Source: Acinetobacter sp. (lineage in GTDB: Bacteria > Pseudomonadota > Gammaproteobacteria > Pseudomonadales > Moraxellaceae). Taken from it: DNA of 64,000 nt. The position numbers and the translations under genes were made by a program. Shown here piece after piece: positions 1 to 64,000 of the stretch (position 1 is the first letter of the stretch; every line of letters begins with the position of its first letter). The notes below the pieces were generated by a model that saw only the letters and a list, made by a program, of their open reading frames with translations, searched no databases and was not told the DNA's origin. The stretch is from positions 1-64,000 of the forward strand of contig JAITLL010000076.1 of the NCBI GenBank assembly GCA_031277915.1, given 5' to 3'.

Positions 1-579
1 CCTGAAATCTGGATCAATTTCGCAAAAAAAACAGGGATTAAAGAACTAGAAGCAACAACTCGTGATATTCCAGATTATGATGTTTTAATGACTCAGCGTC
101 TGAATATTTTAAAACAACACGGTTTAGGCTTAAATGACATTCAAGAAGTTATTGCCGAGATGGGACCACTACCTGGTGCTAAAGAGTTTGTTGAGTGGGT
201 GAGCAATCATTTCCAACTGGTGATTTTGTCTGATACTTTTTATGAGTTTGCTCATCCTTTAATGAAGCAATTAGGTTGGCCAACAATTTTCTGCCATAAA
301 TTAGAAACAGATGAAGACGGCATGATTACGGCTTATAAACTACGCCAACCTGATCAAAAACGTGAGTCGGTTAAAGCGCTTCATGGTTTAAATTTCCGCG
401 TAATCGCCGCTGGTGACTCATATAACGATACAACGATGCTGGGTGAAGCTGACCATGGCTTTTTATTTGATGCACCTGCAAACGTGATTGCGGAGTTCCC
501 TCAATTTCCAGCAATCAATGGCTATGATGCACTAAAAGAAGCAATTCGTTCAGTTTCGAAGCGCAATATTCCTGCTTAA
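1..579 (+). CDS. thrH: ThrH, phosphoserine phosphatase / homoserine phosphotransferase (5' end outside window)
   Basis: Partial HAD-superfamily gene. The frame is open from base 1, reading PEIWINFAKKTGI before the first ATG at 88, so the annotated start lies upstream; compared with the Pseudomonas protein about 13 residues are missing, including the nucleophile motif DLEGV. Visible HAD motifs are ILSDTFYEF (motif II Ser) and GDSYNDTTML (Mg-binding acidic motif). The family dephosphorylates phosphoserine in serine synthesis and can transfer the phosphate to homoserine in the cytoplasm. It ends just before a strong hairpin terminator. The only uncertainty is the unseen start. Confidence 0.93.
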   Translation, partial: PEIWINFAKKTGIKELEATTRDIPDYDVLMTQRLNILKQHGLGLNDIQEVIAEMGPLPGAKEFVEWVSNHFQLVILSDTFYEFAHPLMKQLGWPTIFCHKLETDEDGMITAYKLRQPDQKRESVKALHGLNFRVIAAGDSYNDTTMLGEADHGFLFDAPANVIAEFPQFPAINGYDALKEAIRSVSKRNIPA

Positions 580-587
580 GAATGGAC

Positions 588-617
588 AATAAAAAAGGCG
601 CTTTAAGCGCCTTTTTT
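588..617 (+). terminator. Rho-independent terminator after thrH
   Basis: AAAAAAGGCGC, a short TTTA loop and GCGCCTTTTTT form a GC-rich stem flanked by A and T runs. It can serve thrH on + and the convergent porin gene on -. A nearly identical hairpin recurs at about 55060. Confidence 0.85.
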
Positions 618-636
618 ACATTAATTAGTTTGAGGC

Positions 637-2136
637 TTAGAATTTATAACCAAGTTTTAAGCCATAAGCGATCGCGTTGTTGTCAGAGAACGCTGCAACA
701 TATTGATCACTACCAGCTTGAGCGCCAGTTTGTGCTTTAGCATCACCCAACCAGAAATATTTTACGCCACCAGCAATGAAAGTTTGTGGAGTAGGGCTAT
801 ATTGAACACCTACACCTACGTTCCAGTAACCTTCTGTTGGACCTAATGTCGTTATAGGATTACCAGCACCAGAGTCCCAACCAACAGAGACGTTACCTGC
901 CCATTTGTCATTAAGCTTACGACCAACACCTGCATTCACTGACCATTGATCATCAGCATATTCAACCAAGTTAAAGCCATTTGGACGCCCAACAATAGGT
1001 CCGACAACTTGTGAAAGTTGGCCAAATTTGTATGGTTGAATTGCGAAATCTTTCCAGTTTACCCAACGAACATTAGCAAAAGCGACAGTATTGGCCATGA
1101 TACCTGTTTGGAAATCAAGGTTTACTGATTGAGGAGTGGTGATCGTTGTATCAGCTGAACTATTAGCAATTGCTGCAGCTGCTGCATCTTGTCCTAATAG
1201 TGATAAAGCTGGAAGAGTAGGTATTTTTTCGCGAATATTTACATCATGATCAATTTTAGAACGATAAGTTAAAGAAGCTTTAAGCGCAATTTCAGGAATT
1301 TGATATGCAACACCAGCTAACCAACCTGCTCCACCTGTTTCTTTAATATCTGCATCGTAACCGTTATAAAGGCTATAAGCTTGTCCACGAAGACTTACAT
1401 TTCCTTTGATCGTTTGATAAACACCACCAGCATAGATATTCCAGTTTTGATTTGGTTGGAAACCCAATACAAAAGATAAGTTTTGAGTATCAACTTTAAC
1501 TTTTGTAGCACCAGTTCCAAGTAAACCGTTGACTTGTTTTAAACCTGCATCTACTTGTGCTGCAACACCTTGTTTTACTCCAGCATCAATAACCGTTTTA
1601 GTTGTTGGGTCATTATTGTAAGCATTTAAAGTTGCTGCAAATTGTGCTTGACCCGCTGGAGAGGTTAAGTCAACTCCTTGAGCCTTAAGAGCTGCACCAA
1701 CACGTTGATCTGCTGTCAAATTATTGAAAGCTGTATTAATAGTGTTTGTACGGATAGTATCCAATGCTTCAGGAGCTAAAATAGTATTAGATGGATCAGA
1801 AACAAAGACATTTTGACCACTGTACTCAGCGTTAGCTCCAAATGGTTGATCATAAAGTAGACCAAATGAAAATTTATCATTAATTTGAAGCTTTAAGGCT
1901 GCATTTGGGAAATAATAATCATTAGCCATATCGCCAATATCACGGCGTGTTGCGCTTGATCCTGCTTCTTTGCCTTCTACAGTTGGATCTAAAGCAGTGA
2001 TACCTGCTTCGAAGTAGTTATTCGGTTGTAAAAATGCGGACATTGACTGTCCAGAGCGATCCAAAGCTGCTGCGAAAACCCCAGTTGCAGGCAGCGTTGC
2101 CAAAATCATTGCAGTGCTCAGATGTTTTAATTTCAT
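637..2136 (-). CDS. FadL/OmpP1-family outer membrane channel for hydrophobic compounds
   Basis: A 499-residue outer membrane protein with a Sec signal peptide (KLKHLSTAMILATLPATGVFA, cleavage after about residue 22). The mature N-terminus AALDRSGQSMSAFLQPNNYF resembles the plug region of FadL proteins, and the chain ends in an aromatic residue (GLKLGYKF) as beta-barrels do. FadL proteins let long-chain fatty acids and other hydrophobic molecules cross the outer membrane. It carries an unusually long Ala/Thr/Asn-rich stretch at about 105-215, probably extracellular loops. AAGGAAAGATTAAA before the ATG supports the start. The family call is firm; the substrate is not known. Confidence 0.82.
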   Translation of the reverse strand: MKLKHLSTAMILATLPATGVFAAALDRSGQSMSAFLQPNNYFEAGITALDPTVEGKEAGSSATRRDIGDMANDYYFPNAALKLQINDKFSFGLLYDQPFGANAEYSGQNVFVSDPSNTILAPEALDTIRTNTINTAFNNLTADQRVGAALKAQGVDLTSPAGQAQFAATLNAYNNDPTTKTVIDAGVKQGVAAQVDAGLKQVNGLLGTGATKVKVDTQNLSFVLGFQPNQNWNIYAGGVYQTIKGNVSLRGQAYSLYNGYDADIKETGGAGWLAGVAYQIPEIALKASLTYRSKIDHDVNIREKIPTLPALSLLGQDAAAAAIANSSADTTITTPQSVNLDFQTGIMANTVAFANVRWVNWKDFAIQPYKFGQLSQVVGPIVGRPNGFNLVEYADDQWSVNAGVGRKLNDKWAGNVSVGWDSGAGNPITTLGPTEGYWNVGVGVQYSPTPQTFIAGGVKYFWLGDAKAQTGAQAGSDQYVAAFSDNNAIAYGLKLGYKF

Positions 2137-2733
2137 TTTAATCTTTCCTTGAACTTCAAGACATTTTTTTAAAAGTAACAGAGTTAAACCGTTTAAACTG
2201 TGTTGCCTTCAAAGCTTTTAATTACAAGTTTCAAAGCTTTGATAACTCCATGTAACAAAAATAGCATAATTACACTAAGAGTAAATCTGTTATATGAACT
2301 GGGGAGTACTCATTTTTTATACAAAAAAAGTCAATAAAGAATGAAATATGGAGAAGTTTTTACATAATTAAACTATTTTAAATAATTGATATTTATATTT
2401 TTAATATATTACTACTAGGCCATGTATTTATGACATTTTTGTCAAAAATCCAATAAAAATGGTCAAAGATTTTTTTGTAAAAATATGAGTTGATTGGTCA
2501 TGAAGTGAGTGTTAGTTGTCATTTTTACTTGATAAGTCTAGTTTATCTACATGTGTATATTATTGATTCATTTTTATATTATTCAGAATAGAGCATAAAT
2601 CAGTATTTATTTTTTACCATTTGATTAATTTTTGGGTGTTTTCAGCAGATAAGTTTAACCGTCTAAAATACAAAGAATGAACCAAATTAAAAGTATGAAT
2701 ACAATTATTCCGTTTTAGAGTTAAAACAAACCG
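2137..2733. other. AT-rich intergenic region, no gene seen
   Basis: Nearly 600 nt of very AT-rich sequence upstream of the FadL-type gene and downstream of the oxidoreductase gene. I found no ORF with a plausible ribosome site, no tRNA-like fold and no strong terminator. It presumably contains the promoter of the leftward porin gene; several TATAAT-like words occur but none can be singled out. Confidence 0.5.
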
Positions 2734-3432
2734 TTAAAGGGGATATAACTTTTCATCAAATTCTTCAAGTTTAGGAAACTTTAAAGGTTCAAGCTGGTCG
2801 AGGTGAGTAAGATAAGTTATATAGTCCTCAAGAGTGGTTTGTCGTGCTTCTTGGCTAATATAAGGTACATGATAGGCAATAAATGGCGGTAAAACTTCAA
2901 AACCTGTATAAGCTAAAGTACCGCGTTGAATAGGGGAGAGATAATGTTCAATTGGGCCATGAATAGAATTTTCCCCAAACATATGTGTTCGACCACCAAG
3001 GGTTAGACACAACATGGCTTTTTTACCCGCCATTCCGCCGTGGTTATAGAAACGTTTGCCGCCATAAAAGAGCCCTGAAACGAAGACGCGATCAATCCAT
3101 CCTTTTAAAATTGCAGGTACTGAAGTCCAATAAAGGGGGAAGTTCAAAATAACCAGATCGGCTTGTTTTACTTTTTCAATTTCGGCCTGAATATCTGGTG
3201 CTAAAAGCTGTTGCTTAGCCGCATTTCGTTGTTCTAATGCATAGTTAAAATAGTCAGGCTGATTAAGCTCTAAAAAGTCCTCTTTGGAAGCGACAGGATT
3301 AAATCGCATTGCATATAAATCAGAAACTTGTACTTGATGACCTAATTTTTTAAATGTTTGTTGGGCTGTTGTATTTAATGCGGTTGTAAAAGATAAAGGT
3401 TCAGGATGAGCATGAACAATCAGGATATTCAT
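2734..3432 (-). CDS. Flavodoxin-fold NAD(P)H-dependent oxidoreductase
   Basis: A 232-residue cytoplasmic protein of the NQO1/MdaB/KefF group. The N-terminus MNILIVHAHPEP is the phosphate-binding strand-loop of these FMN or FAD enzymes, and FPLYWTSVPAILKGWIDRV is the hallmark flavin/quinone-binding segment. Members reduce quinones or other electrophiles with two electrons. It is divergent from an AraC regulator, with 164 nt between them containing a clear inverted repeat, which suggests that the regulator controls this enzyme. The exact substrate cannot be read from sequence. Confidence 0.83.
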   Translation of the reverse strand: MNILIVHAHPEPLSFTTALNTTAQQTFKKLGHQVQVSDLYAMRFNPVASKEDFLELNQPDYFNYALEQRNAAKQQLLAPDIQAEIEKVKQADLVILNFPLYWTSVPAILKGWIDRVFVSGLFYGGKRFYNHGGMAGKKAMLCLTLGGRTHMFGENSIHGPIEHYLSPIQRGTLAYTGFEVLPPFIAYHVPYISQEARQTTLEDYITYLTHLDQLEPLKFPKLEEFDEKLYPL

Positions 3433-3506
3433 AAGGCACTTTTACTCTTCAAAATAAAATTGGTAGCAGTATGCTTTCATGCAATTAAGCAAGTTTTCTT
3501 TGAATG

Positions 3507-3537
3507 ACTATGCCTTAATTTAAAAGCATGGCATAGT
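3507..3537. promoter_or_regulatory. Inverted repeat between oxidoreductase and AraC genes, candidate operator
   Basis: ACTATGCC at 3507-3514 and its exact reverse complement GGCATAGT at 3530-3537 are separated by 15 nt, centred about 90 nt upstream of the oxidoreductase start and 75 nt upstream of the AraC start. The position in a divergent promoter region suggests a regulator site; which protein binds is inference. Confidence 0.5.
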
Positions 3538-3596
3538 TCATGAACTGACAGTTTTTACCATTTAACGCCACAATTATGATGTCTGGTAGGGTGCTC

Positions 3597-4622
3597 ATGA
3601 ATCCAGAATTACCCGGAACTTATATTAATTTAATTGCCGAGACTGTTAAGCGGTGGGATGTCTCTGGTGAGCAACTTTTAGATGGAAGTGGAATAACCTT
3701 AGACCAATTAAAAAAGCCTTATTGGTATGTTGAGTTCAACATTTTAAATCAGCTTATTGAACGGGCGATTGATTTATGCAAAGAGCCAGCATTAGCTGGG
3801 TATTTAGCTTTAAACATGACGGCTTCATGTTATGGGTCAGTCGGAATGGCAGCTATAGTTTCTCCAAATTTAGAAGAAGCGCTGAAAATTCTTGAACAGT
3901 TCATTGGCTCACGTTGTAAGGTCTTTAAACCAGAATTAAAACAAGAAAATAATTATGCATATTGGTTAATTCATCAACCCGTCGATGCATTTCAGCTGAG
4001 CCCAAATGCCAACATTTTTTTGTTAGTCGGTTTTGTCCAAATTGCAAAAAAATTAACAGGGCTTTCCAATTTAGGAAAAGTTGAATTACAAATGCCAGAA
4101 CCAATAGGTTTTTCCCAAATAAGTCATCAACTGCCTGTTACTTGTTTATTTAATCAAAAGTGTAATCGTTGGAAATTTCCAAAAGAGTATTTAGCAGAGC
4201 CTGTATTAACGGCAGACCCAATGCTAGCGCCGCTGTTAAATGCACAATGTAAGCGGGATATAGAGAAATTAAACTTAAAAAGTGGCTGGAAAGGGCGAGT
4301 CAAACAAGTTGCTGAAAAATTACTATTGAATGGGGAGATTGAGACATTGAAAGTTGGGCAAGTGGCTCAAATCATGAATATGTCAGAGCGAACCCTGCAA
4401 CGCTATTTAGCTCTTGATCATACTAGTTTTACCCTTTTGATGGACTCACTGAAAAAGGAGCATGCCCTGAAATTTTTAGCACAAAATAACATGTCGATTG
4501 AAAAAGTCGCTTTAATGCTAGGTTATGCCGAGACTTCTCACTTCACTCGTGCGTTTAAGCGTTGGATGGGGATAACGCCTAAATATTTCCAAACCAAACA
4601 TAAGATGGATGATTTAAGTTAA
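3597..4622 (+). CDS. AraC-family transcriptional regulator
   Basis: The C-terminal 100 residues contain the two helix-turn-helix units typical of AraC/XylS proteins (VGQVAQIMNMSERTLQRYL and IEKVALMLGYAETSHFTRAF, followed by KRWMGITPKYF). The N-terminal 200 residues resemble the arabinose-binding-like domain of the OruR/ArgR-like subgroup. I chose the ATG at 3597 (NPELPGTY) because GTAGGGTG lies just before it; ATGs at 3576 and 3579 in the same frame would add seven or six residues. The divergent oxidoreductase gene is the likely target. The ligand is unknown. Confidence 0.86.
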   Translation: MNPELPGTYINLIAETVKRWDVSGEQLLDGSGITLDQLKKPYWYVEFNILNQLIERAIDLCKEPALAGYLALNMTASCYGSVGMAAIVSPNLEEALKILEQFIGSRCKVFKPELKQENNYAYWLIHQPVDAFQLSPNANIFLLVGFVQIAKKLTGLSNLGKVELQMPEPIGFSQISHQLPVTCLFNQKCNRWKFPKEYLAEPVLTADPMLAPLLNAQCKRDIEKLNLKSGWKGRVKQVAEKLLLNGEIETLKVGQVAQIMNMSERTLQRYLALDHTSFTLLMDSLKKEHALKFLAQNNMSIEKVALMLGYAETSHFTRAFKRWMGITPKYFQTKHKMDDLS

Positions 4623-4651
4623 AAGGCCACAAATTAAAATTCATGGCCTTT
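4621..4651. terminator. Bidirectional hairpin between convergent AraC and desaturase genes
   Basis: AAAGGCC and GGCCTTT pair across an AT-rich 16-nt loop between the stop codons of the two convergent genes. The stem is short, so efficiency is uncertain. Confidence 0.55.
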
Positions 4652-4670
4652 CATTTATCAATTGAATTCA

Positions 4671-5663
4671 TTAAATAGATTTTTCTGGCTTAGATGAGAG
4701 TGATTCAATTACTTCAAAATAGCTAGGTGGTGCTGGAACATGACCACGTTCTCTTAATATTTTGTGCATACGGGGTAATTTAAAATATGGAACAGAAGCC
4801 ATTAAATGGTGTTCCATATGGTAGTTTACATGGATGGGTGCAACAAAACTTCTCGCAATCCATCCAGCTCGTGTTGTACGAGTATTGGTTAAAGCAGTAT
4901 TGCTGGTTTGCATACCGGCATGTTCAGCCATAGAGCGAATACGTAAAAATAACGGGAAGGGTGTTAAATAAGCTAACGGCCACAGCCAATAAAAACGTTG
5001 CTGACCAAATGCTTTTAAAATGCCATAAAGTGCCAAATTGGTTGCAATAGCGCCAGTACTATTTTTTGCAATACTCTTTGCATAGTCCAGGAAATTTTTA
5101 TGACTACGGTCTAACCAAATTTGATCATTGGCAACAGTCCATTTCATGACATCAAGATCCATCAAAATCCGACCTAAGCTAAATTTTAAACCTGTTATCC
5201 CACTTAAATCGCGCAAGAATTTTCGAGTAACAGATTTTTTACTGACAGGAAAGCCCGCAACTAATGAAAGATCTGGGTCATCTGGGGTAGACGTTTTTGC
5301 ATGATGACGAACATGATGTACACGATATTTCTGTAGGTCATTCCAGATCGGGCGGGCACATAACCATTCACCTACGAAGTCATTTACCTTTTTATTTTTG
5401 AATAAACTTTTGTGAGATGCGTCATGCATCAAAATTGCGAGACATAACTGACGACCCGCCAAGATTGCTAAGGCAAGCATACAGGCTAATAATTTGCCCC
5501 AATTCGGTAAGTAGTCCCACATCATAATCAAGCTGGCAAATGTTCCACCAATAACAGCCCATGTACTTGCAACAGCCCAAGCACCATATGCATCTGAAGG
5601 CTCTGTAAGCTCTTGTATTTCTTCTCTGCTAAATAGATCGGTAACACTTACCTGCGTATTCAT
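4671..5663 (-). CDS. Membrane fatty acid desaturase family protein
   Basis: A 330-residue integral membrane protein with the three histidine boxes of the di-iron desaturase/hydroxylase superfamily: HDASH at 80-84, HHVRHH at 116-121 and HMEHH at 282-286. Hydrophobic segments surround residues 30-80 and 205-235. Such enzymes insert double bonds or hydroxyl groups into acyl chains or related lipids using oxygen. A PaaX-like regulator gene lies 107 nt upstream on the same strand, so the two may form one unit. Whether it acts on phospholipid acyl chains or another lipid cannot be told. Confidence 0.86.
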   Translation of the reverse strand: MNTQVSVTDLFSREEIQELTEPSDAYGAWAVASTWAVIGGTFASLIMMWDYLPNWGKLLACMLALAILAGRQLCLAILMHDASHKSLFKNKKVNDFVGEWLCARPIWNDLQKYRVHHVRHHAKTSTPDDPDLSLVAGFPVSKKSVTRKFLRDLSGITGLKFSLGRILMDLDVMKWTVANDQIWLDRSHKNFLDYAKSIAKNSTGAIATNLALYGILKAFGQQRFYWLWPLAYLTPFPLFLRIRSMAEHAGMQTSNTALTNTRTTRAGWIARSFVAPIHVNYHMEHHLMASVPYFKLPRMHKILRERGHVPAPPSYFEVIESLSSKPEKSI

Positions 5664-5770
5664 TTTTTATTCTCCCAAATTAGAGTTTGGTATCTGTATT
5701 TTATATTACAACTATAATCATAAAAATTTATAAAGTGAAATATATGTTTGTAAAAAAATAAATCAGATGA

Positions 5771-6571
5771 CTATAGATTTAGTTCTTGTTCATATATTTT
5801 TTTCCAAAGCTTTTGGCCGATCGCGTCTAGCTGCTGTACATCTTGAGCAAATTGATTACGTGCGGATTCATTTACAAATGGCGTTGGTAATAGGGGATCA
5901 TTCATGAGCAAGGCAATTGTTTCTCTACCTAAAAGAAGGGCTTTAACTGCTGCATCATTTAAGGAGAAATGAGTATAGTTTTCAAGCCAATACTGGATGT
6001 CTTGACTATACATTTCATAATTTTTTTCGAGTTGTTTGGTATCCCATAAAGAAAAAATTTGCTTAAGCGCCGATGGTTCGAAATGCTGAATAATACAAAT
6101 TTTTGCTTCTTTCTCTAATCCAGCTAAAACAAGCTCTTCACAGGTTTTTTCAAAACTATAAGCTAAATTGTCTGGGCGGATGTAAATACCAGTTTCCAGT
6201 TCTTTAAAACCAAATTGACGCAGTACACGTTCACGCTTTTTAAGAGCAGTTCGGTCTATACGACCCAGTGTGCCTGTAAACACAGCAAGATAATGTTGCT
6301 GCCATTCTTTGGTTTGTTTAATACCGTTTTTACGATTGAGAATTACTTTTGCCCAATCTTTTGTAGATGGCGAAAGTTGGTAGATTCCACGTTCTACGCT
6401 TTCGATCATCCCTTCATTTAATAAACGAGTTGTTGCAACTCGAATACCGTTTTCACTTAAGTTAAACAGTTTAGCTGCCACCAAGATTTGTTTAATCGTA
6501 AGTTGAGGATAAGCAGAGGAAAGAAAGAGATCGATAATAAGATGACGTGCGTTGATTTTAGTATTTTTCAT
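5771..6571 (-). CDS. PaaX-like transcriptional regulator
   Basis: A 266-residue protein with an N-terminal winged helix (HLIIDLFLSSAYPQLTIKQI, then LSENGIRVATTRLLNEGMI) matching the PaaX/GntR-like layout, followed by the PaaX central region (KEWQQHYLAVFTGTLGRIDR) and C-terminal helical domain. PaaX represses phenylacetate degradation genes and responds to phenylacetyl-CoA. No paa gene is nearby; instead it is followed by a desaturase on the same strand, so its effector may be a different acyl-CoA. The family call is good; the role is inferred. Confidence 0.75.
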   Translation of the reverse strand: MKNTKINARHLIIDLFLSSAYPQLTIKQILVAAKLFNLSENGIRVATTRLLNEGMIESVERGIYQLSPSTKDWAKVILNRKNGIKQTKEWQQHYLAVFTGTLGRIDRTALKKRERVLRQFGFKELETGIYIRPDNLAYSFEKTCEELVLAGLEKEAKICIIQHFEPSALKQIFSLWDTKQLEKNYEMYSQDIQYWLENYTHFSLNDAAVKALLLGRETIALLMNDPLLPTPFVNESARNQFAQDVQQLDAIGQKLWKKIYEQELNL

Positions 6572-6921
6572 TTTGTGTAAATTTTAAATATAAATGACAT
6601 ATGTTTGAAATAATACCATGTTTATTTGATTTTTTACGGCGGTTTGTTTCTTGATGTGTTTTAACGGGAGCCATTTTATTTATAACAAGAAAATTATTCA
6701 TTTTTGTTTAGATTTTATCTTTTTACGATAGTTAACCTAAGTTTGTCATAATGATGTGATACATTATTGCACTTTAAATAATCGGCCTTTCATTCAAAGG
6801 CAATAACCACAAATGCTAGAAAAGATCTGATATTGAACATGAACTAGGCCAAAATATTGGTTTATACATGATATAAAACAAATTTTTAGACCTTTCTAGT
6901 GATTAACTTTTTGAGCAAGTG
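6572..6921. other. Divergent promoter region between paaX-like gene and uppP
   Basis: About 350 nt, AT-rich, between divergent genes. It must hold both promoters. I see no ORF, RNA gene or strong terminator, and no regulator site I would trust. Confidence 0.45.
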
Positions 6922-7740
6922 ATGGAAAATTTTGAAGTTATAAAGGCACTATTTCTAGGGTTTGTTGAAGGTTTAACTGAATTCTTACCAATTTCTAGTA
7001 CTGGCCATTTAATTTTATTTGGTCATATTATCGATTTCCATTCAGATGGTGGTCGTGTATTTGAAGTAGTGATTCAGTTAGGTGCTATTTTGGCAGTGTG
7101 CTGGTTATATCGACAAAAAATTATTAACTTGATTAAAGGCTTTTTTAGCGGTGATGTCGAGTCACGTCATTTCGCTTTTAGTGTATTAATTGCTTTTTTC
7201 CCAGCTGTTATTATTGGTGTTTTAGCTGTCGATTTTATTAAAAGTGTCTTGTTTAGCCCAATTGTGGTTGCAATCGCCCTGATTGTTGGTGCGCTGATTA
7301 TTTTCTGGGTTGAATCTAAACAGTTTGAGCATAAAACATTAGATGCGACAAAAATCACGTTTAAGCAGGCACTTTTAGTTGGTCTTGCTCAATGTGTTGC
7401 AATGATTCCGGGAACTTCACGTTCAGGTGCGACAATTGTGGGCGGTATGTTTGCAGGTTTGTCTCGTAAAGCTGCGACGGAGTTTTCTTTCTTCCTTGCG
7501 ATGCCAACCATGTTAGGGGCTGCGACATTTGACTTAATTAAAAATGCTGATGTGTTAACTGCAGACAATATGATTAATATTGGTGTTGGTTTCGTTGCAG
7601 CATTTATTGCAGCTTTATTTGTAGTAAAAGCGCTTGTACTCTTTGTAGAACGCCATACTCTACGTGTATTTGCTTGGTATCGTATCGTGCTAGGTGTAAT
7701 TATTTTAATTGCATCAATGTTCTTTAATTTATCTGCTTAA
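6922..7740 (+). CDS. uppP: Undecaprenyl-diphosphatase UppP (BacA)
   Basis: A 272-residue multi-span membrane enzyme that removes a phosphate from undecaprenyl pyrophosphate, recycling the lipid carrier for peptidoglycan and surface glycans. Two signature motifs are present: [15 protein letters not shown] at residues 16-30 and [13 protein letters not shown] near residue 160. Length and motif spacing fit BacA. The ATG at 6922 is preferred over a GTG one codon earlier. It is transcribed alone and followed by a good terminator. Confidence 0.95.
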
Positions 7741-7756
7741 TAGTAGATAAAGCGTG

Positions 7757-7786
7757 AAAAACCTAGATTCTTCTAGGTTTTTTTAT
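7757..7786 (+). terminator. Rho-independent terminator after uppP
   Basis: AAAACCTAGA and TCTAGGTTTT pair around a TTC-type loop and run into seven T residues, 16 nt after the uppP stop. Confidence 0.85.
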
Positions 7787-7850
7787 ACCTAAAAATAGCT
7801 TTAACTTGCTTATTTATACAAACTGCTACTAAGAAATACTTTTTCATTTT

Positions 7851-8223
7851 TATTGTGATACTTGGATTGAGAATGAACCAATGCTTGCAATTGCGATTAA
7901 ATTGGAAATGAATGCTGTAATATCTGATGTTGCTTTATGCTTGTTAAATTTACTTCGTTCTAAACAAGATACCACAATATTAGGAGAGCAGATATAACGA
8001 GAACTCATTTATCGGGTTTTACAGATGGGTAATAGTGATTTAATCCCAAATTTTTTGGCCTCCATTACAGTACATCAAAATGATTCGATTACATAAGGCA
8101 CGCGACAACAACAAAATAGGTGTTGCGGAAGATGCCTATCAGGTAGGGTATGTGAGTCCTTCACAGTTTAGTCGAGAGTTCAAACGGCTGTTTGGAGTTT
8201 CACCTAAATCGTCAATGAATTAA
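7851..8223 (+). pseudogene. Decayed AraC-family regulator (AraC_N + HTH remnants)
   Basis: Two recognisable pieces survive in different frames. From about 7851 the frame reads a piece of the AraC_N domain (WIENEPMLAIAIKLEMNAV and SDVALCLLNLLRSKQ), is interrupted by TAA at 7995-7997, and resumes RELIYRVLQMGN. From about 8065 another frame reads [32 protein letters not shown] and FKRLFGVSP to a TAA at 8221, the second HTH of AraC proteins. The N-terminal part and the first HTH helix pair are missing or scrambled. It stops 46 nt before a quinone oxidoreductase that it may once have controlled. Confidence 0.8.
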
Positions 8224-8269
8224 AGTAAATCAATACATTTTAAATATAAACCAAACATGGAGCATATTA

Positions 8270-9268
8270 ATGAGTCTTCCAACAACCATGAAAATTGTTG
8301 AAATTACGGTTCCTGGCGGGCCTGAGGTCTTAAAACTTCAAGATTCAAATGTTCCAGTACCTCAAGCAGATGAAGTGTTAATTGAGGTAAAAGCTGCTGG
8401 AATTAACCGACCAGATGTATTGCAGCGTATGGGGTTATACCCAATGCCAAAAGGTGTAACACAAATTCCGGGGCTTGAAGTCGCTGGGGTCGTGGTTGCT
8501 GTTGGTGATCAAGTACAACAGTTCAAAGTTGGGGACAAAGTTTGTGCTTTAACCAATGGTGGTGGTTATGCGGAGTATTGTGCCGTCACTGCTACGCAAG
8601 TGCTACCAATCCCTGAAAATTTATCATTTACTCAAGCTGCTGCGATTCCGGAAACATTTTTTACAGTTTGGGTAAATCTGTTTGATATAGGGCGTTTAAA
8701 AGAAAATGAAACAGCACTCATTCATGGTGGCGCAAGTGGTATTGGAACCACAGCTTTAGCGATTTGCCATGCTTTAGGGATCAAAACTTTTGCTACAGTG
8801 GGTAGTGAAGATAAAGTTGAAGCACTCGCTAACTTAACGACTGCAATTAATTATAAAGCTCAAGATTTTGAGCAGGAAGTCTTAAAACACACCCAAGACC
8901 AAGGTATTGATGTAATTTTGGATATTGTGGGTGGTTCTTATTTCTCGAAAAACTTGAACCTATTAAAACGCGATGGTCGACTTGTCATTATTGGTTTTAT
9001 GGGGGGCCGAATCGCAAAAGAATTTGATTTACAAAAACTGATTTTAAAACGTGCAACCATTACTGGCTCAACCATGCGAGCACGTAATAGCGAAGAAAAA
9101 GCCCAGATTGCTCAGTCTTTGCATGAATATGTGTGGCCATTATTGGCACAAGGTAAGTGTTTACCTCAAATCTATAAAACCTATGCTTTTTCAGATGTTC
9201 AAAGTGCCCATGCATGTATGGAGCAAGGTGATCATATTGGAAAGATCGTTTTAGAGATCAATACCTAA
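8270..9268 (+). CDS. NAD(P)H quinone oxidoreductase, zinc-free MDR family (PIG3-like)
   Basis: A 332-residue medium-chain dehydrogenase/reductase. GINRPDVLQRMGLYP is the usual quinone-reductase segment, and LIHGGASGIGTTALAICHAL is the cofactor-binding loop (GGASGIGT). The catalytic zinc ligands of alcohol dehydrogenases are absent, as in the QOR/PIG3 branch. Enzymes of this group reduce quinones, often by one electron, using NADPH in the cytoplasm. GGAG lies about 9 nt before the ATG. It stands between two pseudogenes, so it is the only intact gene of what was probably a stress-response locus. Confidence 0.85.
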   Translation: MSLPTTMKIVEITVPGGPEVLKLQDSNVPVPQADEVLIEVKAAGINRPDVLQRMGLYPMPKGVTQIPGLEVAGVVVAVGDQVQQFKVGDKVCALTNGGGYAEYCAVTATQVLPIPENLSFTQAAAIPETFFTVWVNLFDIGRLKENETALIHGGASGIGTTALAICHALGIKTFATVGSEDKVEALANLTTAINYKAQDFEQEVLKHTQDQGIDVILDIVGGSYFSKNLNLLKRDGRLVIIGFMGGRIAKEFDLQKLILKRATITGSTMRARNSEEKAQIAQSLHEYVWPLLAQGKCLPQIYKTYAFSDVQSAHACMEQGDHIGKIVLEINT

Positions 9269-9468
9269 TTTAATTTGAGATAGTTTAGGTGAACAACATG
9301 TTTGCCTAAACTTAAGTCCTAATTGTTTGTTGTGCCTATTTCTATATAAAAATTGCCGAATTCTATTGGCGTGTTGCATCAGTTTCTTGATCTCAATATA
9401 CATTTACTAAGAAATAATAACAGGCTTAAAGCTGTTATTTCGCTCTTCAATTCTAAAGGAGGGTAACA

Positions 9469-10334
9469 ATGAATACCCCAGCATCAAATGTTAAAATCCG
9501 ACTCCAGATTTGGTAGAAGATAATGCATTCTTCCCATCACCATACTCACTGAGCCAATTACTTCTCCTAAAATAGATTACGATGGTACGACTTATCCAAC
9601 GCCATATACAGGTCATAAAAAGGTCTTGATGATTGCAACCGATGAGCGTTATATCCAGATGCAAAACGGTAAGTTCTTTTCTACAAGAAACCATCCAGTA
9701 GAAATGCTTTTGCTGATGTTTCATTTAGATAATGCTGGTATTGAAATTGATGTTGTGACACTTTCAGGTAATCCAGCTAAACTTGAAATGTGAGCAATGC
9801 CCAAACAAGAACAGGTGGTATTAGATACTTTTCAGAAATATGCAGATAAATTAAAAAGTCCGCTAAAACTTGCCGATATTTTAGAAAACGCAGTCGGTGA
9901 AAACTCTCAATACGCAGCGGTGTTTATTCCAAGTGGACATGGCGTTTTAGCTAAAATTCCACATAATCTAGATGTCAAAAAAGTTCTTAATTGGGCAGTT
10001 GAACAAGAAAAATTTATTATTGCTTTATGTCATGGTCCAGCATCATTAGGCTGTGGCAGTAGATGAGCAGTCTGAAGATTATATTTTTAAAGATTATCAA
10101 ATTTGTGTATTACCTGACTCATTAGATAAGGGTGCAAATATTGATATTGGTTATATGCCAAGGGCTTTACCGCGGTGAGTAGGTAAAAACCTTGAAAAAC
10201 TCGGTGTGGAAATTTTAAATAAGGGTATTACAGGACAATGTCATAGAGATCGTAAATCACTAACGGGCGATAGTCCGCTTGCTTCTAATAATTTAGGAAA
10301 ATTTGCAGCTGAAACTGAAGGATTAAGTAATTAA
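9469..10334 (+). pseudogene. hchA: Broken hchA (Hsp31 glyoxalase III / chaperone)
   Basis: The translation can be followed along HchA in pieces: [17 protein letters not shown], then [60 protein letters not shown], and at the end [19 protein letters not shown]. It is broken by frameshifts near 9500, 9570 and 10050 and by in-frame TGA codons, one (at 9791-9793) where HchA has Trp in YWAMP, another after GYMPRALPR near 10177. An intact AAGGAGGG ribosome site still precedes the ATG at 9469. The catalytic CHGP loop is recognisable but the protein cannot be made whole. Confidence 0.9.
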
Positions 10335-10339
10335 AAGTG

Positions 10340-10412
10340 TGCGCCCTGCGGGACTCGAACCCACGTCGGTCGCTTAGGAGGCAACTGCTCTATCCAGTTA
10401 AGCTAAGGGCGC
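10340..10412 (-). tRNA. tRNA-Arg (anticodon CCU)
   Basis: Reading the minus strand, GCGCCCU pairs with AGGGCGC as a 7-bp acceptor stem; the anticodon arm is GUUGC-CUCCUAA-GCGAC, giving anticodon CCU for codon AGG; the T arm is GUGGG-UUCGAGU-CCCGC. The discriminator is A and the CCA end is not encoded. It lies 5 nt beyond the stop of the hchA remnant, on the opposite strand. Confidence 0.95.
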
Positions 10413-10435
10413 ATAATTTTATGATTATAAACAAA

Positions 10436-10463
10436 AAAGCCATTGCCTAAGCAATGACTTTTT
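10436..10463 (-). terminator. Terminator after the aromatic permease gene
   Basis: On the minus strand AAAAAGTCATTGC and GCAATGGCTTTTTT pair around TTAG and end in a T run, just past the permease stop codon. Confidence 0.8.
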
Positions 10464-10489
10464 ATGGTTTTTAGTACAAAAAAGTTACA

Positions 10490-11845
10490 TTACTGTTCTT
10501 TCGTATTGAGGACTTTAAATAAAACAAACATAAGAACAATCCAGATCGGAATCATCATTACAGACTCTTTAAAGCCTTGGCTCCACATAATGTAGAGTAC
10601 AACAGCAATGAAACCTAAAACCAAATAGTTACTAAATGGTGCCCAAAGTGCAGGGAAGTGAGTTTTTTGACCGAGTTTTTTCATTGCTGATTTAAACTTG
10701 AGGTGAGTCATACTGATCATCGCCCAGTTCAATACCAACGCTCCAACTACAATGTACATTAAGTGGCTTAAAGCATCTTCAGGTACGAAGTAATTTAAAA
10801 GAACACAGCCAAAAATAAGTAATGCAGATAACAAAACTGCTGGTACAGGTACACCTTGTTTATTTACTTTCTTGAAAATTTTTGGCGCGTTACCTTGTTG
10901 AGCTAAACCGTAAAGCATACGGCTATTGGCAAACATCCCACTGTTATAAACAGAAAGGGCCGCGGTTAAAATAATAAAGTTAAGTAAGTGTGCAGCCCAA
11001 CCAATACCCATTTGGCTAAAGATCATAACAAATGGACTTTTATCGAGACCGCCAAGATCTAATTGGTTCCAAGGCACTAATGAAAGTAAAATTGTCAATG
11101 AACCGATATAGAAAATCAAGATACGGAAAACAACTTGGTTAATTGCTTTTGGAATGGTTTTTTTCGGATCTTTTGCTTCTGCAGCTGCCATACCAATCAG
11201 TTCAATACCACCAAAGGCGAACATCAAGAAAGCTAACATATAGAAGAGGCCGCTAAAGCCATTTGGAAAAAATCCACCATGAGACCAAAGGTTACTAAAC
11301 GAAATGCTTGAACCTACATCTGCTGTAAATAGCAAATACAGTCCAAAAATAATCATTGAGATAACCGCAACAACTTTAATAATAGCGAGCCAGAATTCGG
11401 ACTCACCATAAAATTTAACATTTGTTAGGTTAATTGCCGTAATTACGACAAAGAAAAATAAGACAGACGTCCACGCTGGAATATGAGGCCACCAATAATT
11501 AATATATTTGGCTACCGCAGTAAGCTCGCTCATCGCGACCAGAACGTAGAGTATCCAATAATTCCATCCAGCTAAAAATCCGGGAAATTTCCCCCAATAT
11601 TTATAAGCAAAATGGCTGAACGATCCTGCAACAGGTTCTTCAACAATCATTTCTCCCAAGTGACGCATAATCAAAAATGCGATTAAGCCGCCAATGGCAT
11701 ATCCTAAAATAATGGATGGTCCCGCAGATTGAATCACTTGCGCCGAGCCTAAAAATAATCCGGTACCAATTGCTCCACCCATAGCAATTAATTGGATATG
11801 TCGATTTTTTAGTCCTCGTTGAAGTGTAGAAGATTCGTTGGTCAA
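10490..11845 (-). CDS. AroP/PheP-like amino acid permease (APC superfamily)
   Basis: A 451-residue inner membrane carrier with about 12 hydrophobic helices. The N-terminus LQRGLKNRHIQLIAMGGAIG followed by TGLFLGSA is the first-helix signature of the AAT group (AroP, PheP, CycA), and AAAEAKDPKKTIPKAINQVV is the usual helix 6-7 loop. These proteins import aromatic or small neutral amino acids with protons. The reading frame begins with TTG at 11845; a TGA lies three codons upstream, so the start is TTG or the gene has a 5' frameshift. Substrate is inferred from family only. Confidence 0.85.
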   Translation of the reverse strand: MTNESSTLQRGLKNRHIQLIAMGGAIGTGLFLGSAQVIQSAGPSIILGYAIGGLIAFLIMRHLGEMIVEEPVAGSFSHFAYKYWGKFPGFLAGWNYWILYVLVAMSELTAVAKYINYWWPHIPAWTSVLFFFVVITAINLTNVKFYGESEFWLAIIKVVAVISMIIFGLYLLFTADVGSSISFSNLWSHGGFFPNGFSGLFYMLAFLMFAFGGIELIGMAAAEAKDPKKTIPKAINQVVFRILIFYIGSLTILLSLVPWNQLDLGGLDKSPFVMIFSQMGIGWAAHLLNFIILTAALSVYNSGMFANSRMLYGLAQQGNAPKIFKKVNKQGVPVPAVLLSALLIFGCVLLNYFVPEDALSHLMYIVVGALVLNWAMISMTHLKFKSAMKKLGQKTHFPALWAPFSNYLVLGFIAVVLYIMWSQGFKESVMMIPIWIVLMFVLFKVLNTKEQ

Positions 11846-12224
11846 AGGTCTTCACTCACAATGAATAAGTAAATTATTCTAATAGATGGATTTATTTTAG
11901 CCTAGACTACAAATGAACAAGAGGTGACTGAAAAGTAATAGTAAAAAATATTTAAAATCATAAACTTGCTTTTAATAATGAAAGAATGGGTAAAAAATAT
12001 TCTAAAAATATATTTTTTGATAGACTCTTTTTCTCATGATTTTGCTTAATTCAGTCATTGCGAGCATGAATTGAAATTCACAAAATAAGTTTACGTCAAT
12101 ACGATTGATGTATAAAAGCATAATGCTATCTCTTGATCACAAAACGATTTAAGATGAAGCGGATGACTAAACAAGTCTGTTTGTTTCGAGATATAAAAAC
12201 ACAATAGTAAGGATAACAGTTGAT
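11846..12224. other. Divergent promoter region, permease / prpF
   Basis: About 380 nt between divergent genes, AT-rich, with no ORF, RNA or clear inverted repeat that I can support. It should contain both promoters; AAGGATAACAG before 12225 is a plausible ribosome site for prpF. Confidence 0.45.
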
Positions 12225-13412
12225 ATGAGCTCAGTACCGCAAATTAAAATTCCAGCAACTTACATGCGTGGTGGAACCAGTAAAGGTGTATTTTTTAAAC
12301 TTGATGATTTGCCGGAAAGAGCTCAGGTTGCAGGTCAAGCAAGAGATCAACTTTTACTACGAGTTATTGGTAGTCCAGACCCTTATGGAAAGCAAATTGA
12401 TGGGATGGGCGGGGCCACTTCGAGTACCAGCAAAACTGTTATTCTCGCTAAAAGTACTCAGCCAGATCATGATGTTGATTATTTGTTTGGTCAGGTTTCA
12501 ATTGATCAGGCTTTTGTAGACTGGAGTGGTAACTGCGGTAATTTAACTGCTGCTGTTGGTTCTTTTGCGATTTCAAATGGTTTGGTTGATGCAGATCGTA
12601 TTCCTGAAAATGGTCTGTGTACTGTTCGAATCTGGCAAAAAAATATTCAAAAAACCATTATTGCACATGTACCTATAACCAATGGTCAAGTTCAAGAAAC
12701 TGGTGATTTTGAGCTGGATGGGGTGACGTTCCCTGCTGCTGAAGTTCAAATTGAGTTTTTAGACCCAGCCGATGATGGTGAAGAAGGCGGTGACATGTTC
12801 CCAACAGGAAACGTGGTTGATCAGTTCGATGTTCCTGAGATTGGTCATTTTCAAGCAACATTTATTAATGCCGGTATTCCAACTATTTTCTTAAATGCAG
12901 AAGACTTAGGATACCAAGGTACAGAGTTGCAAGATCATATTAATAGTGATGCTACTGCATTGGCACGTTTTGAAAAAATCCGTGCGTATGGGGCAGTAAA
13001 GATGGGCTTAATTAAAGATATTTCAGAAGCGGCTGCGCGTCAGCACACACCAAAAATTGCTTTTGTTTCTAAACCAAAAAACTATACGGCCTCCAGCGGC
13101 AAGGTAGTTTCAGAGGGTGATATCGACTTACTGGTTCGTGCTTTGTCGATGGGTAAACTGCACCACGCCATGATGGGAACAGCAGCGGTTGCGATTGGCA
13201 CAGCTGCTGCCATTCCGGGAACGTTAGTAAATATTGCGGCTGGTGGTGGTGAACGTGAAGCGGTACGTTTTGGTCATCCATCTGGAACATTACGTGTAGG
13301 TGCTCAAGCACAACTTATTAATGATCAATGGGTCGTGAAAAAAGCGATTATGAGCCGTAGTGCACGTGTCTTAATGGAAGGTTGGGTGCGCGTTCCGGGT
13401 GACAATTTCTAA
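12225..13412 (+). CDS. prpF: PrpF-family isomerase (2-methylaconitate cis-trans isomerase)
   Basis: A 395-residue protein whose N-terminus PATYMRGGTSKGVFF is the PrpF signature; WSGNCGNLTAAVGSFA and GGGEREAVRFGHPSGTLRV are the other conserved blocks of this diaminopimelate-epimerase-like fold. PrpF works with AcnD in the 2-methylcitrate route for propionate, isomerising 2-methylaconitate. None of prpB, prpC or acnD is next to it, and it is flanked by an amino acid permease and ispA. The family also contains oxalomesaconate tautomerases, so the substrate is less certain than the fold. A terminator follows. Confidence 0.85.
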   Translation: MSSVPQIKIPATYMRGGTSKGVFFKLDDLPERAQVAGQARDQLLLRVIGSPDPYGKQIDGMGGATSSTSKTVILAKSTQPDHDVDYLFGQVSIDQAFVDWSGNCGNLTAAVGSFAISNGLVDADRIPENGLCTVRIWQKNIQKTIIAHVPITNGQVQETGDFELDGVTFPAAEVQIEFLDPADDGEEGGDMFPTGNVVDQFDVPEIGHFQATFINAGIPTIFLNAEDLGYQGTELQDHINSDATALARFEKIRAYGAVKMGLIKDISEAAARQHTPKIAFVSKPKNYTASSGKVVSEGDIDLLVRALSMGKLHHAMMGTAAVAIGTAAAIPGTLVNIAAGGGEREAVRFGHPSGTLRVGAQAQLINDQWVVKKAIMSRSARVLMEGWVRVPGDNF

Positions 13413-13426
13413 AAGTGATTTAAATG

Positions 13427-13458
13427 AAAAAGCCTCTCTACTATAGAGAGGCTTTTTT
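13427..13458 (+). terminator. Rho-independent terminator after prpF
   Basis: AAAAGCCTCTCTA and TAGAGAGGCTTTTTT form a perfect long stem with a CTA loop and a T run. Confidence 0.92.
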
Positions 13459-13572
13459 GCATGTGATATCAATAACGCATCACGTACTTTTTATAGGGAA
13501 TCGTGTATGATGTAACACATGAATGTTTCATTACATTTAATAAAATTTCTCTACTGATTTTACGAGGCGACT

Positions 13573-14484
13573 GTGTCATCACTCTCTCAAGTTAATGCGG
13601 ATGTTTTAAAACAAGCTCAACAACGTATTCAACAAGATTTATTGACAACTCTCGCTGCATTTTCAATTCCTGAACCTTTAAAAAGCGCAGTACACCATGC
13701 AGTCATGCTTGGTGGAAAACGTGTTCGTCCAGCTTTATGTTATGCCACTGCTTCTTTACAGAATAATCCAAATTTTGCTGCGGCTCGCCGTGCTGCGGTT
13801 GCAATTGAACTTATTCATTGTTACTCGCTAGCGCACGATGACCTGCCTTGCATGGACAATGATTTGCTTCGACGTGGTCAGCCAACGTGTCACGTGGCAT
13901 TTGGTGAAGATACTGCTTTGCTTGCAGGCGATATTTTACAATCGATGGCTTTTGAAGTTTTAGGAAGCCGTTTGTTTGATGAGCAAGGGCAGGGAACTGA
14001 TGCTGCAATTGTATTAAAGCAAATTCAAATTTTAGCAACAGCCAGCTCTAAAATGGTTTGTGGACAGGTTTTAGATTTACAAGCCGAAGCTAAACAAATT
14101 TCTCAAGACGAACTAGAAAATATCCATCGTAATAAAACGGGGGCGCTCATTCAGGCTGCTATTATGATGGGTGCAGTGACACTTTTCTCTGGAACAGATC
14201 AGGCAATTCCGAAATTGCGCCAATACGGGCAAGCGATTGGACTGGCCTTTCAGGTGCAAGATGATATTTTAGATATCACTTCAAGCACTGAAACTTTAGG
14301 TAAAACTGCGGGTAAGGATGAACAAGTACAAAAGTCGACTTATCCTGCTTTAATGGGACTTGAGCAAGCACAGGTTTATGCAAAAGAATTGCATGATCAA
14401 GCTTTTGAGGCTTTAGCGCATTTTGGCGAAAATGCAAAAGAATTAATCGAAATTTCACAATTTCTTTTAGCGCGTACCAATTAA
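13573..14484 (+). CDS. ispA: Farnesyl diphosphate synthase IspA
   Basis: A 303-residue short-chain trans-prenyltransferase. It has LGGKRVRPAL at 47-56, the first Asp-rich motif DDLPCMD at 89-95 (two residues longer than in long-chain synthases, typical of bacterial FPP synthases) and the second motif DDILD at 230-234. It condenses IPP with DMAPP and GPP in the cytoplasm to give FPP, the precursor for the undecaprenyl carrier and for the octaprenyl chain made by ispB in this same window. The start is GTG at 13573, preceded by CGAGG. A YjbR-type gene follows after 59 nt. Confidence 0.94.
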   Translation: MSSLSQVNADVLKQAQQRIQQDLLTTLAAFSIPEPLKSAVHHAVMLGGKRVRPALCYATASLQNNPNFAAARRAAVAIELIHCYSLAHDDLPCMDNDLLRRGQPTCHVAFGEDTALLAGDILQSMAFEVLGSRLFDEQGQGTDAAIVLKQIQILATASSKMVCGQVLDLQAEAKQISQDELENIHRNKTGALIQAAIMMGAVTLFSGTDQAIPKLRQYGQAIGLAFQVQDDILDITSSTETLGKTAGKDEQVQKSTYPALMGLEQAQVYAKELHDQAFEALAHFGENAKELIEISQFLLARTN

Positions 14485-14543
14485 TAAAATATTAAATTAA
14501 TCATCCTGCTTATATTCATATTCAATGAATAAAGGAGATAAGA

Positions 14544-14912
14544 ATGAATGGTGATCAGCTCCATCAAGTTGCAATAGAGATTGCGCGTAATCTTCCTTTT
14601 AGTGAGCAAAGCCAACCCTTTGGCCCAGAATGCGACGTCTTTAAAATTTTAGAAAAGGTGTTTTTGTTAGTGGGGGAAGGAACGGGCACAAAAATGATTA
14701 CTGTCAAATGTGATCCGTATAAAAGTCAGGAATATCAGGAACTTTATCCTTTTATTATTCCGGGTTATCACATGAATAAAAAACATTGGATTTCTATTCA
14801 GCCGCATCAAAACTTAACTTGTGATTTACTTCAAGATTTGATTCGAGACTCTTATGACTTGGTCGTAAAAAAGCTACCTTTGAAAGATCAGAAAAGATTA
14901 AACAACCAATAA
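14544..14912 (+). CDS. MmcQ/YjbR family protein
   Basis: A 122-residue small cytoplasmic protein with the YjbR pattern: an N-terminal helix, PFGPECDVFKILEKVFLLV, a central strand pair with KCDP, and near the end HWISIQPHQNLTCDLL, then LIRDSYDLVVKKLP. The family has a CyaY-like fold and is annotated as DNA-binding-like, with no firm function. AAGGAGATAAGA before the ATG is a strong ribosome site. It may be co-transcribed with ispA; a terminator follows directly. Confidence 0.85.
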   Translation: MNGDQLHQVAIEIARNLPFSEQSQPFGPECDVFKILEKVFLLVGEGTGTKMITVKCDPYKSQEYQELYPFIIPGYHMNKKHWISIQPHQNLTCDLLQDLIRDSYDLVVKKLPLKDQKRLNNQ

Positions 14913-14922
14913 TACTTAATAT

Positions 14923-14952
14923 AAAAACGGCGACATGATTGTCGCCTTTTTA
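14923..14952 (+). terminator. Terminator after yjbR-type gene
   Basis: GGCGAC and GTCGCC pair around ATGATT, flanked by A and T runs, so it could also serve the convergent SPFH gene. Confidence 0.8.
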
Positions 14953-14980
14953 TTTCAATTATTTATTGAAAACACTTAAA

Positions 14981-15835
14981 TTAATTATGCTTTCCCATAA
15001 TGCCACGAATTGTATTTAAAACATCGGCAGGTAACACAACAGTTTTGGCATTGCTTGATTTGGCCATGTCTTGCATCGCTTTAACGTACTGTTCACCTAA
15101 CAGGTAAGCAACAGGTGTTTCTTTATCACCCACTGCACTTGTCACCATTTCAATCGCTTTTTGAGAAGCTTCAGCCAAAACAACTTGCGCTTCTGCATCA
15201 CGACGAGATGCTTCTAAACGACCATCTGCTTCTAAAATTGCAGCTTGTTTTTCACCGTCAGCTCTCGTAACGGTTGCACGACGTTGGCGTTCTGCCGCAG
15301 CTTGGGCTTCCATGGCAGCTTGCATAGTTGTAGATGGCTGAATATCTTGAATCTCAACCGTTTTTAAGGTGATGCCCCAATCTGAAATATCATCAGAAAT
15401 TGCAGCTTTCAACTTAGCCTTAATATGATCTCGAGATGATAAAGCATCGTCTAGATCCATCTCACCGACAATTGAACGTAGAGAGGTTTGTACAAGGTTT
15501 TGAATTGCCCATGTGTAGTTTTCAATACCGTAAACTGCTTTTTCTGGTGTGGTTAAATTAATATATGCTACAGCATTCATGAGTAATACAGCATTATCAC
15601 GTGTAATCACTTCTTGCGATGGAATATCTAGCACAATGTCTTTAGTGGTAATTTTATAGGCCACATCATCAATATAAGGAATAACAAAATTAAGGCCTGG
15701 GTTAAGGGTCGTATGGTATTTACCTAAACGCTGAACAATCCATTTATAACCTTGAGGAACAATACGAACCCCTTTAAAAATGGTAACAGCAACAAAAGCC
15801 AAAAAGGCTAAAACAATAATTGTACCAACTGGCAT
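14981..15835 (-). CDS. SPFH/band-7 family membrane protein (QmcA/paraslipin type)
   Basis: A 284-residue protein with one N-terminal membrane helix (TIIVLAFLAFVAVTIFKGV), then the SPFH domain (VPQGYKWIVQRLGKYHTTL, VITRDNAVL) and an Ala/Glu/Arg-rich coiled coil (AQAAAERQRRATVTRADGEK) at about 180-245. Such proteins form oligomeric cages on the inner membrane and regulate proteases and membrane organisation. It lies downstream of an NfeD gene with a 28-nt gap, the classical NfeD-SPFH operon. Length matches QmcA-like members. Confidence 0.88.
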   Translation of the reverse strand: MPVGTIIVLAFLAFVAVTIFKGVRIVPQGYKWIVQRLGKYHTTLNPGLNFVIPYIDDVAYKITTKDIVLDIPSQEVITRDNAVLLMNAVAYINLTTPEKAVYGIENYTWAIQNLVQTSLRSIVGEMDLDDALSSRDHIKAKLKAAISDDISDWGITLKTVEIQDIQPSTTMQAAMEAQAAAERQRRATVTRADGEKQAAILEADGRLEASRRDAEAQVVLAEASQKAIEMVTSAVGDKETPVAYLLGEQYVKAMQDMAKSSNAKTVVLPADVLNTIRGIMGKHN

Positions 15836-15863
15836 GAAAAAACCCTCTCTTTATCTTTAATGT

Positions 15864-16325
15864 TTATGAAGTACCGTGAGACTGAACAATTAAGTCATTA
15901 CCTGAAATATCAATAACTCGAACCCGATCACCGACTTTAACAGGGGTAACACTTCGACAGTTCCATTCATCGGCCCCTAAAATAGGCATAGGGAAACGAA
16001 CAATAATTTGATCATGGTCTAGACCGGTTTGAATCACCATTCCAATTTGACCAATCGTTGCTTCACGGGGCAATCCCGCTTTAGTTTTATCAATTGATAG
16101 GGGTTTAATAAATTTGAACCAAAGAATGGTGCATAGCACTGATAGTATTATCCACAATACAATTTGAGTTGTAAGACTGATATCTGGAAATAGCCAATAG
16201 AGAAAGCAGACCATAATGGCTGCAATACCAAACCAGAGAGCGGCAAAGGCTGGGAGAATCAGCTCAGAAAGAATAAGTAAGATACCCAATACAAACCAGT
16301 GCCAAGGTTCTACAACAAACTCCAT
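15864..16325 (-). CDS. NfeD-family membrane protein (short form)
   Basis: A 153-residue protein with three or four membrane helices in the first 85 residues (WHWFVLGILLILSELILPAF and following) and a C-terminal OB-fold domain (VIQTGLDHDQIIVRFPMPIL, VKVGDRVRVIDISGNDLIVQ). It is the first gene of an operon with the SPFH protein and is expected to bind it. It lacks the N-terminal ClpP-like protease domain of long NfeD proteins. Confidence 0.88.
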   Translation of the reverse strand: MEFVVEPWHWFVLGILLILSELILPAFAALWFGIAAIMVCFLYWLFPDISLTTQIVLWIILSVLCTILWFKFIKPLSIDKTKAGLPREATIGQIGMVIQTGLDHDQIIVRFPMPILGADEWNCRSVTPVKVGDRVRVIDISGNDLIVQSHGTS

Positions 16326-16355
16326 AGATCTGCTCTTTTATATATCTTTATGAAG

Positions 16356-16384
16356 GGTAAAAGTGATCTCATATCACTTTTACC
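16356..16384 (-). terminator. Hairpin after the patatin lipoprotein gene
   Basis: GGTAAAAGTGAT and ATCACTTTTACC form a 12-bp stem with a 5-nt loop between the patatin gene and nfeD. The T run is weak, so this could also be an mRNA stabilising hairpin. Confidence 0.6.
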
Positions 16385-16430
16385 ACTGTAGCAGATGATG
16401 GGAAGTGTGGATAGAAAAAAACCAATTCAA

Positions 16431-17348
16431 TTAAAATTTAGGGCGTGGTGCTGGCTTAAATGCGGCTGGAGATTTTTTAAAGTTTGCAATTGCAGTCTCA
16501 ACTTGGCGCATTTGTGCTTGAGCAGCTTTTTCACCTTCTAAAATAGCTTCATTGCTCGATTTTAAATCGAGCGTACCTAAGTGCCCAACTTTAGGTTGAA
16601 TCACCACATTAGCTTGCTTGAGTTCTTCATTAATAGTTTGTTGACCCATAATATTAATGGTTTGATCAAGTAAACCCCACATATTCGCTGGGCGATTGCC
16701 TGCTGGTCGTGCTGAAATATCAACAGCAATCACGATATCGGCACCCATATCACGTGCTGTTTTTACCGGAATCGGACTCACCAAACCACCATCTACATAT
16801 TTTTGATTACCAATAGTAGCTGGTACAAACACGTTTGGAATACTGCAAGAAGCACGCACAGCTTGACCTGCATTACCTTTAATAAAGTCTGCTTTTTGGC
16901 CATTATCAAGGCGAGTTGCGACTGCTGCAAAACGAATTGGGAACTTCTCAATAGGCTTGTTGCCCACGTTACGGTTCACATAGTCTTGAAGCTTTTGTCC
17001 AAGAATAATACCCTGACGGTTAAGCGTTAAATCACGGATATCCGATTCTTGTAACTTCAGAGCCAGACTTTGGAGTTGATAAGGCGTTTGTCCACTGGCA
17101 TAGATACTTCCTACAAAACTGCCCGCACTAGTACCCGTTACAATTTTAGGTTTAATACCATGCGACTCTAAGACCTTGATCACACCAATATGTGAAAATC
17201 CTTTTGCTCCACCGCCTCCTAGAGCAAGTGCGATCACTGGTTCGCGTGGTTTAATTGAGGTGGTCGGTGTTGGTGTTTTGCTGAATTTATCGCAGCCAAA
17301 TAGGGCTAGAGAGATAAATCCGATAGTGGCAAATTGAGCAATCTTCAT
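16431..17348 (-). CDS. Patatin-like phospholipase, RssA type, lipoprotein
   Basis: A 305-residue protein. The N-terminus has a lipobox (LALFGC, Cys19), so it is probably anchored in a membrane facing the periplasm. The patatin domain shows the oxyanion loop GGGGAKG at 44-50, the nucleophile elbow GTSAGS at 72-77 (Ser74) and the catalytic Asp in DGG at 186-188. Such enzymes hydrolyse acyl ester bonds of lipids. It is next to an acyltransferase on the same strand (67-nt gap), which hints at a role in acyl chain remodelling; that link is inference. Confidence 0.87.
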   Translation of the reverse strand: MKIAQFATIGFISLALFGCDKFSKTPTPTTSIKPREPVIALALGGGGAKGFSHIGVIKVLESHGIKPKIVTGTSAGSFVGSIYASGQTPYQLQSLALKLQESDIRDLTLNRQGIILGQKLQDYVNRNVGNKPIEKFPIRFAAVATRLDNGQKADFIKGNAGQAVRASCSIPNVFVPATIGNQKYVDGGLVSPIPVKTARDMGADIVIAVDISARPAGNRPANMWGLLDQTINIMGQQTINEELKQANVVIQPKVGHLGTLDLKSSNEAILEGEKAAQAQMRQVETAIANFKKSPAAFKPAPRPKF

Positions 17349-17415
17349 CTTTAAAAAACAATCTATAGCAAGATAAATTAAGATGGCCCATCAGACCAGA
17401 TTCGCTCAATTTTTG

Positions 17416-18042
17416 CTAGGTTTTTTTCACAAGATTTTGTAAAGGCTCTGCAAGCCAATTCGGGTTTTTAGGTGAAATTTTTCCTTGATATCGCTCGAAA
17501 ATTTTGGCGAGATCTTCATCATAGTTTCCGCTAGGAATTAAATAGCCTAAGCAGTGAATGGTTTTGCGTTCATAATCAAAAGAGAACATCACAATTGGAA
17601 TATCAGCTTTTGCAGCAATATGATAAAAACCACTTTTCATTTTTTTGGCTTTTTTACGTGTGCCCTCGGGTGCCATGCCAATCCAGATTTTCTCATAGTG
17701 CTGAATAGTGGCAACGACTTGTTCCGTCAGACCATTGGCAGAGTCACGTTTAACTGGAATGACTCCAGCCCAATCTAGAAACCGTTTAAAAGGTGGCTTA
17801 AAAAGGCTATCTTTACCCAGTACCGTAATTTGAATACCAAGTCCAAAAATTGCAAGAAAGCCATACCATCCATCAATATTAGAGGTATGTGGGGAAATAA
17901 TGGCTACTGCTTTTGGAAAATTAGGAACTTCGCCTTCTATTGTCCAGCCTTGTGCCAAAAAAAGTTTCTTAAATAATGCCCGGCTTAAAGCATTGCCCCG
18001 GTGAGGAACCTTCGGGGGCAGATTAGGGAAATGTTGTTCCAT
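17416..18042 (-). CDS. 1-acyl-glycerol-3-phosphate-type acyltransferase (PlsC-like)
   Basis: A 208-residue protein of the lysophospholipid acyltransferase group. The catalytic H-X4-D box is HTSNID at 52-57 and the substrate-binding PEGTR motif is at 125-129. It is short and lacks a long N-terminal membrane region, like the small acyltransferase-like proteins found in many proteobacteria. It transfers acyl chains to lysophospholipid-type acceptors at the membrane; the true acceptor is unknown. It probably starts the transcript that continues into the patatin gene. Confidence 0.84.
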   Translation of the reverse strand: MEQHFPNLPPKVPHRGNALSRALFKKLFLAQGWTIEGEVPNFPKAVAIISPHTSNIDGWYGFLAIFGLGIQITVLGKDSLFKPPFKRFLDWAGVIPVKRDSANGLTEQVVATIQHYEKIWIGMAPEGTRKKAKKMKSGFYHIAAKADIPIVMFSFDYERKTIHCLGYLIPSGNYDEDLAKIFERYQGKISPKNPNWLAEPLQNLVKKT

Positions 18043-18169
18043 ATTTTTTAGTTTTAGATGATCCTTTAGTTTATCTTAATCTTTTGAAATATATGCTTCA
18101 TTGGCAAAATGTAAGAACAACATGGCATTTGATGTTATTCCTCATTAAACAAATAAAAAGTAGGTTTCT

Positions 18170-19417
18170 ATGTTGCGGCAGCAAAATCTCTATGTTCTGC
18201 TATTTTCTTTATATTGGGCACAAGGCTTGCCCGTTGGATTCATGACTCATGCTTTACCCGTAATATTAAGAGCCCAAGGTGTTTCACTTGCTCATATTGG
18301 TGGTTTTGGATTACTCATGTTGCCTTGGTCAATTAAAATATTCTGGGCACCTTGGGTAGACCGGCACGCGATTTCCCATTTAGGTCACTATCGTAGCTGG
18401 ATTATTCCTACACAACTTTTAACTGTATTTGTACTTTGTGTTTTATCATTTTTTCCTATTCATAGTTTAGAGCAGCCTATTTACCTATTCACTTTTTTTA
18501 TAGCGCTGCTATGTATGAATTTAACAGGTGCCACACAAGATATTGCGACGGATGCTTTAGCGGTTAATTTATTACAACATCATCAACAACACTGGGGAAA
18601 CACTTTTCAAGTCGTAGGTTCTCGTCTCGGTTTTATCATTGGTGGGGGAGCGGTATTGTGGTGTTTAGACTGGTTATCATGGCAACCCACCTTTTTATTA
18701 TTAGCAGCTTTAGTCTTTATCAATACTTTACCTGTTTTACTATTTAAAGAACCTGCTCATACTTCTCATTCTAGTAATCAACATAGTCAGCCAGATCTAG
18801 TCACAAAAATTAAGACGTATTTGAGTTATTTTTCTCAAAATAAGGAACTCCGCTTTTGGCTAATTGTGCTTATCACTTTTAAAGTGGCAGATGGCTTAGC
18901 TGGGCCATTACTTAAACCTTTAATGGTTGATATGGGTTTAAGTTTTACCCAAATTGGGGTCTACATTACGATGCTGGGGGCTTTGGCTGCTTTATTAGGA
19001 GCGTTAATTGCTGGTTGGATGTTGAAACATTTTGATCGAGCTAATTCATTAATAGGCTTTTCAATATTAAAAATCATGACTTTAGGTGCCTATATATATT
19101 TGGCTTATGCCTATGAGCAAAAGATAAATGTAAATGTGTGGCTCATTTATGCTGTACATGCTTTGGAAGATGCTTTTGCAGCTATGCTCCTTGTAGTGAT
19201 GTTGACCTTAGTGATGCACTACAGTCGAAAAGAATATGCAGGTACAGATTTTACTTTTCAGGTCTCTATCATGGCGACAGTAAGTGGTGGTCTTTATAGC
19301 GTGAGTGGAATAGCTGGAGATTTACTCGGTTATTTCCATTATTTGATAGCTATTGTCATTATTGGAATACTCTTTTTAATTCCTATTTACCTATGGAAAA
19401 TGAGTAAAACTGTATAA
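18170..19417 (+). CDS. MFS transporter, RhtX/FptX siderophore-uptake type
   Basis: A 415-residue carrier with about 12 membrane helices. The N-terminal stretch LYWAQGLPVGFMTHALPVIL and LPWSIKIFWAPWVDRH are typical of the AmpG-related RhtX/FptX branch that imports ferric siderophores through the inner membrane; DIATDALAVNLL after helix 4 is also characteristic. No siderophore synthesis or TonB receptor gene is in the window, so the substrate is inferred from family. It is transcribed alone. Confidence 0.78.
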   Translation: MLRQQNLYVLLFSLYWAQGLPVGFMTHALPVILRAQGVSLAHIGGFGLLMLPWSIKIFWAPWVDRHAISHLGHYRSWIIPTQLLTVFVLCVLSFFPIHSLEQPIYLFTFFIALLCMNLTGATQDIATDALAVNLLQHHQQHWGNTFQVVGSRLGFIIGGGAVLWCLDWLSWQPTFLLLAALVFINTLPVLLFKEPAHTSHSSNQHSQPDLVTKIKTYLSYFSQNKELRFWLIVLITFKVADGLAGPLLKPLMVDMGLSFTQIGVYITMLGALAALLGALIAGWMLKHFDRANSLIGFSILKIMTLGAYIYLAYAYEQKINVNVWLIYAVHALEDAFAAMLLVVMLTLVMHYSRKEYAGTDFTFQVSIMATVSGGLYSVSGIAGDLLGYFHYLIAIVIIGILFLIPIYLWKMSKTV

Positions 19418-19959
19418 AAATGATATTAAGTAGATGAAATAAAGAGACTTAAATATAGTTAAGCTGTATTGAAATATAACTCTGATCCCTTCAGTGATTA
19501 TTTTAAAAATGTATATTTTTAGCTATTTAAATGGCTTATTAATTATGCCATCTTGTTTGGGATCGGAATGCAAGCTCAAAGGAGAAAAAGGACTGGGCTA
19601 ACAAGAAAAATCATGTGGATCAACTAAGACCGGCAAAAAAATGTTCAATCAGATTGGATATTAGCCTAAAGTCTAAAAAAGAATAATGAAATAATGATTT
19701 AATCATTCTATAAGATAAGAGAGTTGTGTAGGATTCGTTACAACATGAAGTTAAGGTAAAGGTTCTGTAACCAAAAGTATGTTTTTATTCTTCTGGTCTG
19801 GAATTTTTTAATCTTACCCAGCGTTAAAATTGGTTTTGATTGCGGTAATAAAATTAATGCAATCAAATTTGGAGGATGGTTGATTCTTTAGTGCTTAATG
19901 GTCACACGAATCAACTTGGCATGGATAAGCAGCATAAAATATATTTTTAGGAGTTTTTG
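19418..19959. other. Long leader/promoter region upstream of dcaP
   Basis: About 540 nt without a credible gene. The last 130 nt contain two hairpin-capable inverted repeats: TTTGATTGC (19835-19843) with GCAATCAAA (19859-19867), and GTTGATTC (19879-19886) with GAATCAAC (19908-19915). They are close to the dcaP start and could form a structured 5' leader. A 30-codon ORF at about 19508 has no ribosome site and was not called. Confidence 0.5.
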
Positions 19960-21264
19960 ATGGATCTATTCCTTAATCGTAAATCGTTTGTTGTTAAAAG
20001 TTTAGCTATTACAGTAACAGCTTTAATGATGAGTGGGGCAAATGCAGCAACCTCTGAAAAAGAGGAAATTCAAAAACTTCGTCAAGAAGTTGAAGCATTA
20101 AAAGCATTGGTTAAAGAACAACGCCAAGTACAACAGCAACAGCAACAAGTACAGCAACAACAGCAAGTACAATTAGCTGAAGTTAAAGCACAGCCTCAAC
20201 CTGTTGCAGCTCCAGCTTCTCCTTTAGCAGGATTCAAATCTAAAGCTGGTGCTGATGTGAACCTTTATGGTTTTGTTCGTGGCGATGCTAACTACATTAT
20301 CAAAGGTGCAGATAATGACTTTGCTGATGTGAGTAAAACTGATGGTAAAACACAGGATAAATTACGTGCGACTGCCAAAACTACACGCCTTGGTTTAGAT
20401 TTTAATACGCCTGTTGGTGATGCTAAAGTAGGTGGTAAACTCGAAGTCGATTTTGCTGGTTCAACAACAGATTCAAATGGCTCATTACGTATTCGTCATG
20501 CTTATTTAACGTATAACAATTGGTTATTTGGTCAAACAACATCTAACTTCTTATCAAACCATGCACCAGAAATGATCGACTTCTCGACAAACGTTGGTGG
20601 TGGTACTAAACGTGTGCCTCAAGTACGTTATGGCTATAACTTAGGACCAACGACGCAATTGTTTGTTTCTGCTGAAAAGGGCGATAGTACTTCTGCGGTA
20701 ACTGGCGATAGCATCAAGTATAGCTTACCTGCATTAACTGCTAAAATTACTCAAGGTTATGCAGATGGTCGTGGTTCTGCATCAGCTCGTGCTTTAGTTG
20801 AAAATTATAAATCATCAATTGGTGATGATAATAAAACTGGCTGGGGTATTGCTGCAGGTACAGACTTTAAAGTTTCTGATCCTTTAAAACTCTTTGCCGA
20901 TGTTTCATATGTAGTTGGTGATAGTAGCTATTTATATGGTAGTAACGCTGCCTATACATTGGTAAATAACAATATCGAGCAAAATAAATTTGTTGCTGTA
21001 CAAGTAGGTGGTACGTATAAAATTCTACCTAACTTACGCTCAACTTTAGCATACGGTGCAGAATTTGCTGATGATGGCACGGATTATGCTAAAGCATATA
21101 CAGCTGGTAATGAAAAAGTTCAACAAGCATGGATCAATGTTATCTATTCGCCTGTTAAGCCAATTGACTTAGGTCTAGAATATATCAACGGTAAGCGTGA
21201 TACATTTGCTGGCCAGTCTTATAAAGATAACCGTATTGGTTTAATGGCTAAATACAGCTTCTAA
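19960..21264 (+). CDS. dcaP: DcaP-family trimeric outer membrane porin
   Basis: A 434-residue outer membrane protein. After a signal peptide ending in MMSGANA come a charged heptad-like segment (SEKEEIQKLRQEVEALKALV) and a Gln-rich run at about 50-72, which form the trimeric coiled-coil extension, then a beta-barrel beginning DVNLYGFVRGDANYI and ending in Phe (GLMAKYSF). DcaP porins of Acinetobacter take up dicarboxylates and related anionic compounds. The ATG at 19960 has TAGGAG about 6 nt upstream; a TTG one codon earlier is less likely. The Gln run is coded by CAA/CAG repeats and may vary in length between strains. Confidence 0.9.
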   Translation: MDLFLNRKSFVVKSLAITVTALMMSGANAATSEKEEIQKLRQEVEALKALVKEQRQVQQQQQQVQQQQQVQLAEVKAQPQPVAAPASPLAGFKSKAGADVNLYGFVRGDANYIIKGADNDFADVSKTDGKTQDKLRATAKTTRLGLDFNTPVGDAKVGGKLEVDFAGSTTDSNGSLRIRHAYLTYNNWLFGQTTSNFLSNHAPEMIDFSTNVGGGTKRVPQVRYGYNLGPTTQLFVSAEKGDSTSAVTGDSIKYSLPALTAKITQGYADGRGSASARALVENYKSSIGDDNKTGWGIAAGTDFKVSDPLKLFADVSYVVGDSSYLYGSNAAYTLVNNNIEQNKFVAVQVGGTYKILPNLRSTLAYGAEFADDGTDYAKAYTAGNEKVQQAWINVIYSPVKPIDLGLEYINGKRDTFAGQSYKDNRIGLMAKYSF

Positions 21265-21289
21265 TTTCTTAAAGATTTAGGTCTGAATG

Positions 21290-21321
21290 AAGTCGAGGTT
21301 CTAGTTAACCTCGACTTTTTA
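21290..21321 (+). terminator. Rho-independent terminator after dcaP
   Basis: AGTCGAGGTT and AACCTCGACT form a perfect 10-bp stem with a 6-nt loop and a T run. Confidence 0.92.
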
Positions 21322-21381
21322 TTTATAATTGAATTAAATATGCTAACCCATTAGCAATGGTTTGTACCGATCATTCTCTTA

Positions 21382-21414
21382 TTTAAGTCATTTTTAAGTT
21401 TCAATTTTTACATT
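21382..21414 (+). promoter_or_regulatory. PmrA box and promoter of pmrCAB
   Basis: TTTAAG at 21382-21387, five nt, then TTTAAG at 21393-21398 matches the PmrA/BasR consensus HTTAAD-N5-HTTAAD exactly. Ten nt later TACATT (21409-21414) can act as the -10 element. The first codon of pmrC follows 35 nt further on. PmrA therefore probably activates its own operon. Confidence 0.8.
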
Positions 21415-21448
21415 AGAGCATCATAAAAAAAGGTCGTAGTAACCAGAG

Positions 21449-23098
21449 ATGCTGAGTTTTTTTTCTAAATTAAGAAATAAGCAGATTTCCCTGTTTATGT
21501 TCAACTTCATGATAGCCATTTGGTTAGGCGCAATTCTAAATATTGGTTTTTATAAGAAAGTTCACTTGTTGACACCATATTTAGGCATTAAAGCAAGCCT
21601 ATTCTTAGTGGCTACTGTAGTGATTGTTGTTGCTACCTATTATGCTGCTTTACAAATTTTAAACTGGAAATGGACAGCCAAAATTTTTGCCATTTTGTTG
21701 GTATTTATTGGTGGTTTTAGCTCGTACTTTGTAAATACTTTGGGTGTCATTGTTTCACCAGACCAAATTCAAAATATCGTACAAACAGATGTCTCGGAAG
21801 CTACAGATTTACTCTCTTTGCGTTTTGTATTCTGGACTATTTTCTTTGTCATTTTACCTATTTTTTTAATTACCCAGGTAAAATTCAAACAAGAAAAAAT
21901 ACTTCCTCTTTTACTTAAAAAGGTACTTTCAATCGCCCTTGCATTTGCAGTTGTAGGCGGTTTGCTGTTTACTTATTATGTTGATTTTGCAGCAATATTT
22001 AGAGAGCATCGCGATTTAAAAGGGATGATCTCTCCGCAGAATACTATTTCTTCGGTTATGTCTTATTATCGTAAAAAAGCGCCGAAGAAAAATCTTCCCC
22101 TTGTGAAATATGGTGAAGATGCGCAACAAGTTCAACAAACTCAAAAAGGTTTACCTAAACTCATGGTGCTTGTAGTTGGTGAAACTGCACGTGCTGAAAG
22201 CTTTTCGCTTAATGGTTATGCAAAAAATACTAATCCCGAGCTTTCTAAACAAGATATTTTAAACTTCTCTCAAGTGAGTTCATGTGGTACTGCAACAGCA
22301 GTTTCCGTGCCGTGTATGTTCTCTGGTATGCCACGTTCTGATTATGATGAGCAATTAGCAAGCCATCGTGAAGGATTACTTGATATTGCAAAACGTGCAG
22401 GTTATCAAGTGACTTGGATTGATAACAACTCAGGTTGTAAAGGTGCATGTGATCGTGTTGAACAGTATCAAATTCCAGAAAACTTAAAGCAAAAATGGTG
22501 TAAAGATGGCGAATGTCTTGATGAAATTCTGATTGATAGCTTAAAGCAGTATTTGGCTTCTATTCCGAAAGATGATCAGCGTCCGCGTTTGGTTGTATTG
22601 CATCAGATGGGTAGCCATGGACCAGCATATTACAAGCGTGCACCTCAAGGATATCAACCATTTAAACCAACTTGTGATACTAATGCGATACAGGGTTGTT
22701 CATCAGTTGAATTAGTAAATAGTTATGATAATTCAATCGTGTATACAGACCATGTATTAAGCCAAATGATTAATACTTTAAAAGAAGTATCGAATTATCA
22801 AACAGGTTTCTGGTATTTATCTGACCATGGTGAGTCGACAGGTGAACATGGTATGTATTTGCATGGTTCGCCTTACTCAATCGCACCGAGCCAACAAACG
22901 CATATTCCAATGATTATGTGGTTCTCTGATAGTTGGAAACAACAAAATATTGCTCAAATAAATTGTTTAAACCAACAAACCAAACAAAAGTTAAGTCAGG
23001 ATAATTTATTCCCAAGTTTGTTAAGTTTGCTGGATGTAAAAACTCAGGTCATTAACCCTCAACTCGACATGTTGCACTCTTGTGCCAATGTAAACTAA
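21449..23098 (+). CDS. pmrC: Lipid A phosphoethanolamine transferase PmrC (EptA family)
   Basis: A 549-residue inner membrane enzyme that adds phosphoethanolamine to lipid A on the periplasmic side, lowering negative charge and giving polymyxin/colistin resistance. Five hydrophobic helices occupy residues 15-180; the periplasmic alkaline-phosphatase-like domain carries metal ligand Glu245 in VVGETARAESF, the catalytic Thr281 in CGTATAVSVPCM, and the metal-binding LSDHGESTGEHGMYLHG segment. Paired Cys residues of the family are present. It heads the pmrCAB operon, 14 nt before pmrA. Start ATG 21449; an in-frame ATG at residue 17 is a shorter alternative. Confidence 0.96.
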   Translation: MLSFFSKLRNKQISLFMFNFMIAIWLGAILNIGFYKKVHLLTPYLGIKASLFLVATVVIVVATYYAALQILNWKWTAKIFAILLVFIGGFSSYFVNTLGVIVSPDQIQNIVQTDVSEATDLLSLRFVFWTIFFVILPIFLITQVKFKQEKILPLLLKKVLSIALAFAVVGGLLFTYYVDFAAIFREHRDLKGMISPQNTISSVMSYYRKKAPKKNLPLVKYGEDAQQVQQTQKGLPKLMVLVVGETARAESFSLNGYAKNTNPELSKQDILNFSQVSSCGTATAVSVPCMFSGMPRSDYDEQLASHREGLLDIAKRAGYQVTWIDNNSGCKGACDRVEQYQIPENLKQKWCKDGECLDEILIDSLKQYLASIPKDDQRPRLVVLHQMGSHGPAYYKRAPQGYQPFKPTCDTNAIQGCSSVELVNSYDNSIVYTDHVLSQMINTLKEVSNYQTGFWYLSDHGESTGEHGMYLHGSPYSIAPSQQTHIPMIMWFSDSWKQQNIAQINCLNQQTKQKLSQDNLFPSLLSLLDVKTQVINPQLDMLHSCANVN

Positions 23099-23112
23099 AG
23101 CGAGCCTAGAAC

Positions 23113-23787
23113 ATGACAAAAATCTTGATGATTGAAGATGATTTTATGATTGCAGAGTCAACGACTACGTTGCTGCAATATCATCAATTTGAGGTGGAAT
23201 GGGTCAATAACGGTTTAGATGGTTTGGCCCAATTGGCAAAGAATAAGTTTGATCTCATTCTTTTAGATTTGGGATTGCCAATGATGGATGGTATGCAGGT
23301 TTTAAAGCAAATTCGTCAAAGAGCGGCAACACCAGTCTTAATTATCTCTGCGCGTGACCAATTGCAAAACCGTGTTGATGGTTTAAATCTGGGTGCAGAT
23401 GATTACTTAATTAAACCTTATGAGTTTGATGAGTTACTCGCTCGTATTCATGCGCTATTGCGCCGTAGTGGAGTAGAGGCTCAACTTGCTAGCCAAGATC
23501 AATTATTAGAAAGTGGCGATCTGGTTTTAAATGTTGAACAGCATATAGCAACATTTAAAGGGCAACGTATTGATTTATCAAATCGTGAGTGGGCCATCTT
23601 GATTCCGCTGATGAGTCATCCAAATAAAATTTTCTCGAAGGCTAATTTGGAAGATAAGTTATATGACTTTGATAGCGATGTGACCAGCAACACGATTGAA
23701 GTATATGTCCATCATTTAAGAGCTAAGTTGGGTAAAGACTTTATTCGAACCATTCGAGGTTTGGGTTACCGTTTAGGCCAATCATAA
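23113..23787 (+). CDS. pmrA: Response regulator PmrA
   Basis: A 224-residue OmpR-family regulator. The receiver domain shows the acidic pocket Glu8-Asp9-Asp10, phosphorylated Asp52 and conserved Lys101; the C-terminal winged helix (LSNREWAILIPLMSHP to VYVHHLRAKLGKDFIRTIRG) binds DNA. It is phosphorylated by PmrB and activates pmrC. It stands between pmrC and pmrB with short gaps, so all three are co-transcribed. TTTAAG-N5-TTTAAG sites are expected targets and two occur in this window. Confidence 0.96.
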   Translation: MTKILMIEDDFMIAESTTTLLQYHQFEVEWVNNGLDGLAQLAKNKFDLILLDLGLPMMDGMQVLKQIRQRAATPVLIISARDQLQNRVDGLNLGADDYLIKPYEFDELLARIHALLRRSGVEAQLASQDQLLESGDLVLNVEQHIATFKGQRIDLSNREWAILIPLMSHPNKIFSKANLEDKLYDFDSDVTSNTIEVYVHHLRAKLGKDFIRTIRGLGYRLGQS

Positions 23788-23806
23788 TTTAAGATTCTGG
23801 GACTTC

Positions 23807-25147
23807 ATGAACGTGCATTATTCATTAAAAAAGCGATTGATCTGGGGCACCTCAATTTTTAGTGTTGTCTTAGGTTGTATTTTAATTTTTAGTGCCTATA
23901 AAGTCGCACTTCAAGAAGTCGATGAAATTTTAGATACTCAAATGCAGTATTTAGCGGAAAGAACAGCTGAGTATCCTTTAAAAACAGTAAGTAGTAAGTT
24001 TGATTTACATCGAACTTATCACGAAGAAGATTTATTTTTAGATATCTGGGCTTATAAAGACCAAGCTAATTTATCTCATCATCTTCACTTATTGGTTCCT
24101 CCAGTCGAGCAAGCTGGTTTTTATTCACATAAAACAGCTGAAGGTGTAGTCCGTACCTATGTTCTGCCGTTAAAAGACTACCAAATTCAGGTGAGTCAAC
24201 AAGAACGGGTGCGTGAAGCTTTTGCATGGGAGCTTGCGGGCAGTATGTTCATTCCCTATTTAATCATTTTACCTTTTGCGATATTTGCTTTGGCTGCCAT
24301 TATTAGTCGTGGTTTAAAACCAATAGATGATTTTAAAAACGAGTTAATGGAACGAGATTCTGAAGAATTAACACCAATTGAGGTACATGACTATCCTCAG
24401 GAGCTTTTGCCGACCATTGATGAAATGAATCGTCTGTTTGACCGTATTTCTAAAGCACAAAATGAACAGAAGCAATTTATTGCAGATGCGGCTCATGAAC
24501 TGAGGACACCTGTTACTGCATTGAATTTACAAACCAAAATTTTGCTTAGTCAATTCCCTGGACATGCATCATTGCAAAACTTAAGTAAAGGTTTAGCACG
24601 TATTCAGCATTTAGTTACTCAGCTTTTAGCTTTAGCGAAGCAAGATGTGACTTTAAGTGTGGTTGAACCTACAGGGTATTTTAAGCTTAATGATGTGGCT
24701 TTAAATTGTGTAGAGCAGTTGGTCAATTTAGCTATGCAAAAAGAAATTGATTTGGGGTTTGTTAAAAATGATCCAGTCGAAATGCATAGTATTGAACCTA
24801 CGGTACATTCGATCATTTTTAATTTAATTGATAATGCAATTAAATACACACCACATCAGGGCGTTATTAATATCTCGGTTTCTACCGATGCAGATAACTA
24901 TGCGTGTATTCAAATTGAAGATAGTGGTGTAGGGATCGACCCTGAAAATTACGATAAGGTACTTAAACGCTTTTATCGAGTGCACCATCATCTAGAGGTA
25001 GGAAGTGGTTTGGGTTTATCAATTGTTGATCGTGCAACTCAAAGATTGGGTGGAACTTTAACTCTCGACAAGAGTTTAGAGCTTGGTGGTCTTTCAGTTT
25101 TAGTGAAGTTGCCTAAAGTACTACATCTAAATGAAACAAGAGCTTAA
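23807..25147 (+). CDS. pmrB: Sensor histidine kinase PmrB
   Basis: A 446-residue inner membrane kinase. Helix 1 is at about 12-32 and helix 2 at about 146-168, enclosing a periplasmic sensor region; a HAMP linker and the phosphoacceptor box FIADAAHELRTPV (His230) follow, then the ATPase boxes (NLIDNAIKYTP, DSGVGIDPEN, GSGLGLSIV). It controls PmrA in response to metal ions and acidity. Pro235, equivalent to the Pro233 often mutated in colistin-resistant strains, is intact. Numbering is two higher than the usual 444-residue form because I use the ATG two codons before GTG. The stop codon lies inside a palindrome shared with the convergent gene. Confidence 0.95.
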   Translation: MNVHYSLKKRLIWGTSIFSVVLGCILIFSAYKVALQEVDEILDTQMQYLAERTAEYPLKTVSSKFDLHRTYHEEDLFLDIWAYKDQANLSHHLHLLVPPVEQAGFYSHKTAEGVVRTYVLPLKDYQIQVSQQERVREAFAWELAGSMFIPYLIILPFAIFALAAIISRGLKPIDDFKNELMERDSEELTPIEVHDYPQELLPTIDEMNRLFDRISKAQNEQKQFIADAAHELRTPVTALNLQTKILLSQFPGHASLQNLSKGLARIQHLVTQLLALAKQDVTLSVVEPTGYFKLNDVALNCVEQLVNLAMQKEIDLGFVKNDPVEMHSIEPTVHSIIFNLIDNAIKYTPHQGVINISVSTDADNYACIQIEDSGVGIDPENYDKVLKRFYRVHHHLEVGSGLGLSIVDRATQRLGGTLTLDKSLELGGLSVLVKLPKVLHLNETRA

Positions 25148-25161
25148 TTAAGCTCTTGTTT
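25134..25161. terminator. Perfect 28-bp palindrome over the pmrB and PAP2 stop codons
   Basis: The arms AAACAAGAGCTTAA and TTAAGCTCTTGTTT are exact reverse complements with no spacer. The two convergent genes overlap by 4 nt at its centre, so both C-termini and both stop codons are coded inside it. It is likely to act as a terminator in both directions, although the centre AATT would form the hairpin loop. Confidence 0.7.
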
Positions 25162-25842
25162 TAATTGTTTCTCGAACTCAAAGCGATGAATACAAATCGC
25201 ATAAAATAAAATATTGATCGCCCAAACGACCCAACCAGTCCATAAGTTATGACTCAGGAAATGTGCTCCTCGCATCATTTGTGCCCAACCCATCATAAAA
25301 CCTAATAAGATGCCAGAAAATAAATAAAAGTAAGCACGTTTAGGTTGTTCAAGACGATAAACGAAATAACCCGTCATTAAGATAAAACCAGCGCTAGCGT
25401 GGCCACCTGGAAAACAATGACCATGTTTAGCGGTAAAGTCCCAAATATAGCCACCTAAACTATTAGGATGAACCATATTCCAAGGGCAGGCATGAGCAGA
25501 TTGTGATTTTAATAACCCGACGATACCACTACTAATCATACTGACAAAAAACATGTAACCGTATTGCCAGCGATAGATTTTTAATTTTTCTACTTTAAAT
25601 GATGCAAGCCAAAGACCAAAAAACATAACATAAACTGCGGTAATAATATGTTTTACGATTTGATGGTTAAGCTTTTCGAGATACCAATTTTCCCGATTAA
25701 AAAATTGACCTGTTGAATCAATCCAAGGCTGGATAAGATACATATCAATTTTTCCACCCACTGGAAATACAAATAAAAGTATAAAAAAACTGACAACAAG
25801 AAAAATAAGTTGAAGCTGAAAGAAATGTTTTTGTTGAGTCAT
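25144..25842 (-). CDS. PAP2-family membrane phosphatase, probable PmrA target
   Basis: A 232-residue membrane protein with about six helices. PAP2 motifs are recognisable but not canonical: LLKSQSAHACPW in place of KX6RP, PGGHASAGF for PSGH, and GAHFLSHNLW where the usual HX3D has His instead of Asp. PAP2 enzymes remove phosphates from lipids such as undecaprenyl pyrophosphate or lipid A. It converges on pmrB with a 4-nt overlap, and its upstream region carries a PmrA-type box. A role in lipid A or carrier-lipid phosphate handling is therefore plausible but is inference. Confidence 0.82.
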   Translation of the reverse strand: MTQQKHFFQLQLIFLVVSFFILLFVFPVGGKIDMYLIQPWIDSTGQFFNRENWYLEKLNHQIVKHIITAVYVMFFGLWLASFKVEKLKIYRWQYGYMFFVSMISSGIVGLLKSQSAHACPWNMVHPNSLGGYIWDFTAKHGHCFPGGHASAGFILMTGYFVYRLEQPKRAYFYLFSGILLGFMMGWAQMMRGAHFLSHNLWTGWVVWAINILFYAICIHRFEFEKQLKQELN

Positions 25843-25878
25843 TGTGGTGTAACATCAATTTAAGCGTGAATTGAAGGC

Positions 25879-25911
25879 ATTACATAAAATAAAACTTAAA
25901 TTGTTCTTAAA
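25879..25911 (-). promoter_or_regulatory. PmrA-type box and promoter of the PAP2 gene
   Basis: On the minus strand TTTAAG-AACAA-TTTAAG (25911 to 25895) is followed after exactly 10 nt by TGTAAT (25884 to 25879), five of six matches to TATAAT, and the gene starts 36 nt later. Half-site sequence, half-site spacing and distance to the -10 are identical to those in front of pmrC. Confidence 0.7.
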
Positions 25912-26044
25912 CTATTTAAGATTTCATCTATAAATCTTAAAATAATATTAAAATTAATATATTTTTCAATATTCTAAATTGATTGAATAAAGACTTGGGT
26001 GAGTGATTTTTAATCAATGATAAGCATTTTTATTCATATAAGGT

Positions 26045-26080
26045 ACTATGAAGCCGGATATTTAAATCCTGCTTCATAGT
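26045..26080 (-). terminator. Hairpin after amtB
   Basis: ACTATGAAGC and GCTTCATAGT form the outer stem, with a second GGAT/ATCC pairing inside, just past the amtB stop. There is no T run, so it may act as a 3' stability hairpin instead of a classical terminator. Confidence 0.55.
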
Positions 26081-26087
26081 AACGGAT

Positions 26088-27305
26088 TTAAAACATCCCT
26101 TCTTCAGAGTTGGCAGAGATTTTATGAATAGATAAATCTGCACCTCTAAACTCATCTTCTTGAGATAGGCGAATACCTATGGTCGCTTTAAGTAAACCAT
26201 AAACAATAAAGCCACCAGCAAGTGCAATGGTAATGGCGAGAGCTGTACCAATGAGCTGTGAGATGAATGAAACACCGCCTAAGCCACCAAGCCACTTTTG
26301 ACCAAACAGACCTACGGCAATACCACCGAATGCACCACATACACCATGTAAAGGCCATACACCTAATACATCATCAACTTTGAGTTTATTTTGGGTGTAG
26401 GTAAATAGATATACAAACATAGCCCCAGCTGCACCACCAATAACAAGCGCACTGACTGGATGAACGATGTCAGAACCCGCACAGATTGCAACTAAACCCG
26501 CAAGTGGTCCGTTATGTAAGAAACCAGGGTCATTTTTCCCAATCGCATTTGCGGTAATGGTGCCGCCGACCATTGCCATGAGGGAGTTAATGGCAACCAG
26601 ACCAGAAATTGCATCAACACGTTGCGCGCTCATCACGTTAAAGCCAAACCAGCCAACAATCAAAATCCATGAACCAAGTGCTAAAAATGGAATAGAAGAA
26701 GGTGGGTGAGCACTTACGCGACCATCTTTTTTATAACGACCAGAACGTGCTCCCAATAAAATCACCGCAGCAAGTGCAATCCAACCACCCATAGCATGCA
26801 CTACAACTGAACCAGCAAAGTCATGAAAAGGTGCACCAAAAGTGGTTTGTAACCATTTTTGTAGACCGTAGTTACCGTTCCAGACCATTCCTTCGAAAAA
26901 TGGATAAACCAGACCAACTAAAGCGAGTGTTGCAATCGCTTGTGAACGCATTTTAGCGCGTTCAGCAATACCACCTGAAATAATCGCAGGAATTGCTGCC
27001 GCAAAAGTCAGTAAAAAGAAGCAACGCATGAGGTTGTAGCCATGATCATTTGCTAGGGTAGTGCCATCATGGAAGAAATGTTGGCCATAAGAGATGTAAT
27101 AACCAACAAAGAAATAGGCGATTGCAGAAAGGGCAAAGTCAGTCAGAATTTTACTAAGCGCGTTCACCTGATTTTTGTGGCGAACTGTACCAAGTTCCAA
27201 GAATGCAAAACCTGCGTGCATGGCAAGAACCAAAACTGCACCAAGTAATAAGAAAAATAGATCTACATTTTGCATAGCATGCTCGAAAAAAGTGCTAAAT
27301 TCCAT
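26088..27305 (-). CDS. amtB: Ammonium transporter AmtB
   Basis: A 405-residue Amt/Rh protein with about 11 membrane helices. Both pore histidines can be placed: the first in FAGSVVVHAMGGW (helix 5) and the second in GVWPLHGVCGAFGG (helix 10). AmtB conducts ammonia into the cell and is normally gated by the PII protein GlnK, but no glnK gene is adjacent. A possible sigma-54 promoter lies about 100 nt upstream. The N-terminus starts directly with the first helix, without a cleavable signal. Confidence 0.94.
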   Translation of the reverse strand: MEFSTFFEHAMQNVDLFFLLLGAVLVLAMHAGFAFLELGTVRHKNQVNALSKILTDFALSAIAYFFVGYYISYGQHFFHDGTTLANDHGYNLMRCFFLLTFAAAIPAIISGGIAERAKMRSQAIATLALVGLVYPFFEGMVWNGNYGLQKWLQTTFGAPFHDFAGSVVVHAMGGWIALAAVILLGARSGRYKKDGRVSAHPPSSIPFLALGSWILIVGWFGFNVMSAQRVDAISGLVAINSLMAMVGGTITANAIGKNDPGFLHNGPLAGLVAICAGSDIVHPVSALVIGGAAGAMFVYLFTYTQNKLKVDDVLGVWPLHGVCGAFGGIAVGLFGQKWLGGLGGVSFISQLIGTALAITIALAGGFIVYGLLKATIGIRLSQEDEFRGADLSIHKISANSEEGMF

Positions 27306-27404
27306 TTTGGAACAAATCTGGATCTGTAAATTGCACCAAAATAGATTTAAGGAATCTAAAAACCTAAGTTTGTCGAAACAAACTCAATTGCATAAAAGTG
27401 AATA

Positions 27405-27420
27405 TGCAATAAGTGCACCA
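27405..27420 (-). promoter_or_regulatory. Candidate sigma-54 promoter of amtB
   Basis: On the minus strand TGGTGCACTTATTGCA has GG and GC separated by 10 nt, as in -24/-12 promoters, and a perfect TTGCA -12 element; the -24 element departs from TGGCAC. GCACC/GGTGC half-sites nearby (27334, 27453) recall NtrC sites. The call rests on geometry only. Confidence 0.35.
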
Positions 27421-27577
27421 ATTTGAATTGTAAAAGTAGTTTTTGGCGATAAATGGTGCGTTGATTTGGTTAATATAGGGCAGTTATGGCGCTTTTTACG
27501 TTACAAGTCATCTAATGCGCTTGTAAATTGACCTGAAAAAGTTCGTTATCAAATTCCTAAAAATTATTCGTAATCAT

Positions 27578-28462
27578 TTAATGATCTGACCAAACCGATT
27601 GGGCAACTTCAATAAATGCTTTCACAGCAGGACTCATATGCTTTTTATTTTTGACTGCGAGACCAATCGAACGTTTAAGGTTCGGTTTAAAAGGGCGTTT
27701 AACTACGTTTGGATAAAGTGAGAGTAACTCTTTGGTGATGACCATATCAGACACAATAGACACTCCTAATTGATTGTGAACCATGCTGACGATACTCAAA
27801 ATTTGTGAAACATAAAATTTGATATCTGGTTTCACATTAAAGTTTTTTAAAATTAATTCGACCTGATATCTACTACCAGCCATTGTCATAATAAAAGGGC
27901 AATTTTCTAGTTGTGCTGGATCAATATAGAGTTGTTGTGCGAGAGGGTAGTGACTAGGAATTAGGGCAACAAAACGGTCTTCAATTAACGGGAACGTATC
28001 GAATCGCTCATCTGGCATAATCAAAAAACCGACTTCTATACGCCGTTCTAATAACCACTGAGCAACTTCTTTATCTTCACCTTCATCAATATAAATTTCG
28101 ATTTTAGGATAGCGCTGTCGAAAGGTTTCTAAAATTTCAGGCAATAGATAAATAGAAGATGAAGCACCAAAAGAGCCAATACGTAATGTGCCTTCGTTTA
28201 AACCATGGATGGCAGCTACTTCTTTTTCTAATGTATCGGAAATACTCAATAGCTCTTTTACATGGGTCAATAATTGCTGACCTGTTGTCGTGAGCTCAAT
28301 ATCACTTTGGGATCTTGAAATTAGGTTAATGCCCCATTGTTGTTCTAATGATTTAAGCGCATGAGACACTGCCGACTGCGAAATTCCCAGCTTTTCTGCT
28401 GTAGCAGTGAAGCTTTTTAGTTCAGCAATGAGTGCGAAAATTTCAAGCTGGGTAAAGGTCAT
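27578..28462 (-). CDS. LysR-family transcriptional regulator
   Basis: A 294-residue LTTR. The N-terminal winged helix reads FTQLEIFALIAELKSFTATA, then LGISQSAVSHALKSLEQQWG; the effector-binding domain begins near residue 90 (GTLRIGSFGASSSIYLLPEI). It is divergent from an AEC-family transporter, and two palindromes lie between them, so it probably regulates that carrier. The ligand is unknown. Confidence 0.9.
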   Translation of the reverse strand: MTFTQLEIFALIAELKSFTATAEKLGISQSAVSHALKSLEQQWGINLISRSQSDIELTTTGQQLLTHVKELLSISDTLEKEVAAIHGLNEGTLRIGSFGASSSIYLLPEILETFRQRYPKIEIYIDEGEDKEVAQWLLERRIEVGFLIMPDERFDTFPLIEDRFVALIPSHYPLAQQLYIDPAQLENCPFIMTMAGSRYQVELILKNFNVKPDIKFYVSQILSIVSMVHNQLGVSIVSDMVITKELLSLYPNVVKRPFKPNLKRSIGLAVKNKKHMSPAVKAFIEVAQSVWSDH

Positions 28463-28474
28463 GTTGTATTTATT

Positions 28475-28508
28475 ATGAGTAAAAACTCATTTTATCATGA
28501 GTTTTCAT
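28475..28508. promoter_or_regulatory. Tandem palindromes between lysR and the AEC transporter
   Basis: ATGAGT-AAAA-ACTCAT (28475-28490) is a perfect palindrome just upstream of the LysR gene, and ATGAGTTTTCAT (28497-28508) is a second, shorter one, 22 nt on. Two ATGAGT-bearing boxes one to two helical turns apart are typical of LysR operators in divergent promoters. Confidence 0.6.
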
Positions 28509-28577
28509 TATCTTTAATATATGAGTAAGCCAAGGTAGTTGCCAAATACCAAGCCTCCACAACACTCGAGTAAAGAA

Positions 28578-29483
28578 ATGAATAGTATTGTTTTATCTCT
28601 TTTTCCCTTAGTTGCATTAATTGCATCAGGATACTTATTTAAAAAATATCGTTTTTTTAGCGATGAGTTTTGGGTGGGGGCAGAGAAGCTTAATTACTAT
28701 ATTTTATTTCCTGCTTTGCTTTTTAGTACGTTATCGACTGCAAAAATTGACTTACAAAGCTTGAGTACAGCCATTATTGCGATGTTGATTGTAGTTTTAG
28801 CTGTGACCATCTTTTTATACATACTCCGAATATTTTGGCACATACCACCTGCACGTTTTGGTGTGCATGTCCAAAGTATGGTTCGCTTTAATACCTATAT
28901 TGGTTTGGCTTTAGTGACTTCGCTTTTTAAAAGTGAAGGAATGGCAATTCTGGCAATTTTATTGGCGCTTTGCATTCCACTTGTGAACGTTATTTCGGTG
29001 CTTGCTTTAACCCCTAAAGAGCACATGGCAATGAAACCTGTTTTGATTGCACTTCTTAAAAACCCTTTAATTGCATCGTGCGTAGTAGGGGCAGCAGTCA
29101 ATGCGCTTCATATCCCGATGTGGGACGGCTTTACTCAATTTATTAAGCTTTTTTCAGTGTCAAGTTTGCCATTAGGTTTGCTATGTGTTGGTGCAGCTTT
29201 ACAGTTTATGCAAATTAAAAAGGACATCGTGGTGTTGGCAGCAGATACATTTGCACGACTTTTAGCAGTGCCTGCCTTGGCTTACGCGGTCTGCATGTGG
29301 TTCGGTTTACCAAATTTGCAAACACAGATTTTAGTCATTTTCTTTGCGCTACCGACTGCTTCTGCTTCATACATTTTAACCAAAGTTTTGGGTGGCGATA
29401 GTCAGCTCATGGCAGCCGTAATTAGCTTTCAAACCTTATGTGCTGCCGTGACTTTACCATTAGTGATTTGGTGGATCTCTTAG
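28578..29483 (+). CDS. AEC (auxin efflux carrier) family transporter
   Basis: A 301-residue protein from the ATG at 28578, with about ten hydrophobic helices in two similar halves (IVLSLFPLVALIASGYLFKK; VSSLPLGLLCVGAALQFMQI). The family exports or imports small organic acids, for example malonate or malate in bacteria. A TTG 13 codons upstream would add PNTKPPQHSSKE, which is not membrane-like, so the internal ATG is preferred. It is divergent from the LysR gene, its probable regulator. Confidence 0.83.
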   Translation: MNSIVLSLFPLVALIASGYLFKKYRFFSDEFWVGAEKLNYYILFPALLFSTLSTAKIDLQSLSTAIIAMLIVVLAVTIFLYILRIFWHIPPARFGVHVQSMVRFNTYIGLALVTSLFKSEGMAILAILLALCIPLVNVISVLALTPKEHMAMKPVLIALLKNPLIASCVVGAAVNALHIPMWDGFTQFIKLFSVSSLPLGLLCVGAALQFMQIKKDIVVLAADTFARLLAVPALAYAVCMWFGLPNLQTQILVIFFALPTASASYILTKVLGGDSQLMAAVISFQTLCAAVTLPLVIWWIS

Positions 29484-29609
29484 ATTATAACTTAGATAAG
29501 TCATCTTCTATTTTCTAAAAATGAATAGGTTGATTCTGACTTAAAGAATGCTTTGCTACCTTCCTTATCTGATTATTGCTACACTTTTTTCTTTTTCAGG
29601 TGGATGAAT

Positions 29610-30629
29610 ATGTCCTTTGATCTCAAAGTCAGCTTGCAGCAAAGGTCTGAACCGTCTGCACAGCAGAAAAAACTGAATCGCCTGATTGATAAAATAGAGC
29701 AGCAAAAAGTTAGCCTGAGCACGTGGCAAAATGCACAAGCTGAGATTCAACAGCACATTCGGCAAAAACTGATGCCTGTGTATGGCGATTTACATGAAGT
29801 CTTATTTCAGCAGTTGGACCAACTTTGGAATATGTTGCATAACCATGAGTTTTCTAAAGCGAATGTGCAACAACTAGACGAAAAAATTGCCCAGCTTGCA
29901 CAAATGTTGAAGCGCTCCAAAATACTATCTGCTGAACAGTTAGAGTTAGTGAGGCAAATCGATACCTTTTATGAGCAACATGCGGGGGAGTCGGTAAAAA
30001 AGAATAAAAAAGCTCAGCCAATAAAATTTGAATACGAAGAAAGTACTGATCAAGGTTCAGAACTTGAAGAAGATTATGAACAGTATGCTGCTGAGCAACA
30101 ACAAGCGCGAGAACAAGCCAAACAGGAAAGGCAGCAACAGAAACGTGAACAAGCCGAGCAAATGGCAACACAGTCACTCAAAACAGTTTATTTAAAAATT
30201 GCCGCGATGATTCACCCAGACCGTGAGCAAGATGAAACAAAAAAACAGGAAAAAACCGAGTTGTTCCAACAGGCAAGTCAAGCCTACAAAAAGCAGGATT
30301 TGTTTTATTTACTCAAACTTCAGTTACAGCTTGAACAGAATAAAGGGCTAGGCGCTAAAGAGCTATCTGCCGAGCAATTGCGGTTTTATAAACTTGCTTT
30401 AGATGCGCAAAGTCAGCAGCTTGAAAGCCAAATTGCTGAGATTTTGGATTCTTTTCAGTTAGCGAAGAATGTAAAAGCAGAGCATGTACTACATATCAGT
30501 GATGTTTATAAAGCTGTAGATGCTGACTGTGCTGAGTTAAAGCAGCAGGTGAAGTGGGAAAACGAGCGTTTAAAGCATATGAAAAAAGTGAGTGGGGTAG
30601 AGATGTTGTTGGGGCATGGGGTTTTGTAA
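29610..30629 (+). CDS. J-domain (DnaJ-like) protein
   Basis: A mostly helical, Gln/Lys/Glu-rich cytoplasmic protein of about 339 residues. Near the middle it has a J-domain remnant: KTVYLKIAAMIHPDREQDE with the HPD tripeptide needed to stimulate DnaK, then ELFQQASQAYKKQDLFYLLK. The region before it (EQQQAREQAKQERQQQKREQ) is a charged coiled coil. The ATG at 29610 has AGGTGG six nt upstream; the ATG at 29604 is an alternative. It is probably a specialised Hsp70 co-chaperone; the client is unknown. Confidence 0.75.
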   Translation: MSFDLKVSLQQRSEPSAQQKKLNRLIDKIEQQKVSLSTWQNAQAEIQQHIRQKLMPVYGDLHEVLFQQLDQLWNMLHNHEFSKANVQQLDEKIAQLAQMLKRSKILSAEQLELVRQIDTFYEQHAGESVKKNKKAQPIKFEYEESTDQGSELEEDYEQYAAEQQQAREQAKQERQQQKREQAEQMATQSLKTVYLKIAAMIHPDREQDETKKQEKTELFQQASQAYKKQDLFYLLKLQLQLEQNKGLGAKELSAEQLRFYKLALDAQSQQLESQIAEILDSFQLAKNVKAEHVLHISDVYKAVDADCAELKQQVKWENERLKHMKKVSGVEMLLGHGVL

Positions 30630-30635
30630 AACTCT

Positions 30636-30664
30636 ATATTTCTCTCCTATCAGGAGAGAAATAT
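30636..30664. terminator. Hairpin after the J-domain gene
   Basis: ATATTTCTCTCC and GGAGAGAAATAT form a 12-bp stem with a TATCA loop, between the + strand J-domain gene and the - strand nucleotidase gene. It has no long T run. Confidence 0.6.
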
Positions 30665-30692
30665 TAAGAATTAATTTAGTTCTGTAGTTTGA

Positions 30693-31664
30693 TTATTTTC
30701 CACCATCATTAGATGTTTCATCAGAATCTAATTTTTTATTAGCAATTCCGAATGGAATATGTACCGAAGCAATACTATTCGCAGTTTTTTCGACATGAGT
30801 AACTTGATCGTCAAAGAAAATATGTGGTTTTAAAATTTCTAAAACTTTTCTTTTCTCAATTCCGCCTAAGAAAAATGCTTCATTTACTGTATCAATACCC
30901 CATGAGCGCAATGAGTTTATGACCCTTTTATGGGCAGGAGCATTTCTTGCTGTAACGATAGAAATTCGTAAACGGCTATTATATGTTGGATTTTCTAATT
31001 GATATTTAAGCTCTGCATTTTGTAGAGTGGAAAGCTCTTTGAGTAGTTTATATAATGGACCTATATTAGCAGGTTGACTAGCAAGTTTATTTTCATTTTC
31101 TATAAATGCATTTAGGCCACTTTTTTTATAGACTTGTTCTGATGAATCATCGGCAATTACTCCATCAAAGTCGAAAGCAATACGCAATTCTTCATCATGA
31201 TCTATATCGAATATCTGCCCTTTTAATATCAAGCCAGCTGGATAACCTGCGGTAATTGCTTGGTTGACATCTATTTCATTTGCAGACAAAAACAAACTAA
31301 TATTAAGTGCATTAATATATTTGTAAGGTGTTCTTCCTTGTAAAAAGATGGCTCTTTTTATATCTAAACCATAATATTCAATAGAATTCATGACCCGTAA
31401 ACCTGTGTTAGGATCATTACGTGATAATAAAATTACTTCCACAAATGGTTTATCTGTTGGGAAAATATCATTAATACTTAATAGGCGTTGAATAAAAGGA
31501 AATGCAACACCCATCTCTAAAGGAATAGTTTCATTTTTACTTTGATATTTACGATAAGCTAATTCGCCTTTTTTTCGGAAAACTTTATCTGATTTTTCTA
31601 AATTAAATAAAGCACTTGAAGCTAGGCCAATCACTAATTTCTGGTCTAAATTATATCCACTCAT
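30693..31664 (-). CDS. Cytosolic 5'-nucleotidase I-like (HAD fold)
   Basis: A 323-residue protein. LVIGLASSALFNLEKSDKVF at the N-terminus, DFDGVIADDSSEQVYKKSGL (catalytic Asp165/Asp167) and AFFLGGIEKRKVLEILKPHI with FFDDQVTHVE match the bacterial branch of the NT5C1 family, which dephosphorylates nucleoside monophosphates. The usual VTARNAPAHKRV block is also present. It starts 3 nt after the stop of the RipA-like gene, so they are translated together. The region is clearly more AT-rich than valS next to it. Confidence 0.83.
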   Translation of the reverse strand: MSGYNLDQKLVIGLASSALFNLEKSDKVFRKKGELAYRKYQSKNETIPLEMGVAFPFIQRLLSINDIFPTDKPFVEVILLSRNDPNTGLRVMNSIEYYGLDIKRAIFLQGRTPYKYINALNISLFLSANEIDVNQAITAGYPAGLILKGQIFDIDHDEELRIAFDFDGVIADDSSEQVYKKSGLNAFIENENKLASQPANIGPLYKLLKELSTLQNAELKYQLENPTYNSRLRISIVTARNAPAHKRVINSLRSWGIDTVNEAFFLGGIEKRKVLEILKPHIFFDDQVTHVEKTANSIASVHIPFGIANKKLDSDETSNDGGK

Positions 31665-31667
31665 AAT

Positions 31668-32423
31668 TTACTTGTCCTGAATATTTATTTTTTTTATTTC
31701 ATCAGAGTCATCGAAACCATCTTTCCTGTTGGGGATAGTTTGATTTCTGATATCAATATTAGTAATAGATTTCCCTGGTAATCCATTGATAATACCTATA
31801 TTTTTCAAGTATTCGTAACTATTAGCCCCCCATTTAGTTGTTGCAAATAAAGTTAAGAGCCAAATACATAATAAAAGACGGGCAGTTTGTATTGGAACTT
31901 TACTAACAGAAGGCTTTGTTAAAATCCTTTCTTCAATTGAAGTAAATGGATTATAAGTTTTGAACCACCTAGAGAAACCCTCTTTATATTTGAGCGGCTC
32001 AAATATGGAATATTTATTAAGTTTATTAGCATATAGTCGTTCAAAAATAGTTTTTTGAACATCATCTATTTTTTTGTCAAATAACTGATGAAAAAATTTT
32101 GCATCTGATTCATATATTTTTTTTAAACTTCGTTCAGCTTTATTTACTTCAGTTTCCCAATATTCTTGCCAAAATTTTGCACCTGATGCAGCCTGCATTT
32201 GATAAAAAGAAATAATAATCCCCACAAAACAAATTATCGTATGAATTACAGGTACAGTATTATTAGAATTTATAATACATGCAATAAGCACCCCTTGGAA
32301 TATCATAAAAAAATTATTTCTTTGAACTAATTGAGTTATTTCAAAATTACGAGTTTTAACAGCAATCTCATATATTTTTTTTAATCGCTTTTCCTCAATA
32401 GTAATTTGTTGATCTTCTATCAT
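31668..32423 (-). CDS. RipA-like membrane protein, function unknown
   Basis: A 251-residue protein with two close hydrophobic helices near residues 38-75 (FFMIFQGVLIACII; VIHTIICFVGIIISFYQM), the conserved block ASGAKFWQEYWETEVNKAE, and a third helix near residue 185 (RLLLCIWLLTLFATTKWG). The pattern resembles the RipA-family octameric membrane proteins, from memory only. I use the ATG at 32423; a GTG at 32462 would put the start inside the valS terminator hairpin. It is paired with a nucleotidase gene. Function is unknown. Confidence 0.6.
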   Translation of the reverse strand: MIEDQQITIEEKRLKKIYEIAVKTRNFEITQLVQRNNFFMIFQGVLIACIINSNNTVPVIHTIICFVGIIISFYQMQAASGAKFWQEYWETEVNKAERSLKKIYESDAKFFHQLFDKKIDDVQKTIFERLYANKLNKYSIFEPLKYKEGFSRWFKTYNPFTSIEERILTKPSVSKVPIQTARLLLCIWLLTLFATTKWGANSYEYLKNIGIINGLPGKSITNIDIRNQTIPNRKDGFDDSDEIKKINIQDK

Positions 32424-32429
32424 AATAAA

Positions 32430-32460
32430 TATAAAGGGCTGAATAATCAGCCCTTTATAC
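32430..32460 (-). terminator. Terminator after valS
   Basis: On the minus strand TATAAAGGGCTGA and TCAGCCCTTTATA pair around TTAT, followed by TTTATT. It lies between the valS stop and the RipA-like start, so the latter needs either read-through or its own promoter. Confidence 0.8.
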
Positions 32461-32486
32461 ACAAATTAGATTAAATTAACAACATC

Positions 32487-35384
32487 TTAAAGCGCAGCAA
32501 TCTGCTCCATATTCGCTTTAACTTTCTCTAACTGAGCAGCAAACTCAGCAAGCTTCGCTTTTTCACCTTCAACAACAGCTACAGGTGCTTTAGATACAAA
32601 GCCTTCATTTGCAAGTTTGCCCGCGATTTGGTCGTGTTGCTTTTGGATTTTATCCAAGTCTTTTTGCAAACGAGCAAGCTCAGCTTTAGGGTCAATTAAG
32701 CCTTTCATTGGTACAAATACCGATGCATGGCTGACAACGCTAGAGCAAGACAAAGGCGGTTCTTGGTCTTTATTCAAGAACTCAATACTTTCAACTTTAG
32801 CCAATGCTTTGAACAATGCTTCAATACGAATGATTTGTTCACGTTCAGCGTCAGACGTGTTTTGAAGTAATACTGGTAACAAGCGCGCATTACCTAAGCC
32901 TAACTCACCACGAATGTTACGTACTGCACCAATCAAACCTTGAAGCCATTGCATATCTGCTTCAGCTTGTTCATTGATTTTTGATTGCTCAGGAATAGGG
33001 TATTGAGCAGTCATAATCGTTGGGCCACCTTGACCAAGCATTGGTGCAAGAGTCTGCCAGATTTCTTCTGTCAAATACGGCATTAATGGATGAGCCAAAC
33101 GTAATGATGCTTCCATTACAGCAAGCAATACACGACGTACTTCAGCTTTACGCTCTTCTGAAACTTCTGCATCGTTTAGAACTGGTTTAGTTAACTCAAC
33201 GTACCAGTCACAGTATTCATTCCAGATAAAGTCATAAATCGCTTGAGCAGCAAGGTCTAAACGGTACGTTGCAAACGCTTGATGTACAGCAGCTTCTGCT
33301 TTTTGCAGACGGCTCATAATCCATTGTTCTGGAAGTTCCCATAGATCAGGACGAGCGTCAGTACCAACAGTTTGACCTTCAACATTCATCAGAACGAAAC
33401 GAGTCGCGTTCCAGATTTTGTTACAGAAGTTACGGTAGCCTTCAACACGCTTTAAGTCGAACTTAATGTCACGACCAGTGTTTGCAAGCGCACAGAACGT
33501 AAAACGAACTGCGTCAGTACCATAAGCATTAATGCCTTCTGGGAACTCTTTGCGCGTTGATTTTTCAATCTTCGCTGCATCTTTCGGGTTCATGAGGCCA
33601 GTCGTACGTTTAGCAACTAAGCTTTCTAAATCAATACCGTCAATCAAGTCTAATGGGTCAAGTACGTTACCTTTAGACTTCGACATTTTTTGACCTTCAC
33701 CATCACGTACCAAGCCGTGAACGTAAACAGTCTTAAATGGAACTTGCGATGAACCATCTTCATTCTTCATGAAGTGTAGGGTCATCATGATCATGCGGGC
33801 AACCCAGAAGAAAATGATGTCAAAACCAGTCACCAATACATCTGTTGGGTGGAAGGTTTTTAAGAAATCATTTAGTTCATCTTTTTTGTCGTCGCCAGTC
33901 CAACCCAAAGTTGAGAATGTCCAAAGTGCAGATGAGAACCATGTATCAAGAACGTCTTCGTCTTGTTTAAGTTCAACATCAGCAGCGATGTTGTTTTTCG
34001 AACGTACTTCTTCTTCGTTACGGCCAACATAGATATTGCCATTTGCATCGTACCAAGCTGGAATACGGTGACCCCACCAAAGCTGACGTGAAATACACCA
34101 GTCTTGAATGTCACGCATCCACGCCATGTACATGTTGCTGTACTGCTCTGGAACAAACTTAATACGGCCATCTTGAACTGCTTCAATTGCAGGTTCAGCA
34201 AGTGGAGCAATTTTTACGTACCATTGGTCAGTGAGTAATGGCTCAATGATTACACCTGAACGGTCACCACGTGGCGCTTTTAAGTCATACGGTTGGATTT
34301 GATCTAACCAGCCTTCAGCTTCCGCTTCAGCAACTAACTTCTTACGTGCTGCAAAACGTTCTAAACCAGCATATTCCGCAGGTGCAGTAATGGTTTTAGA
34401 AATTTGTTCGCCAGCTTTTGCAATATATTCAAACTCAGCCAAAACTTCGGCATTTTTGTTGAAGATATTAATGATTGGCAAGCTGTTGCGTTTACCTAGG
34501 TCATAGTCATTGAAGTCATGAGCAGGGGTAATTTTTACACAGCCAGTACCGAAGTCTTTCTCAACGTAGTCGTCAGCAACGATCGGGATTAAACGACCAG
34601 TAATTGGCAATACAATATTTTTACCAACAAGGTGCGCATAACGCTCATCTTCTGGATGAACGGCAACGGCAGTATCGCCCAGTAATGTTTCAGGACGAGT
34701 CGTTGCAACGACTAAATAGTCTTTGCCATCTTGAGTTTTAACTGATTTGTCTTCAAAGAAATATTTAAAGTGCCAAAGTGAGCCTTTTTCTTCTTTGCTT
34801 TCAACTTCAAGGTCAGAAAGTGCTGTTTGAAGTTTAGGATCCCAGTTTACAAGACGCTTACCACGGTAAATTAAACCGTCTTCGTGCAAACGAACGAATA
34901 CTTCTTTAACTGCGTTTGATAAACCTTCGTCCATTGTGAAGCGTTCACGTGACCAGTCTACAGATGAACCTAAGCGACGAATTTGTTTCGTAATTGTGCC
35001 GCCAGATTGTTCTTTCCATTCCCAAACTTTTTCGATGAACTTATCACGGCCTAAGTCATGACGAGTCACGCCTTGTAAACCAAGTTGACGCTCAACAACC
35101 ATTTGAGTTGCAATACCAGCGTGGTCAGTACCCGGTTGCCACAAAGTGTTTTTACCCATCATACGGTTATAACGGGTGAGGGCATCCATAATGGCATTGT
35201 TAAAGCCATGGCCCATGTGCAAACTACCTGTGACGTTTGGTGGCGGAATCATGATACAGAATGATTCACCGTGACCAGAAGGTTTGAAGTAACCTTGTTC
35301 TTCCCACGTTTGGTACCACTTCTTTTCGATCTCGGTTGGATCGTATGTGGTCGCAATATTTTGAGCGGTTTGAGCGTCAGTCAT
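32487..35384 (-). CDS. valS: Valyl-tRNA synthetase ValS
   Basis: A 965-residue class I synthetase that charges tRNA-Val and edits misactivated threonine. The HIGH-type motif is HMGH at 56-59 inside [15 protein letters not shown]; the KMSKS motif is in [14 protein letters not shown] in the middle; the editing domain includes [17 protein letters not shown]. The C-terminal 65 residues form the tRNA-binding coiled coil ([20 protein letters not shown] onwards). Length is normal. Confidence 0.97.
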
Positions 35385-35580
35385 AGTAGCTTAGATCGAA
35401 TATGCATAAAAAATTGCACCTATTGTAGCAAAAAAATGCCTCGAAATTAATGTGCTGAAAACAGATAAACGGTTTTGTATTTTTTTCAAAAAACGGTAGA
35501 TTTATGAAAGATGGATCACAATTTAATCGTGTAGACACACGGCACAAAAATTACAAACGAATTGAAAAAGGATGTTGCTC

Positions 35581-36252
35581 ATGAGTTATGAAGTTTTTTT
35601 GAAAATTTCCGATTCAACTTATACCCAATTCGAGACCATTCGACAGAAACTGCATGATGGGATAAGTCAAAGTCAGGCAAAACCTTTAGGCGATGTACTC
35701 TCTGATCTTTCTTGTGAAATTATTGAACAGGTTTTTTCTGTGCTTTTACAGTCAGGAAGTACAACCATGTCTCCAAAACAACAAGCTGAGTCTGAAAAAG
35801 TGGTTCAGCAAGTTTTAGAGACTTTTCGAAAATATATGCCTTGGTCAGTTTCATTCTTTGGAAATGAGCGTCTTTTGCCTTTAGTCGATTACATGACATC
35901 TCTGATGAAAGAACAGGGGCAACAAGTTTATATTACCTACCCAGTTACCCTGCAACTCGTACAACAAGCTCAAAACCTTACGCAGCAAATTCGTGACGAT
36001 AATATGCAAAGTATTACAGCGGCTTTTGAAACCTTAATACAAATTGTAGATTTAGGCGTAACAAGCCTAGTACGTGAGCCTAAAAAGCGTTTAAAATTTA
36101 ATTTAGTCGTCGATAAAACTCTAAATGGGGTCATTAATATGACGACGCATTTGGGCTATAAACGTTTGGAAAAGTTAGGTACACAGGTTGATCAGACCAC
36201 AGCAACTCATTATATCAACCACTTTTTGGCCTTCATGCATCAAGCAGCATAA
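35581..36252 (+). CDS. Conserved hypothetical protein
   Basis: A 223-residue predicted soluble, mainly helical protein that I do not recognise beyond having the look of an Acinetobacter-type conserved protein. It has no signal peptide, no membrane helix and no catalytic motif I can name; LRDDNMQS-like and Gln-rich helices dominate. The ATG at 35581 follows AAGGATG with good spacing; an ATG at 35572 would add three residues. An SDR dehydrogenase starts 27 nt downstream and they are probably co-transcribed. Confidence 0.7.
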   Translation: MSYEVFLKISDSTYTQFETIRQKLHDGISQSQAKPLGDVLSDLSCEIIEQVFSVLLQSGSTTMSPKQQAESEKVVQQVLETFRKYMPWSVSFFGNERLLPLVDYMTSLMKEQGQQVYITYPVTLQLVQQAQNLTQQIRDDNMQSITAAFETLIQIVDLGVTSLVREPKKRLKFNLVVDKTLNGVINMTTHLGYKRLEKLGTQVDQTTATHYINHFLAFMHQAA

Positions 36253-36279
36253 TTTAAAAAGATAATAGGAACATAAAGC

Positions 36280-37086
36280 ATGGCCAAACTTGATACTTTG
36301 CAAAATAAAGTGGTATGGATTACGGGAGCATCTTCTGGTTTGGGCAAGGCCTTAGCAGGTGAGTTGGCTTTGCAGGGGGCAGAAGTGATTTTGACCTCGC
36401 GTCGTTTTGAAGAATTAGAAGAAGTTCGCGTTGGCTTACTCCATCCAGACCAACATTTGTCAGTAGTTGCAGATATTACCAAGCAAGAGCAAGTTCAAGA
36501 AGCTTATGAGCAAGTTTTAAAGGCAAAAGGCCGAATCGATTGGCTTATCAATAACGCTGGTTTAAGTCAGCGTGCGCTTATTGAAGACACCACAATGGAA
36601 ACTGAAAGAGCCATTATGGAAGTAGACTATTTCTCACAAGTGGCATTAACCAAAACAGTGCTGCCGACCATGCTCAAACAAAAGTCTGGTCGAGTAGTAT
36701 TTGTGTCCAGTGTAGCAGGGCTATTAGGTACGCAGTACCGTGCAAGTTATTCAGCTGCTAAAGCTGCCATTCACATGTGGGCTAATAGTTTACGTGCAGA
36801 GGTTTCAGATCAGGGTGTTGAAGTTTCTGTGATTTTCCCAGGCTTTGTAAAAACCAATGTTTCTTTTAATGCGTTAAATGGCGCAGGGCAACCTCAAGGC
36901 CATCAAGACGAAGCAATTGAAAATGGATTAGAAGCAGATGTTTTTTCAGAGCAGTCAGTTAAGGCATTAATGCAAGGTCAAGAATATATCGTAGTGGGCG
37001 GAACGAAAGAAAAATTAGGTGTTATGGTTTCCCGTATGTCGCCGAAATTACTCTATAAAATGATTCGAAAAACAAAAGTGAAATAA
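36280..37086 (+). CDS. Short-chain dehydrogenase/reductase
   Basis: A 268-residue classical SDR. The cofactor loop is TGASSGLGKA at 15-24, NNAG is at 91-94, and the catalytic residues are Ser143 or Ser144, Tyr157 and Lys161 (YSAAK). The C-terminus (GVMVSRMSPKLLYKMIRKTK) is the membrane-associating tail seen in DHRS7-like members that act on lipids or retinoids. It lies between an unknown gene and an NTF2-like gene in an apparent three-gene run. Substrate unknown. Confidence 0.86.
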   Translation: MAKLDTLQNKVVWITGASSGLGKALAGELALQGAEVILTSRRFEELEEVRVGLLHPDQHLSVVADITKQEQVQEAYEQVLKAKGRIDWLINNAGLSQRALIEDTTMETERAIMEVDYFSQVALTKTVLPTMLKQKSGRVVFVSSVAGLLGTQYRASYSAAKAAIHMWANSLRAEVSDQGVEVSVIFPGFVKTNVSFNALNGAGQPQGHQDEAIENGLEADVFSEQSVKALMQGQEYIVVGGTKEKLGVMVSRMSPKLLYKMIRKTKVK

Positions 37087-37139
37087 AAAAGAGATTTTGC
37101 CGTGCTAAATTGATGGAAAACCCAGATAGAAGGTTCACC

Positions 37140-37574
37140 ATGGATCAAGACTACCATCGTATCTTAGACGTTGTTACGCGTTTTCAATTGGTCTTTGACC
37201 AGAAAAATTGGGATGCTTTTGATGAGTTGTTGGCCGATCAACTTGAGGTGGACTATTTCCAGTTTAGAGGGGAACCTTTATGTGTGGTGTCTTGCCATGA
37301 ATATAAAGGTTCGCGGCAACAAGCTTTGTCGCATTTGCGACTACAGCACAATTTGAGTAATCCTCTTATTCGGATTGAACAAGACCGAGCATGGCTAGAG
37401 TGTAATTATCAAATTTACCGTTTTTCGGAAAACGATTATTTTCATTCTTTTGGTCGCTATTATTTTACTTTGGTGAAACAACAGGACAAATGGAAAATTA
37501 CCGGAATTTGCCAACACTTAACTAAAAACATTGGCAACCCACGCATTCATTTTTCTGCTATGGGGCAGTGCTAG
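37140..37574 (+). CDS. NTF2/SnoaL-like small protein
   Basis: A 144-residue protein with a cone-shaped NTF2-like pattern: an N-terminal helix (ILDVVTRFQLVFDQKNWDAF DELLAD), then beta strands ending WKITGICQHLTKNIGNP. Such proteins bind small hydrophobic ligands or act as isomerases/dehydratases. The ATG at 37140 follows AGAAGG; an upstream TTG/ATG pair at 37110 is less likely. Its stop codon overlaps that of the leftward ybjQ-like remnant. No specific function can be named. Confidence 0.72.
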   Translation: MDQDYHRILDVVTRFQLVFDQKNWDAFDELLADQLEVDYFQFRGEPLCVVSCHEYKGSRQQALSHLRLQHNLSNPLIRIEQDRAWLECNYQIYRFSENDYFHSFGRYYFTLVKQQDKWKITGICQHLTKNIGNPRIHFSAMGQC

Positions 37575-37825
37575 TCTTTGACTGCTGTACCATAAGCAAA
37601 AACTTCGACCATTCCGCCTTGCCTTCCAAGTGCGGTTGTACTCAGCCGAACTCCCATAATATGGTTGGTGCCGACACGGTGGGTTTGTTGTTTTGAACGA
37701 ATAATAGCTTCACGGCCCACATGTTTGTTACGAACAGTGCTTCCATGAACAACACTGAGTTGTTTTAAAATGTGATGACCTGAAACGCTTTCTAAATTTC
37801 TTAAGGTTTCAAGATAAAAATATTC
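37571..37825 (-). pseudogene. Degraded YbjQ-family (heavy-metal-binding-like) gene
   Basis: The minus strand has an 84-codon open frame without a start codon. It reads LETLRNLESVSGHH, then VVHGSTVRNKHVGREAII and, at the end, GVRLSTTALGRQGGMVEVFA and YGTAVKD, matching the ends of YbjQ/UPF0145 proteins. The middle, about 25-30 residues of the family, is missing, and the only nearby ATG (37827) is in another frame. It overlaps the NTF2-like stop codon by 3 nt. Confidence 0.6.
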
Positions 37826-37839
37826 ATATGAGTTGCAAT

Positions 37840-37866
37840 AAAAAAGCCCACCGAAGTGAGCTTTTG
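37840..37866 (-). terminator. Terminator of the adeIJK operon
   Basis: On the minus strand AAAAGCTCAC-TTCG-GTGGGCTTTTTT, a stable stem with a TTCG tetraloop and a T run, starts 20 nt after the adeK stop. Confidence 0.88.
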
Positions 37867-37885
37867 TAAGAATTTGATTTTAAGC

Positions 37886-39340
37886 TTATTGCTTTTTAAG
37901 TTCAGCACTTGATGGTTGATGTGCAACTGTATCTGAAGAGTTTGCTTTTAAACCACCGCCTAGAGTTTTATATAACTCGATTTGGTTGTTTAAGTTTGCT
38001 TGTTGAAGCAATAACAAACCTTGTTCTGCCGAATAAGATGAACGCTGTGCATCAAGAACAGTCAGGTAACTATCAATACCAGCACGGAAGCGGGCATTTG
38101 AGAGTGTGTAGTTGCGATTAGTTGCTTCTACCAAACGTTGTTGCGCTGTTAAACGGTCACCAATGTTGGCACGTGTAGCAAGTGCATCATTAACTTCACG
38201 GAACGCAGATTGAACTGATTTTTCATAATTAGACAATGCAATTTTCTGATCAGTTTCAGAAATTTTTACATTGGCACGACGAGTGCCCCAGTCAAAGATT
38301 GGTAAATCTAAACTTGGGCCAATTGACCATGCAAAACCACCAGACTTAAATAGATTACTTAAGTCGGTTGATGCATAACCAGCCGAACCCGTTAAGCTAA
38401 TAGTTGGGAATAAACGTGCTTTTGCAGCACCAATATTTGCACCCGCAGCGCTTAAGTTATATTCAGCCGATTTTACATCGGGACGGTTGTTTAACAAGTC
38501 ACTTGGTAAACCAGCAGTGAATACATTTTGCTGAGCAACACGTTTCACAGGTTGTGCTGGCAACAAGTTTTGTGCAACTGGTTGACCCACAAGTAAGTTC
38601 AACAAGTTTTGTGCTTGGGCGATTTGAGTTTTGTAGTTCGCTACATCGTTACGCGCAGTTTCTACAGAAATCTGTGCCTGACGTAATGGAACTTCACTGT
38701 CGATACCGACATCAAAACGCTTTTTGTTGAGATTGTAAGAGTCTTGCTGTGCTTTCAGCGTTTGCTCTGCAAGTCTTAAGTTCGCTGTTGCAAACGAATA
38801 ATTTAACCATGCTTGAGCAACTTGGCTAATAAGACTGATTTGAGTCGAATCACGAGCACTTTGAGTTGAAAGATAACCATCTAGAGCAGCATCTTTTAGA
38901 CTACGAACACGACCCCAAAAATCAAGCTCATAAGCAGTTACACCCAAACCTACTTGATAAGTAGAGTAGGGGTTGTTCGGATCAGTGCTTGGTGTAACCT
39001 GACGAATCGCACTACCGCTTGCACCAATCGTTGGAAGCTGGTTGTTCTTTGTAATCTGATATTGCTCTTGAGCACGTTCAATATTGAGCGTTGCTGTACG
39101 TAAGTCACGGTTGTTGGCAAGAGCCAAATCAATCACTTCAAGCAAACGTGGATCAGCAAAGAACTGTTTATAACCTTGTTCAGCAATAGATGTACCAGAA
39201 GCGCTGTTATATGCATAGCTCTGTGGAATATCGGTTTTCACGACTGGTTCTGGGCCGCGCAAGCTTTGACAAGCTGCCAAAGCAAGCGCAAGTGCAGATA
39301 CCGCAATGCTACGACCTGAAATAGACCATACTTTTTGCAT
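37886..39340 (-). CDS. adeK: AdeK, outer membrane channel of the AdeIJK efflux pump
   Basis: A 484-residue OprM/TolC-family lipoprotein. The lipobox is LALAAC with the acylated Cys near residue 24. Two TolC repeats with helices such as FGQ-poor NNRDLRTATLNIERAQEQYQ and RAGIDSYLTVLDAQRSSYSA build the outer membrane barrel and periplasmic tunnel. It takes drugs passed on by AdeJ to the outside. The start ATG at 39340 shares one base with the adeJ stop (TGATG); a GTG one codon earlier is possible. It is the last gene of the operon and is followed by a terminator. Confidence 0.95.
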   Translation of the reverse strand: MQKVWSISGRSIAVSALALALAACQSLRGPEPVVKTDIPQSYAYNSASGTSIAEQGYKQFFADPRLLEVIDLALANNRDLRTATLNIERAQEQYQITKNNQLPTIGASGSAIRQVTPSTDPNNPYSTYQVGLGVTAYELDFWGRVRSLKDAALDGYLSTQSARDSTQISLISQVAQAWLNYSFATANLRLAEQTLKAQQDSYNLNKKRFDVGIDSEVPLRQAQISVETARNDVANYKTQIAQAQNLLNLLVGQPVAQNLLPAQPVKRVAQQNVFTAGLPSDLLNNRPDVKSAEYNLSAAGANIGAAKARLFPTISLTGSAGYASTDLSNLFKSGGFAWSIGPSLDLPIFDWGTRRANVKISETDQKIALSNYEKSVQSAFREVNDALATRANIGDRLTAQQRLVEATNRNYTLSNARFRAGIDSYLTVLDAQRSSYSAEQGLLLLQQANLNNQIELYKTLGGGLKANSSDTVAHQPSSAELKKQ

Positions 39341-42300
39341 CACGATTTATGCTCCTGAGTGTTTATGGTTTTTGGTTTGTACTTAAAGATACTACGAATC
39401 CACACATAGAATACAGGGATAAAGAAGATACCTAAGAATGTCGCGCTGAGTACGCCACCAAGTACACCGAAGCCGACTGAATGTTGACTTCCTGCACCGG
39501 CACCTGTTGAAAGGGCAAGTGGAAGTACACCAAAACCGAAGGCAAGGGTCGTCATGATAATTGGACGTAAACGCATTTTTGCTGCATGTAAGGTTGCATC
39601 AAGTAGGTCTTCACCTTTTTCCTGCAATTCTTTTGCAAACTCGACAATCAAGATCGCATTTTTTGCAGAAAGACCGATGACCGCAATCATGGCTACCTGG
39701 AAGTAAATATTATTTGAGAGATTTGGATCTCCTTTAATAATCATACCCAAGTAAGTCAATACGATTGCACCAATGACACCAAGTGGTACCACAAGTAAAA
39801 CCGAGAATGGGATTGACCAGCTTTCATATAATGCAGCCAAGCAAAGGAATACGATTAACAATGAAAGCGCATATAAGAATGGAGCTTGAGCACCAGACTC
39901 ACGTTCTTCAAGAGATAATCCTGTCCATTCATAGTCGAAACCTTGTAAGCCCATAGATGGTAACTTACCAATAATTTCTTCCATGGCTTTCATGGCATCA
40001 CCAGAGCTCACACCAGGTGCAGGGGTACCTTGAATGTTAACCGATGATACACCGTTATAACGTTCAAGACGTGGAGAACCATATGACCATTCGCCTGTAG
40101 CAAATGCCGAGAATGGTACCATTGCACCTTTGTTATTACGTACATACCACTTGTTTAAGTCTTCTGGCATCATACGGCTGCCCGCATCACCTTGAACATA
40201 AACTTTTTTCACACGACCACGGTCAATGAAATCGTTAATGTATGAACCACCCCATGCAATACGCATTGTATTGTTGATGTCGGCAATGCTCACACCCATG
40301 GCACCAGCTTGCGCCTGATCTACATTAATTTGATACTGAGGCGTATCTTCTTGACCATTTGGACGTACACCAACAAGACGTTTATCTTGTGATGCCAAAC
40401 CTAAAATTGTGTTACGAGCTGCAATCAGTTTCGCATGGCCTTGACCACTTGAATCTTTAAGTTGCAAGTTAAATCCGGCAGTTACACCTAATTCAGGCAT
40501 TGCAGGAAGCTGTAAAGGCATAACGTATGATGCATCTTTAATGATCATATTTAATGCCATACCGCGCTTGATTAATGCACCAATTTGAGTTTCAGGTGAT
40601 GTACGTTTGCTCCAGTCTTTCAACTTAACAAAGCCGATACCAGCATTTTGACCCACACCCGTGAATGAGAAACCAGAAACGGTGAAAATAGATTCCACTG
40701 TATTTTTTTCATTCAAGAAGAAGTTTGTCATGGTATCAACAACTTTACCTGTACGGTCAAGCGTTGCATTTGGTGGTAATTGTACAAGTGTCATTACCAC
40801 GCCCTGATCTTCTTCTGGTAAGAATGAAGTCGGAAGCTTTTGGAACAAGAATACTAAAAGGGCAACCACTACAGCATAAAGTACGCCAGAGAAGATTTTA
40901 CCTTTAAGCATGCGGCTAACACCATTTTGGTAGCTATGCGACATGCGGTCAAAACCGCTATTAAAGCTTCTAAAGAAACGTGCAAAGATATTATTGCTTG
41001 GTTCTTTATTTGGATCATGCTGTTTTAAAATGGTTGCACAAAGTGCAGGTGTAAAGGTTAATGCCACAATTAACGACAGAACCATTGCAGTAACAAGGGT
41101 AATCGAGAATTGACGATAAATTACACCTGTTGTACCGCCAAAGAAGGCCATTGGTACGAATACTGCTGTCAATACACTGGTAATACCGACTAGCGCACCA
41201 GAAATTTGCTGCATTGAGCGAGAGGTTGCTGTCGCCGGATCGGTATGCTCTTCACTCATCACACGTTCAACGTTTTCGACTACAACAATGGCATCATCGA
41301 CCAGAAGACCGATTGCCAATACCATAGCGAACATGGTTAAGGTGTTAATTGAGAAGCCAAAGATATTAATAACTGCAAATGTACCTAATACAACGACTGG
41401 AACTGCAAGCGTTGGAATAATCGTTGCACGCCAGTTCTGTAAGAATAGGAACATAACAATGAATACCAAAATCACGGCTTCAATTAATGTGTGTACAACA
41501 CTTTCAATTGAAAGGCGGATAAATGGAGTCGTGTCATAAGCTAGTTTATCTGCAAGACCTGTAGGATAGTTCTTACGTAATTCAGATAGACGTTGTTCAA
41601 CGGCTGCTGCTGTATCAAGTGCGTTCGCACCGGTTGAAATTTTAATTGCAAGACCAGCGGCTGGTTTACCATTAAACTTCGAATCGAATTGATAGTTATC
41701 AGAACCTAGTTCTACGCGAGCAACATCTTTTAATCGAACCTCAGCACCTGATGCAGTGTTCTTTAAGAAGATATTCTTAAACTGTTCCGGTGTTTGTAAC
41801 AAGCTTTGCGCATTTACTGTCGCGTTAAGAACTTGGCCTTGTACAGCTGGCGCACCACCTAACTGACCTACCGCAACTTGAGAGTTCTGTGCTTGTAAAG
41901 CAGTTGCAATATCAGTAGGAGTAAGTTGATAACTTGTTAATTTAGCCGGATCAAGCCAGATACGCATTGCGTATGAACCACCAAAGACCGTTACCTCACC
42001 CACACCAGCAACACGGCTAAGTGGTTCTTTAATTGATGAGTTTACATAGTCTTTAATGTCTGAATCTGACAGGTTGTTATCTGGTGAATAAAATGCAATA
42101 ACTTGCAAGAAGCTCGCACCAGATTTAGTTACTGTAATACCTTGACGTTGCACATCTTCAGGTAAAAGTGCAGTTGCAGATTGCAATTTGTTTTGAACTT
42201 GAACCTGTGCAATATCAGGGTCAATACCTTGTTCAAAGTTTAATTGAATAGATGCTTGACCATTACCAGCACTGTTAGATGAAATATAACGTAAGCCATC

Positions 42301-42516
42301 GAGACCATTCATTTGTTGTTCAATGATCTGGGTTACGGTGTTTTCAACTGTTTCAGCCGATGCACCAGGATAAGTCGCAGAAATAGTGACTGTTGGTGGT
42401 GCAATCGTCGGATATTGTGCAATAGGCATTTTTGTTAGCGTGAGAATACCCGCCAACATAATAACTAATGCAATCACCCACGCAAATATGGGGCGATGAA
42501 TAAAAAACTGTGCCAT
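39340..42516 (-). CDS. adeJ: AdeJ, RND multidrug efflux transporter
   Basis: A 1058-residue RND proton antiporter of the AcrB/HAE-1 type. The N-terminus MAQFFIHRPIFAWVIALVI is typical; 12 membrane helices and two large periplasmic loops follow the standard order, and the proton-relay Asp pair is in GLLVDDAIVVVENVERVMS near residue 407. AdeJ captures beta-lactams, tetracyclines, fluoroquinolones, chloramphenicol and others from the periplasm and membrane. It begins 12 nt after adeI and overlaps adeK by one base. Confidence 0.97.
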   Translation of the reverse strand: MAQFFIHRPIFAWVIALVIMLAGILTLTKMPIAQYPTIAPPTVTISATYPGASAETVENTVTQIIEQQMNGLDGLRYISSNSAGNGQASIQLNFEQGIDPDIAQVQVQNKLQSATALLPEDVQRQGITVTKSGASFLQVIAFYSPDNNLSDSDIKDYVNSSIKEPLSRVAGVGEVTVFGGSYAMRIWLDPAKLTSYQLTPTDIATALQAQNSQVAVGQLGGAPAVQGQVLNATVNAQSLLQTPEQFKNIFLKNTASGAEVRLKDVARVELGSDNYQFDSKFNGKPAAGLAIKISTGANALDTAAAVEQRLSELRKNYPTGLADKLAYDTTPFIRLSIESVVHTLIEAVILVFIVMFLFLQNWRATIIPTLAVPVVVLGTFAVINIFGFSINTLTMFAMVLAIGLLVDDAIVVVENVERVMSEEHTDPATATSRSMQQISGALVGITSVLTAVFVPMAFFGGTTGVIYRQFSITLVTAMVLSLIVALTFTPALCATILKQHDPNKEPSNNIFARFFRSFNSGFDRMSHSYQNGVSRMLKGKIFSGVLYAVVVALLVFLFQKLPTSFLPEEDQGVVMTLVQLPPNATLDRTGKVVDTMTNFFLNEKNTVESIFTVSGFSFTGVGQNAGIGFVKLKDWSKRTSPETQIGALIKRGMALNMIIKDASYVMPLQLPAMPELGVTAGFNLQLKDSSGQGHAKLIAARNTILGLASQDKRLVGVRPNGQEDTPQYQINVDQAQAGAMGVSIADINNTMRIAWGGSYINDFIDRGRVKKVYVQGDAGSRMMPEDLNKWYVRNNKGAMVPFSAFATGEWSYGSPRLERYNGVSSVNIQGTPAPGVSSGDAMKAMEEIIGKLPSMGLQGFDYEWTGLSLEERESGAQAPFLYALSLLIVFLCLAALYESWSIPFSVLLVVPLGVIGAIVLTYLGMIIKGDPNLSNNIYFQVAMIAVIGLSAKNAILIVEFAKELQEKGEDLLDATLHAAKMRLRPIIMTTLAFGFGVLPLALSTGAGAGSQHSVGFGVLGGVLSATFLGIFFIPVFYVWIRSIFKYKPKTINTQEHKS

Positions 42517-42528
42517 TCAATCTACCCC

Positions 42529-43779
42529 TTATGCATTTGAAGCTGCTTTCTGTTCTGCTTGAGGTTTGCCTGATTGAGCCGGTTTTGCAGCATTTGGCGC
42601 TGCACCTTGAGGATTTGCTGGTTGAGCTTGATAAGGTTTTGCTGATACTTGTTGCCCTTCTTTAACTTTGGCAACACCATCTGCAATAACTTTATCACCG
42701 GTTTTTAAACCGTTAGTCACAATCCAGTTTTGTCCTTGAACACCAGAGGTTTCAATAGGACGACTCTCAACAGCCCCTTTGGCATTAACAAGCATAGCTA
42801 TAGCTTGACCTGTAGGTAAACGTGTAACGGCAGCTTGTGGAATCAGATAAGCATTTGGAACAACACCCTGAACAATTTGTGCAGTTGTATACATACCCGG
42901 AAGTAATAAATGATTCGGGTTAGAGAATACAGCACGTAATGTTACTGTTCCTGTATCTTGGTTTACAGAAGCATCAGAGAAAGCAAGTTGGCCTTCGATC
43001 GGGTAGGTAGAACCATCTTCAAGCTTTAATTTTACTTTTGTGTTGTTGCTGTTGTTTAAACTGCCTTTACTTAATTGCTGACGTAAACGCAATAACTCAG
43101 TGCTTGACTGATTAATATCAACATAAATTGGATCTAGCTGCTGAATAGTTACCAACGGGTCAGTCTGGTTAGCAGTAACCAAAGCACCAGCTGTTACTGA
43201 AGAGCGTCCAGATTGTCCAGAAATTGGAGAGCGAATTGTAGAATAACCAAGATCTACATTCGCATTTGTTACTTGAGCCTTTGCTGCGGCAACTTGCGCT
43301 TCTGCAACATTGACTTGACCAAGTAAATCATCATATTCCTGTTTAGACACGGCATTACTAGAAACAAGTTGTTTATAACGGTTCAACTTGGTACTTAGTG
43401 AAGCCAGATTTGCCTGTTGTTGTAGGAGAGATGCTTTTGCATTTTCTAACGTTGCACGGTTCGTTCTAGAATCAAGCTCATATAGCGCTTGGCCTTCACG
43501 AACATAGCTTCCTTCAGCAAATAAGCGCTTTAAAATCACGCCACTTGTTTGAGGGCGAACTTCAGAAATTTGATATGCTGAAGTGCGGCCTGAAAGCTCA
43601 ACGCTTTGTTCAACACTTTGTGGTTGAGCAATAATAACACCTACTTCTGCAGGTGGCATTTTCTGAGCAGCAGCAGCTTGCTGTTTCTCATTGGAGCCTT
43701 TGCTACAACCAACAAGTGCGATACTTGTTGCTAATGCGCAAGCAGTAAGGGCAGGAGCCCAAAGCTTAGCCGACATCAT
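42529..43779 (-). CDS. adeI: AdeI, membrane fusion protein of AdeIJK
   Basis: A 416-residue periplasmic adaptor. It has a lipobox (SIALVGC, Cys25), a biotinyl-lipoyl-like domain (RLFAEGSYVREGQALYELDS), an alpha-hairpin (KASLLQQQANLASLSTKLNR) and a beta-barrel domain (PGMYTTAQIVQG). It links AdeJ with AdeK. GAGGTGG lies six nt before the start. The C-terminal 30 residues are Pro/Ala/Gln-rich and low-complexity. The upstream PAP2 gene ends only 24 nt away. Confidence 0.96.
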   Translation of the reverse strand: MMSAKLWAPALTACALATSIALVGCSKGSNEKQQAAAAQKMPPAEVGVIIAQPQSVEQSVELSGRTSAYQISEVRPQTSGVILKRLFAEGSYVREGQALYELDSRTNRATLENAKASLLQQQANLASLSTKLNRYKQLVSSNAVSKQEYDDLLGQVNVAEAQVAAAKAQVTNANVDLGYSTIRSPISGQSGRSSVTAGALVTANQTDPLVTIQQLDPIYVDINQSSTELLRLRQQLSKGSLNNSNNTKVKLKLEDGSTYPIEGQLAFSDASVNQDTGTVTLRAVFSNPNHLLLPGMYTTAQIVQGVVPNAYLIPQAAVTRLPTGQAIAMLVNAKGAVESRPIETSGVQGQNWIVTNGLKTGDKVIADGVAKVKEGQQVSAKPYQAQPANPQGAAPNAAKPAQSGKPQAEQKAASNA

Positions 43780-43803
43780 TGTTCCACCTCGTTTAGATAA
43801 AAT

Positions 43804-44430
43804 CTAAAAATATATTTGTTTTCTACTTAACCTACTTTGTGTTTGTCTTAACAAGAGCCAAAGCAGTGCAATCCAAATAAAACCAATGCCCCAACCAGCG
43901 AGTACATCTGTTGGGAAATGAACTCCTGCATATATTCTTGAAAGTCCCATGCACACAAACCAAAAACAGGAGATCAAAACAATATAAGGAGAGTTAATGT
44001 TGTGCTTACGACATAACATAATCATTGCCAGACAAGCCAGTGTTGATGCATAAACACTATGTGCACTTGGGAACGATGCACCATAACTTTCAACAATATG
44101 ATATGCCTCAGGAGGTCTAGGCCGGTTAACACACCATTTGAGCAGCCAACCAATGGTGATACTGCCAATAACTCCCAAGCTAATGAAAATAACAGTAATA
44201 TATTTTTTATACCATGCTAAATATACACATACTAGAAAGGATAAAAAACATACAAAAGGCATGCCGCCTACGCGTGCAAGAAAGGTAGTTATAGTATTAA
44301 GATAATCTAAACGATGATGACTCAATGTTTGAACGGTGAGCAAGTCCAAAGATTGAAGACTTGGTACAAAAAGACCAAGAATACTTAATCCTAAAAAAAC
44401 ACAACCAATACAAAGCAATAGATAGGGCAT
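43804..44430 (-). CDS. PAP2-family membrane phosphatase leading adeIJK
   Basis: A 208-residue membrane protein with about six helices and fully canonical PAP2 motifs: KWCVNRPRP (KX6RP), FPSAHS (PSGH-like) and SRIYAGVHFPTD (SRX5HX3D). The enzymes dephosphorylate lipid phosphates at the membrane surface. I use the ATG at 44430, with AAAGGTG six nt upstream; GTG at 44439 would add three residues. With only 24 nt to adeI and the same strand, it probably shares the adeIJK transcript. Confidence 0.88.
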   Translation of the reverse strand: MPYLLLCIGCVFLGLSILGLFVPSLQSLDLLTVQTLSHHRLDYLNTITTFLARVGGMPFVCFLSFLVCVYLAWYKKYITVIFISLGVIGSITIGWLLKWCVNRPRPPEAYHIVESYGASFPSAHSVYASTLACLAMIMLCRKHNINSPYIVLISCFWFVCMGLSRIYAGVHFPTDVLAGWGIGFIWIALLWLLLRQTQSRLSRKQIYF

Positions 44431-44480
44431 ATTACACACCTTTGCTTATTCATATAGTTTTTCACTACTGAATGCCGTTG

Positions 44481-44504
44481 AAAGTGTACTTGCCAGTACA
44501 CTTT
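44481..44504. promoter_or_regulatory. Perfect 24-bp inverted repeat upstream of PAP2-adeIJK
   Basis: AAAGTGTACT and AGTACACTTT flank TGCC, 50 nt upstream of the PAP2 start. The size and symmetry fit an operator for a TetR-type repressor such as AdeN, the known repressor of adeIJK. Seven T residues follow on the + strand, so a terminator is the alternative, but no + gene ends here. Confidence 0.5.
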
Positions 44505-44604
44505 TTTTCAAGCCTGATAGATCATCGTAAATTCATTTTGAATTTTTTTTAACATTTAGAAAAACAATCACAACAAAATTGACGGAATTCACGTTTTGTG
44601 TACA

Positions 44605-44632
44605 AAACAGAACATTTAGTGTTCTGTTTTTT
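44605..44632 (-). terminator. Terminator overlapping the end of the Gcr-family gene
   Basis: AACAGAACA and TGTTCTGTT pair around TTTAG with T runs on both strands. The last codons and stop (TAA at 44616-44618) of the leftward gene are inside the hairpin. Confidence 0.7.
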
Positions 44633-46676
44633 TCCCGCCACTTGTCTGCGTATTTTCTTCTAACTCTAAAGGCTGTTTGGGTGGCCAAAAGAAGTCACTT
44701 GGGCGTGTAAGAAAATGGGTTATTACCAGTTTGGCTAGAGGTTTCCATTGTTCAAAGCGAACCCGACGCGCTCGTAAGGCTACAATAATGGTGAGGGTGA
44801 AACTCACGAACAAGTTGGTGAGGCCAATACAGAGCACACCTAAAAAAGAAACTATAATCAAGCCAATATCCGGACTGCCGTTAATTGTCATTAAACCTTG
44901 AATAAAGTTTGCAGATGCAAAGGCAATGTGACGAATATCTAAAGGTAGGCCTAAAATAAAGCCAATTGTTCCCATACTTCCTAACATCACACCAAATAGA
45001 AAGTTACCTGCGAGAGCACCTAGATTGCGTTCAATATATTCTGCAAAACGATTCAGGCGCTCTTGACCAAATAAACTGCGTAAACGTCGATGTGCTTTTA
45101 AACGTGGTCCTACTTTTCTATAAACAGCCATGTTGTCAAAGTAGCCTGCAATAAGGCCCGACAAAAATAAACAGACTCCAGCAATTGCTGCATGAGGAAC
45201 AGCTAAAGACGTGAACGGGTTTAAGCTATGTAATAGGGACGTTGCTTTGGTATGGGTGAGTAAAGGTTCACCCAGATAGAACTGCCAAGCAAAGGTAATA
45301 AGTGCAGCAGTAGGAATTGCAATTGAGATATTACCTAAAATAGCAATGAACTGTGTTCGGATAATATTAATAATGAGTGCTGCTAACTCTGCAATTTGTG
45401 CCGTTTTAGAGCCTTTACGTTGCTGAACAGTGGCTGCAAGGGCCGCAGCAGTCATTGCTGGTTGTTTTGTCGCAACGGTAAAGTGCAATACATGAATCAG
45501 AATAAAACCGAGTGAATAGTTCATACTGAATGTAAAAGCTTGCATCAGTGGAGCCATAGTCATTCGCGCAGCAAGAATCTTCAAAGAAGCCATACAGGCA
45601 ATAATAATGCCTGCACCAGCCGCAGCTTTATACATACCCCAAAAGCCTTTAGTATCAGTACTTACATAATGCTCACCAGTACGGCTCGCATTCTCTGTGA
45701 CCTGAAAGGCGATAAGTTCACTGGTCGTACTGAGTAAAGAACGAACGCTCTTTTCGCTATAATGTGCTTTAGTTAGATCTGAGATTAAATTTCCTAAGGA
45801 AATGTAGCGTCCTTCGCTGTCATTTACGACTAGATAGAGCAATAACTCAATTCGATCTAAGCATTGTTCAAGCAAAGACAACAGATAGGTCAAACTTAAA
45901 CTAACACCGATTCTTTTTGTTGCCCGGCGTATTTTTAAAACAACATCCCGACATTGTTCCAACATTACAAATGCTTGAGATGCATCAGGAGGTGGAACAA
46001 CAGCAATATCTTGGCTAGAAATATCTTGTTTTTTATACTTTTCTATAAACTCAATAATTTCACGGTTTTGTACTAAAAACGGTGATTCATATTCAGTTAG
46101 TTCTGGTTGAGCATTAATAAATTCGGGATAAAGACCGATACCGCTAATTCGATAAGATAAGACAGTAATCGCCTTAATCATCTCTCGCTGAATAGCATGT
46201 TTTTCATTGACGTTATTATTACTTTGTCCAATAAGTCCGAATAACGTTGCCCAATCCTTGTCATCAACATTGTTTAACCAGACTGAATCACTTTCTAAAT
46301 AGAAAATTTTTCCAATCAAGATTTTGAGTTGGCTGGCATCTTCAATAAGTGGTAGGAAATGGCCACCAAGTCTTTGCCCAAGCTGATTCCAAAAACCATC
46401 TAAAGACAAAATACCGCTATCTGCATATAAGCTCACTTGCTTATATTGATTAATTAAACGTAATAAAAAAGTTTGTAACAGGACTGAAGCGGTAGGGGTA
46501 AGTAATAGACTATCAATAAATGCTTGTATTTTCTGTACTATCTCATCTATATCGTGTGGATCAGATGGCCGTAAAGCATTGACTAAATCAATGAGGATAT
46601 TTTCATCGATAACAGCTTGAGGGTTTTCAAGCTGTTTCTCTATTTTTAAAAAATGATCTGAAAAATTTATATGCAT
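44616..46676 (-). CDS. Gcr-family membrane protein (annotated as site-specific recombinase)
   Basis: A 686-residue protein of the SpecificRecomb (Gcr) family. The N-terminal 320 residues are predicted soluble helices; the rest contains several hydrophobic helices (MYKAAAGAGIIIACMASLKI, FLFGVMLGSMGTIGFILGLP, IVSFLGVLCIGLTNLFVSFT). I see no Tyr or Ser recombinase active site, so the family name is probably historical. The ATG at 46676 is used; a TTG two codons earlier is also open. It follows ispB with a 14-nt gap, so the two are co-transcribed. True function unknown. Confidence 0.72.
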   Translation of the reverse strand: MHINFSDHFLKIEKQLENPQAVIDENILIDLVNALRPSDPHDIDEIVQKIQAFIDSLLLTPTASVLLQTFLLRLINQYKQVSLYADSGILSLDGFWNQLGQRLGGHFLPLIEDASQLKILIGKIFYLESDSVWLNNVDDKDWATLFGLIGQSNNNVNEKHAIQREMIKAITVLSYRISGIGLYPEFINAQPELTEYESPFLVQNREIIEFIEKYKKQDISSQDIAVVPPPDASQAFVMLEQCRDVVLKIRRATKRIGVSLSLTYLLSLLEQCLDRIELLLYLVVNDSEGRYISLGNLISDLTKAHYSEKSVRSLLSTTSELIAFQVTENASRTGEHYVSTDTKGFWGMYKAAAGAGIIIACMASLKILAARMTMAPLMQAFTFSMNYSLGFILIHVLHFTVATKQPAMTAAALAATVQQRKGSKTAQIAELAALIINIIRTQFIAILGNISIAIPTAALITFAWQFYLGEPLLTHTKATSLLHSLNPFTSLAVPHAAIAGVCLFLSGLIAGYFDNMAVYRKVGPRLKAHRRLRSLFGQERLNRFAEYIERNLGALAGNFLFGVMLGSMGTIGFILGLPLDIRHIAFASANFIQGLMTINGSPDIGLIIVSFLGVLCIGLTNLFVSFTLTIIVALRARRVRFEQWKPLAKLVITHFLTRPSDFFWPPKQPLELEENTQTSGGKKTEH

Positions 46677-46690
46677 AGGCAAAATAATAT

Positions 46691-47668
46691 CTACTGTATT
46701 CGATGTAATGCAAGTCGAGTTAAATTCATCAATGCCTGACGATACGGTGTATCAGGCAAGATTGACAAAGCTTGCAGTGCTGCTTCTGTTTCTTCTTGGG
46801 CACGGCGCTGGCAATAATCTAAAGCACCAGATTTTTGTACAATTTCAATGACTTCAGATAATTGATCAACCCCACCAGTCGCAATACTACGACGAATAAT
46901 GGCGTGTTCTTCACCTGTTGAATGTGCTAATGCTGAAATTAACGGTAAAGTCGGTTTACCTTCCATTAAATCATCACCAATATTTTTACCTAATGTTTCA
47001 GCATCTGAAGTGTAGTCTAAAATATCGTCAATAATTTGGAATGCATTTCCGAAATGGCCTGCAAATAATCTTAAAGGTTCTCGGTAGGCTTCTTGTCCAG
47101 CCAATATGGCAGCACCTTCAGTTGCGAGTTCAAATAAGCGAGAAGTTTTACCATGAATAATTTTTAAATATGTTTCTTCAGTTGTATCTGGTTGATGCTG
47201 AGATTGAAGCTGTAACACTTCGCCTTCTGCAATTTCACATGTACCTGTTGAGAAGTCTTTTAATAAGGCCATATTGTTTAAGTCGACCAATAGGTCAAAA
47301 GCACGAGCAATAAGGAAGTCACCTACGAGTACGGCAGTTTGGTTGTTCCAAGTTGCATTTGCTGTGGGGCGACCACGGCGAAGCCCCGATTCATCCACAA
47401 CATCGTCATGTACTAAAGTTGCGGTATGAAGCATTTCAATGATGGCAGCCAGACGCTGTGCATTTTGCATATTGTCGACACCACAAGCACGTGCTGCAAG
47501 TAAACACATGATTGGGCGCATACGTTTGCCGCCAGCTTCCACAACATGTTTACTCACTGACATGACCAAGCCGACTTTTGAGCTAATTCCTTCATTAATC
47601 AAGTGATCCATCGCAGCAAAGTCTGTAGCAACAGGAGCGAGAATGTCTTGCTTAAAATCGATGACCAT
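46691..47668 (-). CDS. ispB: Octaprenyl (polyprenyl) diphosphate synthase IspB
   Basis: A 325-residue long-chain trans-prenyltransferase. AGGKRMRPIM is at 45-54, the first Asp-rich motif DDVVD at 88-92 (without the two-residue insertion of short-chain enzymes), and the second DDILD at 214-218. It makes the side chain of ubiquinone by adding IPP to FPP, so it uses the product of ispA in this same window. It is divergent from rplU, the same arrangement as in E. coli. Confidence 0.94.
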   Translation of the reverse strand: MVIDFKQDILAPVATDFAAMDHLINEGISSKVGLVMSVSKHVVEAGGKRMRPIMCLLAARACGVDNMQNAQRLAAIIEMLHTATLVHDDVVDESGLRRGRPTANATWNNQTAVLVGDFLIARAFDLLVDLNNMALLKDFSTGTCEIAEGEVLQLQSQHQPDTTEETYLKIIHGKTSRLFELATEGAAILAGQEAYREPLRLFAGHFGNAFQIIDDILDYTSDAETLGKNIGDDLMEGKPTLPLISALAHSTGEEHAIIRRSIATGGVDQLSEVIEIVQKSGALDYCQRRAQEETEAALQALSILPDTPYRQALMNLTRLALHRIQ

Positions 47669-48112
47669 ATGAAGAAAAACCCCGTATTGGTGATAAGTGG
47701 CGTTAGTGTATCAATTAAAAGTGCATTAAACAGGGGAACAAGCAGCTGATCTAAATCATTTGTATGGTCATGAAGAGTTCTTTGTTCTTTATTTCGGCAA
47801 AACTAGAAGTTTCCGACAAAACAATAAATTTGAATAACGTCAACATGAATACAGCTTGTTCTTGTTGCAAGTTGTGTTTGGAACTGTATTTTAAATTCCA
47901 TTGAGAATCAATGGAAAGTACTAAATTCAAATTGAAGCTGTTTTTTATTGTGTAAGAATAATGACCTCAAGTTGTATAGATAAAGATAAAGCACTTGTCG
48001 TTTGATCAAATTTCACTTAAAATCTGTCGCCTTGTATAACCCCAGTGGCGTTCGTTTTAAGATCGATATATCCCTTTATCGACACGACGACACGGGCTGA
48101 TTGGAGTACATT
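47669..48112. other. Divergent region ispB / rplU with two hairpins
   Basis: About 440 nt without a gene. A short perfect inverted repeat, TTCCATTGA-GAA-TCAATGGAA, is at 47896-47916. Near rplU, TCGATA (48063-48068) and TATCGA (48077-48082) can form a hairpin in the leader. A 19-codon Cys-rich ORF at about 47846 has no ribosome site and was not called. Confidence 0.5.
48012..48040 (+). promoter_or_regulatory. Probable sigma-70 promoter of rplU-rpmA
   Basis: TTCACT (48012-48017), 17 nt, TATAAC (48035-48040). The rplU start is about 70 nt downstream, leaving room for a short leader with a hairpin. Confidence 0.5.
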
Positions 48113-48424
48113 ATGTACGCAGTAATCCAAAGCGGTGGTAAACAGCACCGTGTAGTTGAGGGTGAAACCCTTAAAGTTGAATTATTGAAGGCTGAATCTG
48201 GCGCAACTATTACATTTGATGATGTATTAATGGTTGTAAACGGTGACAACATTCAAATCGGTGCTCCAGTTGTAGCTGGCGCTAAAGTAACTGCAGAAGT
48301 GATTGGTCATGGTCGTCACGACAAAATTCGCATTATCAAAATGCGTCGTCGTAAACACTACCGTAAACAACAAGGTCACCGTCAATGGTTCACTGAGTTG
48401 AAAATTACTGGTATTTCAGGCTAA
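48113..48424 (+). CDS. rplU: 50S ribosomal protein L21
   Basis: A 103-residue ribosomal protein starting [18 protein letters not shown] and containing the family block [20 protein letters not shown] followed by QWFTELKI. The ATG at 48113 has TTGGAG seven nt upstream; an in-frame start 12 nt earlier is not needed. It is the first gene of the rplU-rpmA operon and binds 23S rRNA in the large subunit. Confidence 0.98.
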
Positions 48425-48442
48425 TCACGAGGAGTAAGAGAC

Positions 48443-48700
48443 ATGGCAACTAAAAAAGCCGGTGGATCGACGAAGAACGGTCGTGATTCAAACCCAAAAA
48501 TGTTAGGTGTTAAAGTTTACGGTGGTCAAACTGTAACTGCTGGTAACATCATCGTTCGTCAACGTGGTACTGAATTCCACGCTGGTGCAAATGTTGGTAT
48601 GGGCCGTGACCATACTTTATTTGCTACTGCTGACGGCGTAGTAAAATTCGAAGTGAAAGGTCAATTTGGCCGTCGCTACGTAAAAGTTGAAGCTGTTTAA
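48443..48700 (+). CDS. rpmA: 50S ribosomal protein L27
   Basis: An 85-residue ribosomal protein with the typical start [20 protein letters not shown], then [19 protein letters not shown]. Its N-terminal tail reaches the peptidyl transferase centre. It has GAGGAG nine nt upstream of the ATG, lies 18 nt after rplU and is followed by a terminator. Confidence 0.98.
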
Positions 48701-48710
48701 GTTTTAGCTT

Positions 48711-48741
48711 AAGAAAAAGCCCACATTTGTGGGCTTTTTTT
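48711..48741 (+). terminator. Rho-independent terminator after rpmA
   Basis: AAAAAGCCCACA and TGTGGGCTTTTTTT form a GC-rich stem with a TT loop and T run. Confidence 0.93.
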
Positions 48742-48939
48742 ATGGAATTTTATCAACATGGTCTTCATCATGATGAATGAAATTCTACAAACAATATGAA
48801 TAACATAACAAAATATCTTATTTTCTCAATGATTAGCACTGAGTTTGTCGGTTAATATGAGTCTTGAATGAAGAGCTTGTTCAACTTGTTTAAATTAAAG
48901 TTCAACAAGTTATCTTACAGCAACTAAAAAGGTGATGAC

Positions 48940-49635
48940 ATGAATATGCTTCGTAAAACTATGTGTGCTATTACACTCAGCGCGTCAGTGCTTGCTCCTG
49001 TAATGAGTACTACAGCGTTTGCTGCGCCAGTAGCGGCACCGGAGCAACAGGCAATTGGGAACCTGGTAAATCAGTTATCAGGATTACAGCGTTTGACTGC
49101 CGATTTTGAACAAACCACGAAAGCAAATACAAAAACTGTAGCACAGAAAAAAGGCTTAAGTGCTCAGCATATGAACCAGACATTTAAGGGTTCAATGAAA
49201 GTTGAACGTCCGGGGAAATTTTATTGGGAAACTGTGAGTCCATCTAAGCAAACTATTGTGACCAGCGGTAAAACAGTTTGGATTTATGACCCTGATTTAC
49301 AACAAGCTGTACGTCAGAGCTTAGATTCGCAAGTAGCCGATACACCAGCTTTATTGCTCTCAGGTAATACCAATCAAATCATGAAGTCTTACCGAGTAAC
49401 TCAGCCTGATAAATCTAAGTTATATTTCACTTTGTTCCCGAAAAAAGAAGATGGGGCTTTCCAAAGCTTAACGATTAGTTTTGGTGCAAACAAAGCGCCG
49501 ACACTGATGGTATTACAAGACTCTCTGGGTCAAACCACTTATGTGAAATTTAATAATGTGAAAGTGAATGCTTCAATTCCAGCTTCAACTTTTAATTTTA
49601 CACCTCCTAAAGGCACGGATATCATTGATCAGTAA
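48940..49635 (+). CDS. lolA: Outer membrane lipoprotein carrier LolA
   Basis: A 231-residue periplasmic protein with a signal peptide ending in VMSTTAFA and the LolA fold (LSGLQRLTADFEQTT, KVERPGKFYWETVSPSKQTI, SGKTVWIYDPDLQQAV). It ferries lipoproteins released by LolCDE across the periplasm to LolB; AdeI and AdeK are the kind of proteins it handles. It has a family-atypical Lys/Gln-rich insertion near residues 65-80. AAAAAGGTGATG before the ATG supports the start. Confidence 0.94.
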   Translation: MNMLRKTMCAITLSASVLAPVMSTTAFAAPVAAPEQQAIGNLVNQLSGLQRLTADFEQTTKANTKTVAQKKGLSAQHMNQTFKGSMKVERPGKFYWETVSPSKQTIVTSGKTVWIYDPDLQQAVRQSLDSQVADTPALLLSGNTNQIMKSYRVTQPDKSKLYFTLFPKKEDGAFQSLTISFGANKAPTLMVLQDSLGQTTYVKFNNVKVNASIPASTFNFTPPKGTDIIDQ

Positions 49636-49654
49636 TTATTCTGATTCTTTATCA

Positions 49655-49685
49655 AAGCTACCATTTCAGGTGGCTTTCTTTTTAT
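49655..49685 (+). terminator. Terminator after lolA
   Basis: AAGCTACC and GGTGGCTTT pair around ATTTCA and run into TTTTT. Confidence 0.75.
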
Positions 49686-49767
49686 ATATCAATCATAGAT
49701 ACATTTTTTAACCCCGTCTTATTCTTACGCTTTGTATAGTGGTATGAGTGAATTTATGGGGTTTAAC

Positions 49768-50556
49768 ATGCGACTTTACGATAAAAAAACTATTTTCATT
49801 CTTCCTATGTTAGCTGCCATGGTAGCAGTAAGTGGTTGTCAGCCAAAATCTGCAACTAAGGATGAGCAACCTGCATCTAGTGCTTCCGTAAAAGAGCAAA
49901 AACAAGTTGAAGTTCCGGTTATTCAAGCAAAAGTAATTCCAGTAAAATTGCCAAAGTCTAAGGTTTGCCTTGAAGATGGCTGTACTGAATATGATTTCCA
50001 AACAGTACAAACTAATCAAAAGTGGATTAATGATTATTTTACTAATCGCATAAAGAAAGCAGACCCGAATGCTTTTGCAAACTTGGCTGATAAACCTGTC
50101 GAAGTACCTGAAGGAGAGCCACGTTCAAGTCAAAGTGCAATTTATGTCCGTTATTTAGGACAGAATTATAATCTTGCAACCTTTGCTTTACAGACATATT
50201 CATATTCTGCAGGTGCAGCACATGGCATGTCACATCAAGAGTTTGTAAATTTTGATTTATTAAATAAAAAGCACATTACTGTTGCTGAGCTTATTAAGCC
50301 AGATGTTGAAAAACAACTTGTTGATGCACTTTTTGATGCCAATACCAATTGGCTTCAAGACCACAATATCAGCCGAGAAAAACTTCAGTTAAGTGATAAT
50401 TTCTACTATGGTGCCAATGGGATTGTTTTTGTTTATCCAGTTTATGAATTGGCTTCTTATGCAGAGGGTATGACTGAATTAACACTGCCGTATTTTGAGG
50501 CAGCTAAGTTCATTAAGCCTGAGTATTTGCCAAGTGTACCGAACTACAACAAGTAA
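49768..50556 (+). CDS. RsiV/DUF3298-type lipoprotein
   Basis: A 262-residue protein with a lipoprotein signal (FILPMLAAMVAVSGC, acylated Cys near residue 24), a low-complexity linker, and a C-terminal domain with YVRYLGQNYNLATFALQTYS, YSAGAAHGMSHQEFVNFDL and FVYPVYELASYAEG, the hallmarks of the DUF3298/RsiV fold. Such domains occur in anti-sigma and lysozyme-binding proteins. No sigma factor partner is adjacent. I chose the ATG at 49768 because it gives a normal signal peptide; earlier in-frame ATGs exist at 49744 and 49756. Confidence 0.75.
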   Translation: MRLYDKKTIFILPMLAAMVAVSGCQPKSATKDEQPASSASVKEQKQVEVPVIQAKVIPVKLPKSKVCLEDGCTEYDFQTVQTNQKWINDYFTNRIKKADPNAFANLADKPVEVPEGEPRSSQSAIYVRYLGQNYNLATFALQTYSYSAGAAHGMSHQEFVNFDLLNKKHITVAELIKPDVEKQLVDALFDANTNWLQDHNISREKLQLSDNFYYGANGIVFVYPVYELASYAEGMTELTLPYFEAAKFIKPEYLPSVPNYNK

Positions 50557-50668
50557 AATATATGGTCTATTCTAAGAATTGTGTGAAAGCTATTCGATAT
50601 GAAGATGATCACTATATTTTTTAGTGTTAAGGGCTTACACTATAGCCAGTTTTTTACCCATATTATGA

Positions 50669-51946
<1,278 letters not shown>

Positions 51947-52013
51947 TCTTTGCATCTAAATTGTGCACGTTTTTTGCTTAAACATAATCAGATGATTGAT
52001 GTAGAGGTTTAAG

Positions 52014-53387
52014 GTGGATATTTTTCCAATCTCTTTGAAGTTGCAGCAGCAACGTTGTCTGATTGTGGGCGGAGGGCATATTGCTTTACGCAAGGCAACC
52101 TTATTAGCTAAGGCGGGGGCAATAATTGATATTGTTGCTCCTGCAATTAAAGATCAGCTTCTGCAATTAGTAACAACAACAGGTGGTCAGCATTTTGCTG
52201 ACGCCTTCTCCGAGAAGTTTTTAAGTACAGCTTATCGACTCGTCATTGCTGCCACTAATGATGCGCAAGTGAACAAAGCTGTTTTTGAGCAATGTGAAGC
52301 GCGTAATTTACTAGTAAATAGTGTTGATGATATTCCACACTGCCGTTTTATGGTTCCAGCAATTATTGACCGTTCTCCTTTAGTGATTTCAGTTGCTTCA
52401 AATGGGACATCACCTGTTTTATCTCGTCAAATTCGTACACAATTAGAAACCATCATTCCGCATGGAATGGGGCGGCTCGCCGATTTTTCAGGAAAATGGC
52501 GAAATCAGGTTAAAGCAAAAATCCCTAATCCAGATGAGCGCCGTATTTTTTGGGAAAACTTGTATGCAAGTCCCTTAAAAGAGCAGGTGTTTAACGATAA
52601 TCTAGATGTTGCTGATAGCATGTTTGAACAGGCATTGCATGAGTGGAAGGCACCTAAGGGTGAGGTTTATTTGGTAGGTGCAGGTCCTGGTGATCCTGAA
52701 CTGCTTACCTTAAAAGCTTTACGTCTAATGCAGCAAGCTGACGTAGTTATTTATGATCGTTTGGTATCTCAACCTATTTTAGAATTATGCCGTCGAGACG
52801 CGACAAAAATATACGTCGGTAAAGCTCGTTCAAATCACTCAGTTCCCCAAGATGGGATCAATGCTTTGCTCGTTGAATATGCTCAACAAGGAAAGCGTGT
52901 TTGTCGTTTAAAAGGCGGTGATCCGTTTATTTTTGGCCGTGGTGGCGAAGAGATCCAAGAATTATTCCAAGCTGGTGTACCATTTCAGGTGGTTCCGGGT
53001 ATTACAGCAGCGTCAGGCTGTTCAGCTTATGCAGGTATTCCGCTCACTCATCGTGATTATGCTCAGAGTGTGCGTTTTCTAACAGGTCATTTAAAAGAAG
53101 GCTCTCCTGAGCTTCCTTGGGATGAACTAGTATATGAGAACCAGACTTTAGTTCTTTATATGGGCTTGGTGGGCTTGGAACGTATTTGTGAGCAATTAAT
53201 CGCACACGGACAGCGTGCGGATATGCCAGTCGCATTAATTTCAAAGGGTACAACCCCTGAACAAAAGGTTGTGGTGGGGTCACTTGCTGATATTGCATCT
53301 AAAGTGACAGAGCATCAAATTCATGCACCGACTCTCACGATTATTGGTGAGGTCGTACGTCTGCGTGAACAGTTACAGTGGAACTAG
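52014..53387 (+). CDS. cysG: Siroheme synthase CysG
   Basis: A 457-residue fusion enzyme. The N-terminal part is the precorrin-2 dehydrogenase/ferrochelatase (CLIVGGGHIALRKATLLAKA, NAD-binding) and the part from about residue 215 is the SAM-dependent uroporphyrinogen-III methyltransferase (VYLVGAGPGDPELLTLKALR, VVPGITAASGCSAYAGIPLT). Together they make siroheme for sulfite and nitrite reductases. The start is GTG at 52014. It follows serS by 67 nt, and trmL follows it. Confidence 0.95.
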   Translation: MDIFPISLKLQQQRCLIVGGGHIALRKATLLAKAGAIIDIVAPAIKDQLLQLVTTTGGQHFADAFSEKFLSTAYRLVIAATNDAQVNKAVFEQCEARNLLVNSVDDIPHCRFMVPAIIDRSPLVISVASNGTSPVLSRQIRTQLETIIPHGMGRLADFSGKWRNQVKAKIPNPDERRIFWENLYASPLKEQVFNDNLDVADSMFEQALHEWKAPKGEVYLVGAGPGDPELLTLKALRLMQQADVVIYDRLVSQPILELCRRDATKIYVGKARSNHSVPQDGINALLVEYAQQGKRVCRLKGGDPFIFGRGGEEIQELFQAGVPFQVVPGITAASGCSAYAGIPLTHRDYAQSVRFLTGHLKEGSPELPWDELVYENQTLVLYMGLVGLERICEQLIAHGQRADMPVALISKGTTPEQKVVVGSLADIASKVTEHQIHAPTLTIIGEVVRLREQLQWN

Positions 53388-53461
53388 CAGGTTAGTAATT
53401 ATCTTCGATCAAGTTAATGATTGCCTGAGCTAACCAACAAGTAATTTAAGTGAGTAATTAA

Positions 53462-53935
53462 GTGATTCATGTTGTTCTATACGAGCCTGAGATTCCTGCA
53501 AACACAGGGAATATTATTCGACTATGCGCGAATACAGGGGCTCAATTGCATTTGGTTAAGCCTTTAGGTTTTGAGCTGGATGATAAAAAGCTTAAACGTG
53601 CAGGGCTTGATTATCATGAATGGGCAAGAATGCAGATTTGGGACAATATTGAAGCATGTCTTGCAGACTTAAAGTCAAAAGGTGTTGAGCATGTCTTTCC
53701 TCTCACTACTAAGGGTTCTGCAACTCCACATACAGTTGATTTAAACCGACCTGTTGCTTTGTTGATGGGGCCTGAAACGCGTGGGTTGCCTGAACCGGTA
53801 CGTTTGATGTTTCCTCAAGAGCAGTGGATTCGCTTACCAATGGCTGAAAACTCTAGAAGTTTAAATTTGTCTAATGCAACTGCAGTGATTGTGTATGAGG
53901 CATGGCGTCAGCAAGGTTTTAAAAATTTAGGCTAG
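53462..53935 (+). CDS. trmL: tRNA (cytidine/uridine-34 2'-O) methyltransferase TrmL
   Basis: A 157-residue SPOUT enzyme with the trefoil-knot motifs [35 protein letters not shown] and [20 protein letters not shown]. It methylates the wobble nucleotide of two leucine tRNAs. The start is GTG at 53462, with TAAGTGAG before it. Length matches the E. coli enzyme. Confidence 0.95.
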
Positions 53936-53946
53936 TTTCCTAAATT

Positions 53947-53979
53947 AAAAAATAAGGTCCTAGGTGGCCTTATTTTTTT
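53947..53979. terminator. Terminator between trmL and the HxlR gene
   Basis: AAAAATAAGG and CCTTATTTTTTT pair around TCCTAGGTGG, with an A run and T run, so it can serve both convergent genes. Confidence 0.8.
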
Positions 53980-53992
53980 GGTCTAATTTTAT

Positions 53993-54373
53993 TTAAGCTT
54001 GCTCTAGTACTTTTTCATCATAGATGATTTGTGCTGCTAAAACTTGCTCAATGTTTGTTTCAGCCCATTCTTTTAACTGGAATGCCATTGATGCGACATT
54101 CTGACCTAATGGTGTAAGTGAGTAGTCAACACGAATAGGTGAAGTGTCTTGAATCTTACGTTCGATAAAACCATCTCTTTCTAGCATTTTTAACTTTTGT
54201 GACAAGACTTTAGGTGAAATACCTTGAATATTCTTTTTGAGTAAATTGAAGTGCTGTGTTTCTTCCTCAAGAATATTCAAGATGAGTAAAACCCACTTAT
54301 CTGCAATTTTTTCAAAAAATAAACGAGCAGGACAATGTTGTTGAAAAATATTGTATTTTAGACATTCATTCAT
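53993..54373 (-). CDS. HxlR-family transcriptional regulator
   Basis: A 126-residue winged-helix protein: FFEKIADKWVLLILNILEEE, GISPKVLSQKLKMLERDGFI and PIRVDYSLTPLGQNV are the HxlR blocks. Cys4 and Cys14 flank the N-terminus; several HxlR proteins (YodB, QorR) sense quinones or oxidants with such cysteines. It is divergent from a flavodoxin-type reductase with an operator-like palindrome between them. It is therefore likely to repress that gene until an electrophile appears. Confidence 0.88.
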   Translation of the reverse strand: MNECLKYNIFQQHCPARLFFEKIADKWVLLILNILEEETQHFNLLKKNIQGISPKVLSQKLKMLERDGFIERKIQDTSPIRVDYSLTPLGQNVASMAFQLKEWAETNIEQVLAAQIIYDEKVLEQA

Positions 54374-54406
54374 ACCATCTACCTACTTATTTCTAAAAAA
54401 ATATAC

Positions 54407-54426
54407 TAGTTACCAGTAAGTAACTA
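54407..54426. promoter_or_regulatory. Palindromic operator between HxlR and flavodoxin genes
   Basis: TAGTTAC (54407-54413) and GTAACTA (54420-54426) are exact reverse complements six nt apart, directly upstream of the -35 element of the flavodoxin promoter. HxlR proteins bind such near-palindromes. Confidence 0.65.
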
Positions 54427-54427
54427 A

Positions 54428-54455
54428 TTGACACCTAGTTTCTAAAATATATCAT
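54428..54455 (+). promoter_or_regulatory. Sigma-70 promoter of the flavodoxin-type gene
   Basis: TTGACA (54428-54433), 16 nt, TATCAT (54450-54455). Transcription would start near 54462, which places the ATG at 54459 too early and supports translation from 54489. Confidence 0.65.
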
Positions 54456-54488
54456 AAAATGGAATTTAATAAAACACAGGTTTCTCCC

Positions 54489-55049
54489 ATGTCTAATTCA
54501 AATATTGCGGTTGTATATTTCTCTGGTTATGGCCATACGAAAGTAGTTGCTGAAACTTTTGCTAATGAAATTAATGCTCAACTCATCCAAATTGATCAGG
54601 AAGGTAATATTGCTGAGCAAGATTGGGAAACCTTAAAAAATGCAAAAGGTATTGTTTTCGGAGCTCCAACTTACATGGGTACAGCGCCATGGCAATTTAA
54701 AAAATTTGCTGATGCAACTTCAAAAGTTTGGTTTACACGTGGCTGGGAAGATAAAGTATTTGCAGGCTTTACCAACAGTGCAAGTCTAAACGGCGATAAG
54801 CAAGTTACGCTTATTCAATTGCAAACTTTGGCATCTCAACATGGTGGTATTTGGGTGAGTCTTGGATTGCCACCAGCAAATGCAAAAAGTGCGACACGTG
54901 AAGATGTGAATAACCTAGGCGGTTCAGTAGGTTTGCTTGTTCAGTCACCATCTGATGCAAGCGTTGATGAGATTCCAACAGGGGACTTGGAAACAGCAAA
55001 ACTTTATGCAAAGCGCGTACAAGGTATTGTAAACAAAATATTTGGATAA
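54489..55049 (+). CDS. Flavodoxin-like NAD(P)H:quinone oxidoreductase (WrbA-like)
   Basis: A 186-residue FMN protein. IAVVYFSGYGHTKVVAETFA is the phosphate-binding loop and GIVFGAPTYMGTAPWQFKKF and FTNSASLNGDKQVTLIQL the other FMN-contacting segments, as in WrbA. Such enzymes reduce quinones by two electrons. I chose the ATG at 54489 because ACAGG precedes it with proper spacing and the promoter excludes the earlier one. It is divergent from the HxlR gene, its probable repressor. Confidence 0.86.
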   Translation: MSNSNIAVVYFSGYGHTKVVAETFANEINAQLIQIDQEGNIAEQDWETLKNAKGIVFGAPTYMGTAPWQFKKFADATSKVWFTRGWEDKVFAGFTNSASLNGDKQVTLIQLQTLASQHGGIWVSLGLPPANAKSATREDVNNLGGSVGLLVQSPSDASVDEIPTGDLETAKLYAKRVQGIVNKIFG

Positions 55050-55057
55050 GAAGTCCA

Positions 55058-55086
55058 TAAAAAAGGCGCTTAAAGCGCCTTTTTTA
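55058..55086. terminator. Bidirectional terminator, flavodoxin / APC permease
   Basis: AAAAAAGGCGCTT and AAGCGCCTTTTTT pair perfectly; T runs occur on both strands. The sequence is almost the same as the thrH terminator at 588. Confidence 0.9.
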
Positions 55087-56487
55087 TTATTCATGCTCGT
55101 TGTGTTGAGGAGCATTGTATTTAAAACCTTTGGTTTTGTAAGCAAGGTAACCTACACCAATTACTGCCCAAGCTAAGCCAATTTGTAAAGCAAGCTTGTC
55201 AATTTCTAACCACATTAGGAACACACTGGCAAAACCAAGCGTTGGTACAATAATATAATTAATAATATCTTTAATAGATTTGTTTTTACCATCTCTAAGC
55301 GCATAGCGTGAAATTACAGAGAAGTTTACAAAACTAAAAGCAGTTAAGGCCCCGAAACTAATTAAGTTAACAATATGTTCAAGGTCTAAAAAGCCAGCAG
55401 ATAACGCAACTACACCAACAATAAGAATGTTGTAAGTTGGAGTGTGTAGTCTTGGGCTAATATGACCGAATAACTTTTTATTGATAACGCCATCACGTCC
55501 CATTACATACATTAAACGAGATACGCCAGCATGTGCTGAAATACCTGATGCCATTACCGCAACCACAGCAAAGTATAAAACTAATGTTTTAAATGCAATG
55601 CTACCAATTGCTGCAACCATCACAGGTTGTGATTCATCTAACGGCTTAAAGTAAGTCATTGGATTGCTTGGAAAATACAACTGGATAAAATAAGTACTTA
55701 TAATAAAAATGACACCAGCAAGAAGTGCTGTTGAAAAAATCGCTTTTGGAAGCGTTCTTTCAGCATCTTTTGTTTCTTCGGCAAGTGAAGATAAAGCATC
55801 AAAACCTGTAAAAGAAAAGCATAGTACCGTTGCACCACCAATCAAAGCACTAATAGAAGTCATGTCACTCCAAAAAGGAGTGAGTGACCATAATTCGGCT
55901 TTATCTGGATTAAGCGTACCATCAGCATATACACCTTGAGTAAGCAGAGTATAAACTTGATAAACAAAGTAAAAAATAACACCAAGTTGGATAACTACAA
56001 TTGTACTGTTAAAGCGAGCAACGAAACGTGCACCAAATAAGTTAATAACAGTCATTAATACAGTTAAGCCAATTACCCATAGCCAGTTATTTACTTCTGG
56101 AAACAAAGCTCTTAAATAAATATCGGCCAAAATGATATTGACGAGCGGTGAAAGTAGATAGTCTAGCCAAGATGACCAACCCACCATAAAACCAACATTA
56201 GGGTGAATTGACTTTTGGGCATAGGTGTATGCTGACCCTGAAGAAGGATAGCGTTTGATCATGTGTCCATAACTGATCGACGTCAATAAAATCGCAACTA
56301 ACGCAAAAATATAAGAAGTAGGTACATGACCACTACTTCGTTCTGATACTAAACCAAAAGTATCAAATAAAGTTAATGGCTGAATATAAGCTAAACCAAT
56401 AATAATGATGTGCCAAAGCACAAGATTCTTTTGAAGTTTAGCTGTTGGTTTAGTCCCAGATAAGTTTGTCAACGGCGTTATCCTCAT
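55087..56487 (-). CDS. APC-family amino acid/polyamine permease
   Basis: A 466-residue inner membrane carrier with 12 hydrophobic helices. The segment GHMIKRYPSSGSAYTYAQKS matches the helix 2-3 region of APC carriers, and CFSFTGFDALSSLAEETKDA with AERTLPKAI is the helix 6-7 block. The family moves amino acids, polyamines or related amines. No metabolic gene nearby fixes the substrate; the Fe-alcohol dehydrogenase gene lies 250 nt upstream on the same strand beyond a terminator. Confidence 0.83.
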   Translation of the reverse strand: MRITPLTNLSGTKPTAKLQKNLVLWHIIIIGLAYIQPLTLFDTFGLVSERSSGHVPTSYIFALVAILLTSISYGHMIKRYPSSGSAYTYAQKSIHPNVGFMVGWSSWLDYLLSPLVNIILADIYLRALFPEVNNWLWVIGLTVLMTVINLFGARFVARFNSTIVVIQLGVIFYFVYQVYTLLTQGVYADGTLNPDKAELWSLTPFWSDMTSISALIGGATVLCFSFTGFDALSSLAEETKDAERTLPKAIFSTALLAGVIFIISTYFIQLYFPSNPMTYFKPLDESQPVMVAAIGSIAFKTLVLYFAVVAVMASGISAHAGVSRLMYVMGRDGVINKKLFGHISPRLHTPTYNILIVGVVALSAGFLDLEHIVNLISFGALTAFSFVNFSVISRYALRDGKNKSIKDIINYIIVPTLGFASVFLMWLEIDKLALQIGLAWAVIGVGYLAYKTKGFKYNAPQHNEHE

Positions 56488-56672
56488 AATCGTTGATCAA
56501 GGATCAGCTTGGTGTTAAGGATCGTTTGAGACGAACGATCCCCCCTACATAAAAGATAAAGTGCGCCAATCTATCCTAAATTGATGCAAAATGTCAGTAC
56601 TTTCGTAGATTTTTTAGCAAATTTTTTGCCATATTTCCAAAGAAAATGATGAATAAAAATTCATAGATATAA

Positions 56673-56706
56673 AAAAGGTCTGATTTGTTATAAAAATCAG
56701 ACCTTT
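56673..56706 (-). terminator. Terminator after the iron alcohol dehydrogenase gene
   Basis: AAAGGTCTGATTT and AAAATCAGACCTTT form a long stem with T runs at both ends, about 30 nt past the stop codon. Confidence 0.85.
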
Positions 56707-56736
56707 AAGTTTTGCTTTAAATATCTAAAACTTAAG

Positions 56737-57921
56737 TTACCAAGCTTTTTGTAAGATCTCGCGTATATCTTTTAAGCTTGCTTCCTTAGGATTATAAATA
56801 ATAGAGCCATCATTTAGTGCTTTTTCTGCAACTTCATCAAGCTGGGCTTCAGTAACCTTACCAGTTTCGCGCAAGGTGCGTGGTAACTTGGTTAGGCTAA
56901 ATAAGCGATCACGCATTGCTAAAATGGTTGTAATTGCTCGATCTGCACGTTGGGTTGCTGGAGTTTGTGCATAGATATCTGCACCAGCTAAAGGTAATAG
57001 TAACTCACCAATTTTCTGACCATTTACTTGTTTATTGTATTCAAGAACATAAGGTAAGAATAGATTCATACATAAACCGTGGGGCAGGTGGGCGACCGCG
57101 CCTAATGCATGTCCTAAAGAGTGGATAAGACCTACCATCGAATTGGAAAATGCAATACCTGCCATTGTAGAAGCTTGTGCGAGCTCTAAACGACCTTGCG
57201 AGTCATTTGGATTTTCTAAAACGTTAAATAGATTTTCACTAATCTTTTTAATACCAGCACTTGCATAGGCATCGCTGAGTGGATTGGCTGCCATGCAGGT
57301 ATATGCTTCGACACAATGCGTTAACGCATCCATACCAGTCATTGCAGTCAAGTGAGGCGGCAATGTTAATGTCATACGTGGATCTAAGATTGCAGCATGC
57401 GGCATTAAGTAATATGAAGCGAATGCCAATTTAACATTCTTTTGTGTGTCGGAAACCACAGCAACCATAGTTACTTCTGAACCTGTACCAGATGTGGTCG
57501 GAATCACAAAAAATGGCTTTAATGGTTTTGGTAGGTTATGAGCACCAGAATATTGAAGAAGGTCATTTCCACCTTCAGAAACTAAAATATTAGTTGCTTT
57601 AGAAGTGTCTATAACTGAACCACCACCTACAGCGATAATCGCGTCACATTTATTTGTACGATAAGCTTCGGCAGCAAGACGGACAACCTCCAGACTTGAG
57701 TCTGGTGGAACATCATCAAAAACATGACCAATCACAGTATCCGTCGTGCTAAATGCTGCTTCAATAGGGTTTAGTAGGCCATTTGCGCGAACACCTTTAT
57801 CCGTAATGATAAGAGGACGTTTTGCACCTAAAGTTGCAAGTTCAAATGGAATATGTTCTAAAGCAGCATTACCGGCAATGACTTTTACAGGACAAAAAAA
57901 TTCGTAATATGGTTTAGCCAT
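56737..57921 (-). CDS. Iron-containing alcohol dehydrogenase
   Basis: A 394-residue group III alcohol dehydrogenase. The NAD-binding stretch is AVGGGSVIDTSKATNI; metal-binding residues are in MTGMDALTHCVEAYTCMAAN and GLIHSLGHALGAVAHLPHG. Such enzymes interconvert alcohols and aldehydes in the cytoplasm with Fe2+ or Zn2+. It starts one nt after the stop of an SCP2-like gene and is therefore translationally coupled to it. Substrate unknown. Confidence 0.92.
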   Translation of the reverse strand: MAKPYYEFFCPVKVIAGNAALEHIPFELATLGAKRPLIITDKGVRANGLLNPIEAAFSTTDTVIGHVFDDVPPDSSLEVVRLAAEAYRTNKCDAIIAVGGGSVIDTSKATNILVSEGGNDLLQYSGAHNLPKPLKPFFVIPTTSGTGSEVTMVAVVSDTQKNVKLAFASYYLMPHAAILDPRMTLTLPPHLTAMTGMDALTHCVEAYTCMAANPLSDAYASAGIKKISENLFNVLENPNDSQGRLELAQASTMAGIAFSNSMVGLIHSLGHALGAVAHLPHGLCMNLFLPYVLEYNKQVNGQKIGELLLPLAGADIYAQTPATQRADRAITTILAMRDRLFSLTKLPRTLRETGKVTEAQLDEVAEKALNDGSIIYNPKEASLKDIREILQKAW

Positions 57922-57922
57922 G

Positions 57923-58456
57923 TTATGCGCTCCGCTTGAAGTAAGACTTAGCTACTTTTAAGTAAATATTTGCAGCTTCGTTGAATTTTTCTTTTAGGGT
58001 GAGTTCGGTTGGATATTCTTTAACTGCCAGTGATGCTACCAATTTCGGTAAAATGAGAGATTCCATTTTATTAAGGCAGCGCACTAAACGAATTGCTGCA
58101 GATACATCACCATCAGCAATCATGCGATCATTTGCAAATGCTTGAGCGGTACTTTCCTGAAATGAAAAAACCAAAAATGCATGGGTTACATGCTTAAAAG
58201 TAATGGTTAAATCAGGCTTTTTTTCCGCTCTCTTAAGCAGTTCTAATTGTTTATCTTCTGTCACTCGGGCAAAAAATGCTGGTCCATTAGGGAAAACATT
58301 CATTGAAAGTACAAAATGAACAGGAAATTTAGACACTTCCTCTTGTATTTCACTATCTACTTGGCTCGCCATGACTAAGCCACGACCAACAACATCCATC
58401 ATGAGCTTAACGTAGGCAAGTTGCAGAGTGGGCTTTACAGCTTTTGTCGAAATCAC
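57923..58456 (-). CDS. SCP2-like hypothetical protein
   Basis: A 177-residue protein without signal peptide or membrane helix. PDLTITFKHVTHAFLVFSFQ followed by RMIADGDVSAAIRLVRCLNK resembles the SCP2 sterol/lipid carrier fold, in which the final helix covers a hydrophobic tunnel. The start is GTG at 58456, preceded by AAGAAGGGA. It is upstream of, and coupled to, the iron alcohol dehydrogenase gene, so it may bring a hydrophobic alcohol or aldehyde to that enzyme. The family call is tentative. Confidence 0.62.
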   Translation of the reverse strand: MISTKAVKPTLQLAYVKLMMDVVGRGLVMASQVDSEIQEEVSKFPVHFVLSMNVFPNGPAFFARVTEDKQLELLKRAEKKPDLTITFKHVTHAFLVFSFQESTAQAFANDRMIADGDVSAAIRLVRCLNKMESLILPKLVASLAVKEYPTELTLKEKFNEAANIYLKVAKSYFKRSA

Positions 58457-58537
58457 TTGCTATCCCTTCTTAAAATTATGCAAAAAGCAAATTTAGAGCA
58501 ATTACTCTAATATGTTTTTATTCCATCACAAAGTCAT

Positions 58538-59191
58538 TTATTCAAATTTGACTTCAGGGTCATTAAAGTACCCAGAGGCCATAATATACTGAATAAAGTC
58601 CTGACAAAGTTGTTCAAATAATGGATATGGAGTCACCAAATCTTGTATGCGGACCATTTCCAAACCTGCATAACCACATGGATTAATGGTTTGAAAACCT
58701 ATTAATGCACAGTCCAAGTTTAGGGCTAAACCGTGATAACTACGTCCACGGCGAATTTTGAAGCCTAAGGAACCGATTTTTCTGTCATTTACGTATACGC
58801 CTGGGGCATCGGGTTTTGCATATGCTTCAATGTTGTATTTCTTTAATATATCTATCATAAATTGTTCAGCAAAACTGACCAGTGTCCGTACATTCCACTT
58901 CAGACGATTAAGATCAAACATGAAGTAAGCAACGAGTTGACCTGGTCCATGCCATGTCACTTGTCCACCTCGGTCGGTTTGAACCACAGGAATGTTTGAT
59001 GGAATTAGAATATGTTCGGGCTTTCCTGCCTGACCTTGAGTTAGAACTTCGTGATGCTGGAGTAACCACAGCTCGTCGGGTGTATTTTCATCACGTTCAT
59101 TGGTTAGGGTTTTCATTAATTCGAATTTGCTTTGATAATCTTGTAACTCGTTCCATTGCCGAATGATCAAGTTGGGTTTATCAAGGCTCAT
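58538..59191 (-). CDS. lipB: Octanoyltransferase LipB
   Basis: A 217-residue enzyme that transfers octanoate from acyl carrier protein to lipoyl domains, the first step of lipoate attachment. The signature DRGGQVTWHGPGQLVAYFM is at 73-91, the catalytic Lys138 in RKIGSLGFKIRRG and the acyl-Cys172 in NPCGYAGLEMV. It lies downstream of ybeD on the same strand, the common order, but lipA does not follow it here. Confidence 0.95.
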   Translation of the reverse strand: MSLDKPNLIIRQWNELQDYQSKFELMKTLTNERDENTPDELWLLQHHEVLTQGQAGKPEHILIPSNIPVVQTDRGGQVTWHGPGQLVAYFMFDLNRLKWNVRTLVSFAEQFMIDILKKYNIEAYAKPDAPGVYVNDRKIGSLGFKIRRGRSYHGLALNLDCALIGFQTINPCGYAGLEMVRIQDLVTPYPLFEQLCQDFIQYIMASGYFNDPEVKFE

Positions 59192-59342
59192 TAGAATATA
59201 TTCCTATATGTTAGTTTAAGCTGCGCCCAGTTAATATCTACAAGATAAAAGCCGAAAACCCTGTAATTTTAAAGGATTTTATAAGAGTAATTCTAAATAT
59301 TTGTATTGTTTTTTTCGCGGTTATTTGGTTTTTTTTCAAAAA

Positions 59343-59375
59343 AATACCACAGTGAGTGTACCTGACTGTGGTATT
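59343..59375 (-). terminator. Hairpin after ybeD
   Basis: AATACCACAGT and ACTGTGGTATT form an 11-bp stem between ybeD and lipB. It has an 11-nt loop and only a short T run, so partial read-through into lipB is possible. Confidence 0.6.
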
Positions 59376-59392
59376 GATTAAAGAACTTAAAA

Positions 59393-59680
59393 TTAAAGCG
59401 CAGTTCTAATCTGCGGACAAGCAGCCAAGTCAGCATAAAGTGCATGAACTTGCTCTAATTCTTCAAAGCGCAATTGTGCTGTTAAAGAATGATACTTGCC
59501 GGTGCGAGATTCTTGAACTTTTAATGTTGCATCATCAAAGTCTGGGAAATGTTTCACCAAAATATCGACTACAGCAACACGTAATTCTTCACCCGCATCG
59601 CCAATAAGTTTAATTGGATAATCCATCGGAAATACCCAAAGATGTTCTTGTAGTTCGCGAGATGGAGTGCGGTCTAACAT
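59393..59680 (-). CDS. ybeD: YbeD/DUF493 family protein
   Basis: A 95-residue ferredoxin-like alpha/beta protein with the typical pieces LWVFPMDYPIKLIGDAGEEL, VQESRTGKYHSLTAQLRF and LYADLAACPQIRTAL. In many proteobacteria it stands next to lipB, as here, and has an ACT-like regulatory fold of unknown ligand. GAGGTAAC is just before its ATG. Confidence 0.92.
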   Translation of the reverse strand: MLDRTPSRELQEHLWVFPMDYPIKLIGDAGEELRVAVVDILVKHFPDFDDATLKVQESRTGKYHSLTAQLRFEELEQVHALYADLAACPQIRTAL

Positions 59681-59698
59681 AAGTTACCTCATGATTTG

Positions 59699-59727
59699 AA
59701 ACGCCTGCATTATCGCAGGCGTTTATA
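59699..59727 (-). terminator. Terminator after rpoD
   Basis: AAACGCCTGC and GCAGGCGTTT pair around ATTATC, with T residues on both sides. Confidence 0.85.
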
Positions 59728-59777
59728 GCTCTATCTACTAAATGGGGCTTGGTTTTGAAATTTCAAGCTTTCAAAAC

Positions 59778-61664
59778 TTAGTCATTTTCTAAGAAAGAAC
59801 GTAAGTGTTCAGAGCGAGAAGGGTGGCGTAATTTACGTAATGCTTTCGCCTCGATTTGACGAATACGTTCACGTGTTACATCAAACTGTTTACCCACTTC
59901 TTCTAAAGTATGATCGGTTGGCATATCAATACCAAAACGCATTTTTAATACTTTAGCTTCACGCTCAGTTAAGTTTTCTAAAACTTCACGAGTCGCTTCT
60001 TTTAAGCCTTCTGAAGTCGCAGCATCAATTGGAGAAGTGATGTTCTGGTCTTCAATAAAGTCCCCAAGATGAGAATCTTCATCATCACCGATTGGAGTTT
60101 CCATTGAAATTGGTTCTTTAGCAATTTTAAGAACTTTACGAACTTTAACTTCGTCCATTTCTAAACGTTCACCTAGCTCTTCTGGCGTAGGTTCACGGCC
60201 CATTTCCTGTAATAATTGACGCGATACACGGTTAATCTTGTTAATCGTTTCAATCATGTGTACAGGAATACGAATTGTACGTGCCTGATCGGCAATAGAA
60301 CGGGTAATTGCCTGACGAATCCACCAAGTCGCATAAGTCGAGAATTTATAACCACGACGATATTCAAACTTGTCTACAGCTTTCATCAAACCAATGTTCC
60401 CTTCTTGAATCAAGTCAAGGAACTGTAAACCACGGTTGGTATATTTTTTCGCAATTGAAATTACCAAACGAAGGTTGGCTTCTACCATTTCTTTTTTCGC
60501 ACGACGAGCTTTGGCTTCACCAATAGCCATGCGTTTAGAAATATCTTTAATTTCAGCAACGCTTAAATTAAGTTCTTTCTCAATATCTGCAATCTTTTGC
60601 TGGAATGCTAAAACATCTGGGCGAACTTTTTCTAAATGAGCCTTAATTTCTGCAGGTGCTTTAGCAATTTGTTCATCTAACCAAGCTGGGTTAGATTCCT
60701 GTTTAGGGAAAGATGTACGGAATTGGGTGCGATCCATACGGCCACGACGTACTGCATAACGCATAATTTCACGTTCATTGGCGCGAATGTGCTCATGCGT
60801 TCCGCGAATCATTTCTGAAATGATGTCAAATAAACGAGGAGTAAATTTAAACATCATAAACACGGTTGCTAAAGACTCAAGTGCTTCATTTGCTTCACGG
60901 CTATTACGACCATGTTTTTCGATCACATTTTTTGTTTGCGCCCATGCTGCTTCTAATTCGGTAAAACGAACTTTTGCAACTTCTGGGTCTGGACCTGAAT
61001 CACCTTCAGAGTCATCATCGCCTTCAGATTCTTCTTCTTCATCGTCATCATCAAGCTTAACTTCTTTTGTTGATGTTGAAGATGATTCTTCCTCTTCCTC
61101 AAGCTCTGCAACGTCTTCTAAAACTTCAGGAATCTCTTCATCTGTTTCAGGATCAAGATAACCAGATAAAATATCGGCAAGACGACGTTCGCCAGTTAAA
61201 AAATCATTATATTCTTTTAATACAACTTCAACCGCATTTGGCCAGTAAGCGATTGAATTCAGGACATCACGAATCCCTTCTTCAATACGTTTGGCAATGC
61301 TGATTTCACCTTCACGGGTTAATAGTTCTACTGTACCCATTTCACGCATGTACATACGTACAGGGTCTGTCGTACGTCCAGGCTCATTTTCAACCGATGC
61401 AAGTACGGCAGCAGCTTCTTCTTCAGCAACTTCATCGGCTGTGTCAGTTGACTCACCGAACATAGTATCGTCAGATTCAGGTGCACGCTCGTGTACAGGA
61501 ATACCAACGTCTTGAAGCATTTGAATAATGTCTTCAATCTGTTCGCTTTCAGTAATCGAGTCCGGCAGATGATCGTTAACCTCAGCGTAAGTTAAGTAAC
61601 CTTGTTCTTTGCCTCGGCTAATCAGAGCCGCTACTTGAGAAGTAGGGGAATGCATATCGCTCAT
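59778..61664 (-). CDS. rpoD: RNA polymerase primary sigma factor RpoD (sigma-70)
   Basis: A 628-residue sigma factor. Region 1.1 is at the N-terminus, region 1.2 contains [20 protein letters not shown], a long acidic non-conserved region runs from about 175 to 235 (runs of E and D with Ser), region 2 reads [20 protein letters not shown] and [20 protein letters not shown], and region 4 ends [20 protein letters not shown]. It directs transcription from -35/-10 promoters such as those suggested in this window. It is transcribed alone toward ybeD. Confidence 0.97.
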
Positions 61665-62022
61665 CTTTGCTTACTCTTTGTTGAATCTGTGGCAGTGAAA
61701 AACCGTGCATGATAGCACAATTTGCTTGAAATGTTTTGGCTTTGATCGATGACCGTTAAATAAAAAATATCTTTGAATTCACGACTATTTTTTGAATATT
61801 GGGCTAAAATCATTTTTTTCAAGTTTAAATCATAGAAAAATTTGTATAAATCTTTGCTTATCGAAAGATTATGGTGTTTTATAAATACACAATTTTTTGG
61901 GCGAAAAAAAGTACAAATGAGCAATTAAATGAAAAAAATATAAATAAAACTTGACAAGGAAAAGTAAGAAAGATAAATAGCGGCTAGACCCATTCACATT
62001 TTTTCATTATGAGGTAGTTTTA
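61665..62022. other. Divergent promoter region rpoD / PA3496-type gene
   Basis: About 360 nt, strongly AT-rich. On the + strand TTGACA at 61951-61956 is a perfect -35 with the weak -10 TAAATA at 61974-61979 after 17 nt, possibly the promoter for the next gene. An 87-codon minus-strand ORF overlapping the rpoD start has no conserved features and was not called. Confidence 0.45.
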
Positions 62023-62229
62023 GTGTCTTCTACAGATTTTGAACTAGATGATAACTACGGCGATGATGATGATGTCGGTTTTGATGAGTCATCAGGCAAA
62101 ATCAGTGCAAAAGAATCGTTGGAAAAGCGTAGATTAATTGATGATCTATTGGCACAGCGTCGTTTAGAGCGTGAGTTAAAAGATTTCGATTATGATTTAG
62201 ACGACGATGATCTTGATGATGAAGACTGA
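62023..62229 (+). CDS. PA3496-family small acidic protein
   Basis: A 68-residue, very acidic protein (DDNYGDDDDVGFDESS; DYDLDDDDLDDED) with a basic helix in the middle (SLEKRRLIDDLLAQRRLERE). It matches the PA3496 family, named from a proposed role in envelope integrity. It has no membrane helix. The start is GTG at 62023, with GAGGTAG upstream. It is 72 nt from the UPF0149 gene, possibly one transcript. Confidence 0.8.
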   Translation: MSSTDFELDDNYGDDDDVGFDESSGKISAKESLEKRRLIDDLLAQRRLERELKDFDYDLDDDDLDDED

Positions 62230-62301
62230 TCAAAACTAAATAGGGCATCGTCGGCTTAAGTGCTATGCTATCGTCAATTTCTTTTAAAGTCAGGTAACAC
62301 A

Positions 62302-62826
62302 ATGAGTGCATTAGATTTAGACCAGTTAAGTGAATATCTAGATGGAGACCACAATGAGTATGGTTTAGATTTTGCTGCAACTCATGGTTTTTTGTGTGCA
62401 ATTGCAGTAGGTCCTCAATTTGACCGTTGGTTAGATGAATTATTTGATAGTAACCATAAAAAGGTTCCTACAGAGATCATTCAGCAAATCAAGCTTTGGT
62501 TAGAATCGATTCGTCAAGATTTAGCAAATGAAAATGGAATTGAATTTCCATTTGAAGTTGAGGAAGCGGATGTTGAGTCAAGCCTAGGCGATTGGAGTGT
62601 TGGTTTTGTTGATGCAATGTTCTTAAACGAAGAAGCATGGTTTGCTCCTGAGTATGAAGAGCAATTGGTTGATTTAACTTTACCGATCATGGTTTTTAGT
62701 GGAATTGATGACGAAGATCCACAGATGGAATCTTTCCGTCGCAATGGACAGTTAATGGATGAACTGGCAGAAGAAATTCCAGATAATTTAAATGAATTAT
62801 ATTTGATGTATCATACTCCAAATTAA
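62302..62826 (+). CDS. UPF0149 (YecA/YgfB-like) family protein
   Basis: A 174-residue acidic helical protein. LDQLSEYLDGDHNEYGLDFA, ATHGFLCAIAVGP and the later FVDAMFLNEEAWFAPEYEEQ match the YgfB/YecA family. It has no SEC-C zinc tail, which some longer members carry. The ATG at 62302 has CAGGTAAC upstream; the in-frame start 42 nt earlier is not needed. Biochemical function is unknown. Confidence 0.85.
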   Translation: MSALDLDQLSEYLDGDHNEYGLDFAATHGFLCAIAVGPQFDRWLDELFDSNHKKVPTEIIQQIKLWLESIRQDLANENGIEFPFEVEEADVESSLGDWSVGFVDAMFLNEEAWFAPEYEEQLVDLTLPIMVFSGIDDEDPQMESFRRNGQLMDELAEEIPDNLNELYLMYHTPN

Positions 62827-62848
62827 TTTATTAGAAGAAATAATAAAT

Positions 62849-62874
62849 AACGTCCTTTCTAGGGCGTTTTTTAT
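62849..62874 (+). terminator. Terminator after the UPF0149 gene
   Basis: AACGTCC and GGGCGTT (one G-T pair) flank TTTCTA and run into six T residues. Confidence 0.75.
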
Positions 62875-63080
62875 GCTTTGGCTTTTTTAATTGATTAAAG
62901 AATTAAGCAGTCTTTTTTTAAGATTTTATCTTAAATTTAAAGCTTTAATCAGGATGTTGAATGAGTTGTTTTCATAATCTGGTGGAGCTTGTGTTAAAAG
63001 TTTCAAAACTAGCTTTCAGTGAATGAATCAGTTTTGAAGGGCTATGTAGCCAAAATATTTTTATTGTTTAGTTTTTCTAC

Positions 63081-63113
63081 AAAAAGGCATTTAGAAAACT
63101 AAATGCCTTTTTA
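63081..63113 (-). terminator. Terminator after trhO
   Basis: AAAAAGGCATTTAG and CTAAATGCCTTTTT form a perfect 14-bp stem with an AAAA loop and T runs, just past the trhO stop. Confidence 0.92.
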
Positions 63114-63120
63114 TTAAAAA

Positions 63121-64000
63121 TTATAAACGTTTGCGTTTTGCAGCAGCAATTTGTGACTGACGCATACGGAAACCAGCTTTTTGCTTCTCAGTTGTTTTGT
63201 CGATACAGTAAACACAAGAAACACCATGTTCATAGCTTGGAAGTGCAGACTCTTCAGGAGTTAAAGGCCAGCCACAAGCATGACATTTAATGTTTGCACC
63301 TTCTTCAACACCATGTGTTACCGCAGTACGTCCATCAAATACAAAACATTCACCTTCCCAAAGGCTTTCATCGGCTGGAGTTTCTTCTAAGTATTTAAGA
63401 ATACCGCCTTTGAGGTGATAAACCTCTGTAAATCCTTCCTGAAGAAGTAAAGATGTTGATTTTTCACAGCGAATACCGCCAGTACAGAACATCGCAATTT
63501 TTTTATCTTTGTGCTGTTCTAACTCTTTCTTAACGTATTCAGGAAACTCGCGGAATGTTTCCGTTTTAGGGTCAATTGCACCTTTGAATGTACCCGCTTT
63601 ATATTCATAGTCATTGCGTGTGTCGATCAAGATAACATCATCACGTGCAATTAAATCATTCCACTCTTTAGGATCAAGATAGTGACCTACTAAATCACGA
63701 GGTTTTACTTCTACCCCTAAAGTGACGATTTCGTTTTTAAGTTTGATTTTCATTTTACGGAAAGGTTTATCAGAGCTATGAGATTCTTTATATTCCATAG
63801 CGTTAAAACCTTCGTTTAGCAAAAATTGATGAAGTGCATCAATTCCTTTACGGTCACCAGCAACGGTGCCATTAATTCCTTCACCTGCTACAATTAGAGT
63901 TCCACAAAGGTTGATTGTTTTCACTAAGTCTAAAAGACGTTGTTGAAGATCGGTAGGATCTTGAACTTCTTTAAATTGATATAGTGCTGCAACAACCCAA
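63121..64000 (-). CDS. trhO: tRNA uridine(34) hydroxylase TrhO, rhodanese-like (5' end outside window)
   Basis: The frame is open to the window edge (WVVAALYQFKEVQDPTDLQQ before the first possible start), so the N-terminus is missing by a few residues. About 292 residues are visible: an N-terminal acylphosphatase-like domain (GTLIVAGEGINGTVAG), a rhodanese domain with active Cys in AMFCTGGIRCEKST, and a C-terminal Cys-rich tail (CHAC and CVYC pairs) likely to bind zinc. TrhO (YceA) makes 5-hydroxyuridine at the tRNA wobble position. Confidence 0.93.
   Translation of the reverse strand, partial: WVVAALYQFKEVQDPTDLQQRLLDLVKTINLCGTLIVAGEGINGTVAGDRKGIDALHQFLLNEGFNAMEYKESHSSDKPFRKMKIKLKNEIVTLGVEVKPRDLVGHYLDPKEWNDLIARDDVILIDTRNDYEYKAGTFKGAIDPKTETFREFPEYVKKELEQHKDKKIAMFCTGGIRCEKSTSLLLQEGFTEVYHLKGGILKYLEETPADESLWEGECFVFDGRTAVTHGVEEGANIKCHACGWPLTPEESALPSYEHGVSCVYCIDKTTEKQKAGFRMRQSQIAAAKRKRL

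What the first reader, a model, noticed from the sequence alone, without database searches (positions are those of the whole stretch)
25879..25911. PAP2 phosphatase gene next to pmrB carries a PmrA-type promoter with the same geometry as pmrC
Upstream of pmrC: TTTAAG-N5-TTTAAG (21382-21398), 10 nt, TACATT. Upstream of the PAP2 gene (minus strand): TTTAAG-N5-TTTAAG (25911-25895), 10 nt, TGTAAT. Both fit the PmrA/BasR consensus HTTAAD-N5-HTTAAD exactly, and the distance to the -10-like element is identical. This predicts that a membrane phosphatase is switched on together with phosphoethanolamine transfer to lipid A, so lipid A or carrier-lipid phosphates may be trimmed as part of the same polymyxin response.
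Basis: partly seen in the sequence, partly recalled or inferred. Interest (0 to 1): 0.75.

Follow-up and report, generated by a model that had tools for sequence, protein, structure and literature searches.

The report
PmrA-controlled PAP2 gene beside pmrB
In Acinetobacter bacteria, a membrane lipid-phosphatase gene beside the polymyxin-resistance switch carries the same conserved control box as the main resistance gene, so it is very probably switched on with it, as comparable genes are in E. coli.

Summary
It is not chance: HTTAAD-N5-HTTAAD lies upstream of the PAP2 unit in 74 of 97 Acinetobacter genomes (shuffles: mean 2.8, maximum 7), and the -10 is kept while spacer and upstream DNA drift. 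In 16 of 97 genomes dgkA (diacylglycerol kinase) precedes PAP2; in 15 of these the box stands before dgkA. In A. baylyi and A. soli, where pmrC is missing from the locus, the PAP2 box has decayed. TTTAAG-N5-TTTAAG is a published PmrA site at pmrC and naxD; my ten paper searches found no paper naming PAP2 as a target. The protein is a real but atypical PAP2 (HX3H instead of HX3D), like the one beside mcr-1. Co-regulation is well supported; lipid A trimming is not. I favour a role in lipid turnover around phosphoethanolamine transfer. PmrAB control of dgkA and a PAP2 gene (ybjG) is reported for E. coli, so this is a new member of a known kind. Binding and induction remain unmeasured.

The parts
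25895..25911 (-). PmrA box of the PAP2 gene, TTTAAG-AACAA-TTTAAG
   Evidence: conserved across the genus
25879..25884 (-). -10-like hexamer TGTAAT, 10 nt after the box
   Evidence: TNNAAT at the same distance in the 67 genomes with a box directly before PAP2 (T 0.91, A 0.93, A 0.96, T 1.00)
25144..25842 (-). PAP2-family membrane phosphatase gene, 232 aa, atypical C3 motif (HX3H)
   Evidence: PF01569 41 bits, cut-off 27.2; model pLDDT 89.9; PAP2 enzymes lead the fold matches
21382..21398 (+). PmrA box of pmrC, TTTAAG-TCATT-TTTAAG
   Evidence: the same letters are given as the pmrCAB site in PMC9431647; 21-bp ITC fragment with this site in PMC10927774
21409..21414 (+). -10-like TACATT of pmrC
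21449..23098 (+). pmrC, lipid A phosphoethanolamine transferase
   Evidence: NF028537 729.3 bits, cut-off 500
23113..23787 (+). pmrA, response regulator
   Evidence: PF00072 and PF00486; below the cut-off of the enterobacterial PmrA model (205.4 of 330), named by locus and literature
23807..25147 (+). pmrB, sensor kinase, convergent with the PAP2 gene (ends overlap by 4 bases)
   Evidence: PF02518, PF00512
25132..25163 (.). terminator-like stem of 14 pairs over the two gene ends
   Evidence: pattern match only, reported on the + strand

Best explanation
The PAP2 gene is a PmrA target. When PmrB signals, phosphorylated PmrA binds the direct repeat, which by my count covers about -39 to -23 of a promoter whose -10 is TGTAAT, and recruits RNA polymerase in place of a -35, as at pmrC. 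The product is a membrane lipid phosphatase of the atypical HX3H PAP2 type also found beside phosphoethanolamine transferases. Its most likely job is to deal with lipids disturbed by PmrC (PE used as donor, DAG released, DAG returned by DgkA), not to strip lipid A. Shown here: box, geometry, conservation, apparent operon with dgkA in part of the genus, decay of the box where pmrC is missing, fold and motifs. Inferred: PmrA binding, induction, activity. Guessed: the substrate.
For: Box in 74 of 97 genomes, shuffles mean 2.8, maximum 7; other spacers 4-17. With 2 mismatches or fewer allowed: 82 of 97 against a shuffle mean of 6.0, maximum 15. Where the neighbouring PmrA is at least 70% identical to the window's, the PAP2-unit box (2 mismatches or fewer) is there in 79 of 82 and the pmrC box in 80 of 81; at 60-70%, 1 of 2 and 2 of 2; under 60%, 0 of 11 and 3 of 11; no PmrA in the stretch, 2 of 2. 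In the 67 with a box directly before PAP2 the -10 has pairwise identity 0.74, spacer 0.35, upstream 0.30 against 0.29 expected. Named species: 78 of 80 loci with 2 mismatches or fewer (shuffle mean 5.7, maximum 12); the two without are A. baylyi and A. soli, and in both pmrC is missing from the locus though pmrAB and PAP2 remain. In 16 of 97 genomes dgkA precedes PAP2, and in 15 of the 16 the box is in front of dgkA. A PAP2 gene with no pmr gene in its 12.6-kb stretch still has an exact box (L155, 35% identity). Outside the genus, 5 of 7 family loci fetched have a consensus box upstream of PAP2, in 3 of them beside pmrB (no shuffle control). TTTAAG-N5-TTTAAG binds PmrA by EMSA and ITC (PMC10927774, passages). 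dgkA rises with pmrC in two strains with pmrB changes (PMC6330354, section read).
Against: No binding or transcript result for this gene. It is not among the seven genes shared as induced in both strains of PMC6330354; pmrA and pmrB are not among the seven either, so this is weak. PMC11356899 (sections read) speaks of two unnamed putative membrane proteins induced with pmrAB, which decides nothing. The gene falls 3-fold with mucin together with phosphate genes in A. baumannii (PMC5757984, passages), which hints at another input, though no Pho-box-like site stands out. 23 of 97 genomes lack the exact consensus. L141 keeps pmrC with a box but has no PAP2 box; L145 and L146, also without one in the scanned stretch, have shortened PAP2 frames. 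At least 6 of the 11 genomes with PmrA under 60% hold a second PmrC homologue elsewhere, so that group may be a different pmr cluster rather than a diverged one. Rows were picked for having a box, so their half-site identities (0.87, 0.91) are inflated. Genomes are related, so counts are not independent events. The stretch scanned in dgkA genomes was chosen. Motif frequency genome-wide is near the controls. Another OmpR-type regulator could in principle read the box.
Confidence: 0.78

Rival explanations
1. The gene is PmrA-controlled and the enzyme does what the first reader said: it removes a phosphate from lipid A (LpxE or LpxF-like).
Confidence: 0.12
2. The gene is PmrA-controlled and the enzyme is an undecaprenyl pyrophosphate phosphatase, a stand-in for E. 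coli YbjG, keeping up carrier lipid during envelope modification.
For: YbjG is a PAP2 enzyme reported as PmrAB-activated, as are dgkA and eptA (PMC7559476).
Against: The C3 aspartate kept in the E. coli enzymes is a histidine here in every sequence aligned (21, 44, overlapping sets); the mcr-1 PAP2 that shares this gave no bacitracin resistance in E. coli (PMC7559476). The genome has two other PAP2 genes with the ordinary motifs.
Confidence: 0.25
3. The box serves a different regulator and the link to PmrA is only apparent.
For: A conserved box also stands before an unrelated 116-aa gene, and it is kept there in three genomes whose pmr-linked PmrA is under 60% (L298, L300, L301); the mucin response groups PAP2 with phosphate genes.
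Against: The PAP2 box is absent where the neighbouring PmrA is under 60% (0 of 11) and decayed where pmrC is missing; no Pho-box-like site; the same sequence class is PmrA-bound at pmrC and naxD.
Confidence: 0.07
4. Chance box in AT-rich DNA.
For: The loose consensus is common and the motif is not enriched genome-wide.
Against: Conservation statistics.
Confidence: 0.01

Closest known systems
PmrA (BasR) regulon of E. coli: eptA, dgkA, ybjG
   Same: one response regulator drives a phosphoethanolamine transferase, a diacylglycerol kinase and a PAP2 enzyme (stated in PMC7559476)
   Different: the Acinetobacter PAP2 has another catalytic motif and lies near pmrB; in 16 of 97 genomes dgkA and PAP2 adjoin in one apparent operon
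mcr-1-pap2 and mcr-7 with pap2 and dgkA
   Same: PAP2 and/or DgkA genes attached to a phosphoethanolamine transferase gene (PMC7559476, PMC10285318); shared HFLSH motif with the mcr-1 PAP2
   Different: only 22% identity to the mcr-1 PAP2; here linked by a shared regulator box rather than by cotranscription with the transferase
Known A. baumannii PmrA targets pmrC, eptA-1, naxD
   Same: same box class (PMC9431647, passages)
   Different: PAP2 and dgkA are not named as targets in the passages I saw

Membership tests
direct PmrA target in Acinetobacter | direct repeat fitting HTTAAD-N5-HTTAAD / TTTAAG-N5-TTTAAG | tested here: met
   exact
direct PmrA target in Acinetobacter | fixed distance to a -10 | tested here: met
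   10 nt in both boxes; TNNAAT at +11 to +16 in the 67 genomes with a box directly before PAP2
direct PmrA target in Acinetobacter | conservation of the box with its gene | tested here: met
   74 of 97 with the exact consensus; 78 of the best 80 named loci with 2 mismatches or fewer
direct PmrA target in Acinetobacter | PmrA binds the DNA | not testable with these tools
   shown in print for pmrC and naxD
direct PmrA target in Acinetobacter | transcript follows pmrAB activity | tested here: inconclusive
   not in the shared list of seven of PMC6330354; supplementary tables could not be opened
PAP2 superfamily | profile match over the curated cut-off | tested here: met
   PF01569 41 bits, cut-off 27.2
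PAP2 superfamily | PAP2 fold | tested here: met
canonical PAP2 phosphatases (PgpB, YbjG, LpxT) | HisC2-AspC3-HisC3 triad (PMC7559476; motif spelling KX6RP, PSGH, SRX5HX3D recalled) | tested here: not met
   KX6CP, PGGH, QX5HX3H; C3 Asp replaced by His in all aligned relatives
PAP2 next to MCR-1 (NF028536) | score over curated cut-off | tested here: not met
   33.6 of 475 bits
PAP2 lipid A phosphatase (NF028538) | score over curated cut-off | tested here: not met
   48.9 of 275 bits
YbjG-like C55-PP phosphatase | C55-PP hydrolysis | not testable with these tools
   -

The most novel reading that the evidence does not exclude
PmrA in Acinetobacter runs a lipid-repair module (dgkA plus an HX3H-type PAP2) in step with phosphoethanolamine transfer, and the HX3H PAP2 enzymes of Acinetobacter and of mcr-1 elements are one catalytic class with a substrate not yet described, perhaps a phosphate-transferring enzyme working on the diacylglycerol or lipid left in the periplasmic leaflet after pEtN transfer.
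Probability: 0.15. Interest if true: 0.75.

Novelty: new member of a known kind. Interest (0 to 1): 0.5.

Why it matters
It would add a conserved enzyme gene to a regulon that the papers I saw describe by pmrC, eptA and naxD, and link it with dgkA, which points to lipid turnover as part of the polymyxin response of Acinetobacter. It also gives a chromosomal, genetically workable relative for the open question of what the PAP2 gene attached to mcr-1 does. A gene deletion and a gel shift would test it directly.

Tried and rejected
Motif alone: rejected as evidence, near the controls genome-wide. Pho regulation: best Pho-like score 8 of 14, as in random pieces of the window. A second, imperfect box at 25936-25952: among twelve close sequences only the window and three relatives share that stretch, so it is not treated as functional. 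Generic sigma-70 scan: 4 sites against 4.9 in shuffles, uninformative. Pattern with a fixed TNNNAT -10: one genome-wide hit, the PAP2 promoter, but it misses pmrC, so it is not used. Box before standalone dgkA: in the window's genome TTTAAG-AAAGA-TTTAAT lies 56 nt before dgkA, with irregular -10 spacing; 17 of the 30 dgkA loci looked at (of 102 genomes with dgkA) have a consensus match within 100 nt (no control), so I claim the box only for the dgkA-PAP2 units. Solved-structure sequence search with the family profile: chance matches only, E 0.25 at best. Published link PmrA-PAP2 in Acinetobacter: not found in the ten paper searches nor in the passages or sections opened of 15 papers; supplementary tables could not be opened, the tables of PMC4872528 were not seen, only part 1 of 2 of the table of PMC5319971 was, and Chin 2015 and Palethorpe 2022 are not held. 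PMC10285318 (passages) mentions one eptA-like gene with a PmrAB-like pair 'divergent from a pap2 gene', so adjacency as such is partly in print.

Rows left out: second PAP2 copies in genomes G005 and G113 were not fetched; L228 was left out of alignment A2 for a stop codon; could score the pmrC promoter in 94 of 97. The 80 named loci are the best 80 of 418, and 54 of the 80 hold the same PAP2 letters as loci among the 97, so the two sets overlap. In the dgkA genome L146 an exact box lies at -617 of the misplaced PAP2 start, outside the stretch scanned.

Full report
What is in the sequence. pmrC (21449-23098), pmrA (23113-23787) and pmrB (23807-25147) lie on the plus strand; the PAP2 gene (25144-25842, minus) runs towards pmrB, and the two ends overlap by four bases under a 14-pair terminator-like stem at 25132-25163. 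The strict form TTTAAG-N5-TTTAAG has four exact places in the whole genome: pmrC, PAP2, one before a 116-aa unknown gene (L001), one before a META-domain protein gene (L004). A one-mismatch box stands before dgkA (PF01219) and another before a YdjC-family gene that fits naxD (PF04794) (the name naxD is my assignment). With one mismatch allowed the motif is common (84 places against 71 for the reversed pattern), so the motif by itself proves little.

Is it more than chance? PAP2 relatives were sought in 120 genomes of the genus; 97 have one. I fetched one 7-13-kb stretch for each of the 96 others; with the window that makes 97. In 86 of 97 PAP2 and pmrB face each other (47 within 100 nt, 17 within 500, 22 within 1500); in 8 PAP2 is upstream of pmrCAB on the same strand; 3 have no pmrB in the stretch. 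HTTAAD-N5-HTTAAD occurs within 170 nt of the PAP2 unit in 74 of 97, the stricter HTTAAG form in 67; other spacers from 0 to 11 give 4-17 and 0-10; 200 dinucleotide shuffles give a mean of 2.8 and a maximum of 7. With up to 2 mismatches it is 82 of 97 against a mean of 6.0 and a maximum of 15 in 50 shuffles. In the 67 genomes with such a box directly before PAP2, pairwise identity is 0.74 in the -10, 0.35 in the spacer and 0.30 upstream, where composition alone predicts 0.29; the half-sites (0.87, 0.91) are inflated because rows were chosen by the box. The -10 reads TNNAAT at +11 to +16, with T at +16 in all 67. In twelve close sequences the DNA just upstream of the box is of several unrelated kinds, while the box and what follows stay. 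In the best 80 of 418 named loci from another scan, 28 have an exact box, 62 at most one and 78 at most two mismatches (shuffles: mean 5.7, maximum 12 for two mismatches, none exact in 20); 54 of these 80 carry PAP2 letters already among the 97.

Three natural experiments. First, 16 of 97 genomes carry dgkA directly before PAP2; in 15 of these the box (two mismatches or fewer) stands in front of dgkA. Second, A. baylyi and A. soli are the only two of the 80 named loci without a box at this threshold, and both lack pmrC at the locus while keeping pmrAB and PAP2; they are close relatives (recalled), so this may be one event. Third, where the neighbouring PmrA is below 60% identity, the PAP2 box is absent in 11 of 11 and the pmrC box is seen in 3 of 11; six of those 11 genomes hold another PmrC homologue elsewhere, so this group may be a different pmr cluster. 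Against a simple rule, L141 keeps a boxed pmrC without a PAP2 box. The PAP2 gene of L155 has no pmr gene in its stretch and still has an exact box. Of seven family loci outside the genus, three show PAP2 beside pmrB with a box upstream (L271-L273), two more distant ones have a consensus box upstream (L276, L277) and two have none (L274, L275). PAP2 occurs only in genomes with a PmrC homologue: 97 with both, 10 with PmrC only, 13 with neither, 0 with PAP2 only (three unlisted genomes placed by elimination; Fisher p 1.3e-11 without correction for kinship).

Literature. PMC10927774 (passages) showed by EMSA that PmrA binds the pmrC and naxD promoters, and by ITC that it binds the repeat, and names TTTAAG-N5-TTTAAG. 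PMC9431647 (passages) lists boxes for pmrCAB, eptA-1 and naxD. PMC7559476 (parts 1 to 3 of 5 read) states that in Enterobacteriaceae PmrAB also raises dgkA and the PAP2 gene ybjG, that mcr-1-linked PAP2 lacks the triad aspartate and gave no bacitracin resistance, and that it slightly raised colistin resistance together with mcr-1. PMC6330354 (section 36 read) found seven genes induced in both of two resistant strains with pmrB changes; pmrC and dgkA are among them (dgkA 39 to 179 and 67 to 741), PAP2 is not, nor are pmrA and pmrB. PMC5757984 (passages) names A1S_2749 as PAP2 and reports a 3-fold fall with mucin, together with phosphate genes; that A1S_2749 is the gene beside pmrB (A1S_2750) is inferred from the numbering.

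Reading. I hold the co-regulation as very likely (about 0.9), the enzyme as a working lipid phosphatase as likely (0.8, from invariant motifs), and lipid turnover around pEtN transfer as the best single guess for its job (about 0.4), ahead of a carrier-lipid role (0.25) and lipid A trimming (0.12). The case is a new member of a known kind: a PAP2 gene in a PmrA regulon, with a different catalytic motif from YbjG.

Noticed in passing
L001:1501-1926 (G000:C49:58145-58570): Exact TTTAAG-N5-TTTAAG 58 nt before an unknown 116-aa gene without Pfam or NCBIfam match; the box has at most one mismatch in 19 of the 20 best-matching genus loci (L282-L301). A further candidate PmrA target.
   Followed up: partly
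L014:1070-1517 (G000:C14): One-mismatch box before standalone dgkA; consensus match within 100 nt in 17 of 30 dgkA loci, and dgkA is induced in two strains with pmrB changes in PMC6330354.
   Followed up: partly
window 43804-44439 (-): A second PAP2 gene in the window, with the ordinary KX6RP, PSAH and SRX5HX3D motifs.
   Followed up: no
L147-L154: In eight genomes PAP2 lies upstream of pmrCAB on the same strand, with a PmrA under 60% identity and no recognisable box before PAP2; which site that PmrA reads is open.
   Followed up: no
L198, L203: A. baylyi and A. soli have pmrAB and PAP2 but no pmrC at the locus; an exact box remains about 200 nt before pmrA, while the PAP2 box is decayed.
   Followed up: partly
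L302:2654-10000: Klebsiella variicola plasmid record with dgkA, a PAP2 gene, metal-resistance genes and a phosphoethanolamine transferase gene close together.
   Followed up: no
L004:1501-1517: Exact box on the minus strand 36 nt before a META-domain protein gene; conservation not tested.
   Followed up: no
window 25936-25952: Imperfect second box upstream of the PAP2 box, shared by only three of eleven close relatives looked at.
   Followed up: yes
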